The position numbers and the translations under genes are program-made. The notes below the pieces were generated by a model. That model worked only from the letters and a program-made list of their open reading frames with translations. It did not search any database and had not been told where the DNA came from. From Gimesia benthica (GTDB taxonomy: Bacteria > Planctomycetota > Planctomycetia > Planctomycetales > Planctomycetaceae): DNA of 64,000 nucleotides. Every line of letters starts with the position of its first letter. The first letter of the stretch is position 1. The DNA lies in NCBI RefSeq assembly GCF_009720525.1, contig NZ_CP043930.1, forward strand, positions 2,329,501 to 2,393,500, given 5' to 3'. This document shows positions 1-64,000 of this stretch, in pieces.

Positions 1-131
1 TCTCAGTCTGGCCAGCGATTCTGTTAGCCAGGCGTCCTGAGCTCATCAGCCTGCCATAATCCGATTGGTGCTGTATGGAACCTGTGCAGAGGGCTCTCTT
101 TTTTTGATCATCCAAATATCAAAGAGTTTCG

Positions 132-596
132 ATGAAAATTGCAGTTGCCAGCGATCACCGGGGATTCTCCACCAAAGCCAAAATCCTCACACTCCTTAAC
201 CAGTTGGGGCATGTCGCTTACGATTACGGCCCGGAAGATGGAGAGTGCGTCGACTACCCTGACTATGCAGTGAAAGTGGCAAAAGCCATCGGCGACAAGT
301 CCATAGATCGGGGAATTCTGATCTGTGGTACCGGCATGGGCATGTGCATCGTAGCCAACAAATTTCCGGGAGTCCGGGCAACACCGTGCCACGACGACAT
401 CACTGCTCAAATGAGCCGCCTGCATAACGATTCTAATGTTCTTTGCCTTTCAGCCGACCTGCTGGGAGACCGACTCGTCAATCGCATGGTAGAAATCTGG
501 CTCAAGGAAGAATTTGAAGGGGGCCGGCACGCACGTCGACTGGAAAAACTCCACAAGGTCGAAGAAGAAACCATGCACCCTCACGAAGAAGCCTAG
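132..596 (+). CDS. rpiB: Ribose-5-phosphate isomerase B
   Basis: This 154-residue protein interconverts ribose 5-phosphate and ribulose 5-phosphate in the cytosolic non-oxidative pentose phosphate pathway. It shows the RpiB fold signature: SDHRG near residues 7-11, the catalytic-cysteine motif ICGTGMGM with Cys65, ANKFPGVRA just after it, and a conserved LHNDSNVL stretch with His98-Asn99. Length matches the family (about 145-155). An AAAGAG ribosome site lies shortly before the ATG. The last 15 residues are acidic and histidine-containing and look like a nonconserved tail. It stands alone, about 290 bp before gcvH on the same strand. Some RpiB-family members act on allose or galactose phosphates, which sequence alone cannot exclude. 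Confidence 0.95.
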   Translation: MKIAVASDHRGFSTKAKILTLLNQLGHVAYDYGPEDGECVDYPDYAVKVAKAIGDKSIDRGILICGTGMGMCIVANKFPGVRATPCHDDITAQMSRLHNDSNVLCLSADLLGDRLVNRMVEIWLKEEFEGGRHARRLEKLHKVEEETMHPHEEA

Positions 597-883
597 GCAG
601 CGCAGCGACAGGGTTTTTACAGGCTCTGCTTGCGCCCATCGCCAGTGTCCATACGACCTTCGGAAATCACCATCCTGCAGCAGGTTTCACCTGTGAAACT
701 CTTCCGCGGCCTCAGCAAGATAGTCCTCAGTAGTCATAGAATTTCCCTCACTGAATCCTTTTCAAATGGATCAAATCTCTGTATCGTCAACAGAGAGATA
801 TCAGGGATTTTTTGACCTCTTTTTTCCAGATTTCCGCTGTTCAATCTCTGGGAAAAAGAACTTACACAGAGGGTTTTACGATC

Positions 884-1270
884 ATGGATCAGGCCAATTT
901 AAAATTTACTAAAACTCACGAATGGGTCGGCGTTGAAGGCGAACTGGCAACAGTAGGAATCACGGATTTCGCCGTCAATCAGTTAACCGACCTGGTCTAT
1001 ATTGACCTGCCTGCAGTCGGCTCAACCTGCGAAGCGGGAAAAGTTTTCGGCGAAGTCGAGAGCGTCAAAGCAGTCAGTGACCTCTACTCACCCGTCAGTG
1101 GAGAAATTGCAGAAGTCAACGAATCACTGGTTGATGATCAGGCTCCGCTTTCTGACGATCCGTTTGGCACCGGTTGGATTACTAAAATCAAAATGTCCAA
1201 CCCGGCTGAGCTCGAACAATTCATGGACGCAGACGAATACAAAAAATTCTGCGAATCTGAAGCGCACTGA
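884..1270 (+). CDS. gcvH: Glycine cleavage system H protein
   Basis: A 128-residue lipoyl carrier that shuttles the methylamine intermediate between the P, T and L proteins of the glycine cleavage complex. The lipoylation loop reads GEVESVKAVSDLYSPVSGEI, with the modified lysine at residue 62; FTKTHEW near the N terminus is also typical. The open frame extends upstream to 812, but the extra 24 residues are not H-protein-like, and a GAGGG site sits about 10 nt before the ATG at 884, so I place the start there. It is the first gene of a set with gcvPA, gcvPB and a lipoyl-transfer gene. A stable hairpin separates it from gcvPA. No glycine riboswitch core is recognisable upstream. Confidence 0.96.
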   Translation: MDQANLKFTKTHEWVGVEGELATVGITDFAVNQLTDLVYIDLPAVGSTCEAGKVFGEVESVKAVSDLYSPVSGEIAEVNESLVDDQAPLSDDPFGTGWITKIKMSNPAELEQFMDADEYKKFCESEAH

Positions 1271-1310
1271 GAGTTGCTCTGCCACCGACGAACTTCCTGT
1301 ATTCCACTGC

Positions 1311-1335
1311 GGCAGGCTGAAATAGACAGCCTGCC
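1311..1335 (+). other. Intercistronic hairpin between gcvH and gcvPA
   Basis: Perfect 9-bp stem GGCAGGCTG (1311-1319) and CAGCCTGCC (1327-1335) with a 7-nt loop, 41 nt after the gcvH stop. No T-run follows, so it is not a classical terminator. By inference it may protect the gcvH message from 3' decay and help make H protein in excess over P protein. Confidence 0.6.
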
Positions 1336-1458
1336 TGTCGGATCATGATTTCGTGGCAAAATGGAAAAAACACATTACCAATATATTTAGCGCTACTATA
1401 AACCCTCGGGCTGAAGCTTCAGCCATCGTCACCCTCTACATTTATGATTGAGTGAACC

Positions 1459-2814
1459 GTGTCTTATCTCTTCAACACACCAGAACAGCAGCAACAGATG
1501 CTGCAGACTATCGGCGTCGACTCACTGGAAGCCCTGTTCGCGACCATTCCCTCAGACCTGCGACTGGATCGCCCTCTGGATCTCCCCCCTGCTCTGACAG
1601 AAATGGAACTGCAGAAGCATTTCTCTAATCTGGCCAGTCAGAATGTCGGTCCCGGAGACCGCGTCTGCATGCTGGGCGGTGGAGCCTATGACCATTTTGT
1701 GCCGGCGGCCGTCGATGAAATTGCCCGTCGGGGTGAATTTTACACCGCTTACACACCTTATCAGGCGGAAGCCAGTCAGGGAAGCCTGCAGACCTTCTTC
1801 GAATTCCAGTCTCTCATCTGCCAGCTCACCGGCATGGATGTTTCCAATGCGAGCCTGTATGAGGGGGGAACCTGTGTCAGTGAAGCCGCCTTCATGGCGA
1901 TGCGGGTCACGAATCGACACAATCGGGTTGTCCTGCTTGGATCATTGCACCCGGAATATCGACAGGTCGTGGAAACCTATCTGAAACACCTCAACTGCGA
2001 AGTGGTGATCGTTCCCTGCAAAGACGGTTCTGTCGATCCTGCCGACGTCGACGCAGCCATGGATGATCAGACCGCTTGCCTGGTCATTCAACATCCCAAC
2101 TTCTTCGGTACTCTGGAAGAAGCTGCTGAGCTGACCGAAATTGCACATCGCTACGGAGCACTCTCTGTAGTCTCCTACGATCCAATCAGCCTTGGAATCC
2201 TGAGTCGTCCTGGCGACTATGGAACCGATATCGCGATTGCCGAAGGTCAGTCACTGGGCACCCCTCTGCAATTTGGTGGCCCCTATCTGGGCCTGTTCTC
2301 CTGCAGTGAGAAATTCGTCCGCCGCATGCCTGGTCGCCTGATCGGCCAGACGGTCGACCGTAACGGTAAACGCTGCTATGTTTTAAATCTCCAGGCACGC
2401 GAGCAGCATATTCGTCGCGACAAAGCAACCAGTAACATCTGCAGTAACCAGGGGCTGATTGCAATCCGGGCTGCCGTCTATCTTTCCCTGCTGGGCAAAC
2501 AGGGAATCCGGGAAGTCGCTGAACTTTCCTGCCAGAAAGCTCACTACGCAGCAGACCAACTCACAAGTGTTGAAGGCATTGAACTGCTCTTCCCAGAGCG
2601 TCCTTTCTTCAAAGAGTTTGCCGTCAGCTGTTCCGAAGGAGCTGACTATCTGCTGCGAAAAGCTCGTCAGGCAGGCTTCGATCTGGGACCGGAGCTTTCC
2701 CGCTTTACCTTTGAAAATAATCCAGAAAGCTATCAGACAGCCGTACTGGTAGCGATCACAGAACAGCGCACCCGGGAAGAAATCGACCGCCTGGTGACCG
2801 CACTCAAGGCATAA
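1459..2814 (+). CDS. gcvPA: Glycine dehydrogenase (decarboxylating) subunit 1
   Basis: A 451-residue N-terminal half of the two-subunit P protein, which decarboxylates glycine and passes aminomethyl to lipoyl-GcvH. It aligns by eye with GcvPA over its whole length: YTPYQAEASQGSLQTFFEFQ, the YEGGTCVSEAAFMAMR segment, IQHPNFFGTLE, and the terminal LVTALKA. The usual length is about 445-450. This half is PLP-fold but lacks the PLP lysine, which is on GcvPB. The start is a GTG at 1459 giving MSYLFNTPEQQQ, the expected N terminus. It is followed 65 bp later by gcvPB, so the two subunits are almost surely co-expressed. Confidence 0.95.
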   Translation: MSYLFNTPEQQQQMLQTIGVDSLEALFATIPSDLRLDRPLDLPPALTEMELQKHFSNLASQNVGPGDRVCMLGGGAYDHFVPAAVDEIARRGEFYTAYTPYQAEASQGSLQTFFEFQSLICQLTGMDVSNASLYEGGTCVSEAAFMAMRVTNRHNRVVLLGSLHPEYRQVVETYLKHLNCEVVIVPCKDGSVDPADVDAAMDDQTACLVIQHPNFFGTLEEAAELTEIAHRYGALSVVSYDPISLGILSRPGDYGTDIAIAEGQSLGTPLQFGGPYLGLFSCSEKFVRRMPGRLIGQTVDRNGKRCYVLNLQAREQHIRRDKATSNICSNQGLIAIRAAVYLSLLGKQGIREVAELSCQKAHYAADQLTSVEGIELLFPERPFFKEFAVSCSEGADYLLRKARQAGFDLGPELSRFTFENNPESYQTAVLVAITEQRTREEIDRLVTALKA

Positions 2815-2879
2815 ACGCGACGCTCGACTCCCCGTTCACCGTTTCAATCGTCAAATATTTCGAAGCGATAACTACTACC

Positions 2880-4349
2880 ATGCGAAACAAACTGGCCACT
2901 CAATCTTTATTTGCTCTCTCTCAGCCCGGACGTCGCGGTGCACAGTTTCCTGCTGCAGATGTTCCAGTCAAACCGCTTGAGGAGCTGATCCCCGCGCAGG
3001 CGCTGGCCACCGAACCCACAGGGTTACCTGAAGTCACCGAATCTGATGTGATTCGGCACTTTGTCAATCTCTCCACCTTAAACATGTGTGTGGACACTCA
3101 CTTTTATCCGCTGGGCAGTTGTACGATGAAATACAACCCCAAGCGCCATGAACGACTTTCCAGTCTGCCCGGTATCGTCGACCTGCATCCCTACCAGAAT
3201 CAGGCTGACCTGCAGGGCATGCTCGGTCTGCTTTATGAGATGCAGGAAATGCTGGCTGAAATCTCAGGACTACCTGCGGTTTCCCTGCAGCCAGCCGCTG
3301 GTGCCCAGGGAGAATTCACTGCCCTGCTGACAGCAAAAGCCTACTTTGAGGACAAAGGGGAGAAACGGACCAAGGTTCTGTTCCCCAACAGTGCTCACGG
3401 CACCAACCCGGCCAGTGCCGCAATCGCAGGCTTTGACTGCGTCCAGCTGGCCAGTAGTAAAGAGGGACTGGTCGACCTGGAAGATCTGAAATCGCATCTG
3501 GATGATCAGACCGCCGTTTTCATGGTCACCAACCCCAACACACTGGGACTGTTCGAGAAAGACATTAAACAGATCGCTCAGATGGTTCACGACGTAGGCG
3601 GCCTGGTCTACATTGATGGCGCCAACATGAACGCGATCCTGGGCTATACCCGTCCGGGAGACTTCGGCGGCGATATGATGCACTTCAATGTGCACAAAAC
3701 ATTTACCGGCCCTCACGGAGCAGGTGGACCGGGTTCCGGCCCGATCGCCGTTCGTGATTTCCTGGCTGACTTCCTGCCCGGCCCCGTCATCGGCCATGAT
3801 GCTTCCGCTGAGGAAGGGGAAGCATACCAGCTTGTAACACCATCCAAATCAATCGGCCGTGTTCGCTCCTTCTGCGGCAACATCGGGATCCTGGTACGGG
3901 GCTACTGCTATCTGCGCACACTGGGTGCAGCAGGGTTAAAAGCGGTTTCTGAAAATGCGGTCTTGAATGCGAACTACCTCAAGGCCCTGCTCAAAGACGT
4001 GCTGCCTGTTCCCAATGGCGATCTGTGTATGCATGAGTTCGTGGCCTCCGCGTCCAAGAGCAAAGCAGCCAACGGTATCACAGCCATGGATATCGCTAAG
4101 CGGCTGCTCGATTTTGGATTCCATGCCCCCACAGTCTACTTCCCACTGGTAGTGCCGGAAGCCATCATGGTTGAGCCGACCGAAACGGAATCCAAAGAGA
4201 CTCTGGATGCCTTCGCTGAGACGATTGTTAAAATCCTCCAGGAAGATCCCGAGTTCCTACATCAGGCTCCGCACTCTACAGACGTAAGTCGACCAGACGA
4301 AGTGGTAGCGGCGCGTAATCCGATCCTCCAATGCTGCGAGTCTGAATAA
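2880..4349 (+). CDS. gcvPB: Glycine dehydrogenase (decarboxylating) subunit 2
   Basis: A 489-residue C-terminal half of the split P protein and the PLP-binding subunit. The PLP lysine is near residue 273 in HFNVHKTFTGPHG, followed by the Gly-rich GAGGPGSGP segment. Other family marks are FYPLGSCTMKYNP near residue 80, PNSAHGTNPASAA, and the C-terminal YFPLVVPEAIMVEPTETES block. It works with GcvPA, GcvH, GcvT and dihydrolipoamide dehydrogenase; the last two are not in this window. The final 25 residues past the usual end are variable. The order gcvH-gcvPA-gcvPB on one strand supports an operon. Confidence 0.96.
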   Translation: MRNKLATQSLFALSQPGRRGAQFPAADVPVKPLEELIPAQALATEPTGLPEVTESDVIRHFVNLSTLNMCVDTHFYPLGSCTMKYNPKRHERLSSLPGIVDLHPYQNQADLQGMLGLLYEMQEMLAEISGLPAVSLQPAAGAQGEFTALLTAKAYFEDKGEKRTKVLFPNSAHGTNPASAAIAGFDCVQLASSKEGLVDLEDLKSHLDDQTAVFMVTNPNTLGLFEKDIKQIAQMVHDVGGLVYIDGANMNAILGYTRPGDFGGDMMHFNVHKTFTGPHGAGGPGSGPIAVRDFLADFLPGPVIGHDASAEEGEAYQLVTPSKSIGRVRSFCGNIGILVRGYCYLRTLGAAGLKAVSENAVLNANYLKALLKDVLPVPNGDLCMHEFVASASKSKAANGITAMDIAKRLLDFGFHAPTVYFPLVVPEAIMVEPTETESKETLDAFAETIVKILQEDPEFLHQAPHSTDVSRPDEVVAARNPILQCCESE

Positions 4350-4395
4350 CAAAACGACCCGCTTGTTGAATTCCTGATATGAACTGCTTCCCGGC

Positions 4396-5178
4396 ATGAC
4401 AGCTTCTCATCTTCCAGATCACTGTCGACTGCTGAATGAACCAGCTCCCCAGCCGGGAAGCTGGAATATGGCTGTGGATGAATCCCTGCTGGAATCAGCC
4501 GTGTCAGATCAAGTCTGTTCGCTCCGCTGGTACCGCTGGGATCAGGCAACGATCTCTCTGGGTTACTTTCAGCAGAATGACGGCGACGCCCAACAGGGGC
4601 CCTGGGAAGGACTACCCCGTGTCCGTCGTCTTTCAGGCGGGGGTGCGATTTTACATCACCATGAGCTTACCTACTCATTTACAGTACCCGCCAATCACCC
4701 TCTTGCGAAGTCACCACCAGAGCTATATGTCGCCATCCACCAGCCTCTGATCGACGTACTGGCGGCACACGGTCTGAATGTAGAATTCCGGGGAGTTTCC
4801 TTCCGTTCCGCCTCAGAACCCTTTCTCTGTTTTGGACGTGGAGATGAAAGGGATCTGGTCTACCAGGGTCAGAAAATACTGGGGAGTGCACAGCGACGAC
4901 GGCGCGGGGCCATCGTTCAGCATGGCAGCCTGCTCCTGTTGACTTCAGAGTACGCTCCTGAATTTCCGGGACTGTTGAATCTGGTTGAGCAACCCGGTCG
5001 CTATAGTGAAAAATTGCTCAATGCGCTCACCATAGACTTCTCACAGGCAATTTCTACAGCATTAAAATTACCGCTCCAGTCTGGAAACCTGACTGACGAA
5101 GAATCCCTGCGAGCCCGTACACTGGAAAAAGAAAAATATTCACAAGACAGCTGGACCAGCCGGAAAAAACAGGTTTAG
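4396..5178 (+). CDS. Lipoate/octanoate transferase, LipM/LplA family
   Basis: A 260-residue BPL/LplA-fold protein that attaches lipoyl or octanoyl groups to carrier proteins such as GcvH. Visible motifs: NMAVDESLL near residue 25, the RRLSGGGAILHHHELTYS loop near 77-94, then FLCFGRGDERDLVYQGQKIL with a cysteine at about 145, and GSAQRRRRGAIVQHGSLLL. The cysteine before a Lys-Ile/Leu-Gly-Ser-Ala-Gln segment is the position of the acyl-thioester cysteine in octanoyltransferase LipM (family knowledge), so I favour octanoyltransferase over ATP-dependent ligase. It begins 46 bp after gcvPB, which makes GcvH its obvious substrate. The last 20 residues are charged and probably disordered. Exact reaction (LipM, LipL or LplA) is not settled. 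Confidence 0.8.
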   Translation: MTASHLPDHCRLLNEPAPQPGSWNMAVDESLLESAVSDQVCSLRWYRWDQATISLGYFQQNDGDAQQGPWEGLPRVRRLSGGGAILHHHELTYSFTVPANHPLAKSPPELYVAIHQPLIDVLAAHGLNVEFRGVSFRSASEPFLCFGRGDERDLVYQGQKILGSAQRRRRGAIVQHGSLLLLTSEYAPEFPGLLNLVEQPGRYSEKLLNALTIDFSQAISTALKLPLQSGNLTDEESLRARTLEKEKYSQDSWTSRKKQV

Positions 5179-5614
5179 AGGTTGAGAATTCAGCAGTTAC
5201 TAAAATCAAGCAAAATCGATACGTTATTAATAAATTATTTACGTGTTGGATGCAGGATTGATACTTGTTGACATACCGTCAAATCCCTGATAGCGTTACA
5301 TATATAAAGCTCTTATTTTATTTTCTTCCAGCAGTTTAAAAATTGTGTGTTACGGAAAGAAGTAGTGGATCTTTGCTTACGATGAAGTGAGACAAACCAC
5401 ACAATGCGGGCCAAAAGGGCATTGTTATTTGCTCCTTCCATTTATTGACGAGAAGTTTTTCACTCATTTCTGTTTCTTGTTCATTTTCGATTCCTGTCTC
5501 CTTTCTTCTGTCAAAATGAAAACAAGTCACCTGAGTTAGAATGGTGCGTGTTATCGCCATTCCACAATCCAGAACATTAACACGTTCTGCGGGCACCCAC
5601 GGAGTGAATGATTT
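5179..5614. other. AT-rich intergenic region before the FHA gene
   Basis: No gene I would support. TTGACA at 5268-5273 could be a -35 box; the following spacing reaches only a poor -10 (TAGCGT, 5291-5296). The same TTGAC is half of a small palindrome TTGAC-ATACC-GTCAA (5268-5282). An 86-codon minus-strand frame (5336-5596) has no recognisable content and I reject it. Confidence 0.4.
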
Positions 5615-6436
5615 ATGTTACAGCTTTCTCTGAAAGTCATTGGCGGTCGCCATGATGGCAAACAGATTCCCATTAAGGGTAAAAAATTCCTCATTGGGCG
5701 TGAAGAAGATTGCCATTTACGACCTAACAGTGATATGGTCAGTCGTCACCATTGCGTCTTTACGGTCGATGAATACAGCGTACGCTTGCGAGATTTCGGC
5801 AGCACCAACGGGACACTGGTCAACGGCAAACGCATCAAAGGTGAAGTTCAACTGTCGCATGGAGATAAAATCCAGGTAGGCAAACTGGACTTTGAAATTG
5901 TAATCTCACACAGTCCGGATGCGAAAGAGGCTCCAGCAGGAGCAGCTCCGGGAAGTGATATCCTCACCGGCTCCGATACGGTCTTTGATATTCCCGTCCA
6001 CAAAGAGGAAACCGAAGAGACGAAAGCTGAGTCTGTAGAAAGTGAACCAGCACCTGCGGACGACGCACCAGAGGCTCCCGGGGTCTATGAAGGGGATACC
6101 CAGATTCTGACTGCAGAGCAACAGCAACAGGCACAACAGGCCTATGACCAGGCTGCTCAGCAGCAGGGTTACCCACAGCAACCTTACGGCTATCCACCCC
6201 AGCAGATGCCTTATCCGTATCCCATGCCACCTCAGTATTATCCGCAGCAGGGGTATCCTCAACAACCCATGCCGGCGTACCCGCAACAATACCAGATGCC
6301 TCCTCAGGGTTACCCACAGCAACCGCCTCAACAGCCCCAGGAGCAACAGGGAGAACAAGGTCGGTCAGGAGTTCCTGATCTCCCTCCAGTGACTCTGCCC
6401 AAACCTGAGGAAACTGGACTGAAAAACAAAGAGTAG
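5615..6436 (+). CDS. FHA-domain protein with Pro/Gln/Tyr-rich tail
   Basis: A 273-residue cytosolic protein. Residues about 22-95 form a forkhead-associated domain that binds phosphothreonine peptides: LIGREEDCHL, VSRHHC, and GSTNGTLVNGKRI carry the conserved Gly-Arg, Ser-Arg-His and Asn-Gly residues. An acidic linker follows (about 100-165), then from about 170 to 250 a low-complexity tail built on repeated YPQQ, PYGYPPQQ and QGYPQQP units. The ATG at 5615 gives the expected FHA N terminus. Ser/Thr kinase signalling is common in planctomycetes, and this protein is probably a phospho-dependent scaffold, but the partner is unknown. A strong terminator follows, so it is likely monocistronic. 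Confidence 0.85.
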   Translation: MLQLSLKVIGGRHDGKQIPIKGKKFLIGREEDCHLRPNSDMVSRHHCVFTVDEYSVRLRDFGSTNGTLVNGKRIKGEVQLSHGDKIQVGKLDFEIVISHSPDAKEAPAGAAPGSDILTGSDTVFDIPVHKEETEETKAESVESEPAPADDAPEAPGVYEGDTQILTAEQQQQAQQAYDQAAQQQGYPQQPYGYPPQQMPYPYPMPPQYYPQQGYPQQPMPAYPQQYQMPPQGYPQQPPQQPQEQQGEQGRSGVPDLPPVTLPKPEETGLKNKE

Positions 6437-6471
6437 AATGCTCTGAGTTTTAGCCAGAATACATACAAAAC

Positions 6472-6513
6472 AGAGATGAGATACTGAGTTCCAGTTCTCA
6501 TCTCTATTTTTTT
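6472..6513 (+). terminator. Rho-independent terminator after the FHA gene
   Basis: Perfect 10-bp stem AGAGATGAGA (6472-6481) and TCTCATCTCT (6496-6505), 14-nt loop, then A and seven T (6507-6513). Confidence 0.88.
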
Positions 6514-6664
6514 ATAGGTATAGTGGCCTTAGTTTCCGCTTGAGAATACGCCATTCTGCAAGCTGCCCATTGCTTTTATGATTCCTGTTTGGGAAAATCA
6601 TAATCATCAAGCAGGTTTATAAGACTATGCGAACCAGGACGAAATCCAAAGGGAGACACTTTCA

Positions 6665-6874
6665 GTGAATGACTCAGCCAGTGCCAGCAATGATATCCAG
6701 CGTCGTTATCGTGAATTTCTGGATCTACTGCCGTTGACCCTGTCACTTGCAGGACTCCCTGCCAGTGATCACGGTAAATATTATACCGAAGAGCAGGTCG
6801 AGGCGCGAGCCTATACCATCAAACATGCTTTCAAGCAGGCTCGCATCCTCGCTCGGGAATGCATTCAGAAATAA
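6665..6874 (+). CDS. Small conserved-looking protein of unknown function
   Basis: A 69-residue protein starting at GTG (6665), with GGGAG at 6651-6655 as the ribosome site. The sequence is polar and helical: IQRRYREFLDLLPLTLSLAG, then a short linker ASDHGKYYTEEQVEARAYTI and a basic helix KHAFKQARILARECI. There is no signal peptide or membrane segment. It is a separate unit, between a terminator 150 bp upstream and another 40 bp downstream. The ribosome site, clean terminator and amphipathic helices argue that it is real. I do not recognise a domain and assign no function. Confidence 0.65.
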   Translation: MNDSASASNDIQRRYREFLDLLPLTLSLAGLPASDHGKYYTEEQVEARAYTIKHAFKQARILARECIQK

Positions 6875-6914
6875 CTGATCTCCCGAATCAGATTCGCTCT
6901 GAGCCAGTATCAAT

Positions 6915-6948
6915 AAAAAAGCCACACCAGGCAGGTGCGGCTTTTTTT
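6915..6948 (+). terminator. Terminator after the small protein gene
   Basis: Stem GCCACACC (6921-6928) and GGTGCGGC (6934-6941) with one A-C mismatch, flanked by an A-run before and seven T after (6942-6948). Confidence 0.8.
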
Positions 6949-7004
6949 ACGTTCAACTAAAGCTCAGACAGAATTGACACTTGGCCCTATTATGACAGGA
7001 GAGA

Positions 7005-7430
7005 TTACTCTGCTTTAGTCTTCAATTCGAAAGTAAATTCATTTGGTCCCGACTCGCTGACTTCAGCTTCCAGTGTGGTCTTCTCATTATACTCCGCAGG
7101 CAGATACTGCTCTACGGCAGGTACTGCCGGCTCCCCGGGAGCGCCACCAGCGACGGTCTTACCGGGAATCTCGCGTGTCGCGGTAATCACAACAGCTTTT
7201 TTACCCGCAACGGTTTCAAAAGAGAATGCCCCTTCTTCAATCTTGCCGGCACCACTGGTCGCTTTCCCCTCTGCATCGCGGAAAATAATATCCCCTTCTG
7301 CCAGAGGTTCACCATCCACGGTTACTTTACCAGAGACAGGATAATTAGTCGGTCCTGACTCACCACCGCCACATCCAGCAAGCACACCTGCAGTGCAGGC
7401 CAACATCAGATAATACGCAACTGTTTTCAT
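7005..7430 (-). CDS. Small secreted lipoprotein, DUF1559 partner
   Basis: A 141-residue protein with a lipoprotein signal peptide (MKTVAYYLMLACTAGVLAGC; LAGC lipobox with the lipidated Cys near residue 20). The mature part starts GGGESGPTNYPVSGKVTVDG, a single beta-sandwich domain of the carboxypeptidase-regulatory/transthyretin-like kind common in planctomycetes. The open frame extends to 7466, but the signal peptide fixes the start at 7430. It lies 77 nt downstream of the DUF1559 gene, a pairing repeated many times in planctomycete genomes (family knowledge). Substrate or partner is unknown; a surface or periplasmic structural role is likely. Confidence 0.8.
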   Translation of the reverse strand: MKTVAYYLMLACTAGVLAGCGGGESGPTNYPVSGKVTVDGEPLAEGDIIFRDAEGKATSGAGKIEEGAFSFETVAGKKAVVITATREIPGKTVAGGAPGEPAVPAVEQYLPAEYNEKTTLEAEVSESGPNEFTFELKTKAE

Positions 7431-7448
7431 TGACTCATTCCTGTAAGT

Positions 7449-7486
7449 TCTGCCCGCACCACACAACCTGTGTCGGGACGGGCAGA
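7449..7486 (-). other. Intercistronic hairpin between DUF1559 and lipoprotein genes
   Basis: Outer stem TCTGCCCG (7449-7456) and CGGGCAGA (7479-7486), 8 bp and perfect, enclosing a shorter ACACA/TGTGT pairing. No T-run follows on the minus strand. It could stabilise the upstream DUF1559 message or attenuate read-through into the lipoprotein gene (inference). Confidence 0.55.
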
Positions 7487-7507
7487 TTTCATTTTGACTT
7501 GAAACGT

Positions 7508-8455
7508 TTAAAATTCTCCAATGACTTCATCGCCAGAACGGGTAGCCAGCGCTCGGAAAGTCCCCAGATCAATATTGTTTGAGACAAAGCGAACTGCTCC
7601 GTCAGCCATTCCGACGTGCACTCCCCCCACGTGTTGACTACGTGCATAGTTCCAGCGGCTCGACTGGTTCGTTACACATGGAGCATTCACATCCGTGGTT
7701 GACTTGCAGAGATAGTTCTGATCGGGAACCTTGGTATTGGGGGTTTCATACGCAGTGAAAGTCACTTCTCCATGTGCCCCACCAATCCAGTAGCAGCCCG
7801 GGCATCCCCAGGAAAAACCGCTGGGTACTGCAACACGCTGCACTCCCTCGCTCAGCATCATCGTATTCGAAGTACCATCGGTCACATCGCGAATCTTCGT
7901 TTTGGTCTCGTAACCAAACATCCCATTATCCGATCCAGTAGATCGATTATTTGCCCAGCCGATGCAGGCCATGTAACTTCCAGCCCAACGAACGCCTGAA
8001 TTTTCGGCAAACGCAGGCCCAATATCCGAAGGGCACATGAAGGCCGGCAAAGCAGTTCTCACAAAAGTCTGACTGCTCGAAATGTTATGCACATGATTAC
8101 TGACACTGGCTGACAGATTCGCACAATCCCCTTCGTACTGATTATACATCGGGGCCTGATCTACGTAAGGGAGAAGACGATGAAACCAGGTATCTCGCTG
8201 ATGACAGGCCTGGGGGTACCAGCCGTTTCCACCACGATGAGCATAAGGAAAGACCCGATGAGCGCTCTCATAATTATGCAGTGCCAGGCTGATCTGCTTC
8301 ACATTGTTTTTACATGTACTCCGCCGGGCTGCTTCACGCGCCTGCTGCACGGCTGGTAACAACAGTGCAATCAGAATGGCAATAATCGCGATGACCACCA
8401 GTAACTCAATCAACGTGAAACCACGTTTTCCAGTGAAGGTTCTCAAGTGCTTCAT
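7508..8455 (-). CDS. DUF1559 pseudopilin-like protein
   Basis: A 315-residue protein with a type IV pilin/pseudopilin N terminus: a basic leader ending in KRG, then [20 protein letters not shown] as the hydrophobic helix, cleaved between Gly and Phe by prepilin peptidase. [20 protein letters not shown] and the C-terminal H-X9-DG-type motif ([17 protein letters not shown]) are DUF1559 hallmarks. Start 8455 ([12 protein letters not shown]) is chosen because the upstream extension to 8494 adds a second hydrophobic stretch absent from the family. Planctomycetes carry many such paralogues, thought to form surface fibres or a secretion pseudopilus. A long AT-rich inverted repeat lies 38-81 nt upstream. 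Confidence 0.92.
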
Positions 8456-8492
8456 TTTGAACGTCCTTAAAATACAGGTTAATAAAAACAAC

Positions 8493-8536
8493 ACATTTAA
8501 TAATAAACAGTTAATTTAGAGACAATTATTAAATGT
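8493..8536. repeat. Perfect 12-bp inverted repeat upstream of DUF1559 gene
   Basis: ACATTTAATAAT (8493-8504) and ATTATTAAATGT (8525-8536), exact reverse complements, with a 20-nt spacer. It lies 38 to 81 nt before the DUF1559 start codon. It could be an operator or a 5' leader stem-loop. Confidence 0.65.
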
Positions 8537-8707
8537 AATATAATAAGTTTCGGATGCTTATCGAAGGTTGTCAACTTTCAGATTTAAAGGTTTCTCAGAT
8601 AGGGATTTAGACCTCACACGAACCCGCACATTCGACTATCTGAACAAAATCAGGTTAATCAGATCGATAAATCTAGAATAGCAGCACATTAATAATCAGA
8701 GGCACAC

Positions 8708-8725
8708 CACATGTATTCACATGTA
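8708..8725. repeat. CACATGTA direct repeat, 10-bp period
   Basis: CACATGTA at 8708-8715 and again at 8718-8725, exactly one helical turn apart. Each copy holds the palindrome ACATGT. A possible regulator site about 180 bp before the ECF sigma gene. Confidence 0.35.
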
Positions 8726-8903
8726 CCCAACCCCATTAGCATTCTGAATTTCTATTTGCTTAGCCTGGTCTTCTGACGAAAACAGGACCGAATTTTTAGC
8801 CTCCTCTGAAACTCCCGCAGTAGAAAACTGGTATAGTTAGTGAAATCGAATGAAGTTCTGATTCAGAATTCTGTCGTTGTGCAAGCCGAAACGGGATTTT
8901 TCC

Positions 8904-9461
8904 GTGAACGAAGAAGATGCGGCACTAGTCCAAAGTTGCCTGGATGGTAATACAGCGGAGATGCGCGCGTTCGTAGCACGGTTCCAGAGTTCCATCTTTG
9001 GTTTGTGCTATCGGATGCTGGGGCATCGTCAGGACGCGGAGGATGTCGCTCAGGAAGTCTTCGTCCGCGCCTTTCGCAGTCTGCATCAGTGGGATCCTGC
9101 CAGGACATTAAAGCCCTGGTTACTGACGATCGCTGCCAATCGTTGTCGGACGTTCCTCAGTCAACGGTCCCGTCGACCTGTCCCTGCGGAATTTGCATCG
9201 GAACTGGCCGTCAGTCAGTCGTCTGAAGAGCTGCAGGATCTGGGTGAAGAACTTCAAAACGCCATCAGTCAGCTGCGGGAAGATCACCGCACCTGCTTTA
9301 TTCTGTTTCACCAGGAAAAATTGAGTTGTCAGGAGATTGGAGAAGTGCTGGAACGTCCGGAAGGGACGATTAAAACCTGGCTGCATCGATCCCGTCAGGA
9401 ACTGGCATCTACCTTAAGACAACGTGGAATTGTACCAGAGGTCAGACATGAATCTCGTTGA
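8904..9461 (+). CDS. RNA polymerase ECF sigma factor
   Basis: A 185-residue sigma-70 family protein with region 2 (SSIFGLCYRMLGHRQDAEDVAQEVFVRAF split by family spacing; DAEDVAQEVF is the core) and region 4 (LSCQEIGEVLERPEGTIKTW, a helix-turn-helix for the -35 box). No region 1 or 3, as expected for ECF factors. I use GTG 8904, preceded by CGGGA at 7-nt spacing, giving MNEEDAALVQ. A TTG start at 8877 would add nine residues. The next gene overlaps its end and has a single membrane helix, the usual sigma/anti-sigma layout. The target promoters are unknown; the operon itself may be one. Confidence 0.9.
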   Translation: MNEEDAALVQSCLDGNTAEMRAFVARFQSSIFGLCYRMLGHRQDAEDVAQEVFVRAFRSLHQWDPARTLKPWLLTIAANRCRTFLSQRSRRPVPAEFASELAVSQSSEELQDLGEELQNAISQLREDHRTCFILFHQEKLSCQEIGEVLERPEGTIKTWLHRSRQELASTLRQRGIVPEVRHESR

Positions 9462-10134
9462 ATATCAATCGAAACTGGAATCCATGATCGAATCGCAGTG
9501 CTTCGATCAACGTTCCCAGCTGGAAAAACAGTCCGCACTTTCCCCGGATCATCAGCGGCTCTGGGAAGATTTTCTCATCCTGGAACAGGCACTCCCCGCA
9601 TGGGAACAGACCATGCCTGAGATTGACCTGGTTGATGCGGTGCTGACCCAGTTGACTGACATATCGGGTAATGGCGCCCTGCCATCTGTGACCACAGATA
9701 TAATTGCCCGCCCTCATCGTCTTTCCACTCCCTGGATCTGGACCAGTCTGGTGGCCGCCGGTTTGCTATTGGCGATTGTGATTCCGTTTTTCACCAATCG
9801 ATCAGAAAAGGAAACCGGCCTCCCGGTAGCTGCCAGCCCACCGACTCCCGAGCCTGCAGCTAAACAGCCCGCTGCTCCACATGATCTGAATCAGCTGCTG
9901 AAAAATGCAGGCGCTGCTTCGTGGGGACTTGCCCAAAGTACAGCCGGAGCGATGTCGGAGGCAGTCACCCTGGTCCCGGTTTCACGGTCGGCCCCGCAGT
10001 CTGTAGATACACTTCCTTCTGAACCGAACTGGGTTGATGATATCAATTCAGAAATGCAACCCATTAAAGATCAGTTCAATCACGCCTGGAACTTTATTAT
10101 TCATTCGGTCCCCGAGTCATCAACGAAAATCTGA
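9448..10134 (+). CDS. Candidate membrane anti-sigma factor
   Basis: A 228-residue protein whose ATG (9448) lies 14 nt inside the sigma gene, with AGAGG just upstream, suggesting translational coupling. The N-terminal about 85 residues are cytosolic and helical. One membrane helix follows (WIWTSLVAAGLLLAIVIPFF, about residues 95-115), then a Pro/Ala-rich linker and a polar periplasmic domain. Anti-sigma factors of the ZAS type carry H-x3-C-x2-C; here the comparable stretch SPDHQRLWEDF keeps a histidine but has no cysteines. The call therefore rests on position and topology rather than sequence identity. I do not recognise the periplasmic part. Confidence 0.65.
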   Translation: MNLVEYQSKLESMIESQCFDQRSQLEKQSALSPDHQRLWEDFLILEQALPAWEQTMPEIDLVDAVLTQLTDISGNGALPSVTTDIIARPHRLSTPWIWTSLVAAGLLLAIVIPFFTNRSEKETGLPVAASPPTPEPAAKQPAAPHDLNQLLKNAGAASWGLAQSTAGAMSEAVTLVPVSRSAPQSVDTLPSEPNWVDDINSEMQPIKDQFNHAWNFIIHSVPESSTKI

Positions 10135-10175
10135 TACTTTTCAACTCGCGCAGAGTCTCATCAGGAATACAGTCC

Positions 10176-11987
10176 ATGAAACCAAATCCATCCGTCAATT
10201 GCAGACGCTTGACCACACTTCGGTTCGTGCCAGCCCTCCTCCTGAGTCTACTCTGTTGTCTTTCCGCCCATACCGCTTTCGCCTCCCGGCCGCTCAGTCA
10301 ACTCGTCGATCAGAAAGCAGGGCTGTATCTTGAAGCCACACAGTTGGACCAACATATAAAGCAGTTCCTGCATTCCCAGCTCGCATCACGCTTTCGTGAG
10401 ACAGATGTCTTCCAGCACTGGCTTCGCAGCCAGGATGTGAAAAACCTTAAACAGGGCCTCACTCAGCTGGAAACATTAACTCAACGCCCGTTACTTCCCC
10501 TGCTTCGGGATCTGTTCGGAGAATCGGTTGGCCTGGCAGTATTTAATAATGGCCCGGATCAGAATCCATCCATTTTGCTACTAACCGATGTTAAGGATCC
10601 TGCTGCAACCCGTGCTCTGTTCGCAGACTGGTTTCAAAAGACAGGCGTTAGAGTGACGGAATCAACTCATCTTGATATCCCCTGCTTTACTGCCAGCCAA
10701 CAGACGGCGGATGCCGAGAAGGCTTCTCCTGGGATCCATTATACGTTTCTGCAACAAACTCTGATTCTCTCTGAAAATGAGAACCTGCTCCACTCCAGCG
10801 TCGCACTCTTTGCCGCTTTGCAGGAAGGGAAACCTCTTAAGGAGCAGAACTGCCTCTACAATCATAAGATGTACCAGCGAGCGCGTGCAGTGCTCGCCGA
10901 TGATGTCACAGGTTCCGCCTTCCTGAACCCACGGGCCTGGGATGAATTTATCAAACCTCCGCGCAATGAAGTCGAACAGGGAATTGTCAACTGGTGGCAG
11001 AAAACCGGTGCACTGATCGCAGGTCTGCATCTAAAAAATACTCTTGCCCTGGAGACAGTGATTCTATTCAATTCCGAAGTGATTGATCTGCCGCTGCTCA
11101 ATATTCTGCAGACTTCAGCCAGCACTCCGGATCCCTATACGCTGATTCCACAGAAGGCCCTGGCGGTGATGGCTGGCCAGCTGAATCTACAGTTGTTGAC
11201 GCAAAAGTTTGTCGATTTCTATGCACAGAAACACCCGGAAAAGTGGAAAAAAATTCATGCGGCCAGTGTTGGCCTGCTGGGTGGGCTGGATCCGATCACC
11301 GATATTGCCAGTGCCCTGGGACCTAACGTCCTGTTTTATTCGGTTCCCCGCCAGCAACTGTCCTTCGATGCGATCTCATTCGACGGTCTGATCGCCATGC
11401 AACTCTCTCCTCCTGAGAATGCATCATCCTCATCAGAAAAATCCAGTTATCATCTGGCTCTCGAAAATGTAGCCCACTTCCTGATGAACAGCGTGCTTGT
11501 TCAGCACAATACGGATGCGAAGCATAAGGATAAACCAGCGATCCTCAAGGTGGAAGATCATGATTTATATCATCTACGCTGGATCGACCACCTGGGGCCT
11601 TACCAGCCCGCTTATGGCATCAGTGATCAACAGCTGGTCCTGGCCAGTTCCCCGGATCTCGTTCGTGAGTTTTTCACCTTGAAGTCCGAGGACAGTCTTG
11701 CAGCGCTGCCCCTGTTTCAATCCTGGAAGGAGACTTTTTTCCAGGAAGAGAAACAGCTTTGCTTCCTGAACATTTCTTCGATTCGCACTTTCATCGAACA
11801 GAATTCCGATTTTCTGGCAGAACAGCTCTCAAGACAGCAGGACAGTGATCTAGCCAAGGGAAAAAGCAAGCTGGCAGGGCTCAAAAGCCTGCTGGAGTCA
11901 TTTGATGGAGTCTTTCTGGCGGCAGGACTGCAGAAAACACAGGTCCGGATCGTCATCGGTCTGGGATCACTCTCACCGACACGGTGA
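10176..11987 (+). CDS. Exported protein of unknown function in ECF operon
   Basis: A 603-residue protein with a Sec signal peptide (hydrophobic LRFVPALLLSLLCCLSAHTAFA, cleavage near residue 36). The mature protein is an alpha/beta polypeptide with alternating hydrophobic strands and segments such as DPAATRALFADWFQKTG and LVLASSPDLVREFFT, which recall DUF3352-type planctomycete exported proteins, although the match is weak. No catalytic motif, lipobox or second membrane helix is visible. It starts 41 bp after the anti-sigma candidate on the same strand, so it may be the envelope sensor or main output of this sigma factor (inference). Confidence 0.6.
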   Translation: MKPNPSVNCRRLTTLRFVPALLLSLLCCLSAHTAFASRPLSQLVDQKAGLYLEATQLDQHIKQFLHSQLASRFRETDVFQHWLRSQDVKNLKQGLTQLETLTQRPLLPLLRDLFGESVGLAVFNNGPDQNPSILLLTDVKDPAATRALFADWFQKTGVRVTESTHLDIPCFTASQQTADAEKASPGIHYTFLQQTLILSENENLLHSSVALFAALQEGKPLKEQNCLYNHKMYQRARAVLADDVTGSAFLNPRAWDEFIKPPRNEVEQGIVNWWQKTGALIAGLHLKNTLALETVILFNSEVIDLPLLNILQTSASTPDPYTLIPQKALAVMAGQLNLQLLTQKFVDFYAQKHPEKWKKIHAASVGLLGGLDPITDIASALGPNVLFYSVPRQQLSFDAISFDGLIAMQLSPPENASSSSEKSSYHLALENVAHFLMNSVLVQHNTDAKHKDKPAILKVEDHDLYHLRWIDHLGPYQPAYGISDQQLVLASSPDLVREFFTLKSEDSLAALPLFQSWKETFFQEEKQLCFLNISSIRTFIEQNSDFLAEQLSRQQDSDLAKGKSKLAGLKSLLESFDGVFLAAGLQKTQVRIVIGLGSLSPTR

Positions 11988-12339
11988 GCAATCTCAACTC
12001 TGTACACAATTCTGAACAAAGCACGACAGGAGCCGCCCGATAATCCTCATAATCGGGATGACTACTCAATCGGCACGGTCGATCATGCTTATCGGTGTTA
12101 ATTATTTTAAACAAATCTCCCAATCCGGATTTTGGTGGGAATAATTGAGTAAGTTAGCTCCACTTTCCGACTCGGGCCAGAACTATTTCGGAATCGTGGA
12201 GAAATTCTTCCCCAAAGCATATGAACGGATTGTGTGAGAATGACTGGGAGTCCTTTTGTATCGGACTTGGTTCTCAACACTGGTGTATATGTGAAAGCCT
12301 CAGGTAATTAAACTCCCTCAAAGAAAGCTGAAATTGAAT
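11988..12339. other. Intergenic region, 352 bp
   Basis: No gene seen. A short stem CCCGAT (12036-12041) with ATCGGG (12052-12057) lies just after the exported-protein gene and might end its transcript, but no T-run follows. Confidence 0.4.
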
Positions 12340-12654
12340 ATGGTAAATCAACTTGATCCCCCCTCTGAACTGGTTGTTGACCGTCGTCGTGTTAATCGTA
12401 GAGCTTCCGGCAGCAAAGGTACCATTCATGAGAAGCATGGCGTTGTGGATCAGCGGAAAATCGAGCGTCGCCGCCAGATCGACCCAACCACCTGCGAACG
12501 CGATTACAGCGAACAGGAAATCGATTTCATGAAAGCCATGGATGATTACAAACGACGCAGTGGTCGGCAGTTCCCCACCTGGAGTGAAGTACTGGAAGTC
12601 CTCCACAGCATGGGCTATCGCAAGGTTGCCGAGCCAACAGATATTTCGCTCTGA
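12340..12654 (+). CDS. Small basic protein of unknown function
   Basis: A 104-residue soluble protein. The N-terminal 50 residues are strongly basic ([26 protein letters not shown]). The C-terminal half, [20 protein letters not shown] followed by [19 protein letters not shown], looks like a compact helical domain with aromatic and Gly-Tyr-Arg-Lys positions under constraint; I recall similar C-termini in planctomycete hypothetical proteins. ATG 12340 is preferred over TTG 12334. A good terminator follows 28 bp after the stop. Nucleic-acid binding is plausible from charge but unproven. Confidence 0.65.
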
Positions 12655-12681
12655 TCACAAATCATATAAGGTCAAACCTGC

Positions 12682-12717
12682 AGGTGGGATGCGATTTATT
12701 CGCTTCCCACCTTTTTT
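12682..12717 (+). terminator. Terminator after the small basic protein gene
   Basis: AGGTGGGA..GCG (12682-12693) pairs with CGC..TCCCACCT (12701-12711), then six T. The T-run touches the stop codon of the convergent minus-strand gene, so 3' ends are packed tightly. Confidence 0.8.
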
Positions 12718-14413
12718 ATTGCGCGGCAGACTTACCGATGATTACCAGCGTGAGATCGTCATACTGTTCGTGTTGACCGACAAACTGTTTCACGGCCTGT
12801 AGAATCTGGGGGCCTCGCTCAGCGGGACCCGCTGCCGGCTCCAGTATCGCAGACTTGAGACGTTCGATTCCGAAGAGCTCTCGATCCTCATTCATCGCTT
12901 CTGTGACACCGTCGGTATACAGAATCAATTGTTCTCCCGGTTGCAGCACATGGGTCAAAGCCTCGTATTCGTAGTCATCCATCACACCCAGTGGAATACT
13001 TGGCTGATCGGCTGATAATTCGCGAAGAGTCCCATCAGCCTGCAGCAACAGTGGCTCCAAATGTCCTGCGTTGACGAAGGTCACCAGATCCCGGCTGAGC
13101 CTGATTTGCCCCAGAATAAACGTGATAAAGCGACCATCGTGGGCTGCCTCATCAATATGATGATTTACGCGGTGTACCGCATCGGCAACATCTGGCACAA
13201 ACTCCACAGTGCTGCGCACCGCACTACAAACGCGGGACATCACCAGCGAAGCCGGGACACCCTTACCGGCCACATCCCCCAATGCAAACCAGACGAGATC
13301 ATCCTCGGTCTGGATCAGGTCGTAGTAGTCACCGCCGACAGCCCGTGCCGCTTCGTATGACACGAAGAATTCATAGCCGGGAACTTCGGGAATCTTGGCT
13401 GGCAGCAGTCCTTTCTGGACACGGGCCGCAATTTCCATTTCGTTATCGTAACGCTGCTTTTCTACATGCGAGATCATCAACCGGGCACTCTCATAAGAGA
13501 GAGCCGTCTGGCTGGCTATAACCATCAGGAGCTCCAAGTCATCATTGGAAAACATCTGACCTGCCAGCTGAGTATCGAGGTTGATGATTCCAATCACACT
13601 CCCGTCTAATCCCAGCATCGGGGCACACAGAATCGAGCGAATCGTGAGTGTCGAAACGGATTCGCTCTTTTCAAAGCGTTCATCATTCGCCGCATCGGCA
13701 GAAAGCACTCCGGTTTTATTATCGATGACCGTTTTGAGCACTGTGCGGCTGAGCTGCAGCGCTTCCTGATCATCATCTCTGCGATGGCGAACTGCTTTTG
13801 GCAGAAACCGTTGATTGTTTCTGTCATGCAGTAGAATACAGCCCCGATCCGCTGCCGGAAAAATATGAAACAACCCCTCAAGAACCCGTTCGGCCATCAT
13901 ATCCAGGTCAGAAGCCGTCGCAATCGTACGGCTGATTTCCAGGATCGCCTTCAGCTTGATTTCTGGTTTGACCTGGTATTGATCAAAATCATCATTCGAA
14001 CCGCTGGACCGCAGGATCGTGCTCTTATCGACTGCCGGGGGCTTCACGGAGACATTTTTCAATGAAGGAATCAAACCGTATGCAGTCAAGAGCCCCTCAT
14101 GCTGCTCGGCTTCATACTCGGCATCACTGGAGAATTCCAGCAGAAAAGGACCTATCGAGATCTGATCTCCGGAATGTAGCAGCACCGGATCATTGACCGG
14201 CTGATTGTTCACAAATGTGCCGTTACCACTCCCCAGATCTTCCAGTTCGAATCGTTCCTCATCAAGCACGGAGATTCTCGCGTGATACCGCGAAACCGTA
14301 TTTGACTTGAGACAGATATCACAGTCCGGATGACGACCGAGTGTCATCTGCTCGCCCGTTATCTCCAGCCTGGACGAACTGCCGTTATTTTGCAAAAACA
14401 GACTGGCGGACAT
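12716..14413 (-). CDS. FHA-GAF-PP2C (SpoIIE-type) phosphatase, copy 2
   Basis: A 565-residue cytosolic signalling protein. FHA domain about residues 20-95 ([29 protein letters not shown]), a GAF domain about 155-325 ([30 protein letters not shown]), then a SpoIIE/RsbU PP2C domain from about 345. The phosphatase metal-binding motifs are intact: [45 protein letters not shown] and DDLTLVII. It probably dephosphorylates an anti-sigma antagonist or similar protein in response to a phosphopeptide and a GAF ligand. Start 14413 (MSASLFLQ) is chosen on FHA alignment; a TTG at 14467 would overlap the upstream gene. Its paralogue lies 37 bp upstream. Confidence 0.88.
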   Translation of the reverse strand: MSASLFLQNNGSSSRLEITGEQMTLGRHPDCDICLKSNTVSRYHARISVLDEERFELEDLGSGNGTFVNNQPVNDPVLLHSGDQISIGPFLLEFSSDAEYEAEQHEGLLTAYGLIPSLKNVSVKPPAVDKSTILRSSGSNDDFDQYQVKPEIKLKAILEISRTIATASDLDMMAERVLEGLFHIFPAADRGCILLHDRNNQRFLPKAVRHRRDDDQEALQLSRTVLKTVIDNKTGVLSADAANDERFEKSESVSTLTIRSILCAPMLGLDGSVIGIINLDTQLAGQMFSNDDLELLMVIASQTALSYESARLMISHVEKQRYDNEMEIAARVQKGLLPAKIPEVPGYEFFVSYEAARAVGGDYYDLIQTEDDLVWFALGDVAGKGVPASLVMSRVCSAVRSTVEFVPDVADAVHRVNHHIDEAAHDGRFITFILGQIRLSRDLVTFVNAGHLEPLLLQADGTLRELSADQPSIPLGVMDDYEYEALTHVLQPGEQLILYTDGVTEAMNEDRELFGIERLKSAILEPAAGPAERGPQILQAVKQFVGQHEQYDDLTLVIIGKSAAQ

Positions 14414-14450
14414 GGTGAGGCCATAGACTGGGTGACTGGAAATTTCACTT

Positions 14451-16133
14451 TCAGGAAACACGCCCAAAAGTCATGATAGTAATATCGTCATTCTGGGGGC
14501 GACCATTCGCATGCCGGCGGACATCAGCCAGCAGTGCCTGCCCCAGTTCAGCAGCATTCTTTTCACGGTTGGCCTTAATGAACTCCCGCATCCGGTCGAG
14601 GGTGTATAACTCCCCTTCCGGATTCATCGCTTCATCTACGCCGTCAGTAAACAGGACTACAATCTCGCCTGGTGCCAGATCCCGTTCGACCACTTCAAAC
14701 GGAAAGCCTTCCATCACACCAATCGGGACGCCGATACTGTCTTCCGGAAACTCATCAATCGAACCATCCGGCTTCAGAATCATGGGTGACATGTGCCCTG
14801 CGTTGACCAGCGAAATGTGATGCGTCTGGGGATCCAGAATTGCCAGTACGTAGGTCACAAAACGTCCCTCAACAGCACTGTCGCACATGTGGTCGTTAAT
14901 TGCTTCCACCGCAGGTCCGACTTCATGCAGAAAGCGCATTGTGTGCTGCACACAGCTCGACATACGAGCCATGATCATTGCCCCGGGGACCCCTTTACCA
15001 GCGACATCACCGAAGGAGAGCCCGATCTTCCCATCCGGAAGCTCGAAGATGTCATAATAGTCACCACCTACGGCCTGTGCGGAATGATAGGACGCGAAGA
15101 ACTCATACCCGTCCACTTCCGGCACCGAACTGGGCAATAACCCCTGCTGTACCCCGCGAGCGATGTTCATCTCGTTGTCCTGCTTCTGTTTCTCCAGATA
15201 GGAGTTCATCAGCCGGGCTCCTTCGTAGGAAAGAGCCGCCTGGCCTGCAACGGACATCAGCAGGTCCAGATCTTCTTCCTGAAACTGTTGCAGCGGGTTC
15301 TGTGTATCAATGTTGATAATCCCGATTGGCTCTTCCGACAGTCCCAGCATCGGTACACACATCATGGAGCGGATCGACAGATTCGAAATAGACTCACTGG
15401 CGTCAAACTGGGAATCACTGGCTGCATCGGCCGACAGAATACCTGTTTTTTCCTTGAGCACTTTATTGACAATCGTCCGACTCAGCTTGACAGTTGCATC
15501 TTCGCCCTCGCGGCGATGCTTGAACGCACGGGGAACCATCTCTCCTGACTCTTCATCCTTGAGCAGGATACAGCCGCGGTCGGCAGCGGGGAATATATGA
15601 AACAGAGTAGTCAGGATTTGCGGCAGCAGTTTTTCCAGATCGACGGTTCCTGCCAGACTGCGACTGATCTCAATGACCGCCTTCAGCTTGGCCTCGGGAC
15701 GCACATCGAGCCCCCCGAATCCGCCGACTCCGGATACCGCCCCCATAATAGTGGCACCGGCGCCACCATCTTCATCAGTAGCAAAACCGATATCAAAGCC
15801 GCTGTCGACCTGCATCATGGCCGAGGACTTTTTCGCGCCCGCTTTGTTATCTGATTCGAAGCGGAACAGAATGGGACCGACTTTCAGACGATCTTCGTGT
15901 GCCAGTAGGGTCCTTCCGTCAATCTTCTTACCGTTAACGAAAGTCCCATTTCCACTGCCCAGGTCTTCAACGAAAAACTGATCACCATCACCGACAACCT
16001 GAGCATGTCGACGGGAAACCATATTGGAATCAAGCTGGATCTGGCAGTCAGGGTGCCTGCCAATCACCATCTCATCACCCGAAAGGGAATAAGAGACCGC
16101 CTGGCCCGCCTGTAGCATGACTAGAGTCGCCAT
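14451..16133 (-). CDS. FHA-GAF-PP2C (SpoIIE-type) phosphatase, copy 1
   Basis: A 560-residue paralogue of the next gene with the same domain order. [36 protein letters not shown] (about residues 20-90). GAF: about 165-330 ([32 protein letters not shown]). SpoIIE/PP2[54 protein letters not shown] and [10 protein letters not shown], with all metal aspartates. Start 16133 (MATLVMLQ) has AAGGG 8 nt upstream; the longer frame to 16220 adds an unrelated hydrophobic stretch. A Gly-rich linker ([18 protein letters not shown]) separates FHA and GAF and is missing from copy 2. Expressed with copy 2, probably as a tandem duplication. Confidence 0.9.
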
Positions 16134-16246
16134 AAATGAAGCCCTTGTGATGACACGATAAATGATATGATAAAAAAGGGATATGATCCTTATTTTAAAA
16201 TGATCCAGCCCTCGATGCAATCACCGTCTGATTCCCTACTGGCCGA

Positions 16247-17527
<1,281 letters not shown>

Positions 17528-17644
17528 GATGTAATAGTTCCTGCTGTTTCTAAAGATAATTCTAACCAGCTTGCGAATATACTCAGTCCGCTGAGACAGT
17601 GCAATCAGGCGGTGATTTCCGCCCCGATCTATCAACCAAATTGC

Positions 17645-17685
17645 ATAAAAAAGGCGGTCCCACGATTAGTATCGCGGAACCGCCT
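17645..17685 (-). terminator. Strong terminator after the WD40 gene
   Basis: A 15-bp stem, 17671-17685 with 17652-17666, loop of 4 nt, followed on the minus strand by six T. Two of the pairs are G-U only on minus-strand RNA and would be A-C on plus-strand RNA, so it is direction-specific. Confidence 0.92.
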
Positions 17686-17717
17686 GGAAAAAGCAGCGAA
17701 ATCAGTCAGGCTGAGTG

Positions 17718-20700
17718 CTATTTACCGGCACTGGCCTGCTGTTCCTGTGGAACAGGGGGCGGATTAAAGCTGTGGAGCAGTTTGCCCGTTTTGGCATCCC
17801 AGACCCGCAGGACGCCATCTTCACCACCGGCAATCGCAACCGTTTCATCCCGGCTGGATGCGACGCTGTAAACGTAATCAGTAGATCCGCTCAGGTTGCG
17901 GAAATTAGAGCCGTTAGTCGTCAGGTGCATCCGCACGGTCTTGTCTCCGCCACCGCTGATGATGTTGTCACCCAGTCCCATAAATGCGATTGAGGTGACC
18001 TGCTTGGAATAACCTGAAATCGTACGCTTCTGTTCGCCGGTCTCGATATTCCAGACTTTGATCACGTTATCTGCACCCGCACTCACGATTGTGGATTCAT
18101 CCGCTTTCCAGGCCACGTCCAGCACATGGTGGGTATGACCTTCGAATGATTTCACGAATTTCCCGGATGCGACATCAAAGATTTTGACAAACTTATCAGC
18201 TGCACCGGTGAGTAATTGTTTTCCAGAACGGGAAAAACGAATTCCCAGAACGGTATCACTGTGGGCATCTCCCAGTTTTTTCACCACGTTGCCGGAGGCG
18301 ACATCAAACAGGATGACCTCACCACTTCGTGATGGATCTCCCCCACCGACGGCCAGCAGTTTGCCATCCGGGCTGAAATCCAGACAGAGTGCCCGATTCG
18401 AAATGGGGGAAGCGCCCACTTTACTGGGATCTTTGGGATCGGCTCCCAGTTGAGCAATCAGAGACCAGACAGGTTGAATGCTCTGGATCAAAATGCTCTT
18501 ATCGGCACTCCCGGAAGCGACAGTGGTCCGTGTTGTGTAAGCAACAGCAGAAATCGCTCCCGTGTGACCAGCGAGAGTATCCAGCTCTTTACCCGACTCG
18601 ACACTCCACAGTCTAACCTGCTGGCTGTCATCGCCAGTGACGACCTGCTTCCCATCTTCAGAGAATGCAACAGACTTGATCGGCGTCAGCACAGCAGCCT
18701 GTTTTTTCGCTTCTTCGAGGGCAGCGTCGACTTTCTTGGCTGTTTCATCCAGAGCGGTCTTTTCATTAGTCCGTTCTGTCAGCTGACCTTTAATTTTGGT
18801 CAGAGTACTTTCAGCCACTTTGACCGAGCGTTCTGCAGAGGTAATCTTCTTTTCTGCTGCAGTAACCGCTTCAGCCTCTTTCTTGGCTGCAGCATCTGCA
18901 TCAGCAACTTTTTTATCGGCAGCTTTGGTATCCGGTTTAGACTCAGCCAGTTTCTTCGCAGCAGCAACCGCGGCATCTGCTTTTGGCACAGCCTGTTTGG
19001 CTGTCTGGATTGCCTGAGTCACGGTCTTTTCATCGTTGGTCTTTTTCTGCTGAGCAGCTGTCAGCTTTTTCTGAACCGCATCGAAGTCTGCCTGAGCTTT
19101 TGCGACGGCGTCCTTCTTTTTCTGCTCGCCTTCTTTATCCGCTGGATCGGGTTTAATCGCATTAGCGGCATCCAGGGCTTTCTTCGCAGCATCGACTTCT
19201 TTCTGAACAGCGGCAATCGCCTGCTGATTCTGCTCATTGGTCGTTTTCAGCTTGGCTTCTGCATCAGCAACTGCTTTATCCGCAGCTGCCTTCTGTGCAG
19301 CCGCAGCTTTCACAGCGTCTTCACCTTTCTTCTTATGATCAGCAATCAGCTTGGCAAGTTCATCCTGAGCCGCTTTCAATTTCTGGGCAGCTTCATCGGA
19401 TTTCTTCTTGGCTTCCGGAAGTGCTTTTTTCGCAGCATCCAGTTCTTCATTCCGTTTTTTCAACTCCGCTTCACGGTCCTTAACGTTCTTGTCTGCTGCC
19501 TTGACGGCGGCATCTGCCAGGGCCACTTGCTGTTTGGTAACGGTCTGTGTTTCGGTTGCCAGTACCAGCTGACGTTCCTTACTCAAGTCTCCACGGAACT
19601 CTTTCAGCATTTTGCCATCACTCAACTGCCAGATTTTACCGGTACCGTTGACTGAGACAGAAACAAGGTTTTTCCCATCTGGACTGACATCAACATCAGT
19701 CACAGGAGCACCATGGCTGATTGAACGAATCTGCTTCTTACCAGCCAGATCCCAGACACGCACCGTACCGTCTTCACTACCAGAGACAAGTTGTGTACCG
19801 GCGGGCAGGACCAGTTTCAAAGACGAGACTGGTTTTGCATGTCCTTTTAGTTCAAACAGGGGAGCGGGTGTTTCCGGAGCCTTCTCCCCTTCTTTGGGAG
19901 CAGGAATCGTCATAGGCCAGACGTAAATGCTGTTATTGGCACTACCGGCAATCACCTGTGAACCGTCTTTACTGACGGTCAGGGCGCTGATTACCGCAGG
20001 AGTTTTCATGGTTGAAATCTGTTTTCCATCGGCCGCATTCCAGACCCGCAGGCTCTGATCAGCCGAAGAGGTCACAACTTTAGAACGATCGGGAGTGAAA
20101 GCCAGTCCCTGAACGGCTCCTGTGTGCCCTTTGAGATCGACCAGCTTCGTTCCTTCAGGCAGCTTCCAGAGTGAAACTGTATTGTCAGCGGTTGCAACCG
20201 CCAGAACGCTTCGGTCCGCATTGAGAGCAATCCCGGTCACAGCAGCAGGCAGATCTACTTTTTTGACCACATTCCCCAGTGATTTTTTCCAGAGCTTAAC
20301 AACGCGATACCCACCTGAGGCGAGCAGGCTGCCATCGTTGTTAAATGCCAGTGAATGAACAAAGTCACGATGAGCGGCTCCCTGCGGATAGAAGGGTTTA
20401 CCGTCTTTCTGCAGTTTCAACAGTGCCGGATCATTCAGTACGGCGACCTCACTGCCAGCAGCCAGATCGTAAACGGCAATTCGGTTTGCCCGACCTACGG
20501 CTGCATAACGGGCCCAGGGTGAGAGTGCGGTACTGTAAATCGAGTTCAATCCCGGAGGCAGTGACTGCCAGGCAACTCCGGCATCAGCCGACTTGCCGCT
20601 GGACTTTGCTCCTTCCAGAATCCACTGGCGCAGAATCCAGACTTCTTTTGGAGTCAGTGCCTTGGCGCCAACCTTGTTCGGCAGTGGCGGCATGAAGCTC

Positions 20701-21011
20701 TCTTCGGTGCGGGAAGCAACCTGATAGAGGTAGCTGTCGTCCGGCTTGCCGGGAACGACGGAAGCACCACTGTCGCCCCCTTTGATCAGGTCTTCAACGT
20801 TCTCCAGAACGAGCGAGCCCTCTTTTTTGGCAACGTTATGACAGGCGATGCAGTTTGCATCCAGAATGGGAAAGACATCCTTTTCAAAGCTGACAGGACG
20901 GCCTAAATCGACTTTTTCTGGTTTGATCGGCTTTTCTTCCGCCACTGCCACACTGGTGGCAACAAAGACTGCAGCCAACATCATACCTAAACTGGCAAAC
21001 CGGTTCCGCAT
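17718..21011 (-). CDS. Exported cytochrome c / WD40 protein with inserted coiled coil
   Basis: A 1,097-residue exported protein. Signal peptide about 1-24 (cleavage after AVA). Haem-c attachment motif CIACH at 54-58 with a candidate Met ligand near 107 (SFMPPLPNK), the planctomycete cytochrome PSC1-type arrangement. WD40 repeats run from about 155 to 465 (SLAFNNDGSLLASGG, VVTSSADQSLRVWN). From about 475 to 770 comes a Lys/Ala/Glu-rich helical segment without Pro or Gly, almost surely coiled coil. WD40 repeats resume from about 775 to the end (SVAFSEDGKQVVTGD). Start 21011 is set by GAGGGG with 6-nt spacing and the signal peptide. Function is unknown; likely a periplasmic scaffold with a redox haem. 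It lies 81 nt after the PPC-domain gene. Confidence 0.88.
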   Translation of the reverse strand: MRNRFASLGMMLAAVFVATSVAVAEEKPIKPEKVDLGRPVSFEKDVFPILDANCIACHNVAKKEGSLVLENVEDLIKGGDSGASVVPGKPDDSYLYQVASRTEESFMPPLPNKVGAKALTPKEVWILRQWILEGAKSSGKSADAGVAWQSLPPGLNSIYSTALSPWARYAAVGRANRIAVYDLAAGSEVAVLNDPALLKLQKDGKPFYPQGAAHRDFVHSLAFNNDGSLLASGGYRVVKLWKKSLGNVVKKVDLPAAVTGIALNADRSVLAVATADNTVSLWKLPEGTKLVDLKGHTGAVQGLAFTPDRSKVVTSSADQSLRVWNAADGKQISTMKTPAVISALTVSKDGSQVIAGSANNSIYVWPMTIPAPKEGEKAPETPAPLFELKGHAKPVSSLKLVLPAGTQLVSGSEDGTVRVWDLAGKKQIRSISHGAPVTDVDVSPDGKNLVSVSVNGTGKIWQLSDGKMLKEFRGDLSKERQLVLATETQTVTKQQVALADAAVKAADKNVKDREAELKKRNEELDAAKKALPEAKKKSDEAAQKLKAAQDELAKLIADHKKKGEDAVKAAAAQKAAADKAVADAEAKLKTTNEQNQQAIAAVQKEVDAAKKALDAANAIKPDPADKEGEQKKKDAVAKAQADFDAVQKKLTAAQQKKTNDEKTVTQAIQTAKQAVPKADAAVAAAKKLAESKPDTKAADKKVADADAAAKKEAEAVTAAEKKITSAERSVKVAESTLTKIKGQLTERTNEKTALDETAKKVDAALEEAKKQAAVLTPIKSVAFSEDGKQVVTGDDSQQVRLWSVESGKELDTLAGHTGAISAVAYTTRTTVASGSADKSILIQSIQPVWSLIAQLGADPKDPSKVGASPISNRALCLDFSPDGKLLAVGGGDPSRSGEVILFDVASGNVVKKLGDAHSDTVLGIRFSRSGKQLLTGAADKFVKIFDVASGKFVKSFEGHTHHVLDVAWKADESTIVSAGADNVIKVWNIETGEQKRTISGYSKQVTSIAFMGLGDNIISGGGDKTVRMHLTTNGSNFRNLSGSTDYVYSVASSRDETVAIAGGEDGVLRVWDAKTGKLLHSFNPPPVPQEQQASAGK

Positions 21012-21092
21012 AACATGCCCCTCTGATATCACTGTTTCAACAGCTGTAAACAAACAACTGTCTGTATTGGAATCTCTATAAGTCTGGATTTC

Positions 21093-23894
21093 TTACTTGG
21101 TCACTTTCAGCTTAATGGGCGCGTCAACCAGTGCTTCTCCTGAGAAGTCAGCTTTAGCACGCACAACCATATTCGCCAGATCGCCTTCAGTGGCATCCGC
21201 AGCAGCCTTAATTGGAATGGTGACTTCCGTTTTATCGGCTGGTATCTGCACAGTCTCTGCGGTGACCCCGGCTACTCCCGGTGGAAGAGGCAGGGTCAGT
21301 TCGACCGGTCCTTTAAAATCGTTGATACGCTTGATCGTTGCTTTGACATCGATGGAAGCTCCTTTCTTAAGAGCTCCCCCACCCGGCACATTCAGGCTCA
21401 GTGTCACTGGTGCAGGCTGTACTCGAATCACAAGCGGTGTCGAAGGTGCGTAGACTTTAATTTTCTTAGGTGCGGCAGCCTTTTCGGCATCGGCCACCTT
21501 CTTATCAGCAGCTTTCTTCGCAGCATCAGCGGCTTTCACCTGTGCATCCGCGGTTTTGATTTCTTCATCAGCCTTGGCCTGCTCTGTCTTTTTCTGTTCT
21601 GCTGTTTTGTCAGAGGCCTTGGCGATTTCTTCGCGTTTTTTCTTCGCAGCAGCCAGAGCAGCTTGCGCATCTTTCAGTTTTTTGTCTGCTTCGGCCTGCT
21701 CTTTTTTGGCTTCATCAACCTGAGCGGGATTCCGCCGATAAGAAACGTCAACTGTCGATTGCAGGTAGGTGGTATAAACCCCGGGTTTCGCATTTTCTTT
21801 GACAAATACCTGGAAGAGTTCGTCCTGCTTGCCTTTGGCGATCGTTTTGTTTTGCGTTGTGATGTTGCTGTTCTTAGGAACCCCATTCCATGCCAGGGCG
21901 ACAGCTTCATCAAAACCGGTCCGCTTCAGAACTTTGACGGGTACCAGGATCTGACGTCCCTGATTTGCTTTGACTTCAGCAACATCGGCGACCACCTGAT
22001 AGGGGGCGACTTCATCAATTACTGACAGCACCAGTGAGCGGGCAATGCGGGCTTCCGCACGAATATTATTAGCAACGGGACGCAGAACTGTAGCAGCTCG
22101 AGCAACACGTTCCAGCTTTTTGGAATCAGCGCCAGTTGCAGTCCCCACGATTTCAATCGGTCCAGACCAAGGCTTGGCAGATTCCTCTGCGGTAAGAATC
22201 ATTTCCGCAGTGTTATCTCCAGGACCAATCGTAGCAGCCTTGCAGGAGACTCCGGCAGGCAGTCCCTTCACAGAAAGTTCAATCGTCTCGTTGAACCCAT
22301 CCTGCTTGAGCGCCATGATGTCGATCTTGAATGAATCCCCTTTGCGTAAGGTGATCCCGGCAGGAGAACCACCTGTATTGACTGCCTGGGGATACAGGGG
22401 CAACGCCGCCAGACGGAAGTCCGGCTTGGGTTCGCGAATGACTGCCCGATACACCATCCGGGGATGGCCGCGGGTCTCGAACTGCAGGTCCCGCAGAGTG
22501 ACGCGGTACTCCCCGTCTGCAGGTGCAGTAAACAGGTAATAAGGATCGTCTGTGCGTGTGTCGAACAGTTTGTCTCCCAGGTCAGGAAAGACGCTGGTGG
22601 CTCCGACGTTCGCAATCCGCTTGAATGTCTCTTTGCCCTCTTTATCTTTGATTACCTGGTCAACGACAATCACCGGATCCATGACAATTCCGTTTCGCTG
22701 ACCGAAGACTTCAATCGAATATTTCTGCTTTGCTTTTCCCTGAAATCGGAAGGCGTCTGTGTCATTCTTAGCTTCGAACTGCCCCACAAATTCACCTGGC
22801 AGAGTCAGAGTTTCCTCTTTGGTCTGTTCATCCCGAATAATTTTGCCATCAGCAAAATAGATTGTCACGGGGTTGGAGCTTCCGGCAGGTGAATTCCAGA
22901 CATACGAGAAACCATCGGCACTGACCTCGTGTGGAAAGCCCTGTTCGCCCATTTCGAGAGTAGTGGCTTTCGCCGGCAGCGCGACGGATACCTGCACTTC
23001 CTGGAGTGGTTTATCATCAATACTCCAGTCTGAGAGTTTTCCGCCTGGCAGGTTATAACCATATAGAGTGAACTGCTCCGTGGCTCCCGGCGTACCTGAA
23101 GGAGGCATAATGAATTCGATGTGCGGTTTTTTATGAACTCCCAGACGATAAATATACTGGGCTCCACCTGAGTAAGTCAGGTCATGCACTTTCACCAGAT
23201 AAGTTCCATCCTGAGGCAGAGTCAGGTTGATATAGGGGTCGTGACGGAACGTATCACGTTCGCTGACCAGACGCCGCTGATCGGGCCCATAGACTTCCAC
23301 AAGCGCCACCATTGGAGAATCAATGCGTGCTGCGCGACAGTTGACGGAAACCTTCTCTCCCTTTTTACCAGGAAAAGAGAAGTAATCGACATCGGTTGCA
23401 CTTTGCAGAGTCGCGTTGATGACCGAATCCATGGCCATCGCCGTTGGTTGTGCCGGTGTATTATTGGGTTCAGCTTCCGCTTTTTCCGGAAGGTCCCCTA
23501 CGACGAATGACCGTGGGTTACTGATACCAAACAGACCATGTGCCCGAACATCATAGACGCCCGCAGGTACATCTTTGCCAATCGACACCAGGAAGGTATT
23601 AGCAACGGGAACCTTCTTCCCATTACTGTCCTGAGTTTTAGCAACGGCTTTGATACCGGGATGACTGAACCAGAGACCGTCCAGTTCGTCCAGGTCCTTA
23701 CCATCTGTCACCCGTACTTCAACGGTCTGGCCTTTCTGCCCTCCCGATGGGAAGATTGCATAGATAGTTGTCTGGGGTAACTGTGCCTCTGCGGCGGGCG
23801 GATTGATTAAGGAAAACGTTCCAATCCCTGCAGCAAGAAAACAAACAAGCTTCGCAACTAAACGACGTCCGTCAAAAAATCGCGTATGCGTCAT
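21093..23894 (-). CDS. Exported PPC-domain protein with Lys/Ala-rich helix
   Basis: A 933-residue exported protein, signal peptide about 1-38 (ending PPAAEAQ). An N-terminal Ig-like region (YAIFPSGGQKGQTVEVRVTD) precedes a bacterial pre-peptidase C-terminal (PPC) domain at about 150-255 (TDVDYFSFPGKKGEKVSV) and a second PPC-like region near 365-470 (NDTDAFRFQGKAKQKYSI). Beta-sandwich domains follow, then a Lys/Ala-rich helical segment at about 720-805 resembling the one in the adjacent WD40 protein, and a final Ig-like domain. No protease motif is visible, so it is a binding or structural protein. A terminator sits between it and the upstream DUF1549 gene. Confidence 0.82.
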   Translation of the reverse strand: MTHTRFFDGRRLVAKLVCFLAAGIGTFSLINPPAAEAQLPQTTIYAIFPSGGQKGQTVEVRVTDGKDLDELDGLWFSHPGIKAVAKTQDSNGKKVPVANTFLVSIGKDVPAGVYDVRAHGLFGISNPRSFVVGDLPEKAEAEPNNTPAQPTAMAMDSVINATLQSATDVDYFSFPGKKGEKVSVNCRAARIDSPMVALVEVYGPDQRRLVSERDTFRHDPYINLTLPQDGTYLVKVHDLTYSGGAQYIYRLGVHKKPHIEFIMPPSGTPGATEQFTLYGYNLPGGKLSDWSIDDKPLQEVQVSVALPAKATTLEMGEQGFPHEVSADGFSYVWNSPAGSSNPVTIYFADGKIIRDEQTKEETLTLPGEFVGQFEAKNDTDAFRFQGKAKQKYSIEVFGQRNGIVMDPVIVVDQVIKDKEGKETFKRIANVGATSVFPDLGDKLFDTRTDDPYYLFTAPADGEYRVTLRDLQFETRGHPRMVYRAVIREPKPDFRLAALPLYPQAVNTGGSPAGITLRKGDSFKIDIMALKQDGFNETIELSVKGLPAGVSCKAATIGPGDNTAEMILTAEESAKPWSGPIEIVGTATGADSKKLERVARAATVLRPVANNIRAEARIARSLVLSVIDEVAPYQVVADVAEVKANQGRQILVPVKVLKRTGFDEAVALAWNGVPKNSNITTQNKTIAKGKQDELFQVFVKENAKPGVYTTYLQSTVDVSYRRNPAQVDEAKKEQAEADKKLKDAQAALAAAKKKREEIAKASDKTAEQKKTEQAKADEEIKTADAQVKAADAAKKAADKKVADAEKAAAPKKIKVYAPSTPLVIRVQPAPVTLSLNVPGGGALKKGASIDVKATIKRINDFKGPVELTLPLPPGVAGVTAETVQIPADKTEVTIPIKAAADATEGDLANMVVRAKADFSGEALVDAPIKLKVTK

Positions 23895-24000
23895 AATACT
23901 GCTACCAATTTTCTGGATGGAAGTTTCGGGAGGATATCAGGAGGGTACCCATACCAGCGGGAGTGGATTCCGTTAGTCTGGGATTACTGAAGTTTATTCT

Positions 24001-24046
24001 AAAAAAGCTGACAGCCCCTGTCTAAACCTAAAATGGCTGCCAGCTT
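24001..24046 (-). terminator. Terminator after the DUF1549/DUF1553 gene
   Basis: On minus-strand RNA, AGCTGGCAGCC (24035-24045) pairs over 11 positions with GGCTGTCAGCT (24006-24016), including one G-U, and a run of T follows. It separates this gene from the PPC gene, so partial read-through or a second promoter is needed for co-expression. Confidence 0.85.
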
Positions 24047-24077
24047 AAATTTCAGAGAGATTTATCAGAATTCCAAT

Positions 24078-26612
24078 TTAGTGGTTAAACAGGAATTCTT
24101 TAGTGTTGATCAGCGCCCAGATAATATCTTCGTAGGCGATCTGTGGTTTCTCTTTATGCCGAGCGATATAGGACAGAGCAAATTTCATTTCTTCATCCTT
24201 GGGAGCACGGGCATAAACCCAGCGATACAGTTCATTGACCTTTTCTTCATCGGTACGTTTCGTATCCTTGGCGAGCATGGCAGCCCGACCAGAAGCACCG
24301 GTGATTTTGTCCTGGACTTCCTTACTGTTCAGCAGGTGCAGACTCTGAGCCAGGTTGGCACTTTGAGAACGTTCGCACTCGCAGGCAGTATCTGCCTGTG
24401 GCTGGCCAAATACCTTGAGGAAGTAAGGAGCAGATGTTGCATCGGTAATCTGGATTGCCTTTGTTTCAGCGGGCAGACCAGAGAATCGCTGCGAGGAGTT
24501 CGTTACCTGATGGAAGACGTCATACAGTACTTCTGCCGTGAGTCGTTTGGGGTAATAACGGGAGAAGTTCTGCTTGTCTTTCAGGTTATATTCGTTGGGC
24601 AGAGAACTGAGCTGGTAAGCATTGGAACGACAAATCTGACGTACCAGTTCTTTCAGGTCAAAACCACTCTCAACGAAGTGTTTGGCCAGACCATCCAGCA
24701 GTTCGGGGTTTGCAGGTGGGTTTGTGGCCCGCATATCATCTTCAGGCTCAACAATGCCGCGACCGAAGAAATGTTTCCAGTAGCGGTTAACCAGTGCTTT
24801 CGCGAAGAACGGATTATCCGTCCGTGAAAGCCATTGCACGAGAGCGACACGAGGATCACGTTCCGGACTGATTTCCATGGGCTGCATTCCCAGCGCGGTG
24901 GGCTTCAGATTTTCACCGGAGCGGATATTCTTGGCGGTCGCAACCCCTTCTTTGTGGTAAACGCGTTTGTCGCGGAACCCACGGGTTCCGATTGAACCGA
25001 TGGTCGGATCTTTGCTTCCCACCCGACTGAAGAAGGCAGCCAGACCATAGTAGTCATCCTGGCTCCATTTTTCGAAGGGATGGTGATGACAACGGGCACA
25101 TTGAATTCGCAGCCCCAGGAATAACTGGGCGGTGTCTTCAACCTGCTCTTCAACTGTGTTTACTTCACGATACCAGACTACAGCCGGATTCTGACGGAAC
25201 TCACCGGAAGCGGAGAGAATGTCACCGACGAATTCATTGTAAGGCTTATTTTCGTAAAGGCTGTCCCAGATCCACTGATAGAAGGCGTTCGTACCAGCAA
25301 TATCAACGGGCTGCAGTTTTTTATTCCGCAGAACCATATTCCACTTGTTGGCAAAGTAATCCGCGTAGGCAGGGCTGTCGATCAACTTATCAATCAGCTT
25401 ATCCCGCTTGGCAGGATCCTTGTCGGCCAGGAAGCTCTTGACTTCTTCTTCGCTCGGAGTGCCGCCTGTAATATCGATATACACGCGACGCATGAAGGTC
25501 GCATCATCGGCAACTGGTGAAGGTGGAATGCCCAGTTCTTTCAGTTTGCCAAAGACGGCTTCGTCGATCAGATTCTTCTTTTCTGGAAGATTTGCCACTT
25601 CGATACCCAGGGGAATCGTAGCACGGAAGGTAGAGACCTGCCCCTGATACCGTGCCATGATGGCAACTTCACCAGAGAGCTTCAATGTTTTGACCAGACC
25701 GGTTTTGTTGACTTCGGCCATTTCTGTATCGTTGGCTTCAAACAGAGCCATCCGGGTCACGTCTTCTGTAGAACCATCTGAGTAAGTCGCGATGACGGAA
25801 ATCTGCTGTTCTTCCTCCTGCCCCATGGTGCGGGTAGGAGGATAGCATTTGATTGAAGCAACGCTCCGGTCACTTTCATTCCCGTAAGGCATTCCCTGCT
25901 CAATCCAACGGTAGAGCAGTCGATATTCGTAAGAATCCTGCTTGATCAGCTTTCCACCACCATGAGGAGTCACACCAGTCCCCTTCATCAACAGCAGGCT
26001 TTCCGCTGGTGAAGTTGGAAACAGACGACGGCCACGGCCTTCTTTAACGAGGAACTCATAATCATCTTCAGGATAAAAACCGAGCAATGACAGTTTGAAT
26101 CCATTCTGACCACTGGCCTTACCATGGCAGCCACCACTGTTACAGGTCAATTTGGTAAAGATGGGCACAACCTGGTTTTTGAAGTTGATGGCATCCGGAG
26201 TCGCGATGCCGCTGATAGCGACAGGAATCGAGGCAGTCTTGCCATCTTTGGATGTCGCGACCAGGCTGGTCTCGCCATCTTTCAGTGGAGTGAGATAGCC
26301 GTCAGTGGAAATCGTTGCCATTTCCGGGTTGGCAACCTTGAAGGTTACGTCACGAGTCACATCCAGCAGTTTGCCAGTTGGCAGTACACCGGTCACGATA
26401 ACCTGCTGGCGTGAGTCCGGCCCCCGCAGTTGCAGTTTTTCAAAACCACCTGCATGTGGACCGATCTGGAGTTCCTTGAAATCCACTTTTGCTTTTTCTG
26501 CGGTGGCAGCGCGAACTTCTGTAATACCTGCTCCACTGGCAAGCAACAGGGCCAGCACGCCGCTGAGCATAAGGATCTGAGGGGTCCGAGAGCCTTGAAT
26601 TCGGAAGTCCAT
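24078..26612 (-). CDS. DUF1549/DUF1553 exported protein with haem-type motifs
   Basis: An 844-residue planctomycete-type exported protein. Signal peptide about 1-35, then a bacterial Ig-like (BIG2) domain about 75-135 (DVTFKVANPEMATISTDGYL). A PSCyt1-type motif C-X4-CH (CNSGGCHG) occurs near 155, followed by GQNGFKLSLLGF. DUF1549 lies at about 355-545 with the CxxCH-type CARCHHHPFEKW near 505; DUF1553 covers about 590-820 (NPFFAKALVNRYWKHFFGRG). RBS AGGAG, 8 nt before the ATG, fixes the start. The family is abundant in planctomycetes and often linked to polysaccharide degradation, but its reaction is not known. It is the first of three exported-protein genes on this strand. Confidence 0.9.
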   Translation of the reverse strand: MDFRIQGSRTPQILMLSGVLALLLASGAGITEVRAATAEKAKVDFKELQIGPHAGGFEKLQLRGPDSRQQVIVTGVLPTGKLLDVTRDVTFKVANPEMATISTDGYLTPLKDGETSLVATSKDGKTASIPVAISGIATPDAINFKNQVVPIFTKLTCNSGGCHGKASGQNGFKLSLLGFYPEDDYEFLVKEGRGRRLFPTSPAESLLLMKGTGVTPHGGGKLIKQDSYEYRLLYRWIEQGMPYGNESDRSVASIKCYPPTRTMGQEEEQQISVIATYSDGSTEDVTRMALFEANDTEMAEVNKTGLVKTLKLSGEVAIMARYQGQVSTFRATIPLGIEVANLPEKKNLIDEAVFGKLKELGIPPSPVADDATFMRRVYIDITGGTPSEEEVKSFLADKDPAKRDKLIDKLIDSPAYADYFANKWNMVLRNKKLQPVDIAGTNAFYQWIWDSLYENKPYNEFVGDILSASGEFRQNPAVVWYREVNTVEEQVEDTAQLFLGLRIQCARCHHHPFEKWSQDDYYGLAAFFSRVGSKDPTIGSIGTRGFRDKRVYHKEGVATAKNIRSGENLKPTALGMQPMEISPERDPRVALVQWLSRTDNPFFAKALVNRYWKHFFGRGIVEPEDDMRATNPPANPELLDGLAKHFVESGFDLKELVRQICRSNAYQLSSLPNEYNLKDKQNFSRYYPKRLTAEVLYDVFHQVTNSSQRFSGLPAETKAIQITDATSAPYFLKVFGQPQADTACECERSQSANLAQSLHLLNSKEVQDKITGASGRAAMLAKDTKRTDEEKVNELYRWVYARAPKDEEMKFALSYIARHKEKPQIAYEDIIWALINTKEFLFNH

Positions 26613-27217
26613 ACGTCAAACTCCTGTGTGACTGAGTTGTTCTTTGATGAGGTCTGTCGGCAATCCAGTTTGCGAGATCTCAGGCAGACGCTACTCTCAA
26701 TTACGATTGATTATGGCAAACGCTTTGGTTGGTTTTGGTCAGGTAAGCTTTTTTAGGTAAGTTCACCAGACAGTCCTCACCGTCTGGCTAATTGTTGCGG
26801 GCAGGAGCACTCTAATTTCTTAACAGAGTTTTCCTAATACTTCAATGTATCAAAGTTGATTGAATTGTCAACATTTTAAAACCGCTTCTCATATATTTAC
26901 GAACATATGAACACACTCTAATCTGAAACAAGCCAAACTGAACCGTGACACAAATGGAAGCGTCATGACTGGTATAACCAGTTGAAATCGCCCGGTTGGC
27001 AGATCCAGACCAAAGTCTCCCCTCTTTAAAACAGGGGCGAAACTCCTGTTTTCAGTTTGAATCAAAGCGTTCTGACAAAAAGCGGATTTCTATGATTGCC
27101 AGTCAAACACACTTCTATAGAATAAAGTTAGCATAGATTTTCCTGTCAGACCTTTCTGCAGGAGAATTTTTTAAGATTCCACATTTTTTCAATTATCGGC
27201 GGCATTGAAGCACTCCC
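26613..27217. other. Divergent intergenic region, DUF1549 / ribBA
   Basis: About 600 bp without a gene. Contains a ribBA promoter candidate (27096-27123) and a hairpin AAAACAGGGG / CTCCTGTTTT (27028-27051) with a CGAAA loop. It lacks the conserved core of an FMN riboswitch, so I do not call one. Confidence 0.5.
27096..27123 (+). promoter_or_regulatory. Candidate sigma-70 promoter of ribBA
   Basis: -35 TTGCCA (27096-27101, five of six consensus bases), 16-nt spacer, -10 TAGAAT (27118-27123, five of six). Predicted leader about 88 nt. Confidence 0.55.
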
Positions 27218-28468
27218 ATGTCTGATTCTCCTAAACAAGATTCCCCGCTTCCCAAAATCCAGCATGTCTTCAAACAGTTGCAGGCAGGCAAACCGGTCAT
27301 TGTGACGGACTCCAGCGAGCGGGAAAACGAAGGAGATTTCATAGTCGCCGCTGAGGCAATTACCCCTCAAATCGTGCAGTTCCTGCTGCGATATGGGAGT
27401 GGTGAGCTTTGCGTTTCGCTGCCGGAAGAGGTTGCAAACCGTCTACAGTTAAACCCGATTGTCGGCCCTGAAGAAAATACTGCCCCCAACCAGACCCAGT
27501 TTCTGATTCCCATCGACCACAAAGACAGTGGCACCGGAGTCAGTGCTGAGTGCCGTGCCATTACAATTAAGGCACTCAGCGATGAGAACGCCCAGGCCAG
27601 CGACTTTGTCCGTCCGGGGCACATTCACCCCCTGCTTGCCAAACAGGGTGGAATTTTACGTCGAGCCGGTCACACTGAAGCTACAGGTGATCTATTACAG
27701 ATGGCAGGCATGAAACCGGTTGGTGTGCTGATTGAAATCCTGAGCCAAAAGGGGTTCGGCATGGCGGATGCCGAGGAACTCAAAGAGATTTCTGAAGAGT
27801 TTGATATCCCCATCATTTCCACCGCCGAGGTGATCCGACATCGCTACATCAGCGAAAAGCTGGTCCACCGCGAAGTCGAAGTCCCCATAAACACTAAGAA
27901 TTACGGCACCGTCCAGGTTATTGGATACTCGGTCGAACACGAAGGTCAGCAACCTGTGGCGCTGGTCTGGGGAGATCTATCGTCCGTGGAAGCGCCCCTG
28001 ATCCGTATGCATTCATCCTGCTTTACCGGGGACCTGCTGGATTCGCTTCGCTGCGACTGTGGCGACCAGTTGCACATGGCAATGGACGCAATCTGTCGCG
28101 AAAAAACCGGTGCTGTGGTTTATCTCCCGCAGGAGGGCCGTGGCATTGGATTAATCCCCAAGCTGAAAGCCTACGTATTGCAGGACGAAGGATATGACAC
28201 TGTTGAAGCCAATATCCAGCTCGGCTTTAAAGCGGACAGCCGCGACTTCACCGTGGGAGTGCAGATCCTCAAAGATCTGGGACTGACTCGAGTTCGGCTG
28301 CTGACAAACAATCCCAAGAAGACCGATTCCGATGTCTACACTGGATTCAATCTGGAAGTGGTAGAACAGGTGCCAATTGTAGCACCGCCACACAAAGATC
28401 GAGAATTCTACCTGCAGACCAAACGGGATAAAATGGGACACATCCTCCCCGCCAGTCCAGCTGACTAG
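27218..28468 (+). CDS. ribBA: RibBA: DHBP synthase / GTP cyclohydrolase II
   Basis: A 416-residue bifunctional riboflavin enzyme. The N-terminal domain (about 1-210) makes 3,4-dihydroxy-2-butanone 4-phosphate from ribulose 5-phosphate: DSSERENEGDFIVAAE, SAECRAITIKAL, RPGHIHPLLAKQGGILRRAG HTEA region intact. The C-terminal domain (about 215-400) is GTP cyclohydrolase II: RMHSSCFTGDLLDSLRCDCG supplies the zinc cysteines near 268, 279 and 281, and YLPQEGRGIGL and LLTNNPKK complete the site. Whether both domains are active cannot be proved from sequence, but no key motif is missing. It stands alone on its strand; its stop overlaps that of the convergent oxidase gene. Confidence 0.95.
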   Translation: MSDSPKQDSPLPKIQHVFKQLQAGKPVIVTDSSERENEGDFIVAAEAITPQIVQFLLRYGSGELCVSLPEEVANRLQLNPIVGPEENTAPNQTQFLIPIDHKDSGTGVSAECRAITIKALSDENAQASDFVRPGHIHPLLAKQGGILRRAGHTEATGDLLQMAGMKPVGVLIEILSQKGFGMADAEELKEISEEFDIPIISTAEVIRHRYISEKLVHREVEVPINTKNYGTVQVIGYSVEHEGQQPVALVWGDLSSVEAPLIRMHSSCFTGDLLDSLRCDCGDQLHMAMDAICREKTGAVVYLPQEGRGIGLIPKLKAYVLQDEGYDTVEANIQLGFKADSRDFTVGVQILKDLGLTRVRLLTNNPKKTDSDVYTGFNLEVVEQVPIVAPPHKDREFYLQTKRDKMGHILPASPAD

Positions 28469-29607
28469 GTGTCTTCTTTCTGAAATCGCCCCGCTCTCAG
28501 AAAATCGATCGGGTGACTGGTTTTTCCCTCGGTCACCAGATCGGCCAGGATTTCGCCCATCACCGAGGCGAATTTAAATCCGTGCCCTGAAAAACCGGCT
28601 CCATATACCAGCCGCTGGTTCCGGGGATGCTGATCAATAATAAAGTGTCTGTCGGCAGAACGTGTATACATACAGACGGCGTGCCGCTCGGGTTCAGGGC
28701 TCAGCCCTGACATCACTTCGCCCACGAAACGGCTGACAGACGTGGAGTCCGCCTCTTTAAGCTCCCGGTTCACGTTGGTCGGATCGGTCACCATGTCACC
28801 ACCGGTATGCTCCGCCAGCTTAACCGTTTTCCCATCCAGCGAAGGGAAACCATAAAACTCGCCAAAAGGCATCTGGCAGAGGAAACCGCATCCCCCCTGA
28901 TCTAAATTGTAAACCGGGCTTTGAACCGGATTCCAAAACAGGACCTTGCGGGCAACTTCCAGTGGAAGCTGCAGGTCCTTGAGACATTCACCAGCCCAGG
29001 CACCCGCAGTGACAATCACACCTTCAGCCACCCAGTGCTGATTTGCCGTCTGAATCTCGATTTCTGTTTCAGTCACAAGTAACGATTCAATTGGCTCGTG
29101 CAATACGATCTGCGCACCATGGCTGAGTGCACAATCCATGTGAGCCTGCACACAGTCTTCCACGTGCAGGAAACCCGCCTCGGGTTCAAAGGTAACTTCA
29201 AATCCCTCTGGAAGCTGAAAGCCGGGGAAGCGTCTCCGTGCCTCGACCGTCTCCAGTGTTTCCACCTGGACGCCATGCCTCTCTTCCGCGAGATGCACTC
29301 CCTTAATGACATCGCCTTCAGGAGGCCCCGCGACCATCAACCCACAGAGATTCAACAGCGACTTTCCGGATTCCTGCTCGAGATCTTCCCACAGAGTATA
29401 AGCCCGCTGCAGCAGGGGGATGTAATCGGGATGCTCGAAATATGCTTTGCGAATGATACGCGTTTCACCGTGCGAGCTGCCCCGGTCATGGGCGATGCCA
29501 AACTGCTCGACCCCGAGCACCTTCAAGCCCCGACGCGCTAAATGATACAGGGCACTGCTCCCCATGCCCCCTAAGCCCAGCACCAGATAATCTACGTGAA
29601 CGGGCAT
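28465..29607 (-). CDS. solA: Monomeric sarcosine / N-methyltryptophan oxidase family FAD enzyme
   Basis: A 380-residue DAO-fold flavoprotein that oxidatively demethylates N-methyl amino acids, giving formaldehyde and hydrogen peroxide. The FAD-binding GLGGMGSSA is near residues 11-19 with EQF at the end of strand 2, and HGETRIIRKAYFEHPDY matches the family. The covalent FAD cysteine lies in AVCMYTRSADRHFIID near 311, followed by AGFSGHGFKFASVMGEILADL split as family GFSGHGFK. Length matches MSOX/SolA (about 370-390). Substrate (sarcosine, N-methyltryptophan or pipecolate) is not decided by sequence. It converges on ribBA with the two TAG stops sharing CTAG. A perfect palindrome lies 99 bp upstream. 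Confidence 0.85.
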   Translation of the reverse strand: MPVHVDYLVLGLGGMGSSALYHLARRGLKVLGVEQFGIAHDRGSSHGETRIIRKAYFEHPDYIPLLQRAYTLWEDLEQESGKSLLNLCGLMVAGPPEGDVIKGVHLAEERHGVQVETLETVEARRRFPGFQLPEGFEVTFEPEAGFLHVEDCVQAHMDCALSHGAQIVLHEPIESLLVTETEIEIQTANQHWVAEGVIVTAGAWAGECLKDLQLPLEVARKVLFWNPVQSPVYNLDQGGCGFLCQMPFGEFYGFPSLDGKTVKLAEHTGGDMVTDPTNVNRELKEADSTSVSRFVGEVMSGLSPEPERHAVCMYTRSADRHFIIDQHPRNQRLVYGAGFSGHGFKFASVMGEILADLVTEGKTSHPIDFLRAGRFQKEDT

Positions 29608-29705
29608 CGCGGAATCCGCCTTTTCTAATGTCAGTTCTGTGGTGAATGAGTTCTACAGCGCATTACAACCCTTTCATTTGATTATGATCACTCGAGATGC
29701 CAATC

Positions 29706-29721
29706 GTCAATCGCGATTGAC
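29706..29721. promoter_or_regulatory. Perfect 16-bp palindrome upstream of solA-like gene
   Basis: GTCAATCG (29706-29713) meets CGATTGAC (29714-29721) with no spacer. Dyad of this size 99 bp before a minus-strand start suits a dimeric regulator binding site (inference). Confidence 0.55.
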
Positions 29722-29767
29722 TGGGAGCGTCCACCAGGCGGCTGTTCTATTTTTCCAGGCGCGCAAA

Positions 29768-29845
29768 AATTACCGGGTGTTCCTCAAATGACAGTCAACC
29801 TACCCCACATACACACTGACCATCAGATTGGAACACCCGGTAATT
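29768..29845. repeat. Perfect 16-bp inverted repeat with 46-nt spacer
   Basis: AATTACCGGGTGTTCC (29768-29783) and GGAACACCCGGTAATT (29830-29845) are exact reverse complements. No coding capacity between them. Could be a small element's termini, a stem-loop RNA or a paired binding site. Confidence 0.75.
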
Positions 29846-30102
29846 AATGACAACACAGAAAACCATCAGGATTCGATCATTTCCTGCCCGCAAAGAGCTG
29901 CAGTCAACCGGAGTAACTTGTCACTTCACGTTAACAACCCATCCAAGCCACTCCTGTTACTACAGTCCCCTGCTTCGTCGTACATCTCTTCCTCACCGCA
30001 TCGCTACTCCTCGTCAGAGCTGCCTTTACTCCTCGGAACACGACCACCCTGGTAAAAATCCCCCCCTGGGCGACGCCATGTCAGCAGCGATCTGTTCATG
30101 GA

Positions 30103-30378
30103 TTAACAAACCAGACGGGCTGCCTCGACGACAGACAGCGTCCCCAGGGAATTGGTCTCAGACAGGCCGTCGCTGTCCTGATGCTTTCCCAGGCTTTTGA
30201 CGACCGGCTTGCTCTCAATCCCCATTTCCTCGTCAAACAGTTCTGCCCGAACCACACGCATGTCGTCGGGTGCATCGATGCCGATTTTGATGGAACCTTT
30301 TCCCGTCCGAATCACTTTTACCAGGATGTCGTCACCAATTCGGATTCCTTCAGCCAACTTCCGTGTCAAAACCAGCAT
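30103..30378 (-). CDS. csrA: Carbon storage regulator CsrA
   Basis: A 91-residue RNA-binding translational regulator that binds GGA motifs in mRNA leaders. The N-terminal 60 residues match CsrA: MLVLTRKLAEGIRIGDDILV, VIRTGKGSIKIGIDAPDDMRVVRAEL split across two family blocks, with the key Arg44-equivalent in VVRAEL. AAGGAG ends 8 nt before the ATG at 30378, which settles this start over the in-frame ATG and GTG at 30384 and 30387. The tail of about 30 residues past the usual 60 is extra (KPVVKSLGKHQDSDGLSETN and beyond) and ends in a lone Cys. Likely RNA targets are not visible here. Confidence 0.93.
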   Translation of the reverse strand: MLVLTRKLAEGIRIGDDILVKVIRTGKGSIKIGIDAPDDMRVVRAELFDEEMGIESKPVVKSLGKHQDSDGLSETNSLGTLSVVEAARLVC

Positions 30379-30617
30379 GATCATCACTCCTTACTTATTA
30401 TTTAAACTGAATCTGGTTGTCATAGTTTGGTTTACCTGAGCCAAAGTCGACCTGTCCACAAGCGACTCATGTCTCATGCCATAAAGACAATTGCGATTCG
30501 CGTGCCAATCACAGAGATTCTTTTTTACATTTTCTGTAACACACTTTCGTATTAAGACTTAACGCCTTTTCAATTCCTGCTGGCCAGTAATGCGATGGGG
30601 GCGAATTTCAAAAAAAC

Positions 30618-30665
30618 TGTCCCCAATAGTACAATTTTCAATTCTCCAGAATCATTTTGGGGACA
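30618..30665. repeat. TGTCCCCAA / TTGGGGACA inverted repeat, REP-like
   Basis: TGTCCCCAA at 30618-30626 and TTGGGGACA at 30657-30665, flanked by A-rich and T-rich arms (ttcaaaaaaac before, catttttcaattttt after). The layout resembles mobile palindromic repeats dispersed by Y1-type transposases; no transposase is near. Confidence 0.5.
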
Positions 30666-30714
30666 CATTTTTCAATTTTTCCCGGTGCAGTAAACGATAA
30701 GTCAGCAGCATCGG

Positions 30715-30742
30715 TTGCATTCTCAGACCGGGCAAATATACT
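30715..30742 (+). promoter_or_regulatory. Candidate promoter of rpmB-gatCAB
   Basis: -35 TTGCAT (30715-30720), 16-nt spacer, -10 TATACT (30737-30742, five of six). Leader about 105 nt before rpmB. Confidence 0.45.
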
Positions 30743-30853
30743 ATTGGGTTCTTCAAATGGCCGAATCTATTCGTCTGCGGTCGCTTTACGTCAATTGAAA
30801 TCAGCTCGAGCTGAATAATTTCAGAACCCACTAGATAGACAAAGAGTGTACAA

Positions 30854-31114
30854 ATGGGTCAAAAGTGTGATGCCTGTGGCAAAACTCCCGTAATCGGTAA
30901 TCGCGTTCGCCAGCGTGGTAAATACAAGTACCTGGGTGGTAACGGTCGTCAGACAACCGGTGTCTCGAAGCGCGTATTCCGTCCGAACCTGCAGAAAATC
31001 CGGGTTCAGGTTGGTGGCAGCGTACAGACGCAGCGGGTCTGCACTCAGTGCATCCGCTCTGGCAAAGTGACCAAAGCCGTCGCTCGTAAGCCATTCAGCC
31101 TGCCTGCCACCTAA
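30854..31114 (+). CDS. rpmB: 50S ribosomal protein L28
   Basis: An 86-residue large-subunit protein. N-terminal MGQKCDACGKTPVIGNRV is the L28 signature, with RQTTGVSKRVFRPNLQKI in the middle. Two Cys pairs (C-x2-C at about 5-8, and CTQC near 62-65) suggest the zinc-binding form of L28. AAAGAG lies about 9 nt before the ATG. It is followed after 28 bp by gatC, so translation-related genes are grouped here. Confidence 0.94.
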   Translation: MGQKCDACGKTPVIGNRVRQRGKYKYLGGNGRQTTGVSKRVFRPNLQKIRVQVGGSVQTQRVCTQCIRSGKVTKAVARKPFSLPAT

Positions 31115-31142
31115 CAGGCCCTTCTGCTGAAAGCCACACACG

Positions 31143-31433
31143 ATGAGCACGCAACTCACCCGTGAAGAAGTTGAAAAAGTGGCGAGCCTTTCCCGCCTGA
31201 AGCTCTCCGAAACTGAGCTGGAGGCCTTGGGAACACAGATGGGGTCCGTCCTGAAATACATCGCCATGCTGGATGAGCTGGATACATCGTCTGTCGAGCC
31301 GATGGCGCATGCGATCGAGATCTCCAATGTCTTTCGGGAAGACGAGCTTCGCGAAAGCCTGCCCCGGGAACAGGCGCTGTCCAATGCTCCCCAGACCGAT
31401 GGAAAATATTTCCTCGTACCCGCGATCCTGTAA
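31143..31433 (+). CDS. gatC: Asp/Glu-tRNA amidotransferase subunit C
   Basis: A 96-residue GatC, which stabilises GatA and GatB in the amidotransferase that turns Glu-tRNA(Gln) or Asp-tRNA(Asn) into the correct aminoacyl-tRNA. Family marks: LTREEVEKVASLSRLKLSET, the MLDELDTSSVEPMAHA block and FREDELRESLPREQALSNAP. Length is normal (about 95). First of the gatC-gatA-gatB run behind rpmB. Confidence 0.94.
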   Translation: MSTQLTREEVEKVASLSRLKLSETELEALGTQMGSVLKYIAMLDELDTSSVEPMAHAIEISNVFREDELRESLPREQALSNAPQTDGKYFLVPAIL

Positions 31434-31535
31434 TCGGCCGGCGGCTTGAACATTGAGTACATCAAAGCAATCATCTCCAGGCCCGACTTGCTGACAAGTC
31501 GGGCCTTTCCAACTTACAGGGAGACCGAACATCCC

Positions 31536-32993
31536 ATGTCAATCACGTCAGCCACTGCCAGCGATCTGCTGGCAAAAATGAACGCGGGAGAACTCACGAG
31601 CGAAGCGATCACCACCGCCTGCCTGGAAGCGATTTCCCAGCGCGATGGTGACATCAATGCCTTCCTTTCGATCCAGCAGGAAGCCGCCTTGAATGCAGCT
31701 CGCGAAGTGGACCGCAAACGTCAGGCAGGTGAACCGCTGGGAAAGCTGGCGGGCATCCCGGTCGCAGTTAAAGACAACATCTGCTCAAAGGGGAGTGCCA
31801 CAACGTGTGCCAGTCGGATGCTGGAACAGTTTCAGCCACCCTATGATGCTCACATCATCGAGCAACTCAAAGCTGCTGACGCCATTCTGATTGGCAAAAC
31901 TAACCTCGATGAATTCGCCATGGGTTCTTCGACGGAAAACTCCGCTTTCAAAACGACCGCTAACCCCTGGAATACGACCCATGCCGCCGGGGGATCCAGC
32001 GGTGGTTCTGCTGCTGCGGTTGCTGCCGGGTTCAGTCCTCTATCGCTGGGCAGCGACACCGGTGGTTCAATTCGTCAGCCAGCCAGCTTTTGTGGTGTTG
32101 TGGGATTGAAGCCAACATATGGCCGCGTCTCCCGTTACGGCCTGGTCGCATTCGCCAGCTCGCTCGACCAGATCGGCCCCTTTTCACGAGACGTCACTGA
32201 CGCTGCCCTGCTGCTGGAAGTGATTGCAGGAAAAGATCAGCGGGATACTACCAGCCTGGACTCCCCCGTCCCCGAGTATACGACAAACCTGGAACTGCCA
32301 CTGGAAAACCTCAAAGTCGGCTATCTGGAAGATCAACATGTCGAGGGCCTGAACGAAGAGGTCAAAGCAGCCACGCAGGCGGCCCTGGATGTTTATAAAT
32401 CTCTGGGCGCGGAACTGATTCCGATTGAATTACCACACGCGAAATACTGCGTTGCCACCTATTACATTATTGCCCCTTCAGAAGCCTCAAGTAACCTTGC
32501 CCGGTATGACGGGGTACACTACGGGCGTCGCGCTGACCAGTTTGAAGATATGGTCGACATGTATGCCGCCAGCCGGGGTGAAGCATTTGGTGACGAAGTG
32601 AAACGTCGGATCATGCTGGGGACTTATGCCCTGTCATCAGGCTACTACGATGCCTATTACCTCAAGGCACTCAAAGTCAGACGCCTGATCCGCAATGACT
32701 TCGAACAGGCATTCCAGAATGTTGACATTATTGCCACGCCGGTCACTCCCACTCCCGCCTTCAAAATTGGCGAACTGATCGATGATCCGCTGGCGATGTA
32801 TCTGGCCGACATTTTCACCACCAGTGCCAACCTGTCAGGAGTTCCCGGCATTTCTATTCCCGCAGGCATGAGCCAGGATCAGCTACCAATTGGACTGCAA
32901 CTGCTCGCACCGCCGCTGGAAGAGGAACGGCTCCTGCGAGCTGCCCGCATGTTCGAACGGGAAACAGACTGGCACCAGCGACGACCAGCCTGA
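31536..32993 (+). CDS. gatA: Asp/Glu-tRNA amidotransferase subunit A
   Basis: A 485-residue amidase-signature protein that releases ammonia from glutamine and channels it to GatB. The Ser-cisSer-Lys triad is present: Lys in GIPVAVKDNICSKG near 80, the Gly/Ser-rich GGSSGGSAAAVAAG near 150, and the nucleophile region SLGSDTGGSIRQPASFCG. The frame extends back to 31446, but MSITSATASDLL at 31536 matches GatA N termini, with AGGGAG upstream. It ends 78 bp before gatB. Confidence 0.95.
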   Translation: MSITSATASDLLAKMNAGELTSEAITTACLEAISQRDGDINAFLSIQQEAALNAAREVDRKRQAGEPLGKLAGIPVAVKDNICSKGSATTCASRMLEQFQPPYDAHIIEQLKAADAILIGKTNLDEFAMGSSTENSAFKTTANPWNTTHAAGGSSGGSAAAVAAGFSPLSLGSDTGGSIRQPASFCGVVGLKPTYGRVSRYGLVAFASSLDQIGPFSRDVTDAALLLEVIAGKDQRDTTSLDSPVPEYTTNLELPLENLKVGYLEDQHVEGLNEEVKAATQAALDVYKSLGAELIPIELPHAKYCVATYYIIAPSEASSNLARYDGVHYGRRADQFEDMVDMYAASRGEAFGDEVKRRIMLGTYALSSGYYDAYYLKALKVRRLIRNDFEQAFQNVDIIATPVTPTPAFKIGELIDDPLAMYLADIFTTSANLSGVPGISIPAGMSQDQLPIGLQLLAPPLEEERLLRAARMFERETDWHQRRPA

Positions 32994-33071
32994 TCCTCAA
33001 CGAATACTGGCAAACCAGACAATACGAAACTTGAATTACTCAGACATTGATATAAAGGGTAGCGTGACATC

Positions 33072-34550
33072 ATGGACTATACGGTGATCATCGGTCTTGA
33101 AGTCCACGTGCAGTTACAGACCAGAACCAAACTTTTCTGCGGTTGCTCCACTAAGTTCAACCCGGACCAGCCCAACACACAGACCTGCCCTGTCTGCCTG
33201 GGATTGCCCGGCGCACTACCAGTGCTAAACCGTGAAGCATTTCGCTTAGGCATGAAAACCGGTCTGGCCATCAACTGTGAAATCCCGTCCTTCACCAAAT
33301 GGGACCGTAAACAGTATTATTATCCAGACCTGCCCAAAGCCTATCAGATCAGCCAGTACGATCTCCCCATGAGCCAGAATGGCTGGCTGGAAATCGAAAT
33401 CGATCCGGAAACGCGTGAGACGAAAAAAGTAGGCATCATCCGTGCCCACCTCGAAGAGGATGCCGGAAAAAACAGTCACGACGAATCAGGACGTGGCCAG
33501 GACAGTAAAGTCGACCTCAACCGGTGTGGTACCCCCCTGGTCGAGATCGTTTCCGAGCCCGACCTGCGCTCGGCACAAGAAGCGCGTAAATACCTGGAAG
33601 AACTGAAACTGCTCCTGACTTACATTGACGTCTCCGACTGTAATATGCAGGAAGGGAGCCTGCGCTGCGATGCCAACGTGAACCTGCACATCCACCAGGA
33701 AAACGGCGATGCGATCGCCACACCGATTGTCGAAATCAAAAACCTCAACAGCTTCCGAGGGGTCGAACAGGCGATCGAGTACGAAGTCAAACGCCAGTGG
33801 GAAGAATGGCAGAAGACAGGCCAGAGCATAAAAGACGTTCCCAAAGAAACTCGGGGCTGGGACGCAGACCGAGGGGTTACACTGGGTCAACGCGGCAAAG
33901 AAGAAGCAGCCGACTATCGCTACTTCCCAGATCCGGATCTGGCCCCGGTTATGGTAACCGATGCAGAACGTGAAGAAGTCGTGAACGAACTTTGTGAACG
34001 CCCCGCGAACCGCAGAAACCGCTTCGAAGCCGACTATGGGCTTTCTACCTATGACGCTGCAGTCATCATCGATCAGGGGATCGCTTTTGCAGACTACTTT
34101 GAGACAGTAGCCCAGGGATGTGGCAACGGCAAACAGGCTGCGAACTGGGTCACTCAGGACGTTCAGCGGGAATTAAACGAGCGAAGCTGTCAGATCGCTG
34201 ACTTCCCCATCCGCCCTGAAGTGCTGGCAGCCTTACTTCAGAAAGTCGAAGCCAGTGAGATCACAATCAAAAGTGCCCGCACTGTATTTCAGGTCCTGCT
34301 GGAAGAAGGTGCTGCAAGCGTTGAGCAAATTCAGGCTGTGATTGAGGAAAAAGGCCTGGGCCTGGTATCAGACACCGGAGAACTGGAAGCGATCGTCGAG
34401 GCGGTCGTCGCGAAAAACGAGAAAGCAGTCGCCGACTTCCAGAGCGGCAAGCAGGCTGCAGTCGGGGCGCTGATTGGTCAGGTAATGCGGGAAATTAAAG
34501 GAGCTGATGCAAAAGTTGTCAGGGAGCTCCTGATCAAGAAAATGAGCTGA
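33072..34550 (+). CDS. gatB: Asp/Glu-tRNA amidotransferase subunit B
   Basis: A 492-residue GatB, which phosphorylates and amidates the misacylated tRNA. Visible: [20 protein letters not shown] at the N terminus, a Cys cluster CGCSTKFN plus [10 protein letters not shown] (zinc site), [20 protein letters not shown] near 80, and the C-terminal YqeY-like tail domain ([18 protein letters not shown]) that binds the tRNA. Normal length (about 475-500). Its presence suggests that at least one of the direct Gln- or Asn-tRNA synthetases may be missing in this organism (inference). Confidence 0.95.
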
Positions 34551-34599
34551 GCACAGCTTTTTACCAAACGAGCAGCAGCATCATTCAGACAGGCAACTA

Positions 34600-34626
34600 G
34601 AATGGCTGGCGAGCATTCAGCCATTC
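34600..34626. other. Hairpin between convergent gatB and DUF59 gene
   Basis: GAATGGCTG (34600-34608) and CAGCCATTC (34618-34626), a perfect 9-bp stem with a 9-nt loop. No T-run on either strand; it may still act as a bidirectional transcript-end structure. Confidence 0.5.
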
Positions 34627-34645
34627 GTCGCATTATACATCGCGT

Positions 34646-35032
34646 CTAGAAAATCCCCAGTTCATCGCGGGCATCGTCGGTCATCAAGTCAGGCGACCAT
34701 GGCGGAGTCATTGTCAGCTGGATGGTTGCTTCATTCACGTCATCCACTCTCTCCAGCGCCATCTTAGCCTGCGTGATAATCTGCGGACCAGCAGGACAGG
34801 CAGGACTGGTTAACGTCATGGAAACGGTGACCTTGGACGGATCTTCTTCCGAGCGAAGAATTTCATAAACGAGCCCCAGATCCACGATATTGATGTTTAA
34901 CTCGGGATCAATGACCTGTTTCAACGCTTCAACCAGCGCATCATCTCCACCGACCCCTTTGAAAGCAGAGAATACCGGCAGCTGATTCTCCTCTTTCTTT
35001 TCTCCAGTCTCATCTCTGGATTCATCTGACAT
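34646..35032 (-). CDS. DUF59 / MIP18-family iron-sulfur assembly factor
   Basis: A 128-residue SufT/PaaD-type protein that helps mature Fe-S proteins. After a charged, likely disordered N terminus (about 35 residues) the domain runs ALVEALKQVIDPELNINIVD with LGLVYEI, then VTVSMTLTSPACPAGPQI with the conserved cysteine, and ends TPPWSPDLMTDDARDELGIF, typical of this family. It is the last gene of the suf operon, 213 nt after the Rieske gene. That gap has an AT-rich dyad TAATAAT-ATG-ATTATTA (35144-35160), so it may also have its own promoter. Confidence 0.88.
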   Translation of the reverse strand: MSDESRDETGEKKEENQLPVFSAFKGVGGDDALVEALKQVIDPELNINIVDLGLVYEILRSEEDPSKVTVSMTLTSPACPAGPQIITQAKMALERVDDVNEATIQLTMTPPWSPDLMTDDARDELGIF

Positions 35033-35245
35033 GGCTCTGTTTCTCCTCCTGGAAGTGATGACGCCCTGTTTCGATCACTTTTCAAATTTACCTGATACCA
35101 AGCAGAACCTAGAAATTTGCGAAGAAAACTCAGTAATTCTGCTTAATAATATGATTATTAGAATACAGCCTCTAAAAGGCATTAGTTCTTGCTTTAATTG
35201 AATACGACCTGAAAAAGCCCGACAAAATACGTACAAAAAAATTCT

Positions 35246-35557
35246 TTAGTTAGGTTTAGCAAAGATCTTACGATCTCTGACTTCTAGCTCAAATGTACGA
35301 ACGGGCTTGGTGGCAGGCATACAGAGTGATTTGCCGGTCTGTAAATCAAACCGAGCACCATGGCGGGGACAAACGATCGCCCCCTCTTCAATACACCCAT
35401 CAGTCAATGGCTGACCATCATGCGTACATACATCTTCAATCGCGAAGTATTGATCACCCACACGAATCAGTAGCACGGGAGTATCTTCAACGAATACTTC
35501 CAACCGGTCAGCATCCTGAAAATCGTCAATGGATGCGATCTCTTCAAAGTCGAGCAT
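35246..35557 (-). CDS. Rieske-type ferredoxin in suf operon
   Basis: A 103-residue soluble Rieske [2Fe-2S] protein. Ligands are in CTHDGQPL (Cys-x-His) and CPRHGARFDLQTG (Cys-x2-His). There is no signal peptide or membrane helix, so it is a cytosolic ferredoxin like those serving ring-hydroxylating dioxygenases. No oxygenase is near; it sits 36 nt after sufD, a position where planctomycetes and other bacteria place a Rieske protein within suf clusters (family knowledge), perhaps as an electron donor for cluster assembly. Confidence 0.9.
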   Translation of the reverse strand: MLDFEEIASIDDFQDADRLEVFVEDTPVLLIRVGDQYFAIEDVCTHDGQPLTDGCIEEGAIVCPRHGARFDLQTGKSLCMPATKPVRTFELEVRDRKIFAKPN

Positions 35558-35593
35558 TTGTCTATTACTCTATTGTCTGTGTCCAGTGAAAAT

Positions 35594-36988
35594 TTACCGA
35601 CCAAAACCCAATTTTTTGATAATCGCCTGGTTCAGCGTCTCACGGACGGCCTCGACAGGGATTCGATCGAATACGGTCTGGAAAAACCCTTCCACGATCA
35701 TATGCATGGCCTCATACTCGGACATGCCTCGCGACATACAATAGAAGATCTGCTCTTCATCAACGCGCCCGGCCGTTGCACCATGTGTACAGCGTACATC
35801 ATCCGCCTCGATCTCCAGCCCTGGAATCGCGTCGGCTCGACAGGTGGGGGAAAGCATCAGAGAATCGTTGCGCTGATAGCCGTTCGTCTGCTGGCCTTCT
35901 TTTTCGACACGGATCATCCCACGCCAGATGGAGCGGGCCTGATCCCGCAGTACCTGCTTATACAGCAGGTCAGAACGTGTTTCAGCCGCGTTATGTGACT
36001 GTTGCGTGTAGAACGAATGGATCTGATTATCAGTCGAAAAGGTGACACCATTGACTTCAGCTTCAGAGCCACGGCCATCCAGAACGACGTCCTGGTGAAT
36101 GTGAGCCAGCTTGGCACCGATTCCTCCGACGGTCCACTGCAGGAAGCCGTTGTTTTCGACTCGTCCCGCCTGGTGAGCAATATGCCACACCTTGTGATTC
36201 CAGTTTTGCAACTGGACATATCGCAGGCGCGCCTCTTTCGCGAGAATCAGTTCAACGGCCCCCACATGCAACCCGAGCAGATCATCGCTCACGGAAGCGG
36301 TTTCCTCCAACAGAGTCGCGGAAGCCCCCTCTTCCAAAATGACCAGAGTGTGACTCAGGTCAGCTGCCTTGTCAGCCTGAAGTGTGATCAGACTGTGAAG
36401 CGGAGCATCCACAACCACATTACGAGGCACATAAAGAACGGTACCACCGGTCCAGAATGCGGCGTGCCATGCAGAAAAGCGATCACGCTGACTGTCAACG
36501 GCCCGAGTCATAAAGTAGGGCTGAATCAATTCGCCATGTTCGCGAACCACTGTCGCCAGGTCGCCAAAAATCACTCCTTTGGCCGCCAGTTCTTCCGACA
36601 TTTCGCTGGAGATCAACTGCCCGTCTGTGTGCTTCACATGACCAGCAAAATCAGCCTGTCCGGTGAGCAGTGTTTCCGTTTCCGGTGCAGTTGACTGTTC
36701 AGCCTGTGCAGCACACAACTGAAATCGGTCCGGACGCAGGGCACGTAAATCGACACGTCGCCACTCTTCCGGATCGAGTTCCGTTTCCAGAAGCTCGCAG
36801 TAACGCTGAAATGCCTGACGCCGGGATTCGGTAACCCAGGCCGGCTCGTCGCGCGTGGCCAGAAATGCTTCAAATGCTGCTTCACCAAAACCGGCGGGAA
36901 TTTCAGCAGACGTATTCACGGACGGAGTGCTCATTGTACTCTCTGTTTTACTTTCAATATCGGAATCAGTGCGAGTCACTTCGGCCAT
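35594..36988 (-). CDS. sufD: Fe-S cluster assembly scaffold partner SufD
   Basis: A 464-residue SufD, partner of SufB and SufC in the SufBC2D scaffold. The SufB/D beta-helix domain is clear: GTVLYVPRNVVVDAPLHSLI, LVILEEGASATLLEETAS, and the C-terminal TCRADAIPGLEIEADDVRCT, HGATAGRVDEEQIFYCMSRG and MIVEGFFQTVFDRIP. A second ATG at 36934 with a GAGAG site would shorten the protein by 18 residues. It follows sufB by 71 nt. Confidence 0.92.
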   Translation of the reverse strand: MAEVTRTDSDIESKTESTMSTPSVNTSAEIPAGFGEAAFEAFLATRDEPAWVTESRRQAFQRYCELLETELDPEEWRRVDLRALRPDRFQLCAAQAEQSTAPETETLLTGQADFAGHVKHTDGQLISSEMSEELAAKGVIFGDLATVVREHGELIQPYFMTRAVDSQRDRFSAWHAAFWTGGTVLYVPRNVVVDAPLHSLITLQADKAADLSHTLVILEEGASATLLEETASVSDDLLGLHVGAVELILAKEARLRYVQLQNWNHKVWHIAHQAGRVENNGFLQWTVGGIGAKLAHIHQDVVLDGRGSEAEVNGVTFSTDNQIHSFYTQQSHNAAETRSDLLYKQVLRDQARSIWRGMIRVEKEGQQTNGYQRNDSLMLSPTCRADAIPGLEIEADDVRCTHGATAGRVDEEQIFYCMSRGMSEYEAMHMIVEGFFQTVFDRIPVEAVRETLNQAIIKKLGFGR

Positions 36989-37059
36989 GGGCCATGCTCG
37001 CTGACAACCAGTTGATGACTAGAATGATGGAACTGAACTCCTGAGTCTGACCTCGGGAA

Positions 37060-38483
37060 TCAACCAATCGAACCTTCCATCTGTAATTCAATCAGTCGGT
37101 TCATTTCGACTGCATATTCCATGGGCAATTCTTTAACGAGAGGCTCAATGAATCCAGTGACAATCATGGATGATGCTTCCGCCTCGGTTAAGCCGCGGCT
37201 CATGAGGTAGAACAGCTGTTCTTCACCAATCTTCGAAACGCTGGCCTCGTGCTCGATTGCCACATCATTGTCTTCGATCTCGATGTAGGGATATGTATCA
37301 CTACGGCTTTCCGGATCCAGCAGCAGGGCATCGCAGACCACGTTGGATTTACAGCGATCCGCCTTAGGATCAACCTTCACCAGACCACGATAGCTGGAAC
37401 GGCCGCCATCCTTGGAAATACTCTTAGAAATAATTCGACTGGACGTATTCGGAGCACAGTGCACCATTTTCGCGCCAGCGTCCTGATGCTGCCCCTTGCC
37501 GGCGAAGGCGATAGAGAGAGTTTCTCCGCGGGCACCTTCACCCATCAGATAGATGGCGGGATATTTCATGGTCAATTTAGAACCCAGGTTCCCGTCGACC
37601 CACTCCATCAGCGAATTTTCATAGGCAAACGCCCGCTTGGTCACCAGATTATAGACATTGTTCGACCAGTTCTGAATCGTGGTATAGCGGAAGCGTCCGC
37701 CTTTTTTCACAATGATTTCCACGACAGCAGAGTGCAGACTTTCCGAGCTGTAAGTCGGAGCGGTACAACCTTCGACGTAGTGGCAGGAAGCCCCTTCATC
37801 GACGATTACCAGCGTCCGTTCAAATTGCCCCATGTTTTCCGAGTTAATCCTGAAGTAGGCCTGCAGAGGAAATTCGATATGAACTCCGGGTGGTACATAC
37901 ACGAATGAACCACCTGACCAGACAGCCGAATTCAAAGCAGCATACTTATTGTCATCGGGTGGAATGATGGTGCCGAAATATTCTTTCAACAGCTCGGGAT
38001 GATCACGTAGAGCCGAATCGGTGTCAGTGAAGATTACGCCCTGCTTAGCCAGGTCTTCCTGAAGGCTTCCATATACTACTTCGGATTCATACTGTGCCTT
38101 GACTCCCGAGAGGAATTTCTTTTCTGCTTCGGGTATCCCCAGGCGATCATAAGTTTTCCGAATGTCATCAGGTACTTCATCCCAGCTGCGTCCCTGTCCT
38201 TCTGAGGCGCGGACGAAATAGTGAATGTCCTGGTAATTCAGTTCGGCTAAATTCCCCCCCACTCGGGAGTCGATTTCTGTTCGAAAATCTCAAATGACTT
38301 CAAACGAAATTCCCGCATCCAGGCCGGTTCGTTTTTCATCTCGGAAATCTGGGCGACAACTTCCGCATTCAAACCTTTTTTGCCGGTAAATACATATTTG
38401 TCGGTGGGATCATGAAACCCGTATTGGTATTCACCAATATCAACGCTTTCATTTTCCGAATTGGTATCCAACCTGGTTGCCAT
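37060..38483 (-). CDS. sufB: Fe-S cluster assembly scaffold SufB, in two frames
   Basis: The main SUF scaffold protein, which carries the nascent cluster with SufC and SufD. N-terminal part 38483 to about 38256 ([10 protein letters not shown]...KSTPEWGG) is in one frame, then the rest ([20 protein letters not shown] onward to [14 protein letters not shown]) is in the -1 frame. Joined, the protein has 474 residues, the normal length, with no residue lost: ...TPEWGG|NLAEL matches SufB. Key residues are intact, including the C-terminal [20 protein letters not shown]. The break is at a run of seven G, followed in frame 0 by ATT TAG. Either one G is missing from the sequence, or the cell uses -1 frameshifting or polymerase slippage. 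A dead sufB is unlikely with an otherwise intact operon. Confidence 0.88.
38247..38261 (-). other. G7 slippery site and frame-0 stop in sufB
   Basis: On the minus strand the bases read T, seven G (38260-38254), AA, TTT, AG. In frame 0: TGG GGG GGA ATT TAG. A -1 slip on G GGG GGA gives TGG GGG GGG AAT TTA GCC, which restores Trp-Gly-Gly-Asn-Leu-Ala. The heptamer fits X XXY YYZ. Confidence 0.75.
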
Positions 38484-38590
38484 TTCAACTTCTCCCACTT
38501 TGTATTAACGGATACATCTCTCAATGTTGAGGATGTTTAGTTTTAAACTCGATCGCTTTTTTTATCTGCTACTAAAACTCTGCCAGTCAA

Positions 38591-39397
38591 CTACACAGGC
38601 TCAACGGTTTCAGAAACTTCCTCTGCAGCTGCTTCGGGATGACGTTCGCGAATACTCTTATAGCCGTGTTCGTGAAGCTCAGCAGCCAGCTGGGCATCGC
38701 CGGTTTCCACAATCCGACCCGCCAGCATCACATGTGTAAACTGCGGTTCGTTGAATTCCAGAAGCCGCTCGTGATGCGTAATGATCAAAACCCCCATCTC
38801 CGGACCGGAGAGTCGACTCAGACCTTCACTCACGACTTTTACCGCATCGCTGTCCAGACCACTGTCAGTTTCATCCAGTACAGCGAACTTGGGTTTGAGC
38901 AGGGCCAGCTGCAGAATTTCCATCCGCTTCTTTTCACCCCCCGAAAAACCTTCATTCAGGTATCGGCGAGCCATCTCCAGATCCATGCCCAGATCGTTCA
39001 TCTGCTCACGCAGTTCCTTACGGAACTCACGCATCGGAATCAGCTTTTCGCCTTCTTTCCGTTCCGGATCCCGAACGTTAGACATTGCATGACGCAGGAA
39101 GTCGGCGACTTTGACTCCTGGAATCACGACAGGATACTGAAACGCCAGAAACAGCCCGAGGCGAGCACGTTCATTCGGATCGAGTTCCGAAATATCCGTG
39201 CCATCGATTTCGATTTTACCCTGAGTAATTTCGTAACTTGGATGGCCAGCCATTGCATAGGCCAGCGTGCTTTTACCGGAACCGTTGGGCCCCATCAAAG
39301 CATGAATCTCACCCTGTTTGATTTCCAGGTTGACCCCCTTGAGGATCGGTGTGCCACTGACTGAGACATGCAGGTCGGTAATTTTCAACAAACTCAT
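38591..39397 (-). CDS. sufC: Fe-S assembly ATPase SufC
   Basis: A 268-residue ABC-type ATPase that drives the SufB-SufD scaffold. Walker A GPNGSGKSTLAYAMAG near 35-50, signature NEGFSGGEKKRMEILQLAL near 145-163, Walker B KFAVLDETDSGLD near 170, and the switch His in IITHHERLL. It has an extra acidic tail (AAAEEVSETVEPV). It follows sufR by 72 nt and precedes sufB by 107 nt to the chosen ATG. Confidence 0.95.
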   Translation of the reverse strand: MSLLKITDLHVSVSGTPILKGVNLEIKQGEIHALMGPNGSGKSTLAYAMAGHPSYEITQGKIEIDGTDISELDPNERARLGLFLAFQYPVVIPGVKVADFLRHAMSNVRDPERKEGEKLIPMREFRKELREQMNDLGMDLEMARRYLNEGFSGGEKKRMEILQLALLKPKFAVLDETDSGLDSDAVKVVSEGLSRLSGPEMGVLIITHHERLLEFNEPQFTHVMLAGRIVETGDAQLAAELHEHGYKSIRERHPEAAAEEVSETVEPV

Positions 39398-39469
39398 TTT
39401 TCGTAATTCATCCTGTCATTCAGAATTCGACTCGAATTCGGAAACCTCGTAAAACGGAATTGTGTTCAA

Positions 39470-40093
39470 TTAACTTGTCTGTGCTTCAAACTCACAGCAA
39501 TGGTGCCCGTCCAGACAGCATTCGGAGAGATGCATCTTTGTACCGAGCACGCGTTCAAAAACTCTTTGTTCCAGTTCACAAATCGAAGCGTCTGCACTGG
39601 CAATATCGTGGTAGGGACAGTTATGTTCCCGGAGAATCGGTAATGGACCGGTATGATCCAGTTCTACGACAAACCCGCGTTCTTCCAGAGCCTGCTTCAA
39701 TTGCTCCATCCGCCCATGCAGGGAGGGTGCATCCACATGTTTTCCATACTGCTGCACCAGTGCTGTCTGAATACGGGAAGCCAATCGGCAGCGTAATTCT
39801 TCGTTCTCGATCCCTTTGAGCTCATCCCAGAGGATGTTGGCCAGCTCAGCGTAGTTATCGCCCAACAGCCGCATGCCCAGACTGGTCACGGAATAGGTAT
39901 AATGGGGGCGACCTCGTCCTTCTTTCACCTGGGTGCGTGCAATCAGGTCTAATCCCTGTAAACGCACAAGCCGTTGACGGACTGCCGTTGCCGTCACGCC
40001 TTCCTGATCACAAATCTCTTGAATAGTGGCAGACTTGAGACGATTAAGCCCCAGCAGAAAGCTACGATCATTTTCATCAATTGAAACGCGCAT
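39470..40093 (-). CDS. sufR: SufR-type Fe-S-responsive transcription regulator
   Basis: A 207-residue winged-helix regulator. Residues about 8-65 form the DNA-binding domain (LKSATIQEICDQEGVTATAV, RQRLVRLQGLDLIARTQV), with GRGRPHYTYSVT as the wing. The C-terminal part carries Cys residues that in SufR hold a [4Fe-4S] cluster: HNCPYHDIA, ICELEQRVF and HLSECCLDGHHCCEF. It heads the suf operon, as in cyanobacteria and actinobacteria. Start 40093 (MRVSIDENDR) is favoured on domain content; ATG 40108 and the frame to 40183 are alternatives. A perfect palindrome over the predicted promoter implies autoregulation. Confidence 0.88.
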   Translation of the reverse strand: MRVSIDENDRSFLLGLNRLKSATIQEICDQEGVTATAVRQRLVRLQGLDLIARTQVKEGRGRPHYTYSVTSLGMRLLGDNYAELANILWDELKGIENEELRCRLASRIQTALVQQYGKHVDAPSLHGRMEQLKQALEERGFVVELDHTGPLPILREHNCPYHDIASADASICELEQRVFERVLGTKMHLSECCLDGHHCCEFEAQTS

Positions 40094-40568
40094 TGGTCGT
40101 GCTCTCATAAAGTAATAAGGGGTAACAGTTTCGAGAAAACTTTTCGGCGCTCCCTGCTCCAGATTATGCCGGAGGGTCAGCACCCGTTTGATTCCTTCTT
40201 TATACCAGCATCCTAGGCAGATTTATTATTTTTGACAACCAATATTGTCAAAATTGATCAATTGAGATTCAGTTTCAAAATCGCACTGGAATTCGCTTGT
40301 TTTTTCAGAATCGTCTTGGAACGTAAATCTATATTTGATAGTATCATACAACAATCAGGGTCGCCTGATTCGGAGTAGCGCTTTTCAGGACCACTCAAAC
40401 CTGGTCCTACACCAGACCCACTTTACTACCATCCTGAACTCATTTTCTCAAGAAACGCTGTAACACCACTCAGACTCTGTCGCTGGGAACTGTACCTGAA
40501 GACAGACAACGGATGAAATCGGAGTCAACCGCCGACCAATGTTACCTGCAAATGGGAACCGACTGAAA
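40094..40568. other. Divergent intergenic region, sufR / AGCS symporter
   Basis: About 475 bp. Holds the suf operator-promoter (40223-40252) and a small dyad TGATA-G-TATCA (40336-40346). No gene is seen beyond the alternative longer N termini of the flanking genes. Confidence 0.5.
40223..40252 (-). promoter_or_regulatory. suf operon promoter with SufR-like operator
   Basis: Perfect palindrome TTTGACAA (40231-40238), CCAATA, TTGTCAAA (40245-40252). On the minus strand TTGACA (40251-40246) is an exact -35 box, 17 nt before TAATAA (40228-40223). The operator covers the -35, fitting repression. Spacing (two arms, N6) equals that of the CAAC-N6-GTTG SufR site known from cyanobacteria; the arms differ. 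Confidence 0.7.
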
Positions 40569-42275
40569 ATGAAATACCAAAGGCTACCTGCCCCCGTGAT
40601 CTTGCGCCCCCTGTTAATGACAGCTTTAATCCTGATCTTCTGTGGATGGTTAGTTTCCCCAAGCCAGGCACAGGATGACTCCCCTGCCGAGCAGCCAGCC
40701 AAAGCGGAACAGCAAACCGAATCACTGGAAGCCGCTTTGGAAAAAGCCGAAGCCGAGGCAGACAAACCTGCCACAGGTGGGTTTGCTTTGGTTGAACAAA
40801 AAGTGGATGAGCTATTCGGAAAGTTCAACGGTATTCTGGCGAAAATCATTTTTTATCCTGTCCCCATCACACCGACGCAAATCGAAAAGGGAACGGGAGT
40901 CCCGCTGGCAGTACTCTGGCTGGTGATCGGTGCCACATATTTCACATTACGAATGAACTTCATTAATATCCGCGCCTTCAAGCACGCAATCCTGCTGGTC
41001 CTGGGGAAATATGATAACCCTGAAGACGAAGGCGAAGTCACTCACTTCCAGGCTTTAACTGCTGCCCTGTCTGCCACTGTGGGCTTGGGAAATATAGCCG
41101 GGGTGGCTGTGGCGATCAGTACGGGTGGTCCTGGCGCCATGTTCTGGATGATGCTCGCCGGCCTGCTGGGCATGACTTCGAAATTCGCAGAATGTACTCT
41201 CGCCCAGATCTATCGACGCATTAATCCTGACGGTCGCGTGATGGGGGGGCCGATGTGCTATCTGTCTACCGGATTAACTCAACAGTTCCCCGGAAATGCC
41301 TTTTTAAAAGGCCTCGGAGGTTTCCTGTCCATCCTGTTTGCCGTCATGTGCATCGGCGGCTCACTGGCAGGGGGAAATGCCTTTCAGGTTAAATTATCTC
41401 TGGGTGCTGTAGCAGAGACCTTTCCCTTACTGAAAGAAAACAGCTGGGTTTACGGCCTGTTAATGGCAGTCTTCGTCGGGATTGTGATTATCGGTGGCAT
41501 TCGCAGCATTGCCCGAACCACGGAAAAGATCGTCCCCTTTATGTGCGGTATTTATGTGCTGGCCGGAATGGCGATCATTATCCTGAATATCCAGAAAGTC
41601 CCGGCGTCGTTTATGGCCATCATCGAAGGTGCCTTTGACCCGGACGCGCTGTATGGCGGAATCATGGGCGTGCTGATCATCGGCTTCCAGCGTGCGGCTT
41701 TCTCCAACGAAGCCGGCGTCGGGTCGGCAGCGATTGCTCACTCAGCTGCTAAAACCGAATATCCGGTCCGTGAGGGAATCGTAGCCTCACTGGGCCCCTT
41801 CATCGACACCATTGTGATCTGCACAATGACCGCACTGGTTATTATCATCACGGGTGCTTATAACGATCCGCAATATGCAGACCTGATCGCGTCCAATGAA
41901 GGTGCTGCCCTGACAGCAGAAGCAATGGACTCACAGATACCGTATTTTAAATACGTGCTCTCTGTCTCAGTGATTCTGTTTGCCTATTCAACAATGATCT
42001 CCTGGTCTTACTATGGAGAACGATGCTGGGCGTTTCTGTTCGGCGACAGCCAGAAAGTATCCATGGCTTATCGAATTCTGTTCCTGGTATTTGTAGTCCT
42101 GGGTTCGATTGTCTCGGCGACCAACGTACTTGACTTCGGCGACCTTATGATCCTGGGCATGGCCTTCCCTAACATCCTGGGTGTGCTGCTGCTCTCTAAC
42201 AGGGTCAAACAGGAACTGGATAAATACTGGAGCCGTTATAAGTCAGGGGAATTCGATGAGCAGGCCAGCAATTGA
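40569..42275 (+). CDS. AGCS-family sodium:amino acid (alanine) symporter
   Basis: A 568-residue polytopic inner-membrane transporter coupling Na+ to uptake of alanine or glycine. The core from about residue 105 shows AGCS motifs: FQALTAALSATVGLGNIAGV, the GGPGAMFWMMLAG loop, RRINPDGRVMGGPMCYLS, FSNEAGVGSAAIAHSAA, and ISWSYYGERCWAFLFG. The N terminus is unusual: a signal-peptide-like helix (LLMTALILIFCGWLVSPSQAQ) and an acidic Glu/Ala-rich segment before the core. ATG 40569 is preferred to TTG/other upstream starts (frame to 40539). Gene is divergent from the suf operon; no shared function is apparent. Confidence 0.88.
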   Translation: MKYQRLPAPVILRPLLMTALILIFCGWLVSPSQAQDDSPAEQPAKAEQQTESLEAALEKAEAEADKPATGGFALVEQKVDELFGKFNGILAKIIFYPVPITPTQIEKGTGVPLAVLWLVIGATYFTLRMNFINIRAFKHAILLVLGKYDNPEDEGEVTHFQALTAALSATVGLGNIAGVAVAISTGGPGAMFWMMLAGLLGMTSKFAECTLAQIYRRINPDGRVMGGPMCYLSTGLTQQFPGNAFLKGLGGFLSILFAVMCIGGSLAGGNAFQVKLSLGAVAETFPLLKENSWVYGLLMAVFVGIVIIGGIRSIARTTEKIVPFMCGIYVLAGMAIIILNIQKVPASFMAIIEGAFDPDALYGGIMGVLIIGFQRAAFSNEAGVGSAAIAHSAAKTEYPVREGIVASLGPFIDTIVICTMTALVIIITGAYNDPQYADLIASNEGAALTAEAMDSQIPYFKYVLSVSVILFAYSTMISWSYYGERCWAFLFGDSQKVSMAYRILFLVFVVLGSIVSATNVLDFGDLMILGMAFPNILGVLLLSNRVKQELDKYWSRYKSGEFDEQASN

Positions 42276-42378
42276 CCAGTCGAAAATCTCATACAGTGCT
42301 GTTGCCCCTGACATCGATTACATATAATTAAAACAGTCGTTTGTTTTCACTCTCTCCCATTCAGGAAAGCATGACATC

Positions 42379-42816
42379 ATGAGCTACTTTCATGGCAAAA
42401 AAATTCTGGTTCCCGTCGATTTCTCAGAAACCTCTCTGGAAGCCATCAAGAAAGCCATTGAAATTACAGAAGATCCGGCACTGGTGACCGTCGTGCATGT
42501 GATGATCCCACTGGACCTGGTTTCCCCAGGCGTGCTGTTCGGCGGACTGACCGATGAAAAACGAACCGATCACGTCAACAAACTGGCAAAAGAAGAATTC
42601 GCGAAACATCAGATTGAAGGTATCACCTTTGAAACACTGATCGGAGACCCTGGCATTAAAATCGCGGACTACGCTAAAGAAAAGGGAATGGACCTGATTG
42701 TCATCCCCTCACATGGCTATACCGGGATTACCCGACTGGCACTGGGATCTGTAGCTGAGCGGGTCCTGCGACATGCCCCCTGCCCGACGCTGGTACTGAG
42801 ACAACCAAAGCCCTGA
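42379..42816 (+). CDS. Universal stress protein, UspA family
   Basis: A 145-residue ATP-binding-type Usp. ILVPVDFSETSLEAIKKAIE at the N terminus and the nucleotide loop SHGYTGITRLALGSVAERVL (G-x2-G-x9-G-S) near 115-134, ending CPTLVLR. It dimerises and supports stress survival; the direct partner is unknown. Lies 103 bp after the AGCS gene and 10 bp from the convergent DUF1080 gene. Confidence 0.9.
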   Translation: MSYFHGKKILVPVDFSETSLEAIKKAIEITEDPALVTVVHVMIPLDLVSPGVLFGGLTDEKRTDHVNKLAKEEFAKHQIEGITFETLIGDPGIKIADYAKEKGMDLIVIPSHGYTGITRLALGSVAERVLRHAPCPTLVLRQPKP

Positions 42817-42826
42817 GTTTCGCTTT

Positions 42827-43621
42827 TCAGGATTCGCCGTTTTTCTTTGGCTTGGCGGGAGATTCCGGGGCCGGGGCGGGAGCCAACTCTTCCACGACCA
42901 GATTGCGAAAGTGAATTTCGGAACCTTCACTCTGCAGTGCGATGGCCCCTTTGCTGGGGTCGCAACCTGTGACCTCTCCCAGCTTGATGCCGTTGATCAT
43001 CACCGAAATACTTCCAGAGCGACAGGTCAGCACACACTTGTGCCATTTTCCGACAGGCAGATCCAGCGGAGTGGTCGGCGATAGCTTGTTGGCAGATTTC
43101 GCACCACTTCCAGGAGTAGGAAACACGAAACCAGCTTCCGGTCGATGCAACTGTACCTGAAATGCTTTAGGCCAGACCTTGTCAGGCTCTGCAGTAAAAA
43201 GCAGGATGCCACTATTGGCATTGGGATCACCCGGATACATCCACTCCATGCTGAACTGAAAATTTTCGTATGTCTTCTGGGTGCGAATGTAACCGTAAGG
43301 CTTCCCGGTACACGTTAAAACGCTGGGTTGATCCTGCCCGCCACTCACCACTTTCCAGGTTACGTTCGGATCAGTTTCCTTCGATTCTTCACTGACGAAT
43401 TTCCAGTGATCCCAGAAATCACCTCCATTGAGCAGTTTCTCAGGCCCAGGCAAAGTCTTGGGAGCGGGTGGTGCCTTTTTCGCTTCAGGTTCAGGAATCT
43501 TTTTCTCACTTTCAGCTGGTGCTTCAGCCGGTGTAGAAGACTGTGCCCATACTGCTTCAGGACTGGAGAGAAAACAGAGTGCCATCATGGGCAGCAAGAG
43601 TGAAGACCATCTTCTGATCAA
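42827..43621 (-). CDS. Exported DUF1080 (3-keto-disaccharide hydrolase-like) protein
   Basis: A protein of about 264 residues with a signal peptide (SSLLLPMMALCFLSSPEAVWA) followed by a Pro/Ala/Glu-rich linker and a DUF1080 jelly-roll domain: LLNGGDFWDHWKF, FQFSMEWMYPGDPNANSGIL, LHRPEAGFVFPTPG and GAIALQSEGSEIHFRNLVVE. The family includes 3-keto-glycoside hydrolases. No ATG suits; I use TTG 43621 before the signal peptide, while the frame stays open to 43753. Short Lys/Pro tail. Its strand faces the universal stress gene. Confidence 0.8.
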   Translation of the reverse strand: MIRRWSSLLLPMMALCFLSSPEAVWAQSSTPAEAPAESEKKIPEPEAKKAPPAPKTLPGPEKLLNGGDFWDHWKFVSEESKETDPNVTWKVVSGGQDQPSVLTCTGKPYGYIRTQKTYENFQFSMEWMYPGDPNANSGILLFTAEPDKVWPKAFQVQLHRPEAGFVFPTPGSGAKSANKLSPTTPLDLPVGKWHKCVLTCRSGSISVMINGIKLGEVTGCDPSKGAIALQSEGSEIHFRNLVVEELAPAPAPESPAKPKKNGES

Positions 43622-44091
43622 GACACCTGGTCTGGCGCAGACAGTCTCCCGTCTCCACTTCTCCCGAGATCGATGATGGAAATACAACACGCTGATTTTG
43701 CCCGACTTGACTGTTAAAAGAACCTGATTATGGAGATGTAGATAAAGAACCAATTATTCTAAGCCTACATTCATCAACATTCAATTATGGCCGGCGCTCC
43801 ATCTGCCAGTTTTCAAAAATGGCCTGCCTCCCATTCTCTGAACACAAAGCCACACCATCAGACTAACAATGGCCCGGGGGGATACCAGCACCAATTCCAT
43901 GCATTTCGCCACATTCGGGATCTTTTATAACGATTAAATGGGTCTGTCAGGCAGCCCACCAAAGCCTGCACCGAACAACCAACCCCCAGTGATCTGTGAA
44001 TTTTATTTGACGGTCAAGTTCCGGGATTGATAAACTGTTCTAAGAACCGGAACAATCTACCCTCTCCCCTTTAAAAAAGATTGGTGCTCTC
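43622..44091. other. Divergent intergenic region, DUF1080 / DUF3500-like
   Basis: No feature recognised beyond the alternative 5' extension of the DUF1080 gene to 43753. Confidence 0.4.
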
Positions 44092-45147
44092 ATGCAATTT
44101 AATCCTGGCTCCTCCCCTGATAATAAATCTCCCGAATTTCTGCAGATCTCTCGACGGCACTTCGTCAGAACCATGGGAGTCGCTCTGGCAGGATCTCCAC
44201 TGCTGGGTGCAGAGCATCTACTGGCAGGCCAGTCGGATACTCCAGCTAAAACAACTGCTCCAGAACCACTGGTCAAAAAATTGTACGAAAGCCTCACACC
44301 GGCTCAGAAATCAAAAGTCTGTTTCGACTGGGATCATAAAAGCAAATCAGGACTGCTCCGCCAGAAAATCCAAGCCAACTGGAACATCACCAAACCTTAT
44401 GTCACGAGTGATTTCTATAACAAAGACCAGCAGGAGCTGATTGAAGCCATCTTCTTCGGTCACTTCGACCCAAGCTGGCACAAAAATATCCGTCAGCAGC
44501 TACTGGACGATCAAGGAGGCTACGGTGAAGAACAGTCTATTGCCATTTTTGGAACCCCTGGTACAGACCAGTTCCAGTTTGTCATGACCGGCCGACACAC
44601 AACGGTTCGCTGTGATGGTGACAGCGCCGAGCATCTGGCATTTGGTGGCCCGATCTTTTATGGTCATGCTGCAGAGGACTTCAATGAAAAACCAGATCAT
44701 CCCGGAAATGTTTTCTGGCAACAGGCACTCAAAGCCAATCAGGTTTACAAGATCCTGGATGGGAAACAACGTAAACAGGCACTGATTCCTCAAGCTCCCC
44801 AGGAATCACGAGTGCAGTTCAAAAAGTCAGTCGACCAGATCACTGGTCTGCAGATCGCCGACATGACTAAGGACCAGAAACAGGAAATGCAGGGTGTTCT
44901 CAGCCTGTTATTGGAACCGTTCCGAACCTCAGACCAGCAGGAAGTGCGCAAGTGCATTGACACCCAGGGCGGGCTGGACCAGTGCCGAGTCTCCTTCTAT
45001 CAGTCCGGAGATATCGGCAATGATGAAACCTGGGACATCTGGCGACTGGAGGGCCCTTCCTTCGTCTGGCATTATCGCGGTGCCCCCCACGTTCATGTGT
45101 GGGTCAACGTATCAGATGATCCCAAAACGAAGATCACCACTACTTAA
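44092..45147 (+). CDS. Tat-exported DUF3500-like protein
   Basis: A 351-residue protein. SRRHFVRTMGVALAGSPLLG is a twin-arginine signal (Arg-Arg-x-Phe followed by a hydrophobic stretch), so it is exported folded. The body has LTPAQKSKVCFDWDHKSKSG near 68, IFGTPGTDQFQFVMTGRHTT with CDGDSAEHLAFGGPIFYGHA, and a C-terminal WRLEGPSFVWHYRGAPHVHV segment rich in His. This looks like DUF3500, whose function is unknown; the His/Asp residues could bind metal. Family call is by eye and moderate. It appears to be a single-gene unit. Confidence 0.65.
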   Translation: MQFNPGSSPDNKSPEFLQISRRHFVRTMGVALAGSPLLGAEHLLAGQSDTPAKTTAPEPLVKKLYESLTPAQKSKVCFDWDHKSKSGLLRQKIQANWNITKPYVTSDFYNKDQQELIEAIFFGHFDPSWHKNIRQQLLDDQGGYGEEQSIAIFGTPGTDQFQFVMTGRHTTVRCDGDSAEHLAFGGPIFYGHAAEDFNEKPDHPGNVFWQQALKANQVYKILDGKQRKQALIPQAPQESRVQFKKSVDQITGLQIADMTKDQKQEMQGVLSLLLEPFRTSDQQEVRKCIDTQGGLDQCRVSFYQSGDIGNDETWDIWRLEGPSFVWHYRGAPHVHVWVNVSDDPKTKITTT

Positions 45148-45164
45148 TGCAATGAATGTGCATC

Positions 45165-45190
45165 GCAGGGGACTGAATTCCAGCCCCTGC
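45165..45190 (+). terminator. Probable terminator after the DUF3500-like gene
   Basis: GCAGGGG-A-CTG (45165-45175) pairs with CAG-CCCCTGC (45181-45190), 10 bp with one bulged A and loop AATTC. Only a weak T-rich tail follows. Confidence 0.5.
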
Positions 45191-45850
45191 TTCTGTCGTT
45201 CACTGACACTGAATTGACAATGCTAAGTGGCTTTACATCTTTTGAGAATAACCGGGATCACAGTGCGCCCACAATTGCCCACTGCTGGGCAAAGTATAAG
45301 CCATCAGTAGAAAATAATTGAGCGGTTGAGCATGCGGCGCCTCGGTCTACATAACTCACCGTTACGGGTGCACGTCATCATTTTCACTGCGTAAAACTGA
45401 TGATCAATCCACATCACAACTAATCACTCAGTGTGCTGTATCCCTGCCGCGATTGCTGTTTCGGAAAGTTGTGAATCACTTGCAAAAATATTAATGCAAT
45501 CGGAAACTCATGAATATTTCAATCGCTGAAAAAATATTTCCCAGGCAAACAGAAGAGAAACAGAAAGTTCTTTCAACTCATTAAATCCTTGTTTGATGTC
45601 GGTTGACTTTCTGTCGCGATAGACAATATTGGTTGATAGCAATTCTTGTTTTCTATTTTTTAGTATGGAAAAATAATTGCGATTACTTATGATACGCTCT
45701 GCCGTATCAGTTTCGATGTCAGCAGAATAAAAAAATCTGACAGCGTAATAGCCGGGCAGCCCTGGCTGATACTTTTGTTATTCACAATCGGAATCTTTTT
45801 TCTGATTGTAAATATAGACCTGATCTACTCTCCAGACAGCAGGTGACCGA
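45191..45850. other. Long AT-rich intergenic region with small dyads
   Basis: 660 bp without a gene. Dyads: TGATACG-CTCTGC-CGTATCA (45690-45709), TGTC-GCGATA-GACA (45612-45625) and ACAATC..GATTGT (45784-45809). TTGACT at 45603-45608 might be a -35 box but has no good -10. Confidence 0.45.
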
Positions 45851-46735
45851 GTGACTAAAGAGCTTCTCTCACAGCAAAAAGTCAGTTCGTTCTCAACTCC
45901 AGCTTCCTCAATAAAACCAGATCATGCCAGCCCAATACTCTCGCTGTCAGAGCGTATTTCGATCAACCAGATAACTACCTACCACTGGTCGTTCAAAGAA
46001 AGTTTGAACGGTCTGCTTTCGGCAGGCATCCCTGCGATTGGATTGTGGAATCGAAAAGTCTTGGACCTCGAACCTGCAGAGGCAGCTGAACTGGTCATCG
46101 ATTCCGGAATGAAAGTCTCCACAGTTTCCCTTGCTGGAGGATTTACAGGCTGCAATGAATATGCGTTTGAAGATGCCATTGCTGATGCGATCCAACTGAT
46201 CTGCTTTGGTGGTCAGGTCAACGCCTCTGCCATCCAGATCGCCAGTGGACCTCGAGCGGGACACACACTCAATCACGCCCGTGACTTGACCACGGAAGCT
46301 CTCAAACGACTGGGGGATGTTGCTTCGCTCACCGGGACCCGGCTGGCACTCAAAACAATGCGATCCCCGCAGTCCCGCCACTGGACATTTCTGAATTCTC
46401 TGCATGCGAACCTGGAACTGATTGATGCTTGCGGGCATCCTGCAGTTGGCCTGGCACTGGAACCGGCATTGCTGCTCAACGAAGAAAATCCTGAGCAGTT
46501 ACTCTCTGAAATCATGCCACTTATTGCCTCAGTTCAAGTTTCTGACTGGGACATCTCTGAAGAACTGACGGACGAGTTCCCGCAGTACCAGCTGCTCGAG
46601 ATGATCCATGATTCCGGCTACAAAGGTTTCTACGACCTGGAAATCTGGTCCGAAGAAATCTGGCAATCCGACTACGAATCACTGTTGAGTCGAGTGCGAC
46701 AACTCACTCAGGCAGAGTCTTCCCGCTACGAATAG
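45851..46735 (+). CDS. TIM-barrel sugar phosphate isomerase/epimerase-like
   Basis: A 294-residue xylose isomerase-like (AP endonuclease family 2) TIM barrel. Typical segments: ISINQITTYHWSFKESLNGL at strand 1, AGIPAIGLWNRKVLDLEPAE, KVSTVSLAGGFTG, a mid Arg/Lys strand LALKTM, LALEPALLL, VQVSDWDISEE and YDLEIWSEEIWQSDYES. Expected metal-binding Glu, Asp and His positions are partly met (a Lys stands where many members have Glu-Pro). The start is GTG 45851 with AGGTG 6 nt upstream. The first about 35 residues are an extra Ser/Pro-rich lead. Substrate unknown. Confidence 0.75.
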   Translation: MTKELLSQQKVSSFSTPASSIKPDHASPILSLSERISINQITTYHWSFKESLNGLLSAGIPAIGLWNRKVLDLEPAEAAELVIDSGMKVSTVSLAGGFTGCNEYAFEDAIADAIQLICFGGQVNASAIQIASGPRAGHTLNHARDLTTEALKRLGDVASLTGTRLALKTMRSPQSRHWTFLNSLHANLELIDACGHPAVGLALEPALLLNEENPEQLLSEIMPLIASVQVSDWDISEELTDEFPQYQLLEMIHDSGYKGFYDLEIWSEEIWQSDYESLLSRVRQLTQAESSRYE

Positions 46736-47021
46736 TCACACACCGACTCGGCCTCCATTCCCCGGAACTGCTGCGAATCATCGCGTCTGTAGATTGATTC
46801 CGGACTCCCTGTTGGTTTACCATGGTTGACAGAGACGATCTGCACATGCAGCACACCAACTTCTAAAATCCAGCCAGTATATTCCTCCCCGCATACTCCC
46901 TGCTTAAGTTGGTAAGCAGAATGTCTCATGAGTTGACGCAATTCCCCGCTCTCCGGTATGCGGTGAAAAAATACACCGAATCAGTCCGTCTCGGAACTCC
47001 TCACAGACATGGTAACCAGCG

Positions 47022-47729
47022 ATGGAGCATGAATCTTACAGCCTGGATGATTTAGCAAGACAGCTAGGTCGTGACAAACGCGAGTTGGAAAAACTGGTAA
47101 GCCGGGGCAGAATTCCCGGCCGTAAGGTTAACGGAGAATGGCTGTTCAACTCGACCGAAATTACACACTGGCTGGAACAGGAAATGCGGTCCTACTCCAC
47201 CAGCGAGCTGGAACGTGTAGAACAGACCCACCCCACGACCCAACTGGATTCAGAGCACTTGATCAGCAGCCTGATGCCTGAAGAGTTGATGGAAGTCCCC
47301 CTGGATGCCCGCACCAAACGCTCCGTTCTGGAAAGTCTGATTGAAATTGCCGGCCGAACCTGGCAGATCTGGGAACCGTCAGCAGTCCTGACCGCTGTCC
47401 AGGAACGTGAAGAAGCGTACCCGACCGCCTTTGATAACGGCGTTGCAATCCCGCACCCCCGTAACCCACTCTCCGATGCCGTCGGAGAACCGGTCATCGC
47501 TTATGGCAGAACACTCACGGGAATCCCTTTTGGCTCAGACAGAGGCGGACTGACAGACATCTTTTTCCTGGTGATCTGCTCCGACACAGCAACACACCTC
47601 TCTGTTCTGGCGCGACTGGGACGAATGCTGCAACTTCCCGATTTTGTCGATCTGCTGCGCGAGGCAAGCACTCCTCAGGAGACCAGACAGGTGATCATCG
47701 AAGCGGAAAAACGGGTCGCAGAACAGTAA
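47022..47729 (+). CDS. HTH (excisionase-type) and PTS EIIA fusion protein
   Basis: A 235-residue two-domain protein. Residues 1-55 are an excisionase/MerR-like helix-turn-helix (YSLDDLARQLGRDKRELEKL, GRKVNGEWLFNSTEITHWLE). Residues about 85-230 are a PTS EIIA domain of the nitrogen/fructose type with the phosphorylated histidine in AFDNGVAIPHPRNP near 144, then FLVICSDTATHLSVLARLGR. No sugar permease is near, so it is likely regulatory, reading phosphotransfer status and acting on DNA or a protein partner (inference). The linker is Thr/Ser-rich. Confidence 0.82.
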   Translation: MEHESYSLDDLARQLGRDKRELEKLVSRGRIPGRKVNGEWLFNSTEITHWLEQEMRSYSTSELERVEQTHPTTQLDSEHLISSLMPEELMEVPLDARTKRSVLESLIEIAGRTWQIWEPSAVLTAVQEREEAYPTAFDNGVAIPHPRNPLSDAVGEPVIAYGRTLTGIPFGSDRGGLTDIFFLVICSDTATHLSVLARLGRMLQLPDFVDLLREASTPQETRQVIIEAEKRVAEQ

Positions 47730-48032
47730 GATGCGTCACCAGTGAGCTCAGCCGGTTCTCTGCGTCCTGATGATTCATCTGAAATTCATCTTGCCGTCAC
47801 ATCGAAATCTGTCCGGGACTCGATTGATCCGTTTCCTGAGATAATCCGACAGACATCATTGACGAATCTGTCTCCAGCACAAAGAATAGTTTTCACTGCT
47901 CGAACTTTCGCCCCTGTCTGAAACCATTCTCACAATCAAGTTCTGTACAGGGCGACCCTTCCAGAAAAATAACGGGCAAAGAAATAAACGATCAACATGA
48001 ATCAATTTTGAACGTGATAAAGAATAACCGCC
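47730..48032. other. Intergenic region, 303 bp
   Basis: No gene, repeat or terminator recognised between the HTH-EIIA and deacetylase genes. Confidence 0.4.
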
Positions 48033-48764
48033 ATGAACGTAGACCTGCCTGAACCTCTGGACGTCATTGCCGTAGGTGCCCATCCCGATGATGTCGAAAT
48101 TGCCTGTGGCGGTACTCTGGCCAAACTGGTCCAGCAGGGATACCGGGTCGGCATAATCGACCTGACTGATGGTGAACCCACTCCCCTCAGTCCCGGGCCG
48201 GAACACCGTCTCGAGGAAGCCCGAAAGGCTGCAGAGATCCTGGGAATTCAAGTCCGGGAAACCCTGGAACTGACCAACCGGCGGTTGTTTGACAGTTTTG
48301 AAAATCGTGTCGCGCTGGCAACTCTGTTTCGCAAGTACCGCCCCAAAGTCGTTCTGGGTCTGGCAGGTAAAACCCCCATGGCCTCCCCTGATCACTGGCA
48401 GGCGATGCAGATCACGGACGCCGCAGTTTTCTATTCTCGTCTGACAAAATGGAATGAGCACTTCAGCCACACGGAGCCGCATACCATTCAGAAGCAGGTC
48501 TGGTACCCCCTTGGTTTCGGCTCACTGAATTACCCGGAAGGCAGCGGGCAGTTCGTGGTCGATATTTCCGAAACCCTTGACCAGAAGCTGGAATCGATTC
48601 GCGCCTATCAGTCGCAGTTTCCTCCAGAAAAGAAACGTGTCTACCGCCTGGTCGAGAGCCAGAACAGGCTGGTCGGCACCAGTGCCGGTTTTGAAGCAGG
48701 CGAACTCTTCATCTGTGCCACGACCCTGGGAGTTCGGGATCTGGTGCAAACGGTCTGCCCCTGA
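48033..48764 (+). CDS. bshB1: PIG-L/LmbE-family N-deacetylase, BshB1-like
   Basis: A 243-residue zinc-dependent deacetylase. [20 protein letters not shown] has the metal-binding His17 and Asp-Asp, and [10 protein letters not shown] holds the third zinc histidine. The pattern, with [17 protein letters not shown] and a C-terminal [13 protein letters not shown], matches BshB1, which deacetylates GlcNAc-malate in bacillithiol synthesis. Related PIG-L enzymes act on other N-acetyl sugars, so I hold the symbol loosely; no bshA or bshC is in the window. The PP2C gene follows 167 bp later. Confidence 0.8.
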
Positions 48765-48931
48765 AATGCTTCATAAGACACTAAAAAACCAGCAGATACG
48801 GTATTATTAAAATTTCCATCGTCATAAAAAGATGTTATGATACTATCAGAAATCGCACATGTGTCCCCTACGGACATCGGGATTGAGTAGCCACTTTTTG
48901 ATTTTTCATCGACGCACATACAGGCCCATTA

Positions 48932-49672
48932 ATGGTTGAAATTCGTTACGGCAAAGTCAGTATCACGGGAAATTTCCGGGAGAACAATGAAGATAATTTC
49001 TTCATTGATGAATCGCGGAAGTATTTTCTGGTTGCCGACGGTATGGGCGGACAATGTGCCGGAGAGAAAGCCAGCCAGTTAGCAGTCGAGTTAATTCCCA
49101 AACGACTGGACGAACTCATCGACTTTAATTCCACTCCCACAGGAGAGGTTGTGCAGTCGATCGATAAAGCTGTCGCGCATGCCAATGGTGAGATCATGGC
49201 TCTGGGCGAGTTGGATCCTAATTGTCGCAGCATGGGGACAACGATTGTCTTCGTGGTTCAGGTTGGCGGAGAACTCTTTATTGGCGGAGTTGGTGACAGT
49301 CGAGTTTATCTGCTCCGAGAAGGAAAGCTGCATCAGCTGACTACTGACCATTCACTGACTCAGGCACTGGTCGATGCAGGCACAATCACTCCGGAAGAAG
49401 CATTAACGCACCGTTATAAAAATGTGCTCTATCGGTACCTGGGAACCAAAGATGGCAGTGCAGGAACCCAGGCCCAGCAACTGGCACCGCAGCCACAGGA
49501 TCGCATCATTCTCTGTTCGGATGGTGTTACGGACGGAATTCCCGACGAGAAACTGCAGGAACTGCTCAGTCAGTATGACGACCCGCAACAGGCGGCTGAA
49601 GAAATTGTTAAGTCGGCCCAGGAAGGTGGCTCGAAAGATAACATCACCTGTATTGTGCTGCACGTCAGCTGA
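48932..49672 (+). CDS. PP2C-type serine/threonine protein phosphatase
   Basis: A 246-residue PPM phosphatase. All metal motifs are present: [59 protein letters not shown] and [14 protein letters not shown]. Length is that of the PrpC/Stp single-domain class, so it probably reverses Ser/Thr kinase action in the cytosol. No kinase gene is adjacent, although the FHA proteins in this window point to such signalling. The next gene starts 88 bp downstream. Confidence 0.9.
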
Positions 49673-49759
49673 CATCCCCTTTCAGAAATGCCGGTTTGAA
49701 TCCGGCAGCGGCAACGGAGCCCTTTTTCGTCGACGCCCTGTTTTCTATCTGGCTGATCA

Positions 49760-51340
49760 ATGCGAGTCCGATCCTTCATCCCGTTTCTGATCGCCATTCT
49801 GCTTACACTGGGTCTGTTTTATTCTGATTCCATCTCACTGGGTATCCCCGGAGAATGGAGCTGGCAGCGAATCCCTTTCATAGGACCAAGCGTCCTGTTC
49901 GGTGCCATATTCGCCGGCCTGATTCTCGCCGCATATCTCTTGCTGGTTGTCTGGGGCCATGCGCGCATCAGCGACTGCCGTCGTGGCGAGTTGATTGCCT
50001 GGCTCACAGGGTTAGTCATCGCCAGCCTGACCTGGTCATTCTACCTGCAGGACAGCCCCCCGGCGGAATATTCACTCTCCAAGGCTCCTTTCGTGTTGTA
50101 CTACAAAGGATCTTCCGGATACTTCACAGAAGCAAATACCAACATCAAAGACGTTGCCACCTACCTCTCTGAATACGAAACCAAAATGGAGGGAGGAGAC
50201 GTACTGCACGAAGGGACGCACCCTCCCGGTCTGCCCCTGTTCTATCGATCGTTGATCTGGCTCTGTGACACCTGGCCGGGACTGCAGTCCTTCCTAGTCG
50301 AAACGCAACCAGCGTCCTTTCAGATCGCCTGTGAAATTATTGCAGAGACGACCGCGGTCACTCCTGATCCACTGACCCAACGGGATCGGGCCGTACTCTG
50401 GCTGGCGACCCTGATCACCCTGCTCGCTTCTGCACTGACCGTGATTCCCCTGTTTCTACTTGCCCACGAATTCTGTTCGCGCAGAATCAGCTGGCAGGTC
50501 GTTGCATTCTGGCCACTGATACCTGCAGCACTCATCTTTCAACCTAAGTCAGATGCACTTTATTCCGTTCTGGCGGTATCGTTTCTTTACTGCTGGGTTG
50601 CCGCCTGGCGTCGGAAGTCTGCAGCCTGCTTTATCCTGGCGGGACTATTGATCTGGAGTGGTTTGTTTCTAACGCTCGCCTTTCTACCGGTTGCGCTGTG
50701 TGCCGTTCTTTATTCACTACTCTCCGCATGGAAACGGAGAGCAGAAACAACTCCACATCAATTCCCCTGGAAACGATTGTTTGCAGCGGCAGGCTGGAGC
50801 CTCCTGGGATTTGCTGTCCCGCTGATCCTGTGTGCGGTTCTGTTTCAGCTCAATCTGCCTCGGGTCTGGATTCTGAATCTCCAAAATCATGCCGGCTTCT
50901 ACGATGAATATCCCCGCACATACTGGAAGTGGTTGTTGCTGAATCCCATGGAGATCAGTCTGTCAATCGGGCTACCTGTTATCTGGCTGGTTCTCAAGTC
51001 ACTCTGTCTACGCCCTGATCCAGATCTCAAAACAGGATCACACCACGCCACCAGCGTGTATCCCCTATTATATTCCTGTCTGCTTGTGCTCGGACTACTC
51101 TGGCTCTCTGGCAAAAACATGGGAGAAGCCGCTCGCCTCTGGCTCATCTTTCTTCCCTGGTTCCTCTTGATGACCATTCCTGTCTGGCAGCTTCGCCAGC
51201 AGCAATTTGAGGTTTCTCAAGAACAGCCTCCTTCCTCTCTCAGACAGCAGACTTTCTGGATTGGTGCTCTGGTCGCTCAGGCGATTGTCTGCGTAGCGAC
51301 GGTCTTCCGTATCACCGGTTTTCATTTCCCCCCCGGTTAG
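49760..51340 (+). CDS. Polytopic membrane protein, GT-C-like
   Basis: A 526-residue inner-membrane protein with about ten hydrophobic helices. A polar loop between helices 3 and 4 contains EGTHPPGLPLFYRSLIWL, and the HPPG motif recalls GT-C glycosyltransferases that use polyprenyl-linked sugars (loop 1 motif). No clear catalytic Asp-Glu pair can be assigned, so glycosyl transfer is an inference. Other segments are plain membrane sequence; the tail is a final helix. ATG 49760 is the first start after the PP2C gene. It may form an operon with it, 87 bp apart. Confidence 0.6.
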   Translation: MRVRSFIPFLIAILLTLGLFYSDSISLGIPGEWSWQRIPFIGPSVLFGAIFAGLILAAYLLLVVWGHARISDCRRGELIAWLTGLVIASLTWSFYLQDSPPAEYSLSKAPFVLYYKGSSGYFTEANTNIKDVATYLSEYETKMEGGDVLHEGTHPPGLPLFYRSLIWLCDTWPGLQSFLVETQPASFQIACEIIAETTAVTPDPLTQRDRAVLWLATLITLLASALTVIPLFLLAHEFCSRRISWQVVAFWPLIPAALIFQPKSDALYSVLAVSFLYCWVAAWRRKSAACFILAGLLIWSGLFLTLAFLPVALCAVLYSLLSAWKRRAETTPHQFPWKRLFAAAGWSLLGFAVPLILCAVLFQLNLPRVWILNLQNHAGFYDEYPRTYWKWLLLNPMEISLSIGLPVIWLVLKSLCLRPDPDLKTGSHHATSVYPLLYSCLLVLGLLWLSGKNMGEAARLWLIFLPWFLLMTIPVWQLRQQQFEVSQEQPPSSLRQQTFWIGALVAQAIVCVATVFRITGFHFPPG

Positions 51341-51597
51341 ATATATCCTGAGCGATTTAACCATAGCGTCGCAATCCGCTATATCCCCTACAACCCGATA
51401 AGTCGGAATTCTCGGCAAAACAGTCTTCCCAATTCACAGATTCCGACGATAAGCATTGTGTGCGCCCTGCCTGATCAGTCGCTGCGGTCCAGTTCCATAA
51501 CTGTGGTTTGCCGCTGCCTGAACTGATAGAGGTGTCTCCCTTGACCGTTTAGTTTCACCCCCGAATACTTCCAGAGCCAGACTGCAGGTTGCCTCTC

Positions 51598-52434
51598 ATG
51601 GCGAAGTTTAAACTCGGTTTCCTTTCAACACTAAACAGCCTGTGCATGGTTCTGTTTTTGAGTGCGGGATGTGCGGACGACTCTCTGGAATTCACCGAAC
51701 TCAAGCAGATCAATGAGAAGGTGACTGAGGCAGAACTCAAGCGTTACCTCAAAGTCATTGAGCTTCTGCCACAACAGAAGCTGCCTGCCTTCCCCTCGGT
51801 TTATGCTCCAGCACCATCCTGGAGCCACATCCGGTCGCTGCCGATCGAGGATCTGGTTCACAGCGAACAGAATAACCTGTCACTGCTCTGGGATGTGGAT
51901 CGCATTGGGGATCAGTTCGGACTTCGTAATCGCAGTCTGAAGAAAGCACTTCGCAGACGGGACATGTCGAAAGAACAGTTCATCTGCTACACGCTTGCGC
52001 TGGGACTGGCAGCCAGCCGGAATCAGCTGCGCGAGGATCAGGACCTGGAGGAAGTCATTGAAAAGGGTAATAAAACGATCCACCAGTTGAAGCTGGATAA
52101 ACGCCCTTTCTCTTCGCTTTCCCTGGAAGAGCGTCACCGCACATTGCATGAAGCCATGTGGATTTCCCGGGTGAACCGGGCCGAACACCTGATACAGGTT
52201 CCCCCGGAAAACATGAATCTCGTTAGAACCCACTGGGATGAATTACAGAAAGTTCTTCCTCCGGAGTTCCTGAAAAATCCGCTGGATGAACTCACCGACA
52301 TCCTGGAAGAAAGAGGGATTCCCTTCACCTTTCCAGAGGACGACGCGGACGAGCTGCTGCACTGGACTTCGACCAATGCCATTATTGGCAACGATGAACC
52401 AGACCCCGAACCGGCACAAACCCGGATTCAGTAA
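51598..52434 (+). CDS. Lipoprotein of unknown function
   Basis: A 278-residue exported protein. Hydrophobic leader LNSLCMVLFLSAGCADD with a lipobox-like SAGC puts a lipidated Cys near residue 25. The rest is helical and charged (ELKQINEKVTEAELKRYLKV, HRTLHEAMWISRVNRAEHLI) without known motifs. Start ATG 51598 (MAKFKLG) has AGG about 9 nt before it; a TTG at 51589 is in frame. It ends 6 bp from the convergent aroH stop. Function unknown. Confidence 0.7.
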   Translation: MAKFKLGFLSTLNSLCMVLFLSAGCADDSLEFTELKQINEKVTEAELKRYLKVIELLPQQKLPAFPSVYAPAPSWSHIRSLPIEDLVHSEQNNLSLLWDVDRIGDQFGLRNRSLKKALRRRDMSKEQFICYTLALGLAASRNQLREDQDLEEVIEKGNKTIHQLKLDKRPFSSLSLEERHRTLHEAMWISRVNRAEHLIQVPPENMNLVRTHWDELQKVLPPEFLKNPLDELTDILEERGIPFTFPEDDADELLHWTSTNAIIGNDEPDPEPAQTRIQ

Positions 52435-52440
52435 GCCGGC

Positions 52441-52812
52441 TTATTGAGCCGCGGCGACGTCCGGCCGAAGTTTTTGAGCTTCATTCAGGTAAACGTGCAC
52501 CACTTCGGACTGTTTCTGGTCAGTATTTACGTGAATCATCACACGAATGCAGCGTGGCATCGCCCCTTTAACGGCGATTTCAGAGGCACAAATCAGTGGG
52601 ACTGATTTCATTCCCAGCTCACGGGCTGCTTCGGCCGGAAAGGCGGATGTCAGGTCAGGCGTGGTGGTAAAAAATACGGAGACAATATCTTCGTAGTTTT
52701 CAATCCGATTCGCTTTGAGCAGTTGCTCCAGCAGTTCACGTGTCGCAGACAAAACCTCTGCTGAAACGTCCTGAGTCACTGTTGTTGCACCACGAATTCC
52801 ACGTACCGACAT
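52441..52812 (-). CDS. aroH: Chorismate mutase, AroH type
   Basis: A 123-residue monofunctional chorismate mutase that converts chorismate to prephenate for phenylalanine and tyrosine synthesis. It matches Bacillus Aro[11 protein letters not shown] (active-site Arg), [30 protein letters not shown] with the key Glu, [11 protein letters not shown] with Arg, and [16 protein letters not shown] with Tyr. The frame extends to 52854, but MSVRGIRG at 52812 is the family start. Confidence 0.93.
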
Positions 52813-53212
52813 CGTTATTACCAAGCATTCCTGAAAAATCTTCTGCTGCACCACTGAACATACGAACCAGCCAATGCAACCTGATCAACGTAAAATTAGC
52901 CTATTCCATGAAAAGAATATCCTAACTAATTCTTCGGCTGTTGGCTACCAGTGGCATTCCTGAATTCTGAGGAGACTCTGGTCACCAGACAAAGAAGCAG
53001 CAGCGCTCACCGCCTTGCTTAACATCACAAGATGTGGAAACAATTTCCGTCTGAGTTAAAAAATGCTCTTGCGTTACTTTTGTAAAATCAGGTAAAAATC
53101 ATCCGATTCCGGGAAATCAGGATTCAAAGAGTGCCAGGATGGTATCTCATTTTCCCGTATTCAATCAGACAATTGATATCGCATACGTACATCTCTCGGA
53201 AAGGACTCCTTG
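52813..53212. other. Divergent intergenic region, aroH / lpxD
   Basis: About 400 bp. No repeat, promoter or gene I can support. Confidence 0.35.
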
Positions 53213-54313
53213 ATGTCGACGACGGTAGAGTGGATCGCTCAAGAACTGAATTGCCCGGCCCGTGGCAATCAGAGGCTGGAAATACATGGAGCGGAATCCG
53301 TTCTCAAAGCGGGTCCCCATGATATCACTTTTGTGGGCGATGAACTCAACCTGAAACGCCTCAAGTCGAGTCAGGCCGGTGCCGTGATTATCGAGCAACG
53401 CCTGGAAGAGTCGTTCCAGAAAGCTTTTGAATCCACCCCGATGACCTCCCTGACTGTGGTGGATGCCCAGGCTGCCTTCATCAAAGTCATTCAGAAACTC
53501 CGCCCTGCTCGGGAGCTTCCCGAAATCGGCATTTCTCCTGCAGCTGATATCAGTGACCAGGCCACAATCGGTGAGAACTGTCACATTTATCCGCGGGTCA
53601 CGATTCGCCCTGGTGTCAAAATTGGAAATAACTGCCGGATTTATCCCGGTGTCTACATTGGTGATGACTGCGTCCTCGGAGACGACGTGACCATCCATGC
53701 CAATACGGTTCTCTATCCGGATGTCAAAATCGCTGACCGGGTTTTAATTCACGCAGCCGCTGTCTTGGGATGTGATGGCTTTGGCTATCGTTTCGAAAAG
53801 GGCCAGTACGTCAAGATTCCTCATCTCGGCAGTGTGCGTATCGAAGACGACGTGGAAATTGGTGCCGGTACTACCATCGACCGAGGTATGATCGGCCCGA
53901 CAGTCATCGGTCTGGGAACCAAGATCGATAACCAGGTAATGATCGCCCATAACTGCGAAATCGGCAAACATAACGCGTTTGCTTCACAAGTCGGTTTTGC
54001 CGGTTCGATTACCACAGGAGATTACGTTCGCTGTGCAGGACAGGTCGGGATCGCAGACCACGTGCACATCGGCGATCAGGCTACTCTGGGTGCCCGGGCC
54101 GGTGTCCACCGCGATATTCCGCCCGGCGAAGTCCATATCGGAACACCTGCAGCGCCTGAAAAAGAACAACGGAAAATCGTGATGTCAATTCGCAAGGTTC
54201 CTGAAATGCGGAAGCAGATCCGTAACCTGGAACAGCAACTCAAAACACTCACAAAGCAGTTCGAAGCTCTGAACGATTCGAGTCAGATCAACGACAAATC
54301 AGCGCTTACCTGA
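53213..54313 (+). CDS. lpxD: UDP-3-O-acylglucosamine N-acyltransferase
   Basis: A 366-residue LpxD, third step of lipid A synthesis. N-terminal nucleotide-binding part about 1-100, then a left-handed beta-helix of hexapeptide repeats (IGENCHIYPRVTIRPGVKIG, IGDDCVLGDDVTIHANTVLY), the family block GCDGFGYRFEKGQYVKIPHL and the catalytic-histidine stretch QVMIAHNCEIGKHN. A C-terminal coiled coil follows. AAGGA spaced 7 nt fixes ATG 53213 over TTG 53210. It precedes lpxI by 46 bp. Confidence 0.94.
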   Translation: MSTTVEWIAQELNCPARGNQRLEIHGAESVLKAGPHDITFVGDELNLKRLKSSQAGAVIIEQRLEESFQKAFESTPMTSLTVVDAQAAFIKVIQKLRPARELPEIGISPAADISDQATIGENCHIYPRVTIRPGVKIGNNCRIYPGVYIGDDCVLGDDVTIHANTVLYPDVKIADRVLIHAAAVLGCDGFGYRFEKGQYVKIPHLGSVRIEDDVEIGAGTTIDRGMIGPTVIGLGTKIDNQVMIAHNCEIGKHNAFASQVGFAGSITTGDYVRCAGQVGIADHVHIGDQATLGARAGVHRDIPPGEVHIGTPAAPEKEQRKIVMSIRKVPEMRKQIRNLEQQLKTLTKQFEALNDSSQINDKSALT

Positions 54314-54359
54314 GTCTTCATTTCAAAACCCGTTTCAACGTGAAACTGACTGATTAATG

Positions 54360-55250
54360 ATGAATACATTACAAACTTCTCCTCCCGATACCCGACGACA
54401 GATCGGATTGCTGGCTGGTGCAGGCCGCTTCCCAATCGTCTTTGCGGAACAGGCACAGCAACAGGGTTATTCCGTCTGCTGCCTGGGCATCTTCGGCATG
54501 GCCAGTGACGAACTGATGGACATCTGCGATACGTTCCACTGGATTCCCCTGGCACGTATCGGCCGGGCAATCAAGTTGTTCAAACGGGAAGAAGTTAAAC
54601 GCATCGTGATGGCGGGCAAGATTGAAAAAACGGTCCTGTTCAGCCCGTTTCGAATATTCAAACTGTTACCTGATTTCCGCACGCTGCATATGTGGTATCG
54701 TTACGCCAGGGAAGATCGCAAAGACGATACTCTGCTTCTGGCGGTGATCAAAGAATTTGAGCGTGACGATCTATTTTTCGAATCAGCACTGGATTATTGC
54801 CCGGAGTTACTTGTGAAACACGGATTTCTGACGAAACGACGTCCCAGCCACTCACAGTGGGAAGATATTAAAATGGGTTGGGATATTGCCAAGCAGATGG
54901 GCCAGTTGGACATTGGACAAAGTATCGTCGTGAACGATAAAGCTGTCATCGCAGTTGAAGCGATTGAAGGTACCGATCGTGCGATTCAACGGGCCGGCCA
55001 GCTTTGTAAACGAGGTGGCTTTACAGTGGTCAAAGTTGCCAAACCTCAGCAGGATCGTCGATTTGATGTTCCCACGGTGGGTATCAAAACATTGCAGACC
55101 ATGCACGAAGCAGGTGGACGGGTACTGGCAATTGAAAGCAACCAGACGATCATGATTGATCAACAGGAAGTCGCCGACCTGGCAGACAAGCTGGGGATCG
55201 CGATCGTTTCACTCAACGAAGAAGAGCTGTCACTGCAACTGGCCGGCTGA
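54360..55250 (+). CDS. lpxI: UDP-2,3-diacylglucosamine pyrophosphatase LpxI
   Basis: A 296-residue DUF1009/LpxI protein that cleaves UDP-2,3-diacylglucosamine to lipid X. Marks: IGLLAGAGRFPIVFAEQAQQ at the N terminus, VVNDKAVIAVEAIEGTDRAI, VVKVAKPQQDRRFDVPTVG and AIESNQTIMIDQQEV. LpxI replaces LpxH in many non-gammaproteobacterial Gram-negatives. The start may equally be ATG 54357. It lies 9 bp from a convergent FHA gene. Confidence 0.92.
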   Translation: MNTLQTSPPDTRRQIGLLAGAGRFPIVFAEQAQQQGYSVCCLGIFGMASDELMDICDTFHWIPLARIGRAIKLFKREEVKRIVMAGKIEKTVLFSPFRIFKLLPDFRTLHMWYRYAREDRKDDTLLLAVIKEFERDDLFFESALDYCPELLVKHGFLTKRRPSHSQWEDIKMGWDIAKQMGQLDIGQSIVVNDKAVIAVEAIEGTDRAIQRAGQLCKRGGFTVVKVAKPQQDRRFDVPTVGIKTLQTMHEAGGRVLAIESNQTIMIDQQEVADLADKLGIAIVSLNEEELSLQLAG

Positions 55251-55259
55251 GTTATCAGT

Positions 55260-55685
55260 TTATTCTGAGGCCAGTTTCATCTCACTGTCACCATCGGATT
55301 CTGGTTTCTCATCCAGGCTCTCGACCTCCAGGTTGAAGGCAGTCAGCATCTCGGTATGGCGATGACTTTCTTCAACCGGTTCCTGCTGCTTTTTATGCTT
55401 CCCGGTTAGTTCTACCTCGAAGCGGGTCGAAGCGATTGAGAGTTCATCTCCGGGCAGCAGTGCACCGCGGGTTATTTTCTGACCGTTCACCCGGGTCCCG
55501 TTCGTGCTGCACAGGTCTCGCACGAATAGCAGACCGTCCGTTTTGATAATCACACAATGGATCTTAGAGATGCTGTTTTTATCAATCTGCACGTCACACA
55601 GGTCCGATTTCCGACCGACCACTGTAACGTCTTTATCAATCAGAATCGGCTGACCACCATTTAATGGAATCAGTTTCGCTATCAT
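55260..55685 (-). CDS. FHA-domain protein
   Basis: A 141-residue cytosolic protein with one FHA domain (about residues 15-90): VTVVGRKSDLCDVQI, KNSISKIHCVI, RDLCSTNGTRVNG. The usual Gly-Arg, Ser and Asn-Gly residues are present, although the Ser-Arg-His is Ser-Lys-Ile-His. A charged tail (KHKKQQEPVEESHRHTEM, then acidic) follows. MIAKLIPLNGG at 55685 is chosen over the frame to 55745. The binding partner is unknown; one of several FHA proteins in the window. Confidence 0.83.
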   Translation of the reverse strand: MIAKLIPLNGGQPILIDKDVTVVGRKSDLCDVQIDKNSISKIHCVIIKTDGLLFVRDLCSTNGTRVNGQKITRGALLPGDELSIASTRFEVELTGKHKKQQEPVEESHRHTEMLTAFNLEVESLDEKPESDGDSEMKLASE

Positions 55686-56303
55686 GGTACAGCCCGCATC
55701 GAGATCTCGAGATTTGTAAGTGAAGAAATGGAAGTGAGTTAACATGATCCCGAGATCGGCCCCTGACCGGAATCACAAGCGCTCAATTAAATGTTATCAC
55801 AGCTGAAGCAAATTTCCACGCTAATTCTGCTCACTTCAGGGGAATCAACCGGCTATGAGCTCTGATTACGTCGGCTTTGGTGAAGATTCAGAGGATTTCC
55901 GAGAGCGTTTAACCCGAATCTATCCAGTCGCTTGACGGCCAGACGGAGCAATGGTAGTGTCCCTAGTAAATATGCTGCAATCCGATGGCTTAACGTACAG
56001 TAGCCATATCCGCTGCAAACAGCAGATTGCCCGGACGGAACGACTTCCAACGAAGTCCCATCGGAATCACTGGATAGCAACCGCCAGAGACGAGTCTGTC
56101 TTCCAACAAAATAATCAGCAGCTGGCAAATTCTTGCCGACTGTCACGTGTTAGGAATTGAGCAGGAGAGGGGCTGAATCTTCAGTCCCGCATCTTACTGG
56201 GAAGCTGCGAGCTTCTGAACAATAGATATGTACTGGTCAGCGTCCGGTTTCTTTGCGTGAAGGGACCGACGGGCTGATTGATTAACATTTAGAGGAATTA
56301 AGT
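55686..56303. other. Intergenic region before ppdK
   Basis: About 620 bp with overlapping plus and minus frames of 69-97 codons, none recognisable. Minus frame 55853-56146 is the longest; I do not call it. No clear promoter for ppdK. Confidence 0.4.
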
Positions 56304-59036
<2,733 letters not shown>

Positions 59037-59062
59037 GCTTAGTTAAAGTTTGAACTTACCTG

Positions 59063-59099
59063 CAGGGAGAATTTCATCTGAAATTCTCCCTGTTTTTTT
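59063..59099 (+). terminator. Strong terminator after ppdK
   Basis: CAGGGAGAATTTC (59063-59075) and GAAATTCTCCCTG (59080-59092), a perfect 13-bp stem with a 4-nt loop, then seven T (59093-59099). Confidence 0.95.
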
Positions 59100-59463
59100 C
59101 CCTTTCACATTCGGCTTCTGACGTATACAATATTGAGGCAATAAATCAGGGAGTTTTCGGAATTTAACCAAAAATCCTCTTCCCCCGAAGTCGATACAAC
59201 GATAAGATTCTACGCTCACACCTTACGCTCAGATTATCTACTTGCGAATGTATCGGATGTCAGTGATCCCTTGTTGTGAAAACCTGCCGGGTCAGCCATC
59301 ACACCAGTAGAGTGATGCGATTTGCGGGGCCTGCCTCCCTGTAAAACTTGAGAGCTTCTTCTCAAAAAGTTCCGAATAATATTGAGCTCTTGATCAAGGT
59401 CGGTACGTTGCCGATCATTTTGTATCCATAACACGTTCCCTAAAGTAAACCTGCACTAAAGCC
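59100..59463. other. Leader region of fusA
   Basis: About 360 bp. No gene; a promoter is expected here but no pair of boxes is convincing. Confidence 0.4.
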
Positions 59464-61608
59464 ATGAAAAATCTGGACAAGTATCGAAACATTGGTATTT
59501 CGGCTCACATCGACTCTGGTAAAACCACACTTACCGAACGGATTCTGTACTACTCAGGCCGAATCCACAAAGTGCGTGAAGTGCGAGGTGGTGACGGTGG
59601 AGCAACCATGGACAGTATGGACCTGGAGCGTGAGCGTGGGATTACCATCGCTTCTGCCGCCACACAGGTGCAGTGGAGAGACTATACTGTCAACATTATC
59701 GATACCCCGGGCCACGTTGACTTTACCGTGGAAGTGGAACGTAGTCTTCGCGTACTGGACGGTGCCGTTCTGGTTCTCTGCTCGGTAGGCGGTGTACAGA
59801 GCCAGTCTCTGACCGTTGACCGTCAGATGAAACGTTACGGCGTTCCCCGTATTGCCTTCATCAACAAGATGGACCGTACTGGTGCCGATTCTGCCAGCGT
59901 GATCAAGCAGATCGAAGAAAAGTTGCACGTTGTGCCTCTGCCGCTGCAGATTCCCATGGGCGAAGGTGCTCAGTTCGAAGGTGTAGTTGACCTGGTAACC
60001 ATGCAGGCGGTCACCTACGAAGGCGAACAGGGTGAAAAAGAAGTCCTCGGCGAAATTCCTGAGCAGTTCAAAGCTGCTGCTGAAGAAGCTCGCGCCGCGA
60101 TGCTGGAAACCCTCTCCATGTTCAGCGACGACCTGATGGTCGCCCTGCTGGAAGAGGCAGAAATTCCCGTTGACGACATTTACAAAGTCATTCGTGAAGC
60201 GACTCTGTCTCACGAAATCACCCCCGTCATGATGGGAACAGCTTTCAAAAACAAAGGTGTGCAGACTCTGCTTGACGCCGTGGTTCGCTTCCTGCCCAGC
60301 CCGCTCGATCGTGAAATTTCTGCGATTGACCTGGACGCTCAGCAGAAAGCCATCAAAGAAGGTGCAGAAGATACTCACAGCGATTCGTTCCGTACGAAGC
60401 TGTCTCACTCTTCTGACAAACCTCTGGTTGCCATGGCTTTCAAGATTGTCGACGAAACCTTCGGTCAGCTGACCTACATGCGAATCTATCAGGGCAAAAT
60501 TGAAAAAGGTCAGAGCTACGTCAACACCCGAACCGGGAACTCAACCCGCTTTGGCCGGTTGGTACGTATGCACGCTGACAGCCGTGAAGACGTTGATGTA
60601 GGTGAAGCTGGTGACATTATCGCAGCTGTAGGTATGGAGTGTGCCTCCGGGGATACGTTCTGTAGCGATGGTGAAAACTACGCTCTGGAAAGTATCTTTG
60701 TACCTGAGCCTGTGATTCGTCTCTCGATCGAACCACTCGACCGGGACGGTGCCGATCGTCTGGCTAAAGCGATTCAGCGTTTCAACCGCGAAGACCCCAC
60801 CTTCCACGTGATGACTGATGAAGAAACCAATCAGACCATCATCGCTGGTATGGGTCAGCTGCACCTCGATGTTTACATCGAACGTATCAAACGTGAATAC
60901 AAAGTCGAATGTATCGTGGGTGAACCCCGCGTGGCTTACCGTGAAACACCGACTATCCCTGTGGAATACAACCACAAGCACAAAAAGCAGACTGGTGGTT
61001 CTGGTCAGTACGCTCACGTCGTTGGTAAAATTGAACCAATGCCCGTGGAAAATGACGGTGAAACCTACGAATTCAAAAATGCGATCACCCAGGGTCGTAT
61101 TCCTAAAGAATACATCCCGGCTGTGGACAAAGGATTCCAGCGGGCTCTTGTTAAAGGCCCCTTGTGCGAATGTGAAGTTGTGGGTGTTTCCGCCACTCTG
61201 TCGGACGGTAGCTACCACGATGTTGACTCTTCAGAAATGGCGTTCAACGTCGCTGCATTCAACTGTATGCGTGACTCTCTGAAGAAAGCAAACATGGCAC
61301 TGCTCGAGCCGATCATGAAACTCGAAGTGGAAGTTCCTGAAGAGTTCCAGGGTGCTGTCACTGGTCATATCGCTCAGAAACGCGGTGTGATCAATACATC
61401 GGAAACCAAAATGGGAACGAGTGTCTTCATCGCTGAAGTCCCGCTGGCAAGCATGTTTGACTATGCCAACGAGCTGCGTTCCATGACCCAGGGTAAAGGT
61501 GGATTCAGCATGGAATTCTCACGCTATGCCCAGGTTCCTCGTAACATTCAGGAAGAAGTCGTCGCCCGTCGTCTGAAAGAAAAAGAAGAACGGATGGCAA
61601 CTGCCTGA
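59464..61608 (+). CDS. fusA: Elongation factor G, mtEFG1/spdEFG1-like
   Basis: A 714-residue translational GTPase that moves tRNAs and mRNA on the ribosome. G1 SAHIDSGKTTLTERILYYSG, switch region VRGGDGGATMDSMDLERERG followed by ITIASAATQVQW, G3 DTPGHVDFT, G4 INKMDRTGADS, and domain IV-V blocks (GSGQYAHVVGKIEP, LPLASMF-like VPLASMFDYANELRSMTQG). The long switch insertion with DSM(D/E)LER and the A-H-I-D-S-G-K-T P-loop are the type seen in mitochondrial EFG1 and its bacterial relatives (spdEFG1) of spirochaetes, planctomycetes and deltaproteobacteria. Whether another canonical EF-G exists elsewhere is not visible. Terminator follows. Confidence 0.93.
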   Translation: MKNLDKYRNIGISAHIDSGKTTLTERILYYSGRIHKVREVRGGDGGATMDSMDLERERGITIASAATQVQWRDYTVNIIDTPGHVDFTVEVERSLRVLDGAVLVLCSVGGVQSQSLTVDRQMKRYGVPRIAFINKMDRTGADSASVIKQIEEKLHVVPLPLQIPMGEGAQFEGVVDLVTMQAVTYEGEQGEKEVLGEIPEQFKAAAEEARAAMLETLSMFSDDLMVALLEEAEIPVDDIYKVIREATLSHEITPVMMGTAFKNKGVQTLLDAVVRFLPSPLDREISAIDLDAQQKAIKEGAEDTHSDSFRTKLSHSSDKPLVAMAFKIVDETFGQLTYMRIYQGKIEKGQSYVNTRTGNSTRFGRLVRMHADSREDVDVGEAGDIIAAVGMECASGDTFCSDGENYALESIFVPEPVIRLSIEPLDRDGADRLAKAIQRFNREDPTFHVMTDEETNQTIIAGMGQLHLDVYIERIKREYKVECIVGEPRVAYRETPTIPVEYNHKHKKQTGGSGQYAHVVGKIEPMPVENDGETYEFKNAITQGRIPKEYIPAVDKGFQRALVKGPLCECEVVGVSATLSDGSYHDVDSSEMAFNVAAFNCMRDSLKKANMALLEPIMKLEVEVPEEFQGAVTGHIAQKRGVINTSETKMGTSVFIAEVPLASMFDYANELRSMTQGKGGFSMEFSRYAQVPRNIQEEVVARRLKEKEERMATA

Positions 61609-61623
61609 TTCTGAGAATCAAAC

Positions 61624-61656
61624 AAAAAGCCCCGTTTTACGAAACGGGGCTTTTTT
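61624..61656. terminator. Bidirectional terminator after fusA
   Basis: AAAAAGCCCCGTTT (61625-61638), TACG-type loop, AAACGGGGCTTTTTT (61642-61656). A and T runs on both sides allow use in both directions. It overlaps the last codons of the convergent DapA-family gene. Confidence 0.92.
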
Positions 61657-62569
61657 GTTGCGCCAATTCAGCTTCCGCAGCCAGAACCGGCTCCATCAAC
61701 TGACGAATCTCTGCTTCCTGTTCGCTGGTCAGTGTCCGCTGAGGTGGCCGCGGAGGCCCGAAATCTGCTCCGGTCAGAGTGATGGCATACTTCAACATAC
61801 TGATGTTGAAGCTGTCCCCACAACGTGCCCGATAATCTTCAATCGGCAGGATCTGTTGCTGAATCCGCATTCCCTCGGCATAGTCGCCCGAGAGAAACGC
61901 CGCGTGCATCGCCAGCGACAGATGCGGACAGACATTCCCAGCCCCGCTGGTAAATCCACCTGAACCAGCCAGCATGTAATAAGGCGCAAACCGCTCTGCA
62001 GAACCGCAGACCCATTCCATGCCTTCCGTATCGGCGCTGACCGTGGTACGGAACTGATGCATCTGATTCACCGAATACTTGACCCCCACGGCCCGCTCGT
62101 CCGAGGCCAGCTCCAGCAGCAGCTCATCACTGGGAATCGCTGCTTTCTTGTAGAACAAGGTGGGACAGTCGGCAGCGTCCATCACGGCACGGTAATACTC
62201 TTCCGCCCCGCGATCACTCATATAAGGATGAGCAAAAGGCATGAACATGATGCCGGTGGCCCCTGCTTCCAGACAGTCTACCGCCAGTTGCTTTGCTGCA
62301 TTTACCTGGTAACCGATGGGTGCAAAAATCAGGGTTTCCGGACCGGTAACTTCGCGAGTGATCTTCACCAGCTGCACGATTTCCTCTGGCAGCAGACTGT
62401 GAAATTCACTGGTCCCTGCCCCGGGAAGATAAACACGCATGCCTGCCTCATACAGTTTCGCCGTGTGTGCTGACTGCATCTCGACGTTGATTCGATCCTG
62501 CTGATCGAAAGCGGTCAGTGGGACAATATGCACGGTTTGCAGCTGTTGACGCTCAATCGATGGGCTCAT
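61637..62569 (-). CDS. Dihydrodipicolinate synthase (DapA)/KDG aldolase family protein
   Basis: A 310-residue TIM-barrel lyase-type protein. Class I aldolase Schiff-base lysine is in RAVGVKYSVNQM; the YKK in PTLFYKKAAIPS matches the conserved tyrosine motif, and GAGTSEFHSL replaces the G-T-T-G loop. C-terminal KYAITLTGADFGPPRPPQRT is as in DapA-family members. The altered loop makes true dihydrodipicolinate synthase less likely than a keto-acid or sugar-acid aldolase/dehydratase. MSPSIERQQLQT at 62569 is preferred to the frame at 62665. Its 3' end lies in the fusA terminator. Confidence 0.8.
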   Translation of the reverse strand: MSPSIERQQLQTVHIVPLTAFDQQDRINVEMQSAHTAKLYEAGMRVYLPGAGTSEFHSLLPEEIVQLVKITREVTGPETLIFAPIGYQVNAAKQLAVDCLEAGATGIMFMPFAHPYMSDRGAEEYYRAVMDAADCPTLFYKKAAIPSDELLLELASDERAVGVKYSVNQMHQFRTTVSADTEGMEWVCGSAERFAPYYMLAGSGGFTSGAGNVCPHLSLAMHAAFLSGDYAEGMRIQQQILPIEDYRARCGDSFNISMLKYAITLTGADFGPPRPPQRTLTSEQEAEIRQLMEPVLAAEAELAQQKSPVS

Positions 62570-62732
62570 AAAACAATTCCTGTTACCTGTTCGGTTCAAG
62601 TTGTCAGAGACTTCAATTCTCAGGATGGATCCTGCAGAATTGACCTCGGAGTGAATTCCCCGCAATATTCTTAACAGTCTTTACTTACTGTTGTACGCAG
62701 ATTTTCACCGACCATCAATCAAACCAGCGTAT

Positions 62733-63638
62733 ATGAGTCAAAATAAAGCACAACTCGAAAACTGGTGTTATCTGGCCTGCCTGCTCGAAGCGACCGCACA
62801 AAAACCGGGGAATGTACATCCTGGCGTCTCGTTTCCCGATCTGACATATGTTGATTTCCTTCGCTCTGCACGGGCGATAGCCCCCCTGCTCCCACAGTCA
62901 GAGCCAGGCAGGGTAGCTGAAACCATCTTGAATTGCATCACAGCAACCCGTGATGTCTCTGCCAGCAACTCCAACCTGGGCATGGTCCTGTTACTGGCCC
63001 CGCTGCTGGCTGTACCGACCGAGCAGACCATCTCTGAGGGAATTGACTCGGTCCTGGAGGGATTGAGCGTCGCTGACGCGCGACTGGTTTACGAGGCAAT
63101 CAGAGTGGCTTGTCCGGGTGGTCTGGGAGAGACAGAAACACAGGATATCTCAGACGAGCCAACGGGCACACTGCGCGAAGCCATGGCCCTCGCAGCTGAG
63201 CGGGATGCCGTCGCGCGAGAATATGCCAGCGGATTTCAGATCACGCTCCAGACAGCAGTCCCCGCACTGCAGGAATTCTGGAATCAATCCTCAGACTGGG
63301 AAACCGCTGTCATTCGTCTGCAGCTCCAGCTGATGGCCGACTGTCCGGATACATTGATCGCCCGTAAATGCGGCAGTGCTGAAGCAAATGAAGCAGCCCG
63401 GCGAGCTCGCGAGACCTTACAGGCAGAAGACTTTGAGAGCGGTTTGCAGGAACTTGACCACTGGTTGCGCGAAACGGGAAATCGCAGGAATCCAGGAACG
63501 ACAGCCGATTTAATCGTCGCGGCTCTGTTTGTTGCCCTGCGGGACGGTTTCATCAAGCCCCCTGCTCCGGCTACAATCAGAGAAAAAGTCCCTCCACCTT
63601 TTCAAGCGGAATTGAGCTCGTTAATTCATGAAGGATAG
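62733..63638 (+). CDS. CitG/MdcB-family triphosphoribosyl-dephospho-CoA synthase-like
   Basis: A 301-residue protein of the CitG family, which makes 2'-(5''-triphosphoribosyl)-3'-dephospho-CoA for citrate or malonate lyase. Motifs: ATAQKPGNVHPGVSFPDLTY, ASNSNLGMVLLLAPLLA and, at the end, NRRNPGTTADLIVAALFVAL. There are no citrate or malonate lyase genes here. Its stop overlaps the start of a 6-pyruvoyl-tetrahydropterin synthase-like gene by 11 bp, so the two are translated together. I recall CitG-like genes in tetrahydromethanopterin gene islands of planctomycetes and methylotrophs, and a pterin role is thus plausible (inference). Start 62733 chosen over 62691. Confidence 0.82.
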   Translation: MSQNKAQLENWCYLACLLEATAQKPGNVHPGVSFPDLTYVDFLRSARAIAPLLPQSEPGRVAETILNCITATRDVSASNSNLGMVLLLAPLLAVPTEQTISEGIDSVLEGLSVADARLVYEAIRVACPGGLGETETQDISDEPTGTLREAMALAAERDAVAREYASGFQITLQTAVPALQEFWNQSSDWETAVIRLQLQLMADCPDTLIARKCGSAEANEAARRARETLQAEDFESGLQELDHWLRETGNRRNPGTTADLIVAALFVALRDGFIKPPAPATIREKVPPPFQAELSSLIHEG

Positions 63639-64000
63639 CGTCCCCCGATACAAAGTTCGCGTCACCAAAGACCACCTCGTCTTCAGTGCGGCACACTTTA
63701 TCACATTCAACGGCAATATCTGTGAGCGTCTGCACGGTCACAACTGGCGTGTCGCTGCTGAGCTGACCGGGCCTCTTGACGAAAACGGTTATGTTTTCGA
63801 TTTTATTGCACTCCGTGATCAGTTGCAGAAAACGGTAGACGCGCTCGATCACCGTGTTCTGCTTCCCACGCAGCACGATAAAATTAAAGTCCGGGAAGAT
63901 CAGAATGAAGTCGAAGCCACGTTCGAAGAACGGCGCTGGGTTTTCCCGCGTGAGGACTGCATCCTGCTGCCGGTTGCCAATACAACGGCTGAATTAATCG
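63628..64000 (+). CDS. 6-pyruvoyl-tetrahydropterin synthase/QueD-family (partial)
   Basis: Incomplete: the first 124 residues, cut by the window end. FSAAHFITFNGNICERLHGH gives the zinc histidines of the family, followed by NWRVAAELTGPLDENGYV, DFIALRDQL, and LDHRVLLP with the Asp-His that completes the site. This fits PTPS/QueD enzymes that process 7,8-dihydroneopterin triphosphate. It overlaps the CitG-like stop by 11 bp (ATG at 63628). Members serve queuosine, biopterin or methanopterin synthesis; the neighbour suggests the last. Confidence 0.85.
   Translation, partial: MKDSVPRYKVRVTKDHLVFSAAHFITFNGNICERLHGHNWRVAAELTGPLDENGYVFDFIALRDQLQKTVDALDHRVLLPTQHDKIKVREDQNEVEATFEERRWVFPREDCILLPVANTTAELI

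Follow-up and report, generated by a model that had tools for sequence, protein, structure and literature searches.

The window analysed here is a stretch of 64,000 nucleotides from the genome of the marine planctomycete Gimesia benthica, and it carries the iron-sulfur assembly gene sufB on its minus strand. In the deposited sequence, sufB is broken into two frames, of 83 and 400 codons, that meet at a run of seven G residues (38254..38260; C7 on the plus strand). The upstream frame (38247..38498, minus strand) ends at a TAG stop codon, and the downstream frame (37060..38262, minus strand) matches PF01458. Against NCBIfam TIGR01980, a sufB model of 448 positions, the upstream frame matches positions 2-79 (59.7 bits) and the downstream frame positions 58-448 (649.9 bits); only the two frames together span the model. 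The next gene downstream is sufD, an open frame at 35594..36988 on the minus strand that also matches PF01458. Upstream of sufB, an open reading frame on the same strand (38591..39397), equal in length to its counterpart in the relative G012, resembles sufC. Judged by its translation, it is a putative sufC, encoding the ABC ATPase of the SUF operon.

The minus-strand letters over the junction are ACT CCC GAG TGG GGG GGA ATT TAG. The first frame (38498-38247) ends with Thr-Pro-Glu-Trp-Gly-Gly-Ile-stop, its TAG lying two codons past the G7 run. The second frame (38262-37060) starts with GTG at 38262, opens within the same G7 and continues with Gly-Gly-Asn-Leu-Ala. One extra base in the run would keep the frame. 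The junction also contains the slippery heptamer G GGG GGA, of the form X XXY YYZ, in the correct frame for a -1 shift. An earlier description of the window made from its letters (the sequence-only reading) had reported a two-frame overlap at 38247-38262, this heptamer and a prompt stop. The strand letters, the open reading frames and the TIGR01980 matches in two frames confirm the overlap; the heptamer has the right letters in the right frame, and the stop is where it was said to be. The split in sufB is thus truly present in the deposited letters and is more than a chance pattern.

A further SufB copy would have told against that reading, but sufB is present in a single copy. When the 8.03 Mb, one-contig genome was searched, PF01458 had no matches besides sufB and its neighbour sufD, and TIGR01980 matched the same two genes and no further SufB. 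A second SufB copy was therefore rejected. A lone NifU_N protein of the SufU or IscU type is encoded distant from the suf genes (G000:C1:6356860-6357186, in a 181-aa frame).

The sufB junction in related genomes

A search for the sufB gene was positive in 31 of 40 genomes including that of the window, that is, in 30 of 39 relatives. The junction was reached in 29 of these 30 loci; G006, where 98 bases were matched up to a contig end, was left out. In all 29 relative loci the frame is continuous at the junction as Trp-Gly-x. The three nearest relatives (about 96% identical) are each exactly one base longer at the run than the window. The run itself is not conserved among them, being G4TG3, G4TG2 and G8; its letters are TGGGGTGGGAATTTA in G012, TGGGGTGGAAATTTA in G004 and TGGGGGGGGAATTTA in G008, compared with TGGGGGGGAATTTA in the window. 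A comparison of G7 with G8 in related strains had been proposed from the sequence: G008 carries the G8 allele, and in the other two nearest relatives the run is interrupted by a T.

A second collection gave a similar picture. Here 80 sufB loci were kept from among at least 591 stretches encoding a relative. Some of these loci belong to genomes already counted above, since the two collections overlap, and 79 of the 80 had enough upstream sequence to be testable. In none of the 79 was a stop found in the 25 codons upstream of the anchor. The junction motif reads Trp-Gly-Gly in 63 loci, Trp-Gly-Ala in 10 and Trp-Gly-Ser in 6. At the junction, G runs reach at most 4 or 5 residues in 75 loci, 7 in two and 9 in two, and all are in frame.

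These data bear on the possibility that G7 is genuine and that the cell obtains full-length SufB through a -1 shift of the ribosome on G GGG GGA or through slippage of RNA polymerase, which we consider very unlikely. The heptamer in the right frame with its stop two codons on would suit such a site, as would a single-copy SufB of which both halves are still conserved. Since relatives share neither the split (seen in 0 of 29 loci) nor the run, a programmed site is not supported. The downstream fold also appears unexceptional: in a test of pseudoknot-free folds, a stretch of 105 nt starting at the final G of the run had a z score of -1.63, and 14 of 200 shuffles were equally stable.

In sufB we counted 15 synonymous and 2 non-synonymous codon changes private to the window branch, distributed as 0 synonymous and 1 non-synonymous in the first half and 15 and 1 in the second. 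On this measure sufB is still constrained on the window branch with both halves conserved, as would be expected of a functional gene.

We also considered that the culture used for sequencing had recently lost one base in reality and tolerated this in part, through a two-piece SufB, leaky frameshifting or a mixed population. The alleles of the nearest relatives are compatible with this: G008 carries G8, and a G012-like allele would become G7 by the loss of one T. The T in two of the three nearest relatives at the same time speaks against a sequencing error, because a single real T loss could also yield G7. The GTG that starts the second frame could serve a two-piece SufB. On the other hand, the genome encodes no other SufB, so such a loss should be severe, and all 29 relative loci are intact at the junction. 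We regard a true deletion as very unlikely.

One-base losses in other genes

Alignment with G012 over 450 kb gave 82 groups of frame-changing indels, of which 20 lie inside open reading frames. Nine of the 20, sufB included, are single-base losses from G/C runs in the window's genome. The reverse case, a loss not in the window's genome, occurred once among the 20 (genome position 2278962), and the remaining ten groups were set aside as A/T, short or larger indels or weak open reading frames. In eight of the nine cases the affected gene is shortened here, whereas every relative covering the site has it at full or almost full length. The intact lengths of these genes are 347, 464, 479 (sufB), 758, 1158, 425, 869 and 817 aa; two of the changes are mild and near gene starts (464 to 453 aa and 869 to 834 aa), and for the 817-aa gene two relatives could be compared, G004 lacking coverage. 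The ninth loss, at 2421459, leaves a long open reading frame and is not among the eight. For sufB, 2396836 and 2421459, the G012 allele also has a substitution in or beside the run, and plain shortening is seen against G008 or G004 only. A T loss at 2220682 was not counted, as no open reading frame of the set exists there in G008 either.

A second stretch, chosen by position before inspection, was aligned over 137,691 bases. It contained 34 frame-changing groups, nine of them in open reading frames, with two clear losses in the window's genome (in 579- and 407-aa open reading frames of G012). An opposing pair at 3057494 and 3057657 was ambiguous, and the others were not used. Clear gene-breaking G/C-run losses thus number ten in about 589 kb aligned. 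Outside sufB, genes with a one-base G/C-run loss lie at genome positions 2295020, 2304749, 2396836, 2444926, 2489165, 2494507, 2572514, 3062232 and 3070756, the last two on comparison with G012 only.

A scan for genes that are broken in just one of the four genomes returned seven rows for the window's genome, three for G012, two for G008 and one for G004. Five of the seven are internal breaks (347, 479, 758, 1158 and 425 aa, the 479-aa gene being sufB); the other two (193 and 367 aa) fall short at the N terminus and were set aside, as they probably reflect different start sites. In G012, a 402-aa gene is broken internally and two genes fall short at the N terminus; in G008, a 188-aa gene is in two pieces and another is short at its N terminus. 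The single G004 row (511 aa) is a partial match with 87% identity.

In Pfam, the seven broken genes other than sufB matched DUF1559, EF-hand, reverse transcriptase, SurA-like or PPC families, or none, and none of the seven carries a label of a known essential gene. The broken genes alone therefore do not prove an error. In Table 3 of PMC7716864, in the part available, G. benthica has the highest gene density of the rows, 806 genes per Mb compared with 775-798 in the others. Split genes could, among other things, cause this.

The other broken genes also allow recoding to be judged beyond sufB. An in-frame G GGG GGA lies at the break in sufB and in the 758-aa gene (2396836, no Pfam match), a coincidence that recoding would account for. 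At the breaks of the other six genes no in-frame X XXY YYZ heptamer was found; two of the six have one well before or after the break. Recoding would leave these six of eight unexplained, whereas base loss explains all eight. Moreover, any one-base loss from an in-frame G7A run leaves G GGG GGA anyway, so the presence of the heptamer is weak evidence. Frameshifting or slippage, the second option of the sequence-only reading, therefore finds little support: the heptamer is its one sign, in a run that is not conserved, next to a seemingly unremarkable fold and in a genome where six of eight broken genes lack such a heptamer where the frame is lost. The 758-aa gene is nevertheless the best lead for testing recoding. 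A scenario in which G7 is genuine, the sole SufB is made only when the polymerase or ribosome slips, and the 758-aa gene is recoded likewise is highly doubtful. If it were true, iron-sulfur assembly would be tied to slippage in one lineage; a real split would make an iron-sulfur scaffold that seems indispensable reliant on recoding.

Run deletions in four related genomes

An alignment of 464 kb around and including the window was made with the collinear stretch of G012, and G008 and G004 were then added with 400 kb each. About 361 kb are covered by all four genomes, and tip-private one-base deletions in runs of at least 4 were tallied there. The window's genome has 15, compared with 1 in G012, 6 in G008 and 1 in G004. 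For G/C runs the numbers are 9, 1, 1 and 0, respectively. As the relatives' alleles differ at the site, sufB is excluded from both the 15 and the 9. Treating the tips as equal, though their true branch lengths are unequal, binomial tests gave p = 5e-5 for all runs (15 of 23) and p = 1.3e-4 for G/C runs (9 of 11). G008 has the most private indels overall (54). In the four-genome comparison, no insertion in a G/C run of at least 4 was private to the window's genome. An excess of one-base run deletions over the sister genomes, as homopolymer errors would give, was thus found.

Coding sequence or its edge is hit by six of the 15 private deletions, each time in a C run; the corresponding numbers are 1 in G012, 2 in G008 (both in A/T runs) and 0 in G004. 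The other nine are intergenic, though only about 15% of the covered sequence lies outside the coding mask. This bias resembles ordinary selection, as it would act on true mutations, and some of the 15 deletions are therefore probably real.

Within the window, the G/C runs of at least 4 that differ in length are shorter in the window in four of four cases, against each of the three relatives. One C run, at 55760-55764, is C4 in the window and C5 in all three relatives. It adjoins the start of a 161-aa open reading frame on the minus strand whose counterpart has 175 aa in two of the relatives but 141 aa in the other, and is possibly a base loss of the same kind. Another, at 62658-62662, is likewise C4 against C5 in all three; here the run is found at the 5' end of an open reading frame of 342 aa on the minus strand, the counterpart of which has 320 aa in each of the relatives.

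Across the genome there is no shortage of G8 runs: the ratio of G8 to G7 runs is 44:275 in the window's genome and 42:296 in G012. Systematic shortening of G8 was therefore rejected, G8 being as frequent as in the sisters, and any under-calling would be sporadic. This result tells against the error explanation in its crude form.

The excess on the window's tip could also be produced by a mismatch-repair mutator accumulating run deletions. However, mutS (880-aa frame) and mutL (669-aa frame) are open and equal in length to those of the three relatives. Losses from G/C runs without gains, many of them in runs of 4-6, are unlike the mutator pattern and make a poor fit. With mutS and mutL intact, we judge a mutator strain to be extremely unlikely.

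Our data indicate that the sufB of the organism is very probably intact and that the deposited sequence lacks one base through a homopolymer under-call. In such a case, the assembly would have under-called a G/C homopolymer, leaving one base absent at the sufB junction, and the living strain would carry a continuous sufB and make an ordinary full-length SufB. The loss of one G in the assembly was the first option of the sequence-only reading. It gains support from the relatives, which are in frame with G8 in one of the three nearest, and from other long genes that lack single G/C bases and are intact in relatives. Because several other genes show single G/C losses, the cut in sufB is most likely a sequencing mistake, and we infer that its missing base belongs among the assembly errors. 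The case is a caution, as a closed genome seems to carry gene-breaking one-base losses from G/C runs. Apparent pseudogenes and frameshifts in this genome are unsafe to treat as biology without a check of the reads.

Comparison with known systems

Programmed -1 ribosomal frameshifting of the dnaX type uses an X XXY YYZ heptamer that is A-rich, a nearby stop and a stimulatory structure. The sufB junction resembles it in its correctly framed X XXY YYZ and in the stop close by. It differs in that the site is not conserved, that no marked stimulatory structure was seen and that the heptamer is G-rich instead of A-rich. In insect endosymbionts, RNA polymerase slippage rescues homopolymer frameshifts in long A/T runs of AT-rich genomes. 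The likeness here is a conserved gene broken at a homopolymer; on the other hand, the run in sufB is G7, and in the other seven genes the breaks fall at runs of 3-6. In the portions of the literature on sufB and frameshifts that were available, no split sufB of this kind was found, and in several of those papers sufB denotes a tRNA suppressor.

The missing base at sufB also resembles errors of long-read sequencing. According to PMC12007338, long-read errors are mostly short homopolymer indels, and deletion errors in the nanopore assembly of that study were commonest after runs of four to five. In that account A/T runs are worst hit, whereas the six private coding deletions observed here are all in G/C runs. 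Common to both are one-base deletions, runs of about 4-8 and a spread over many genes.
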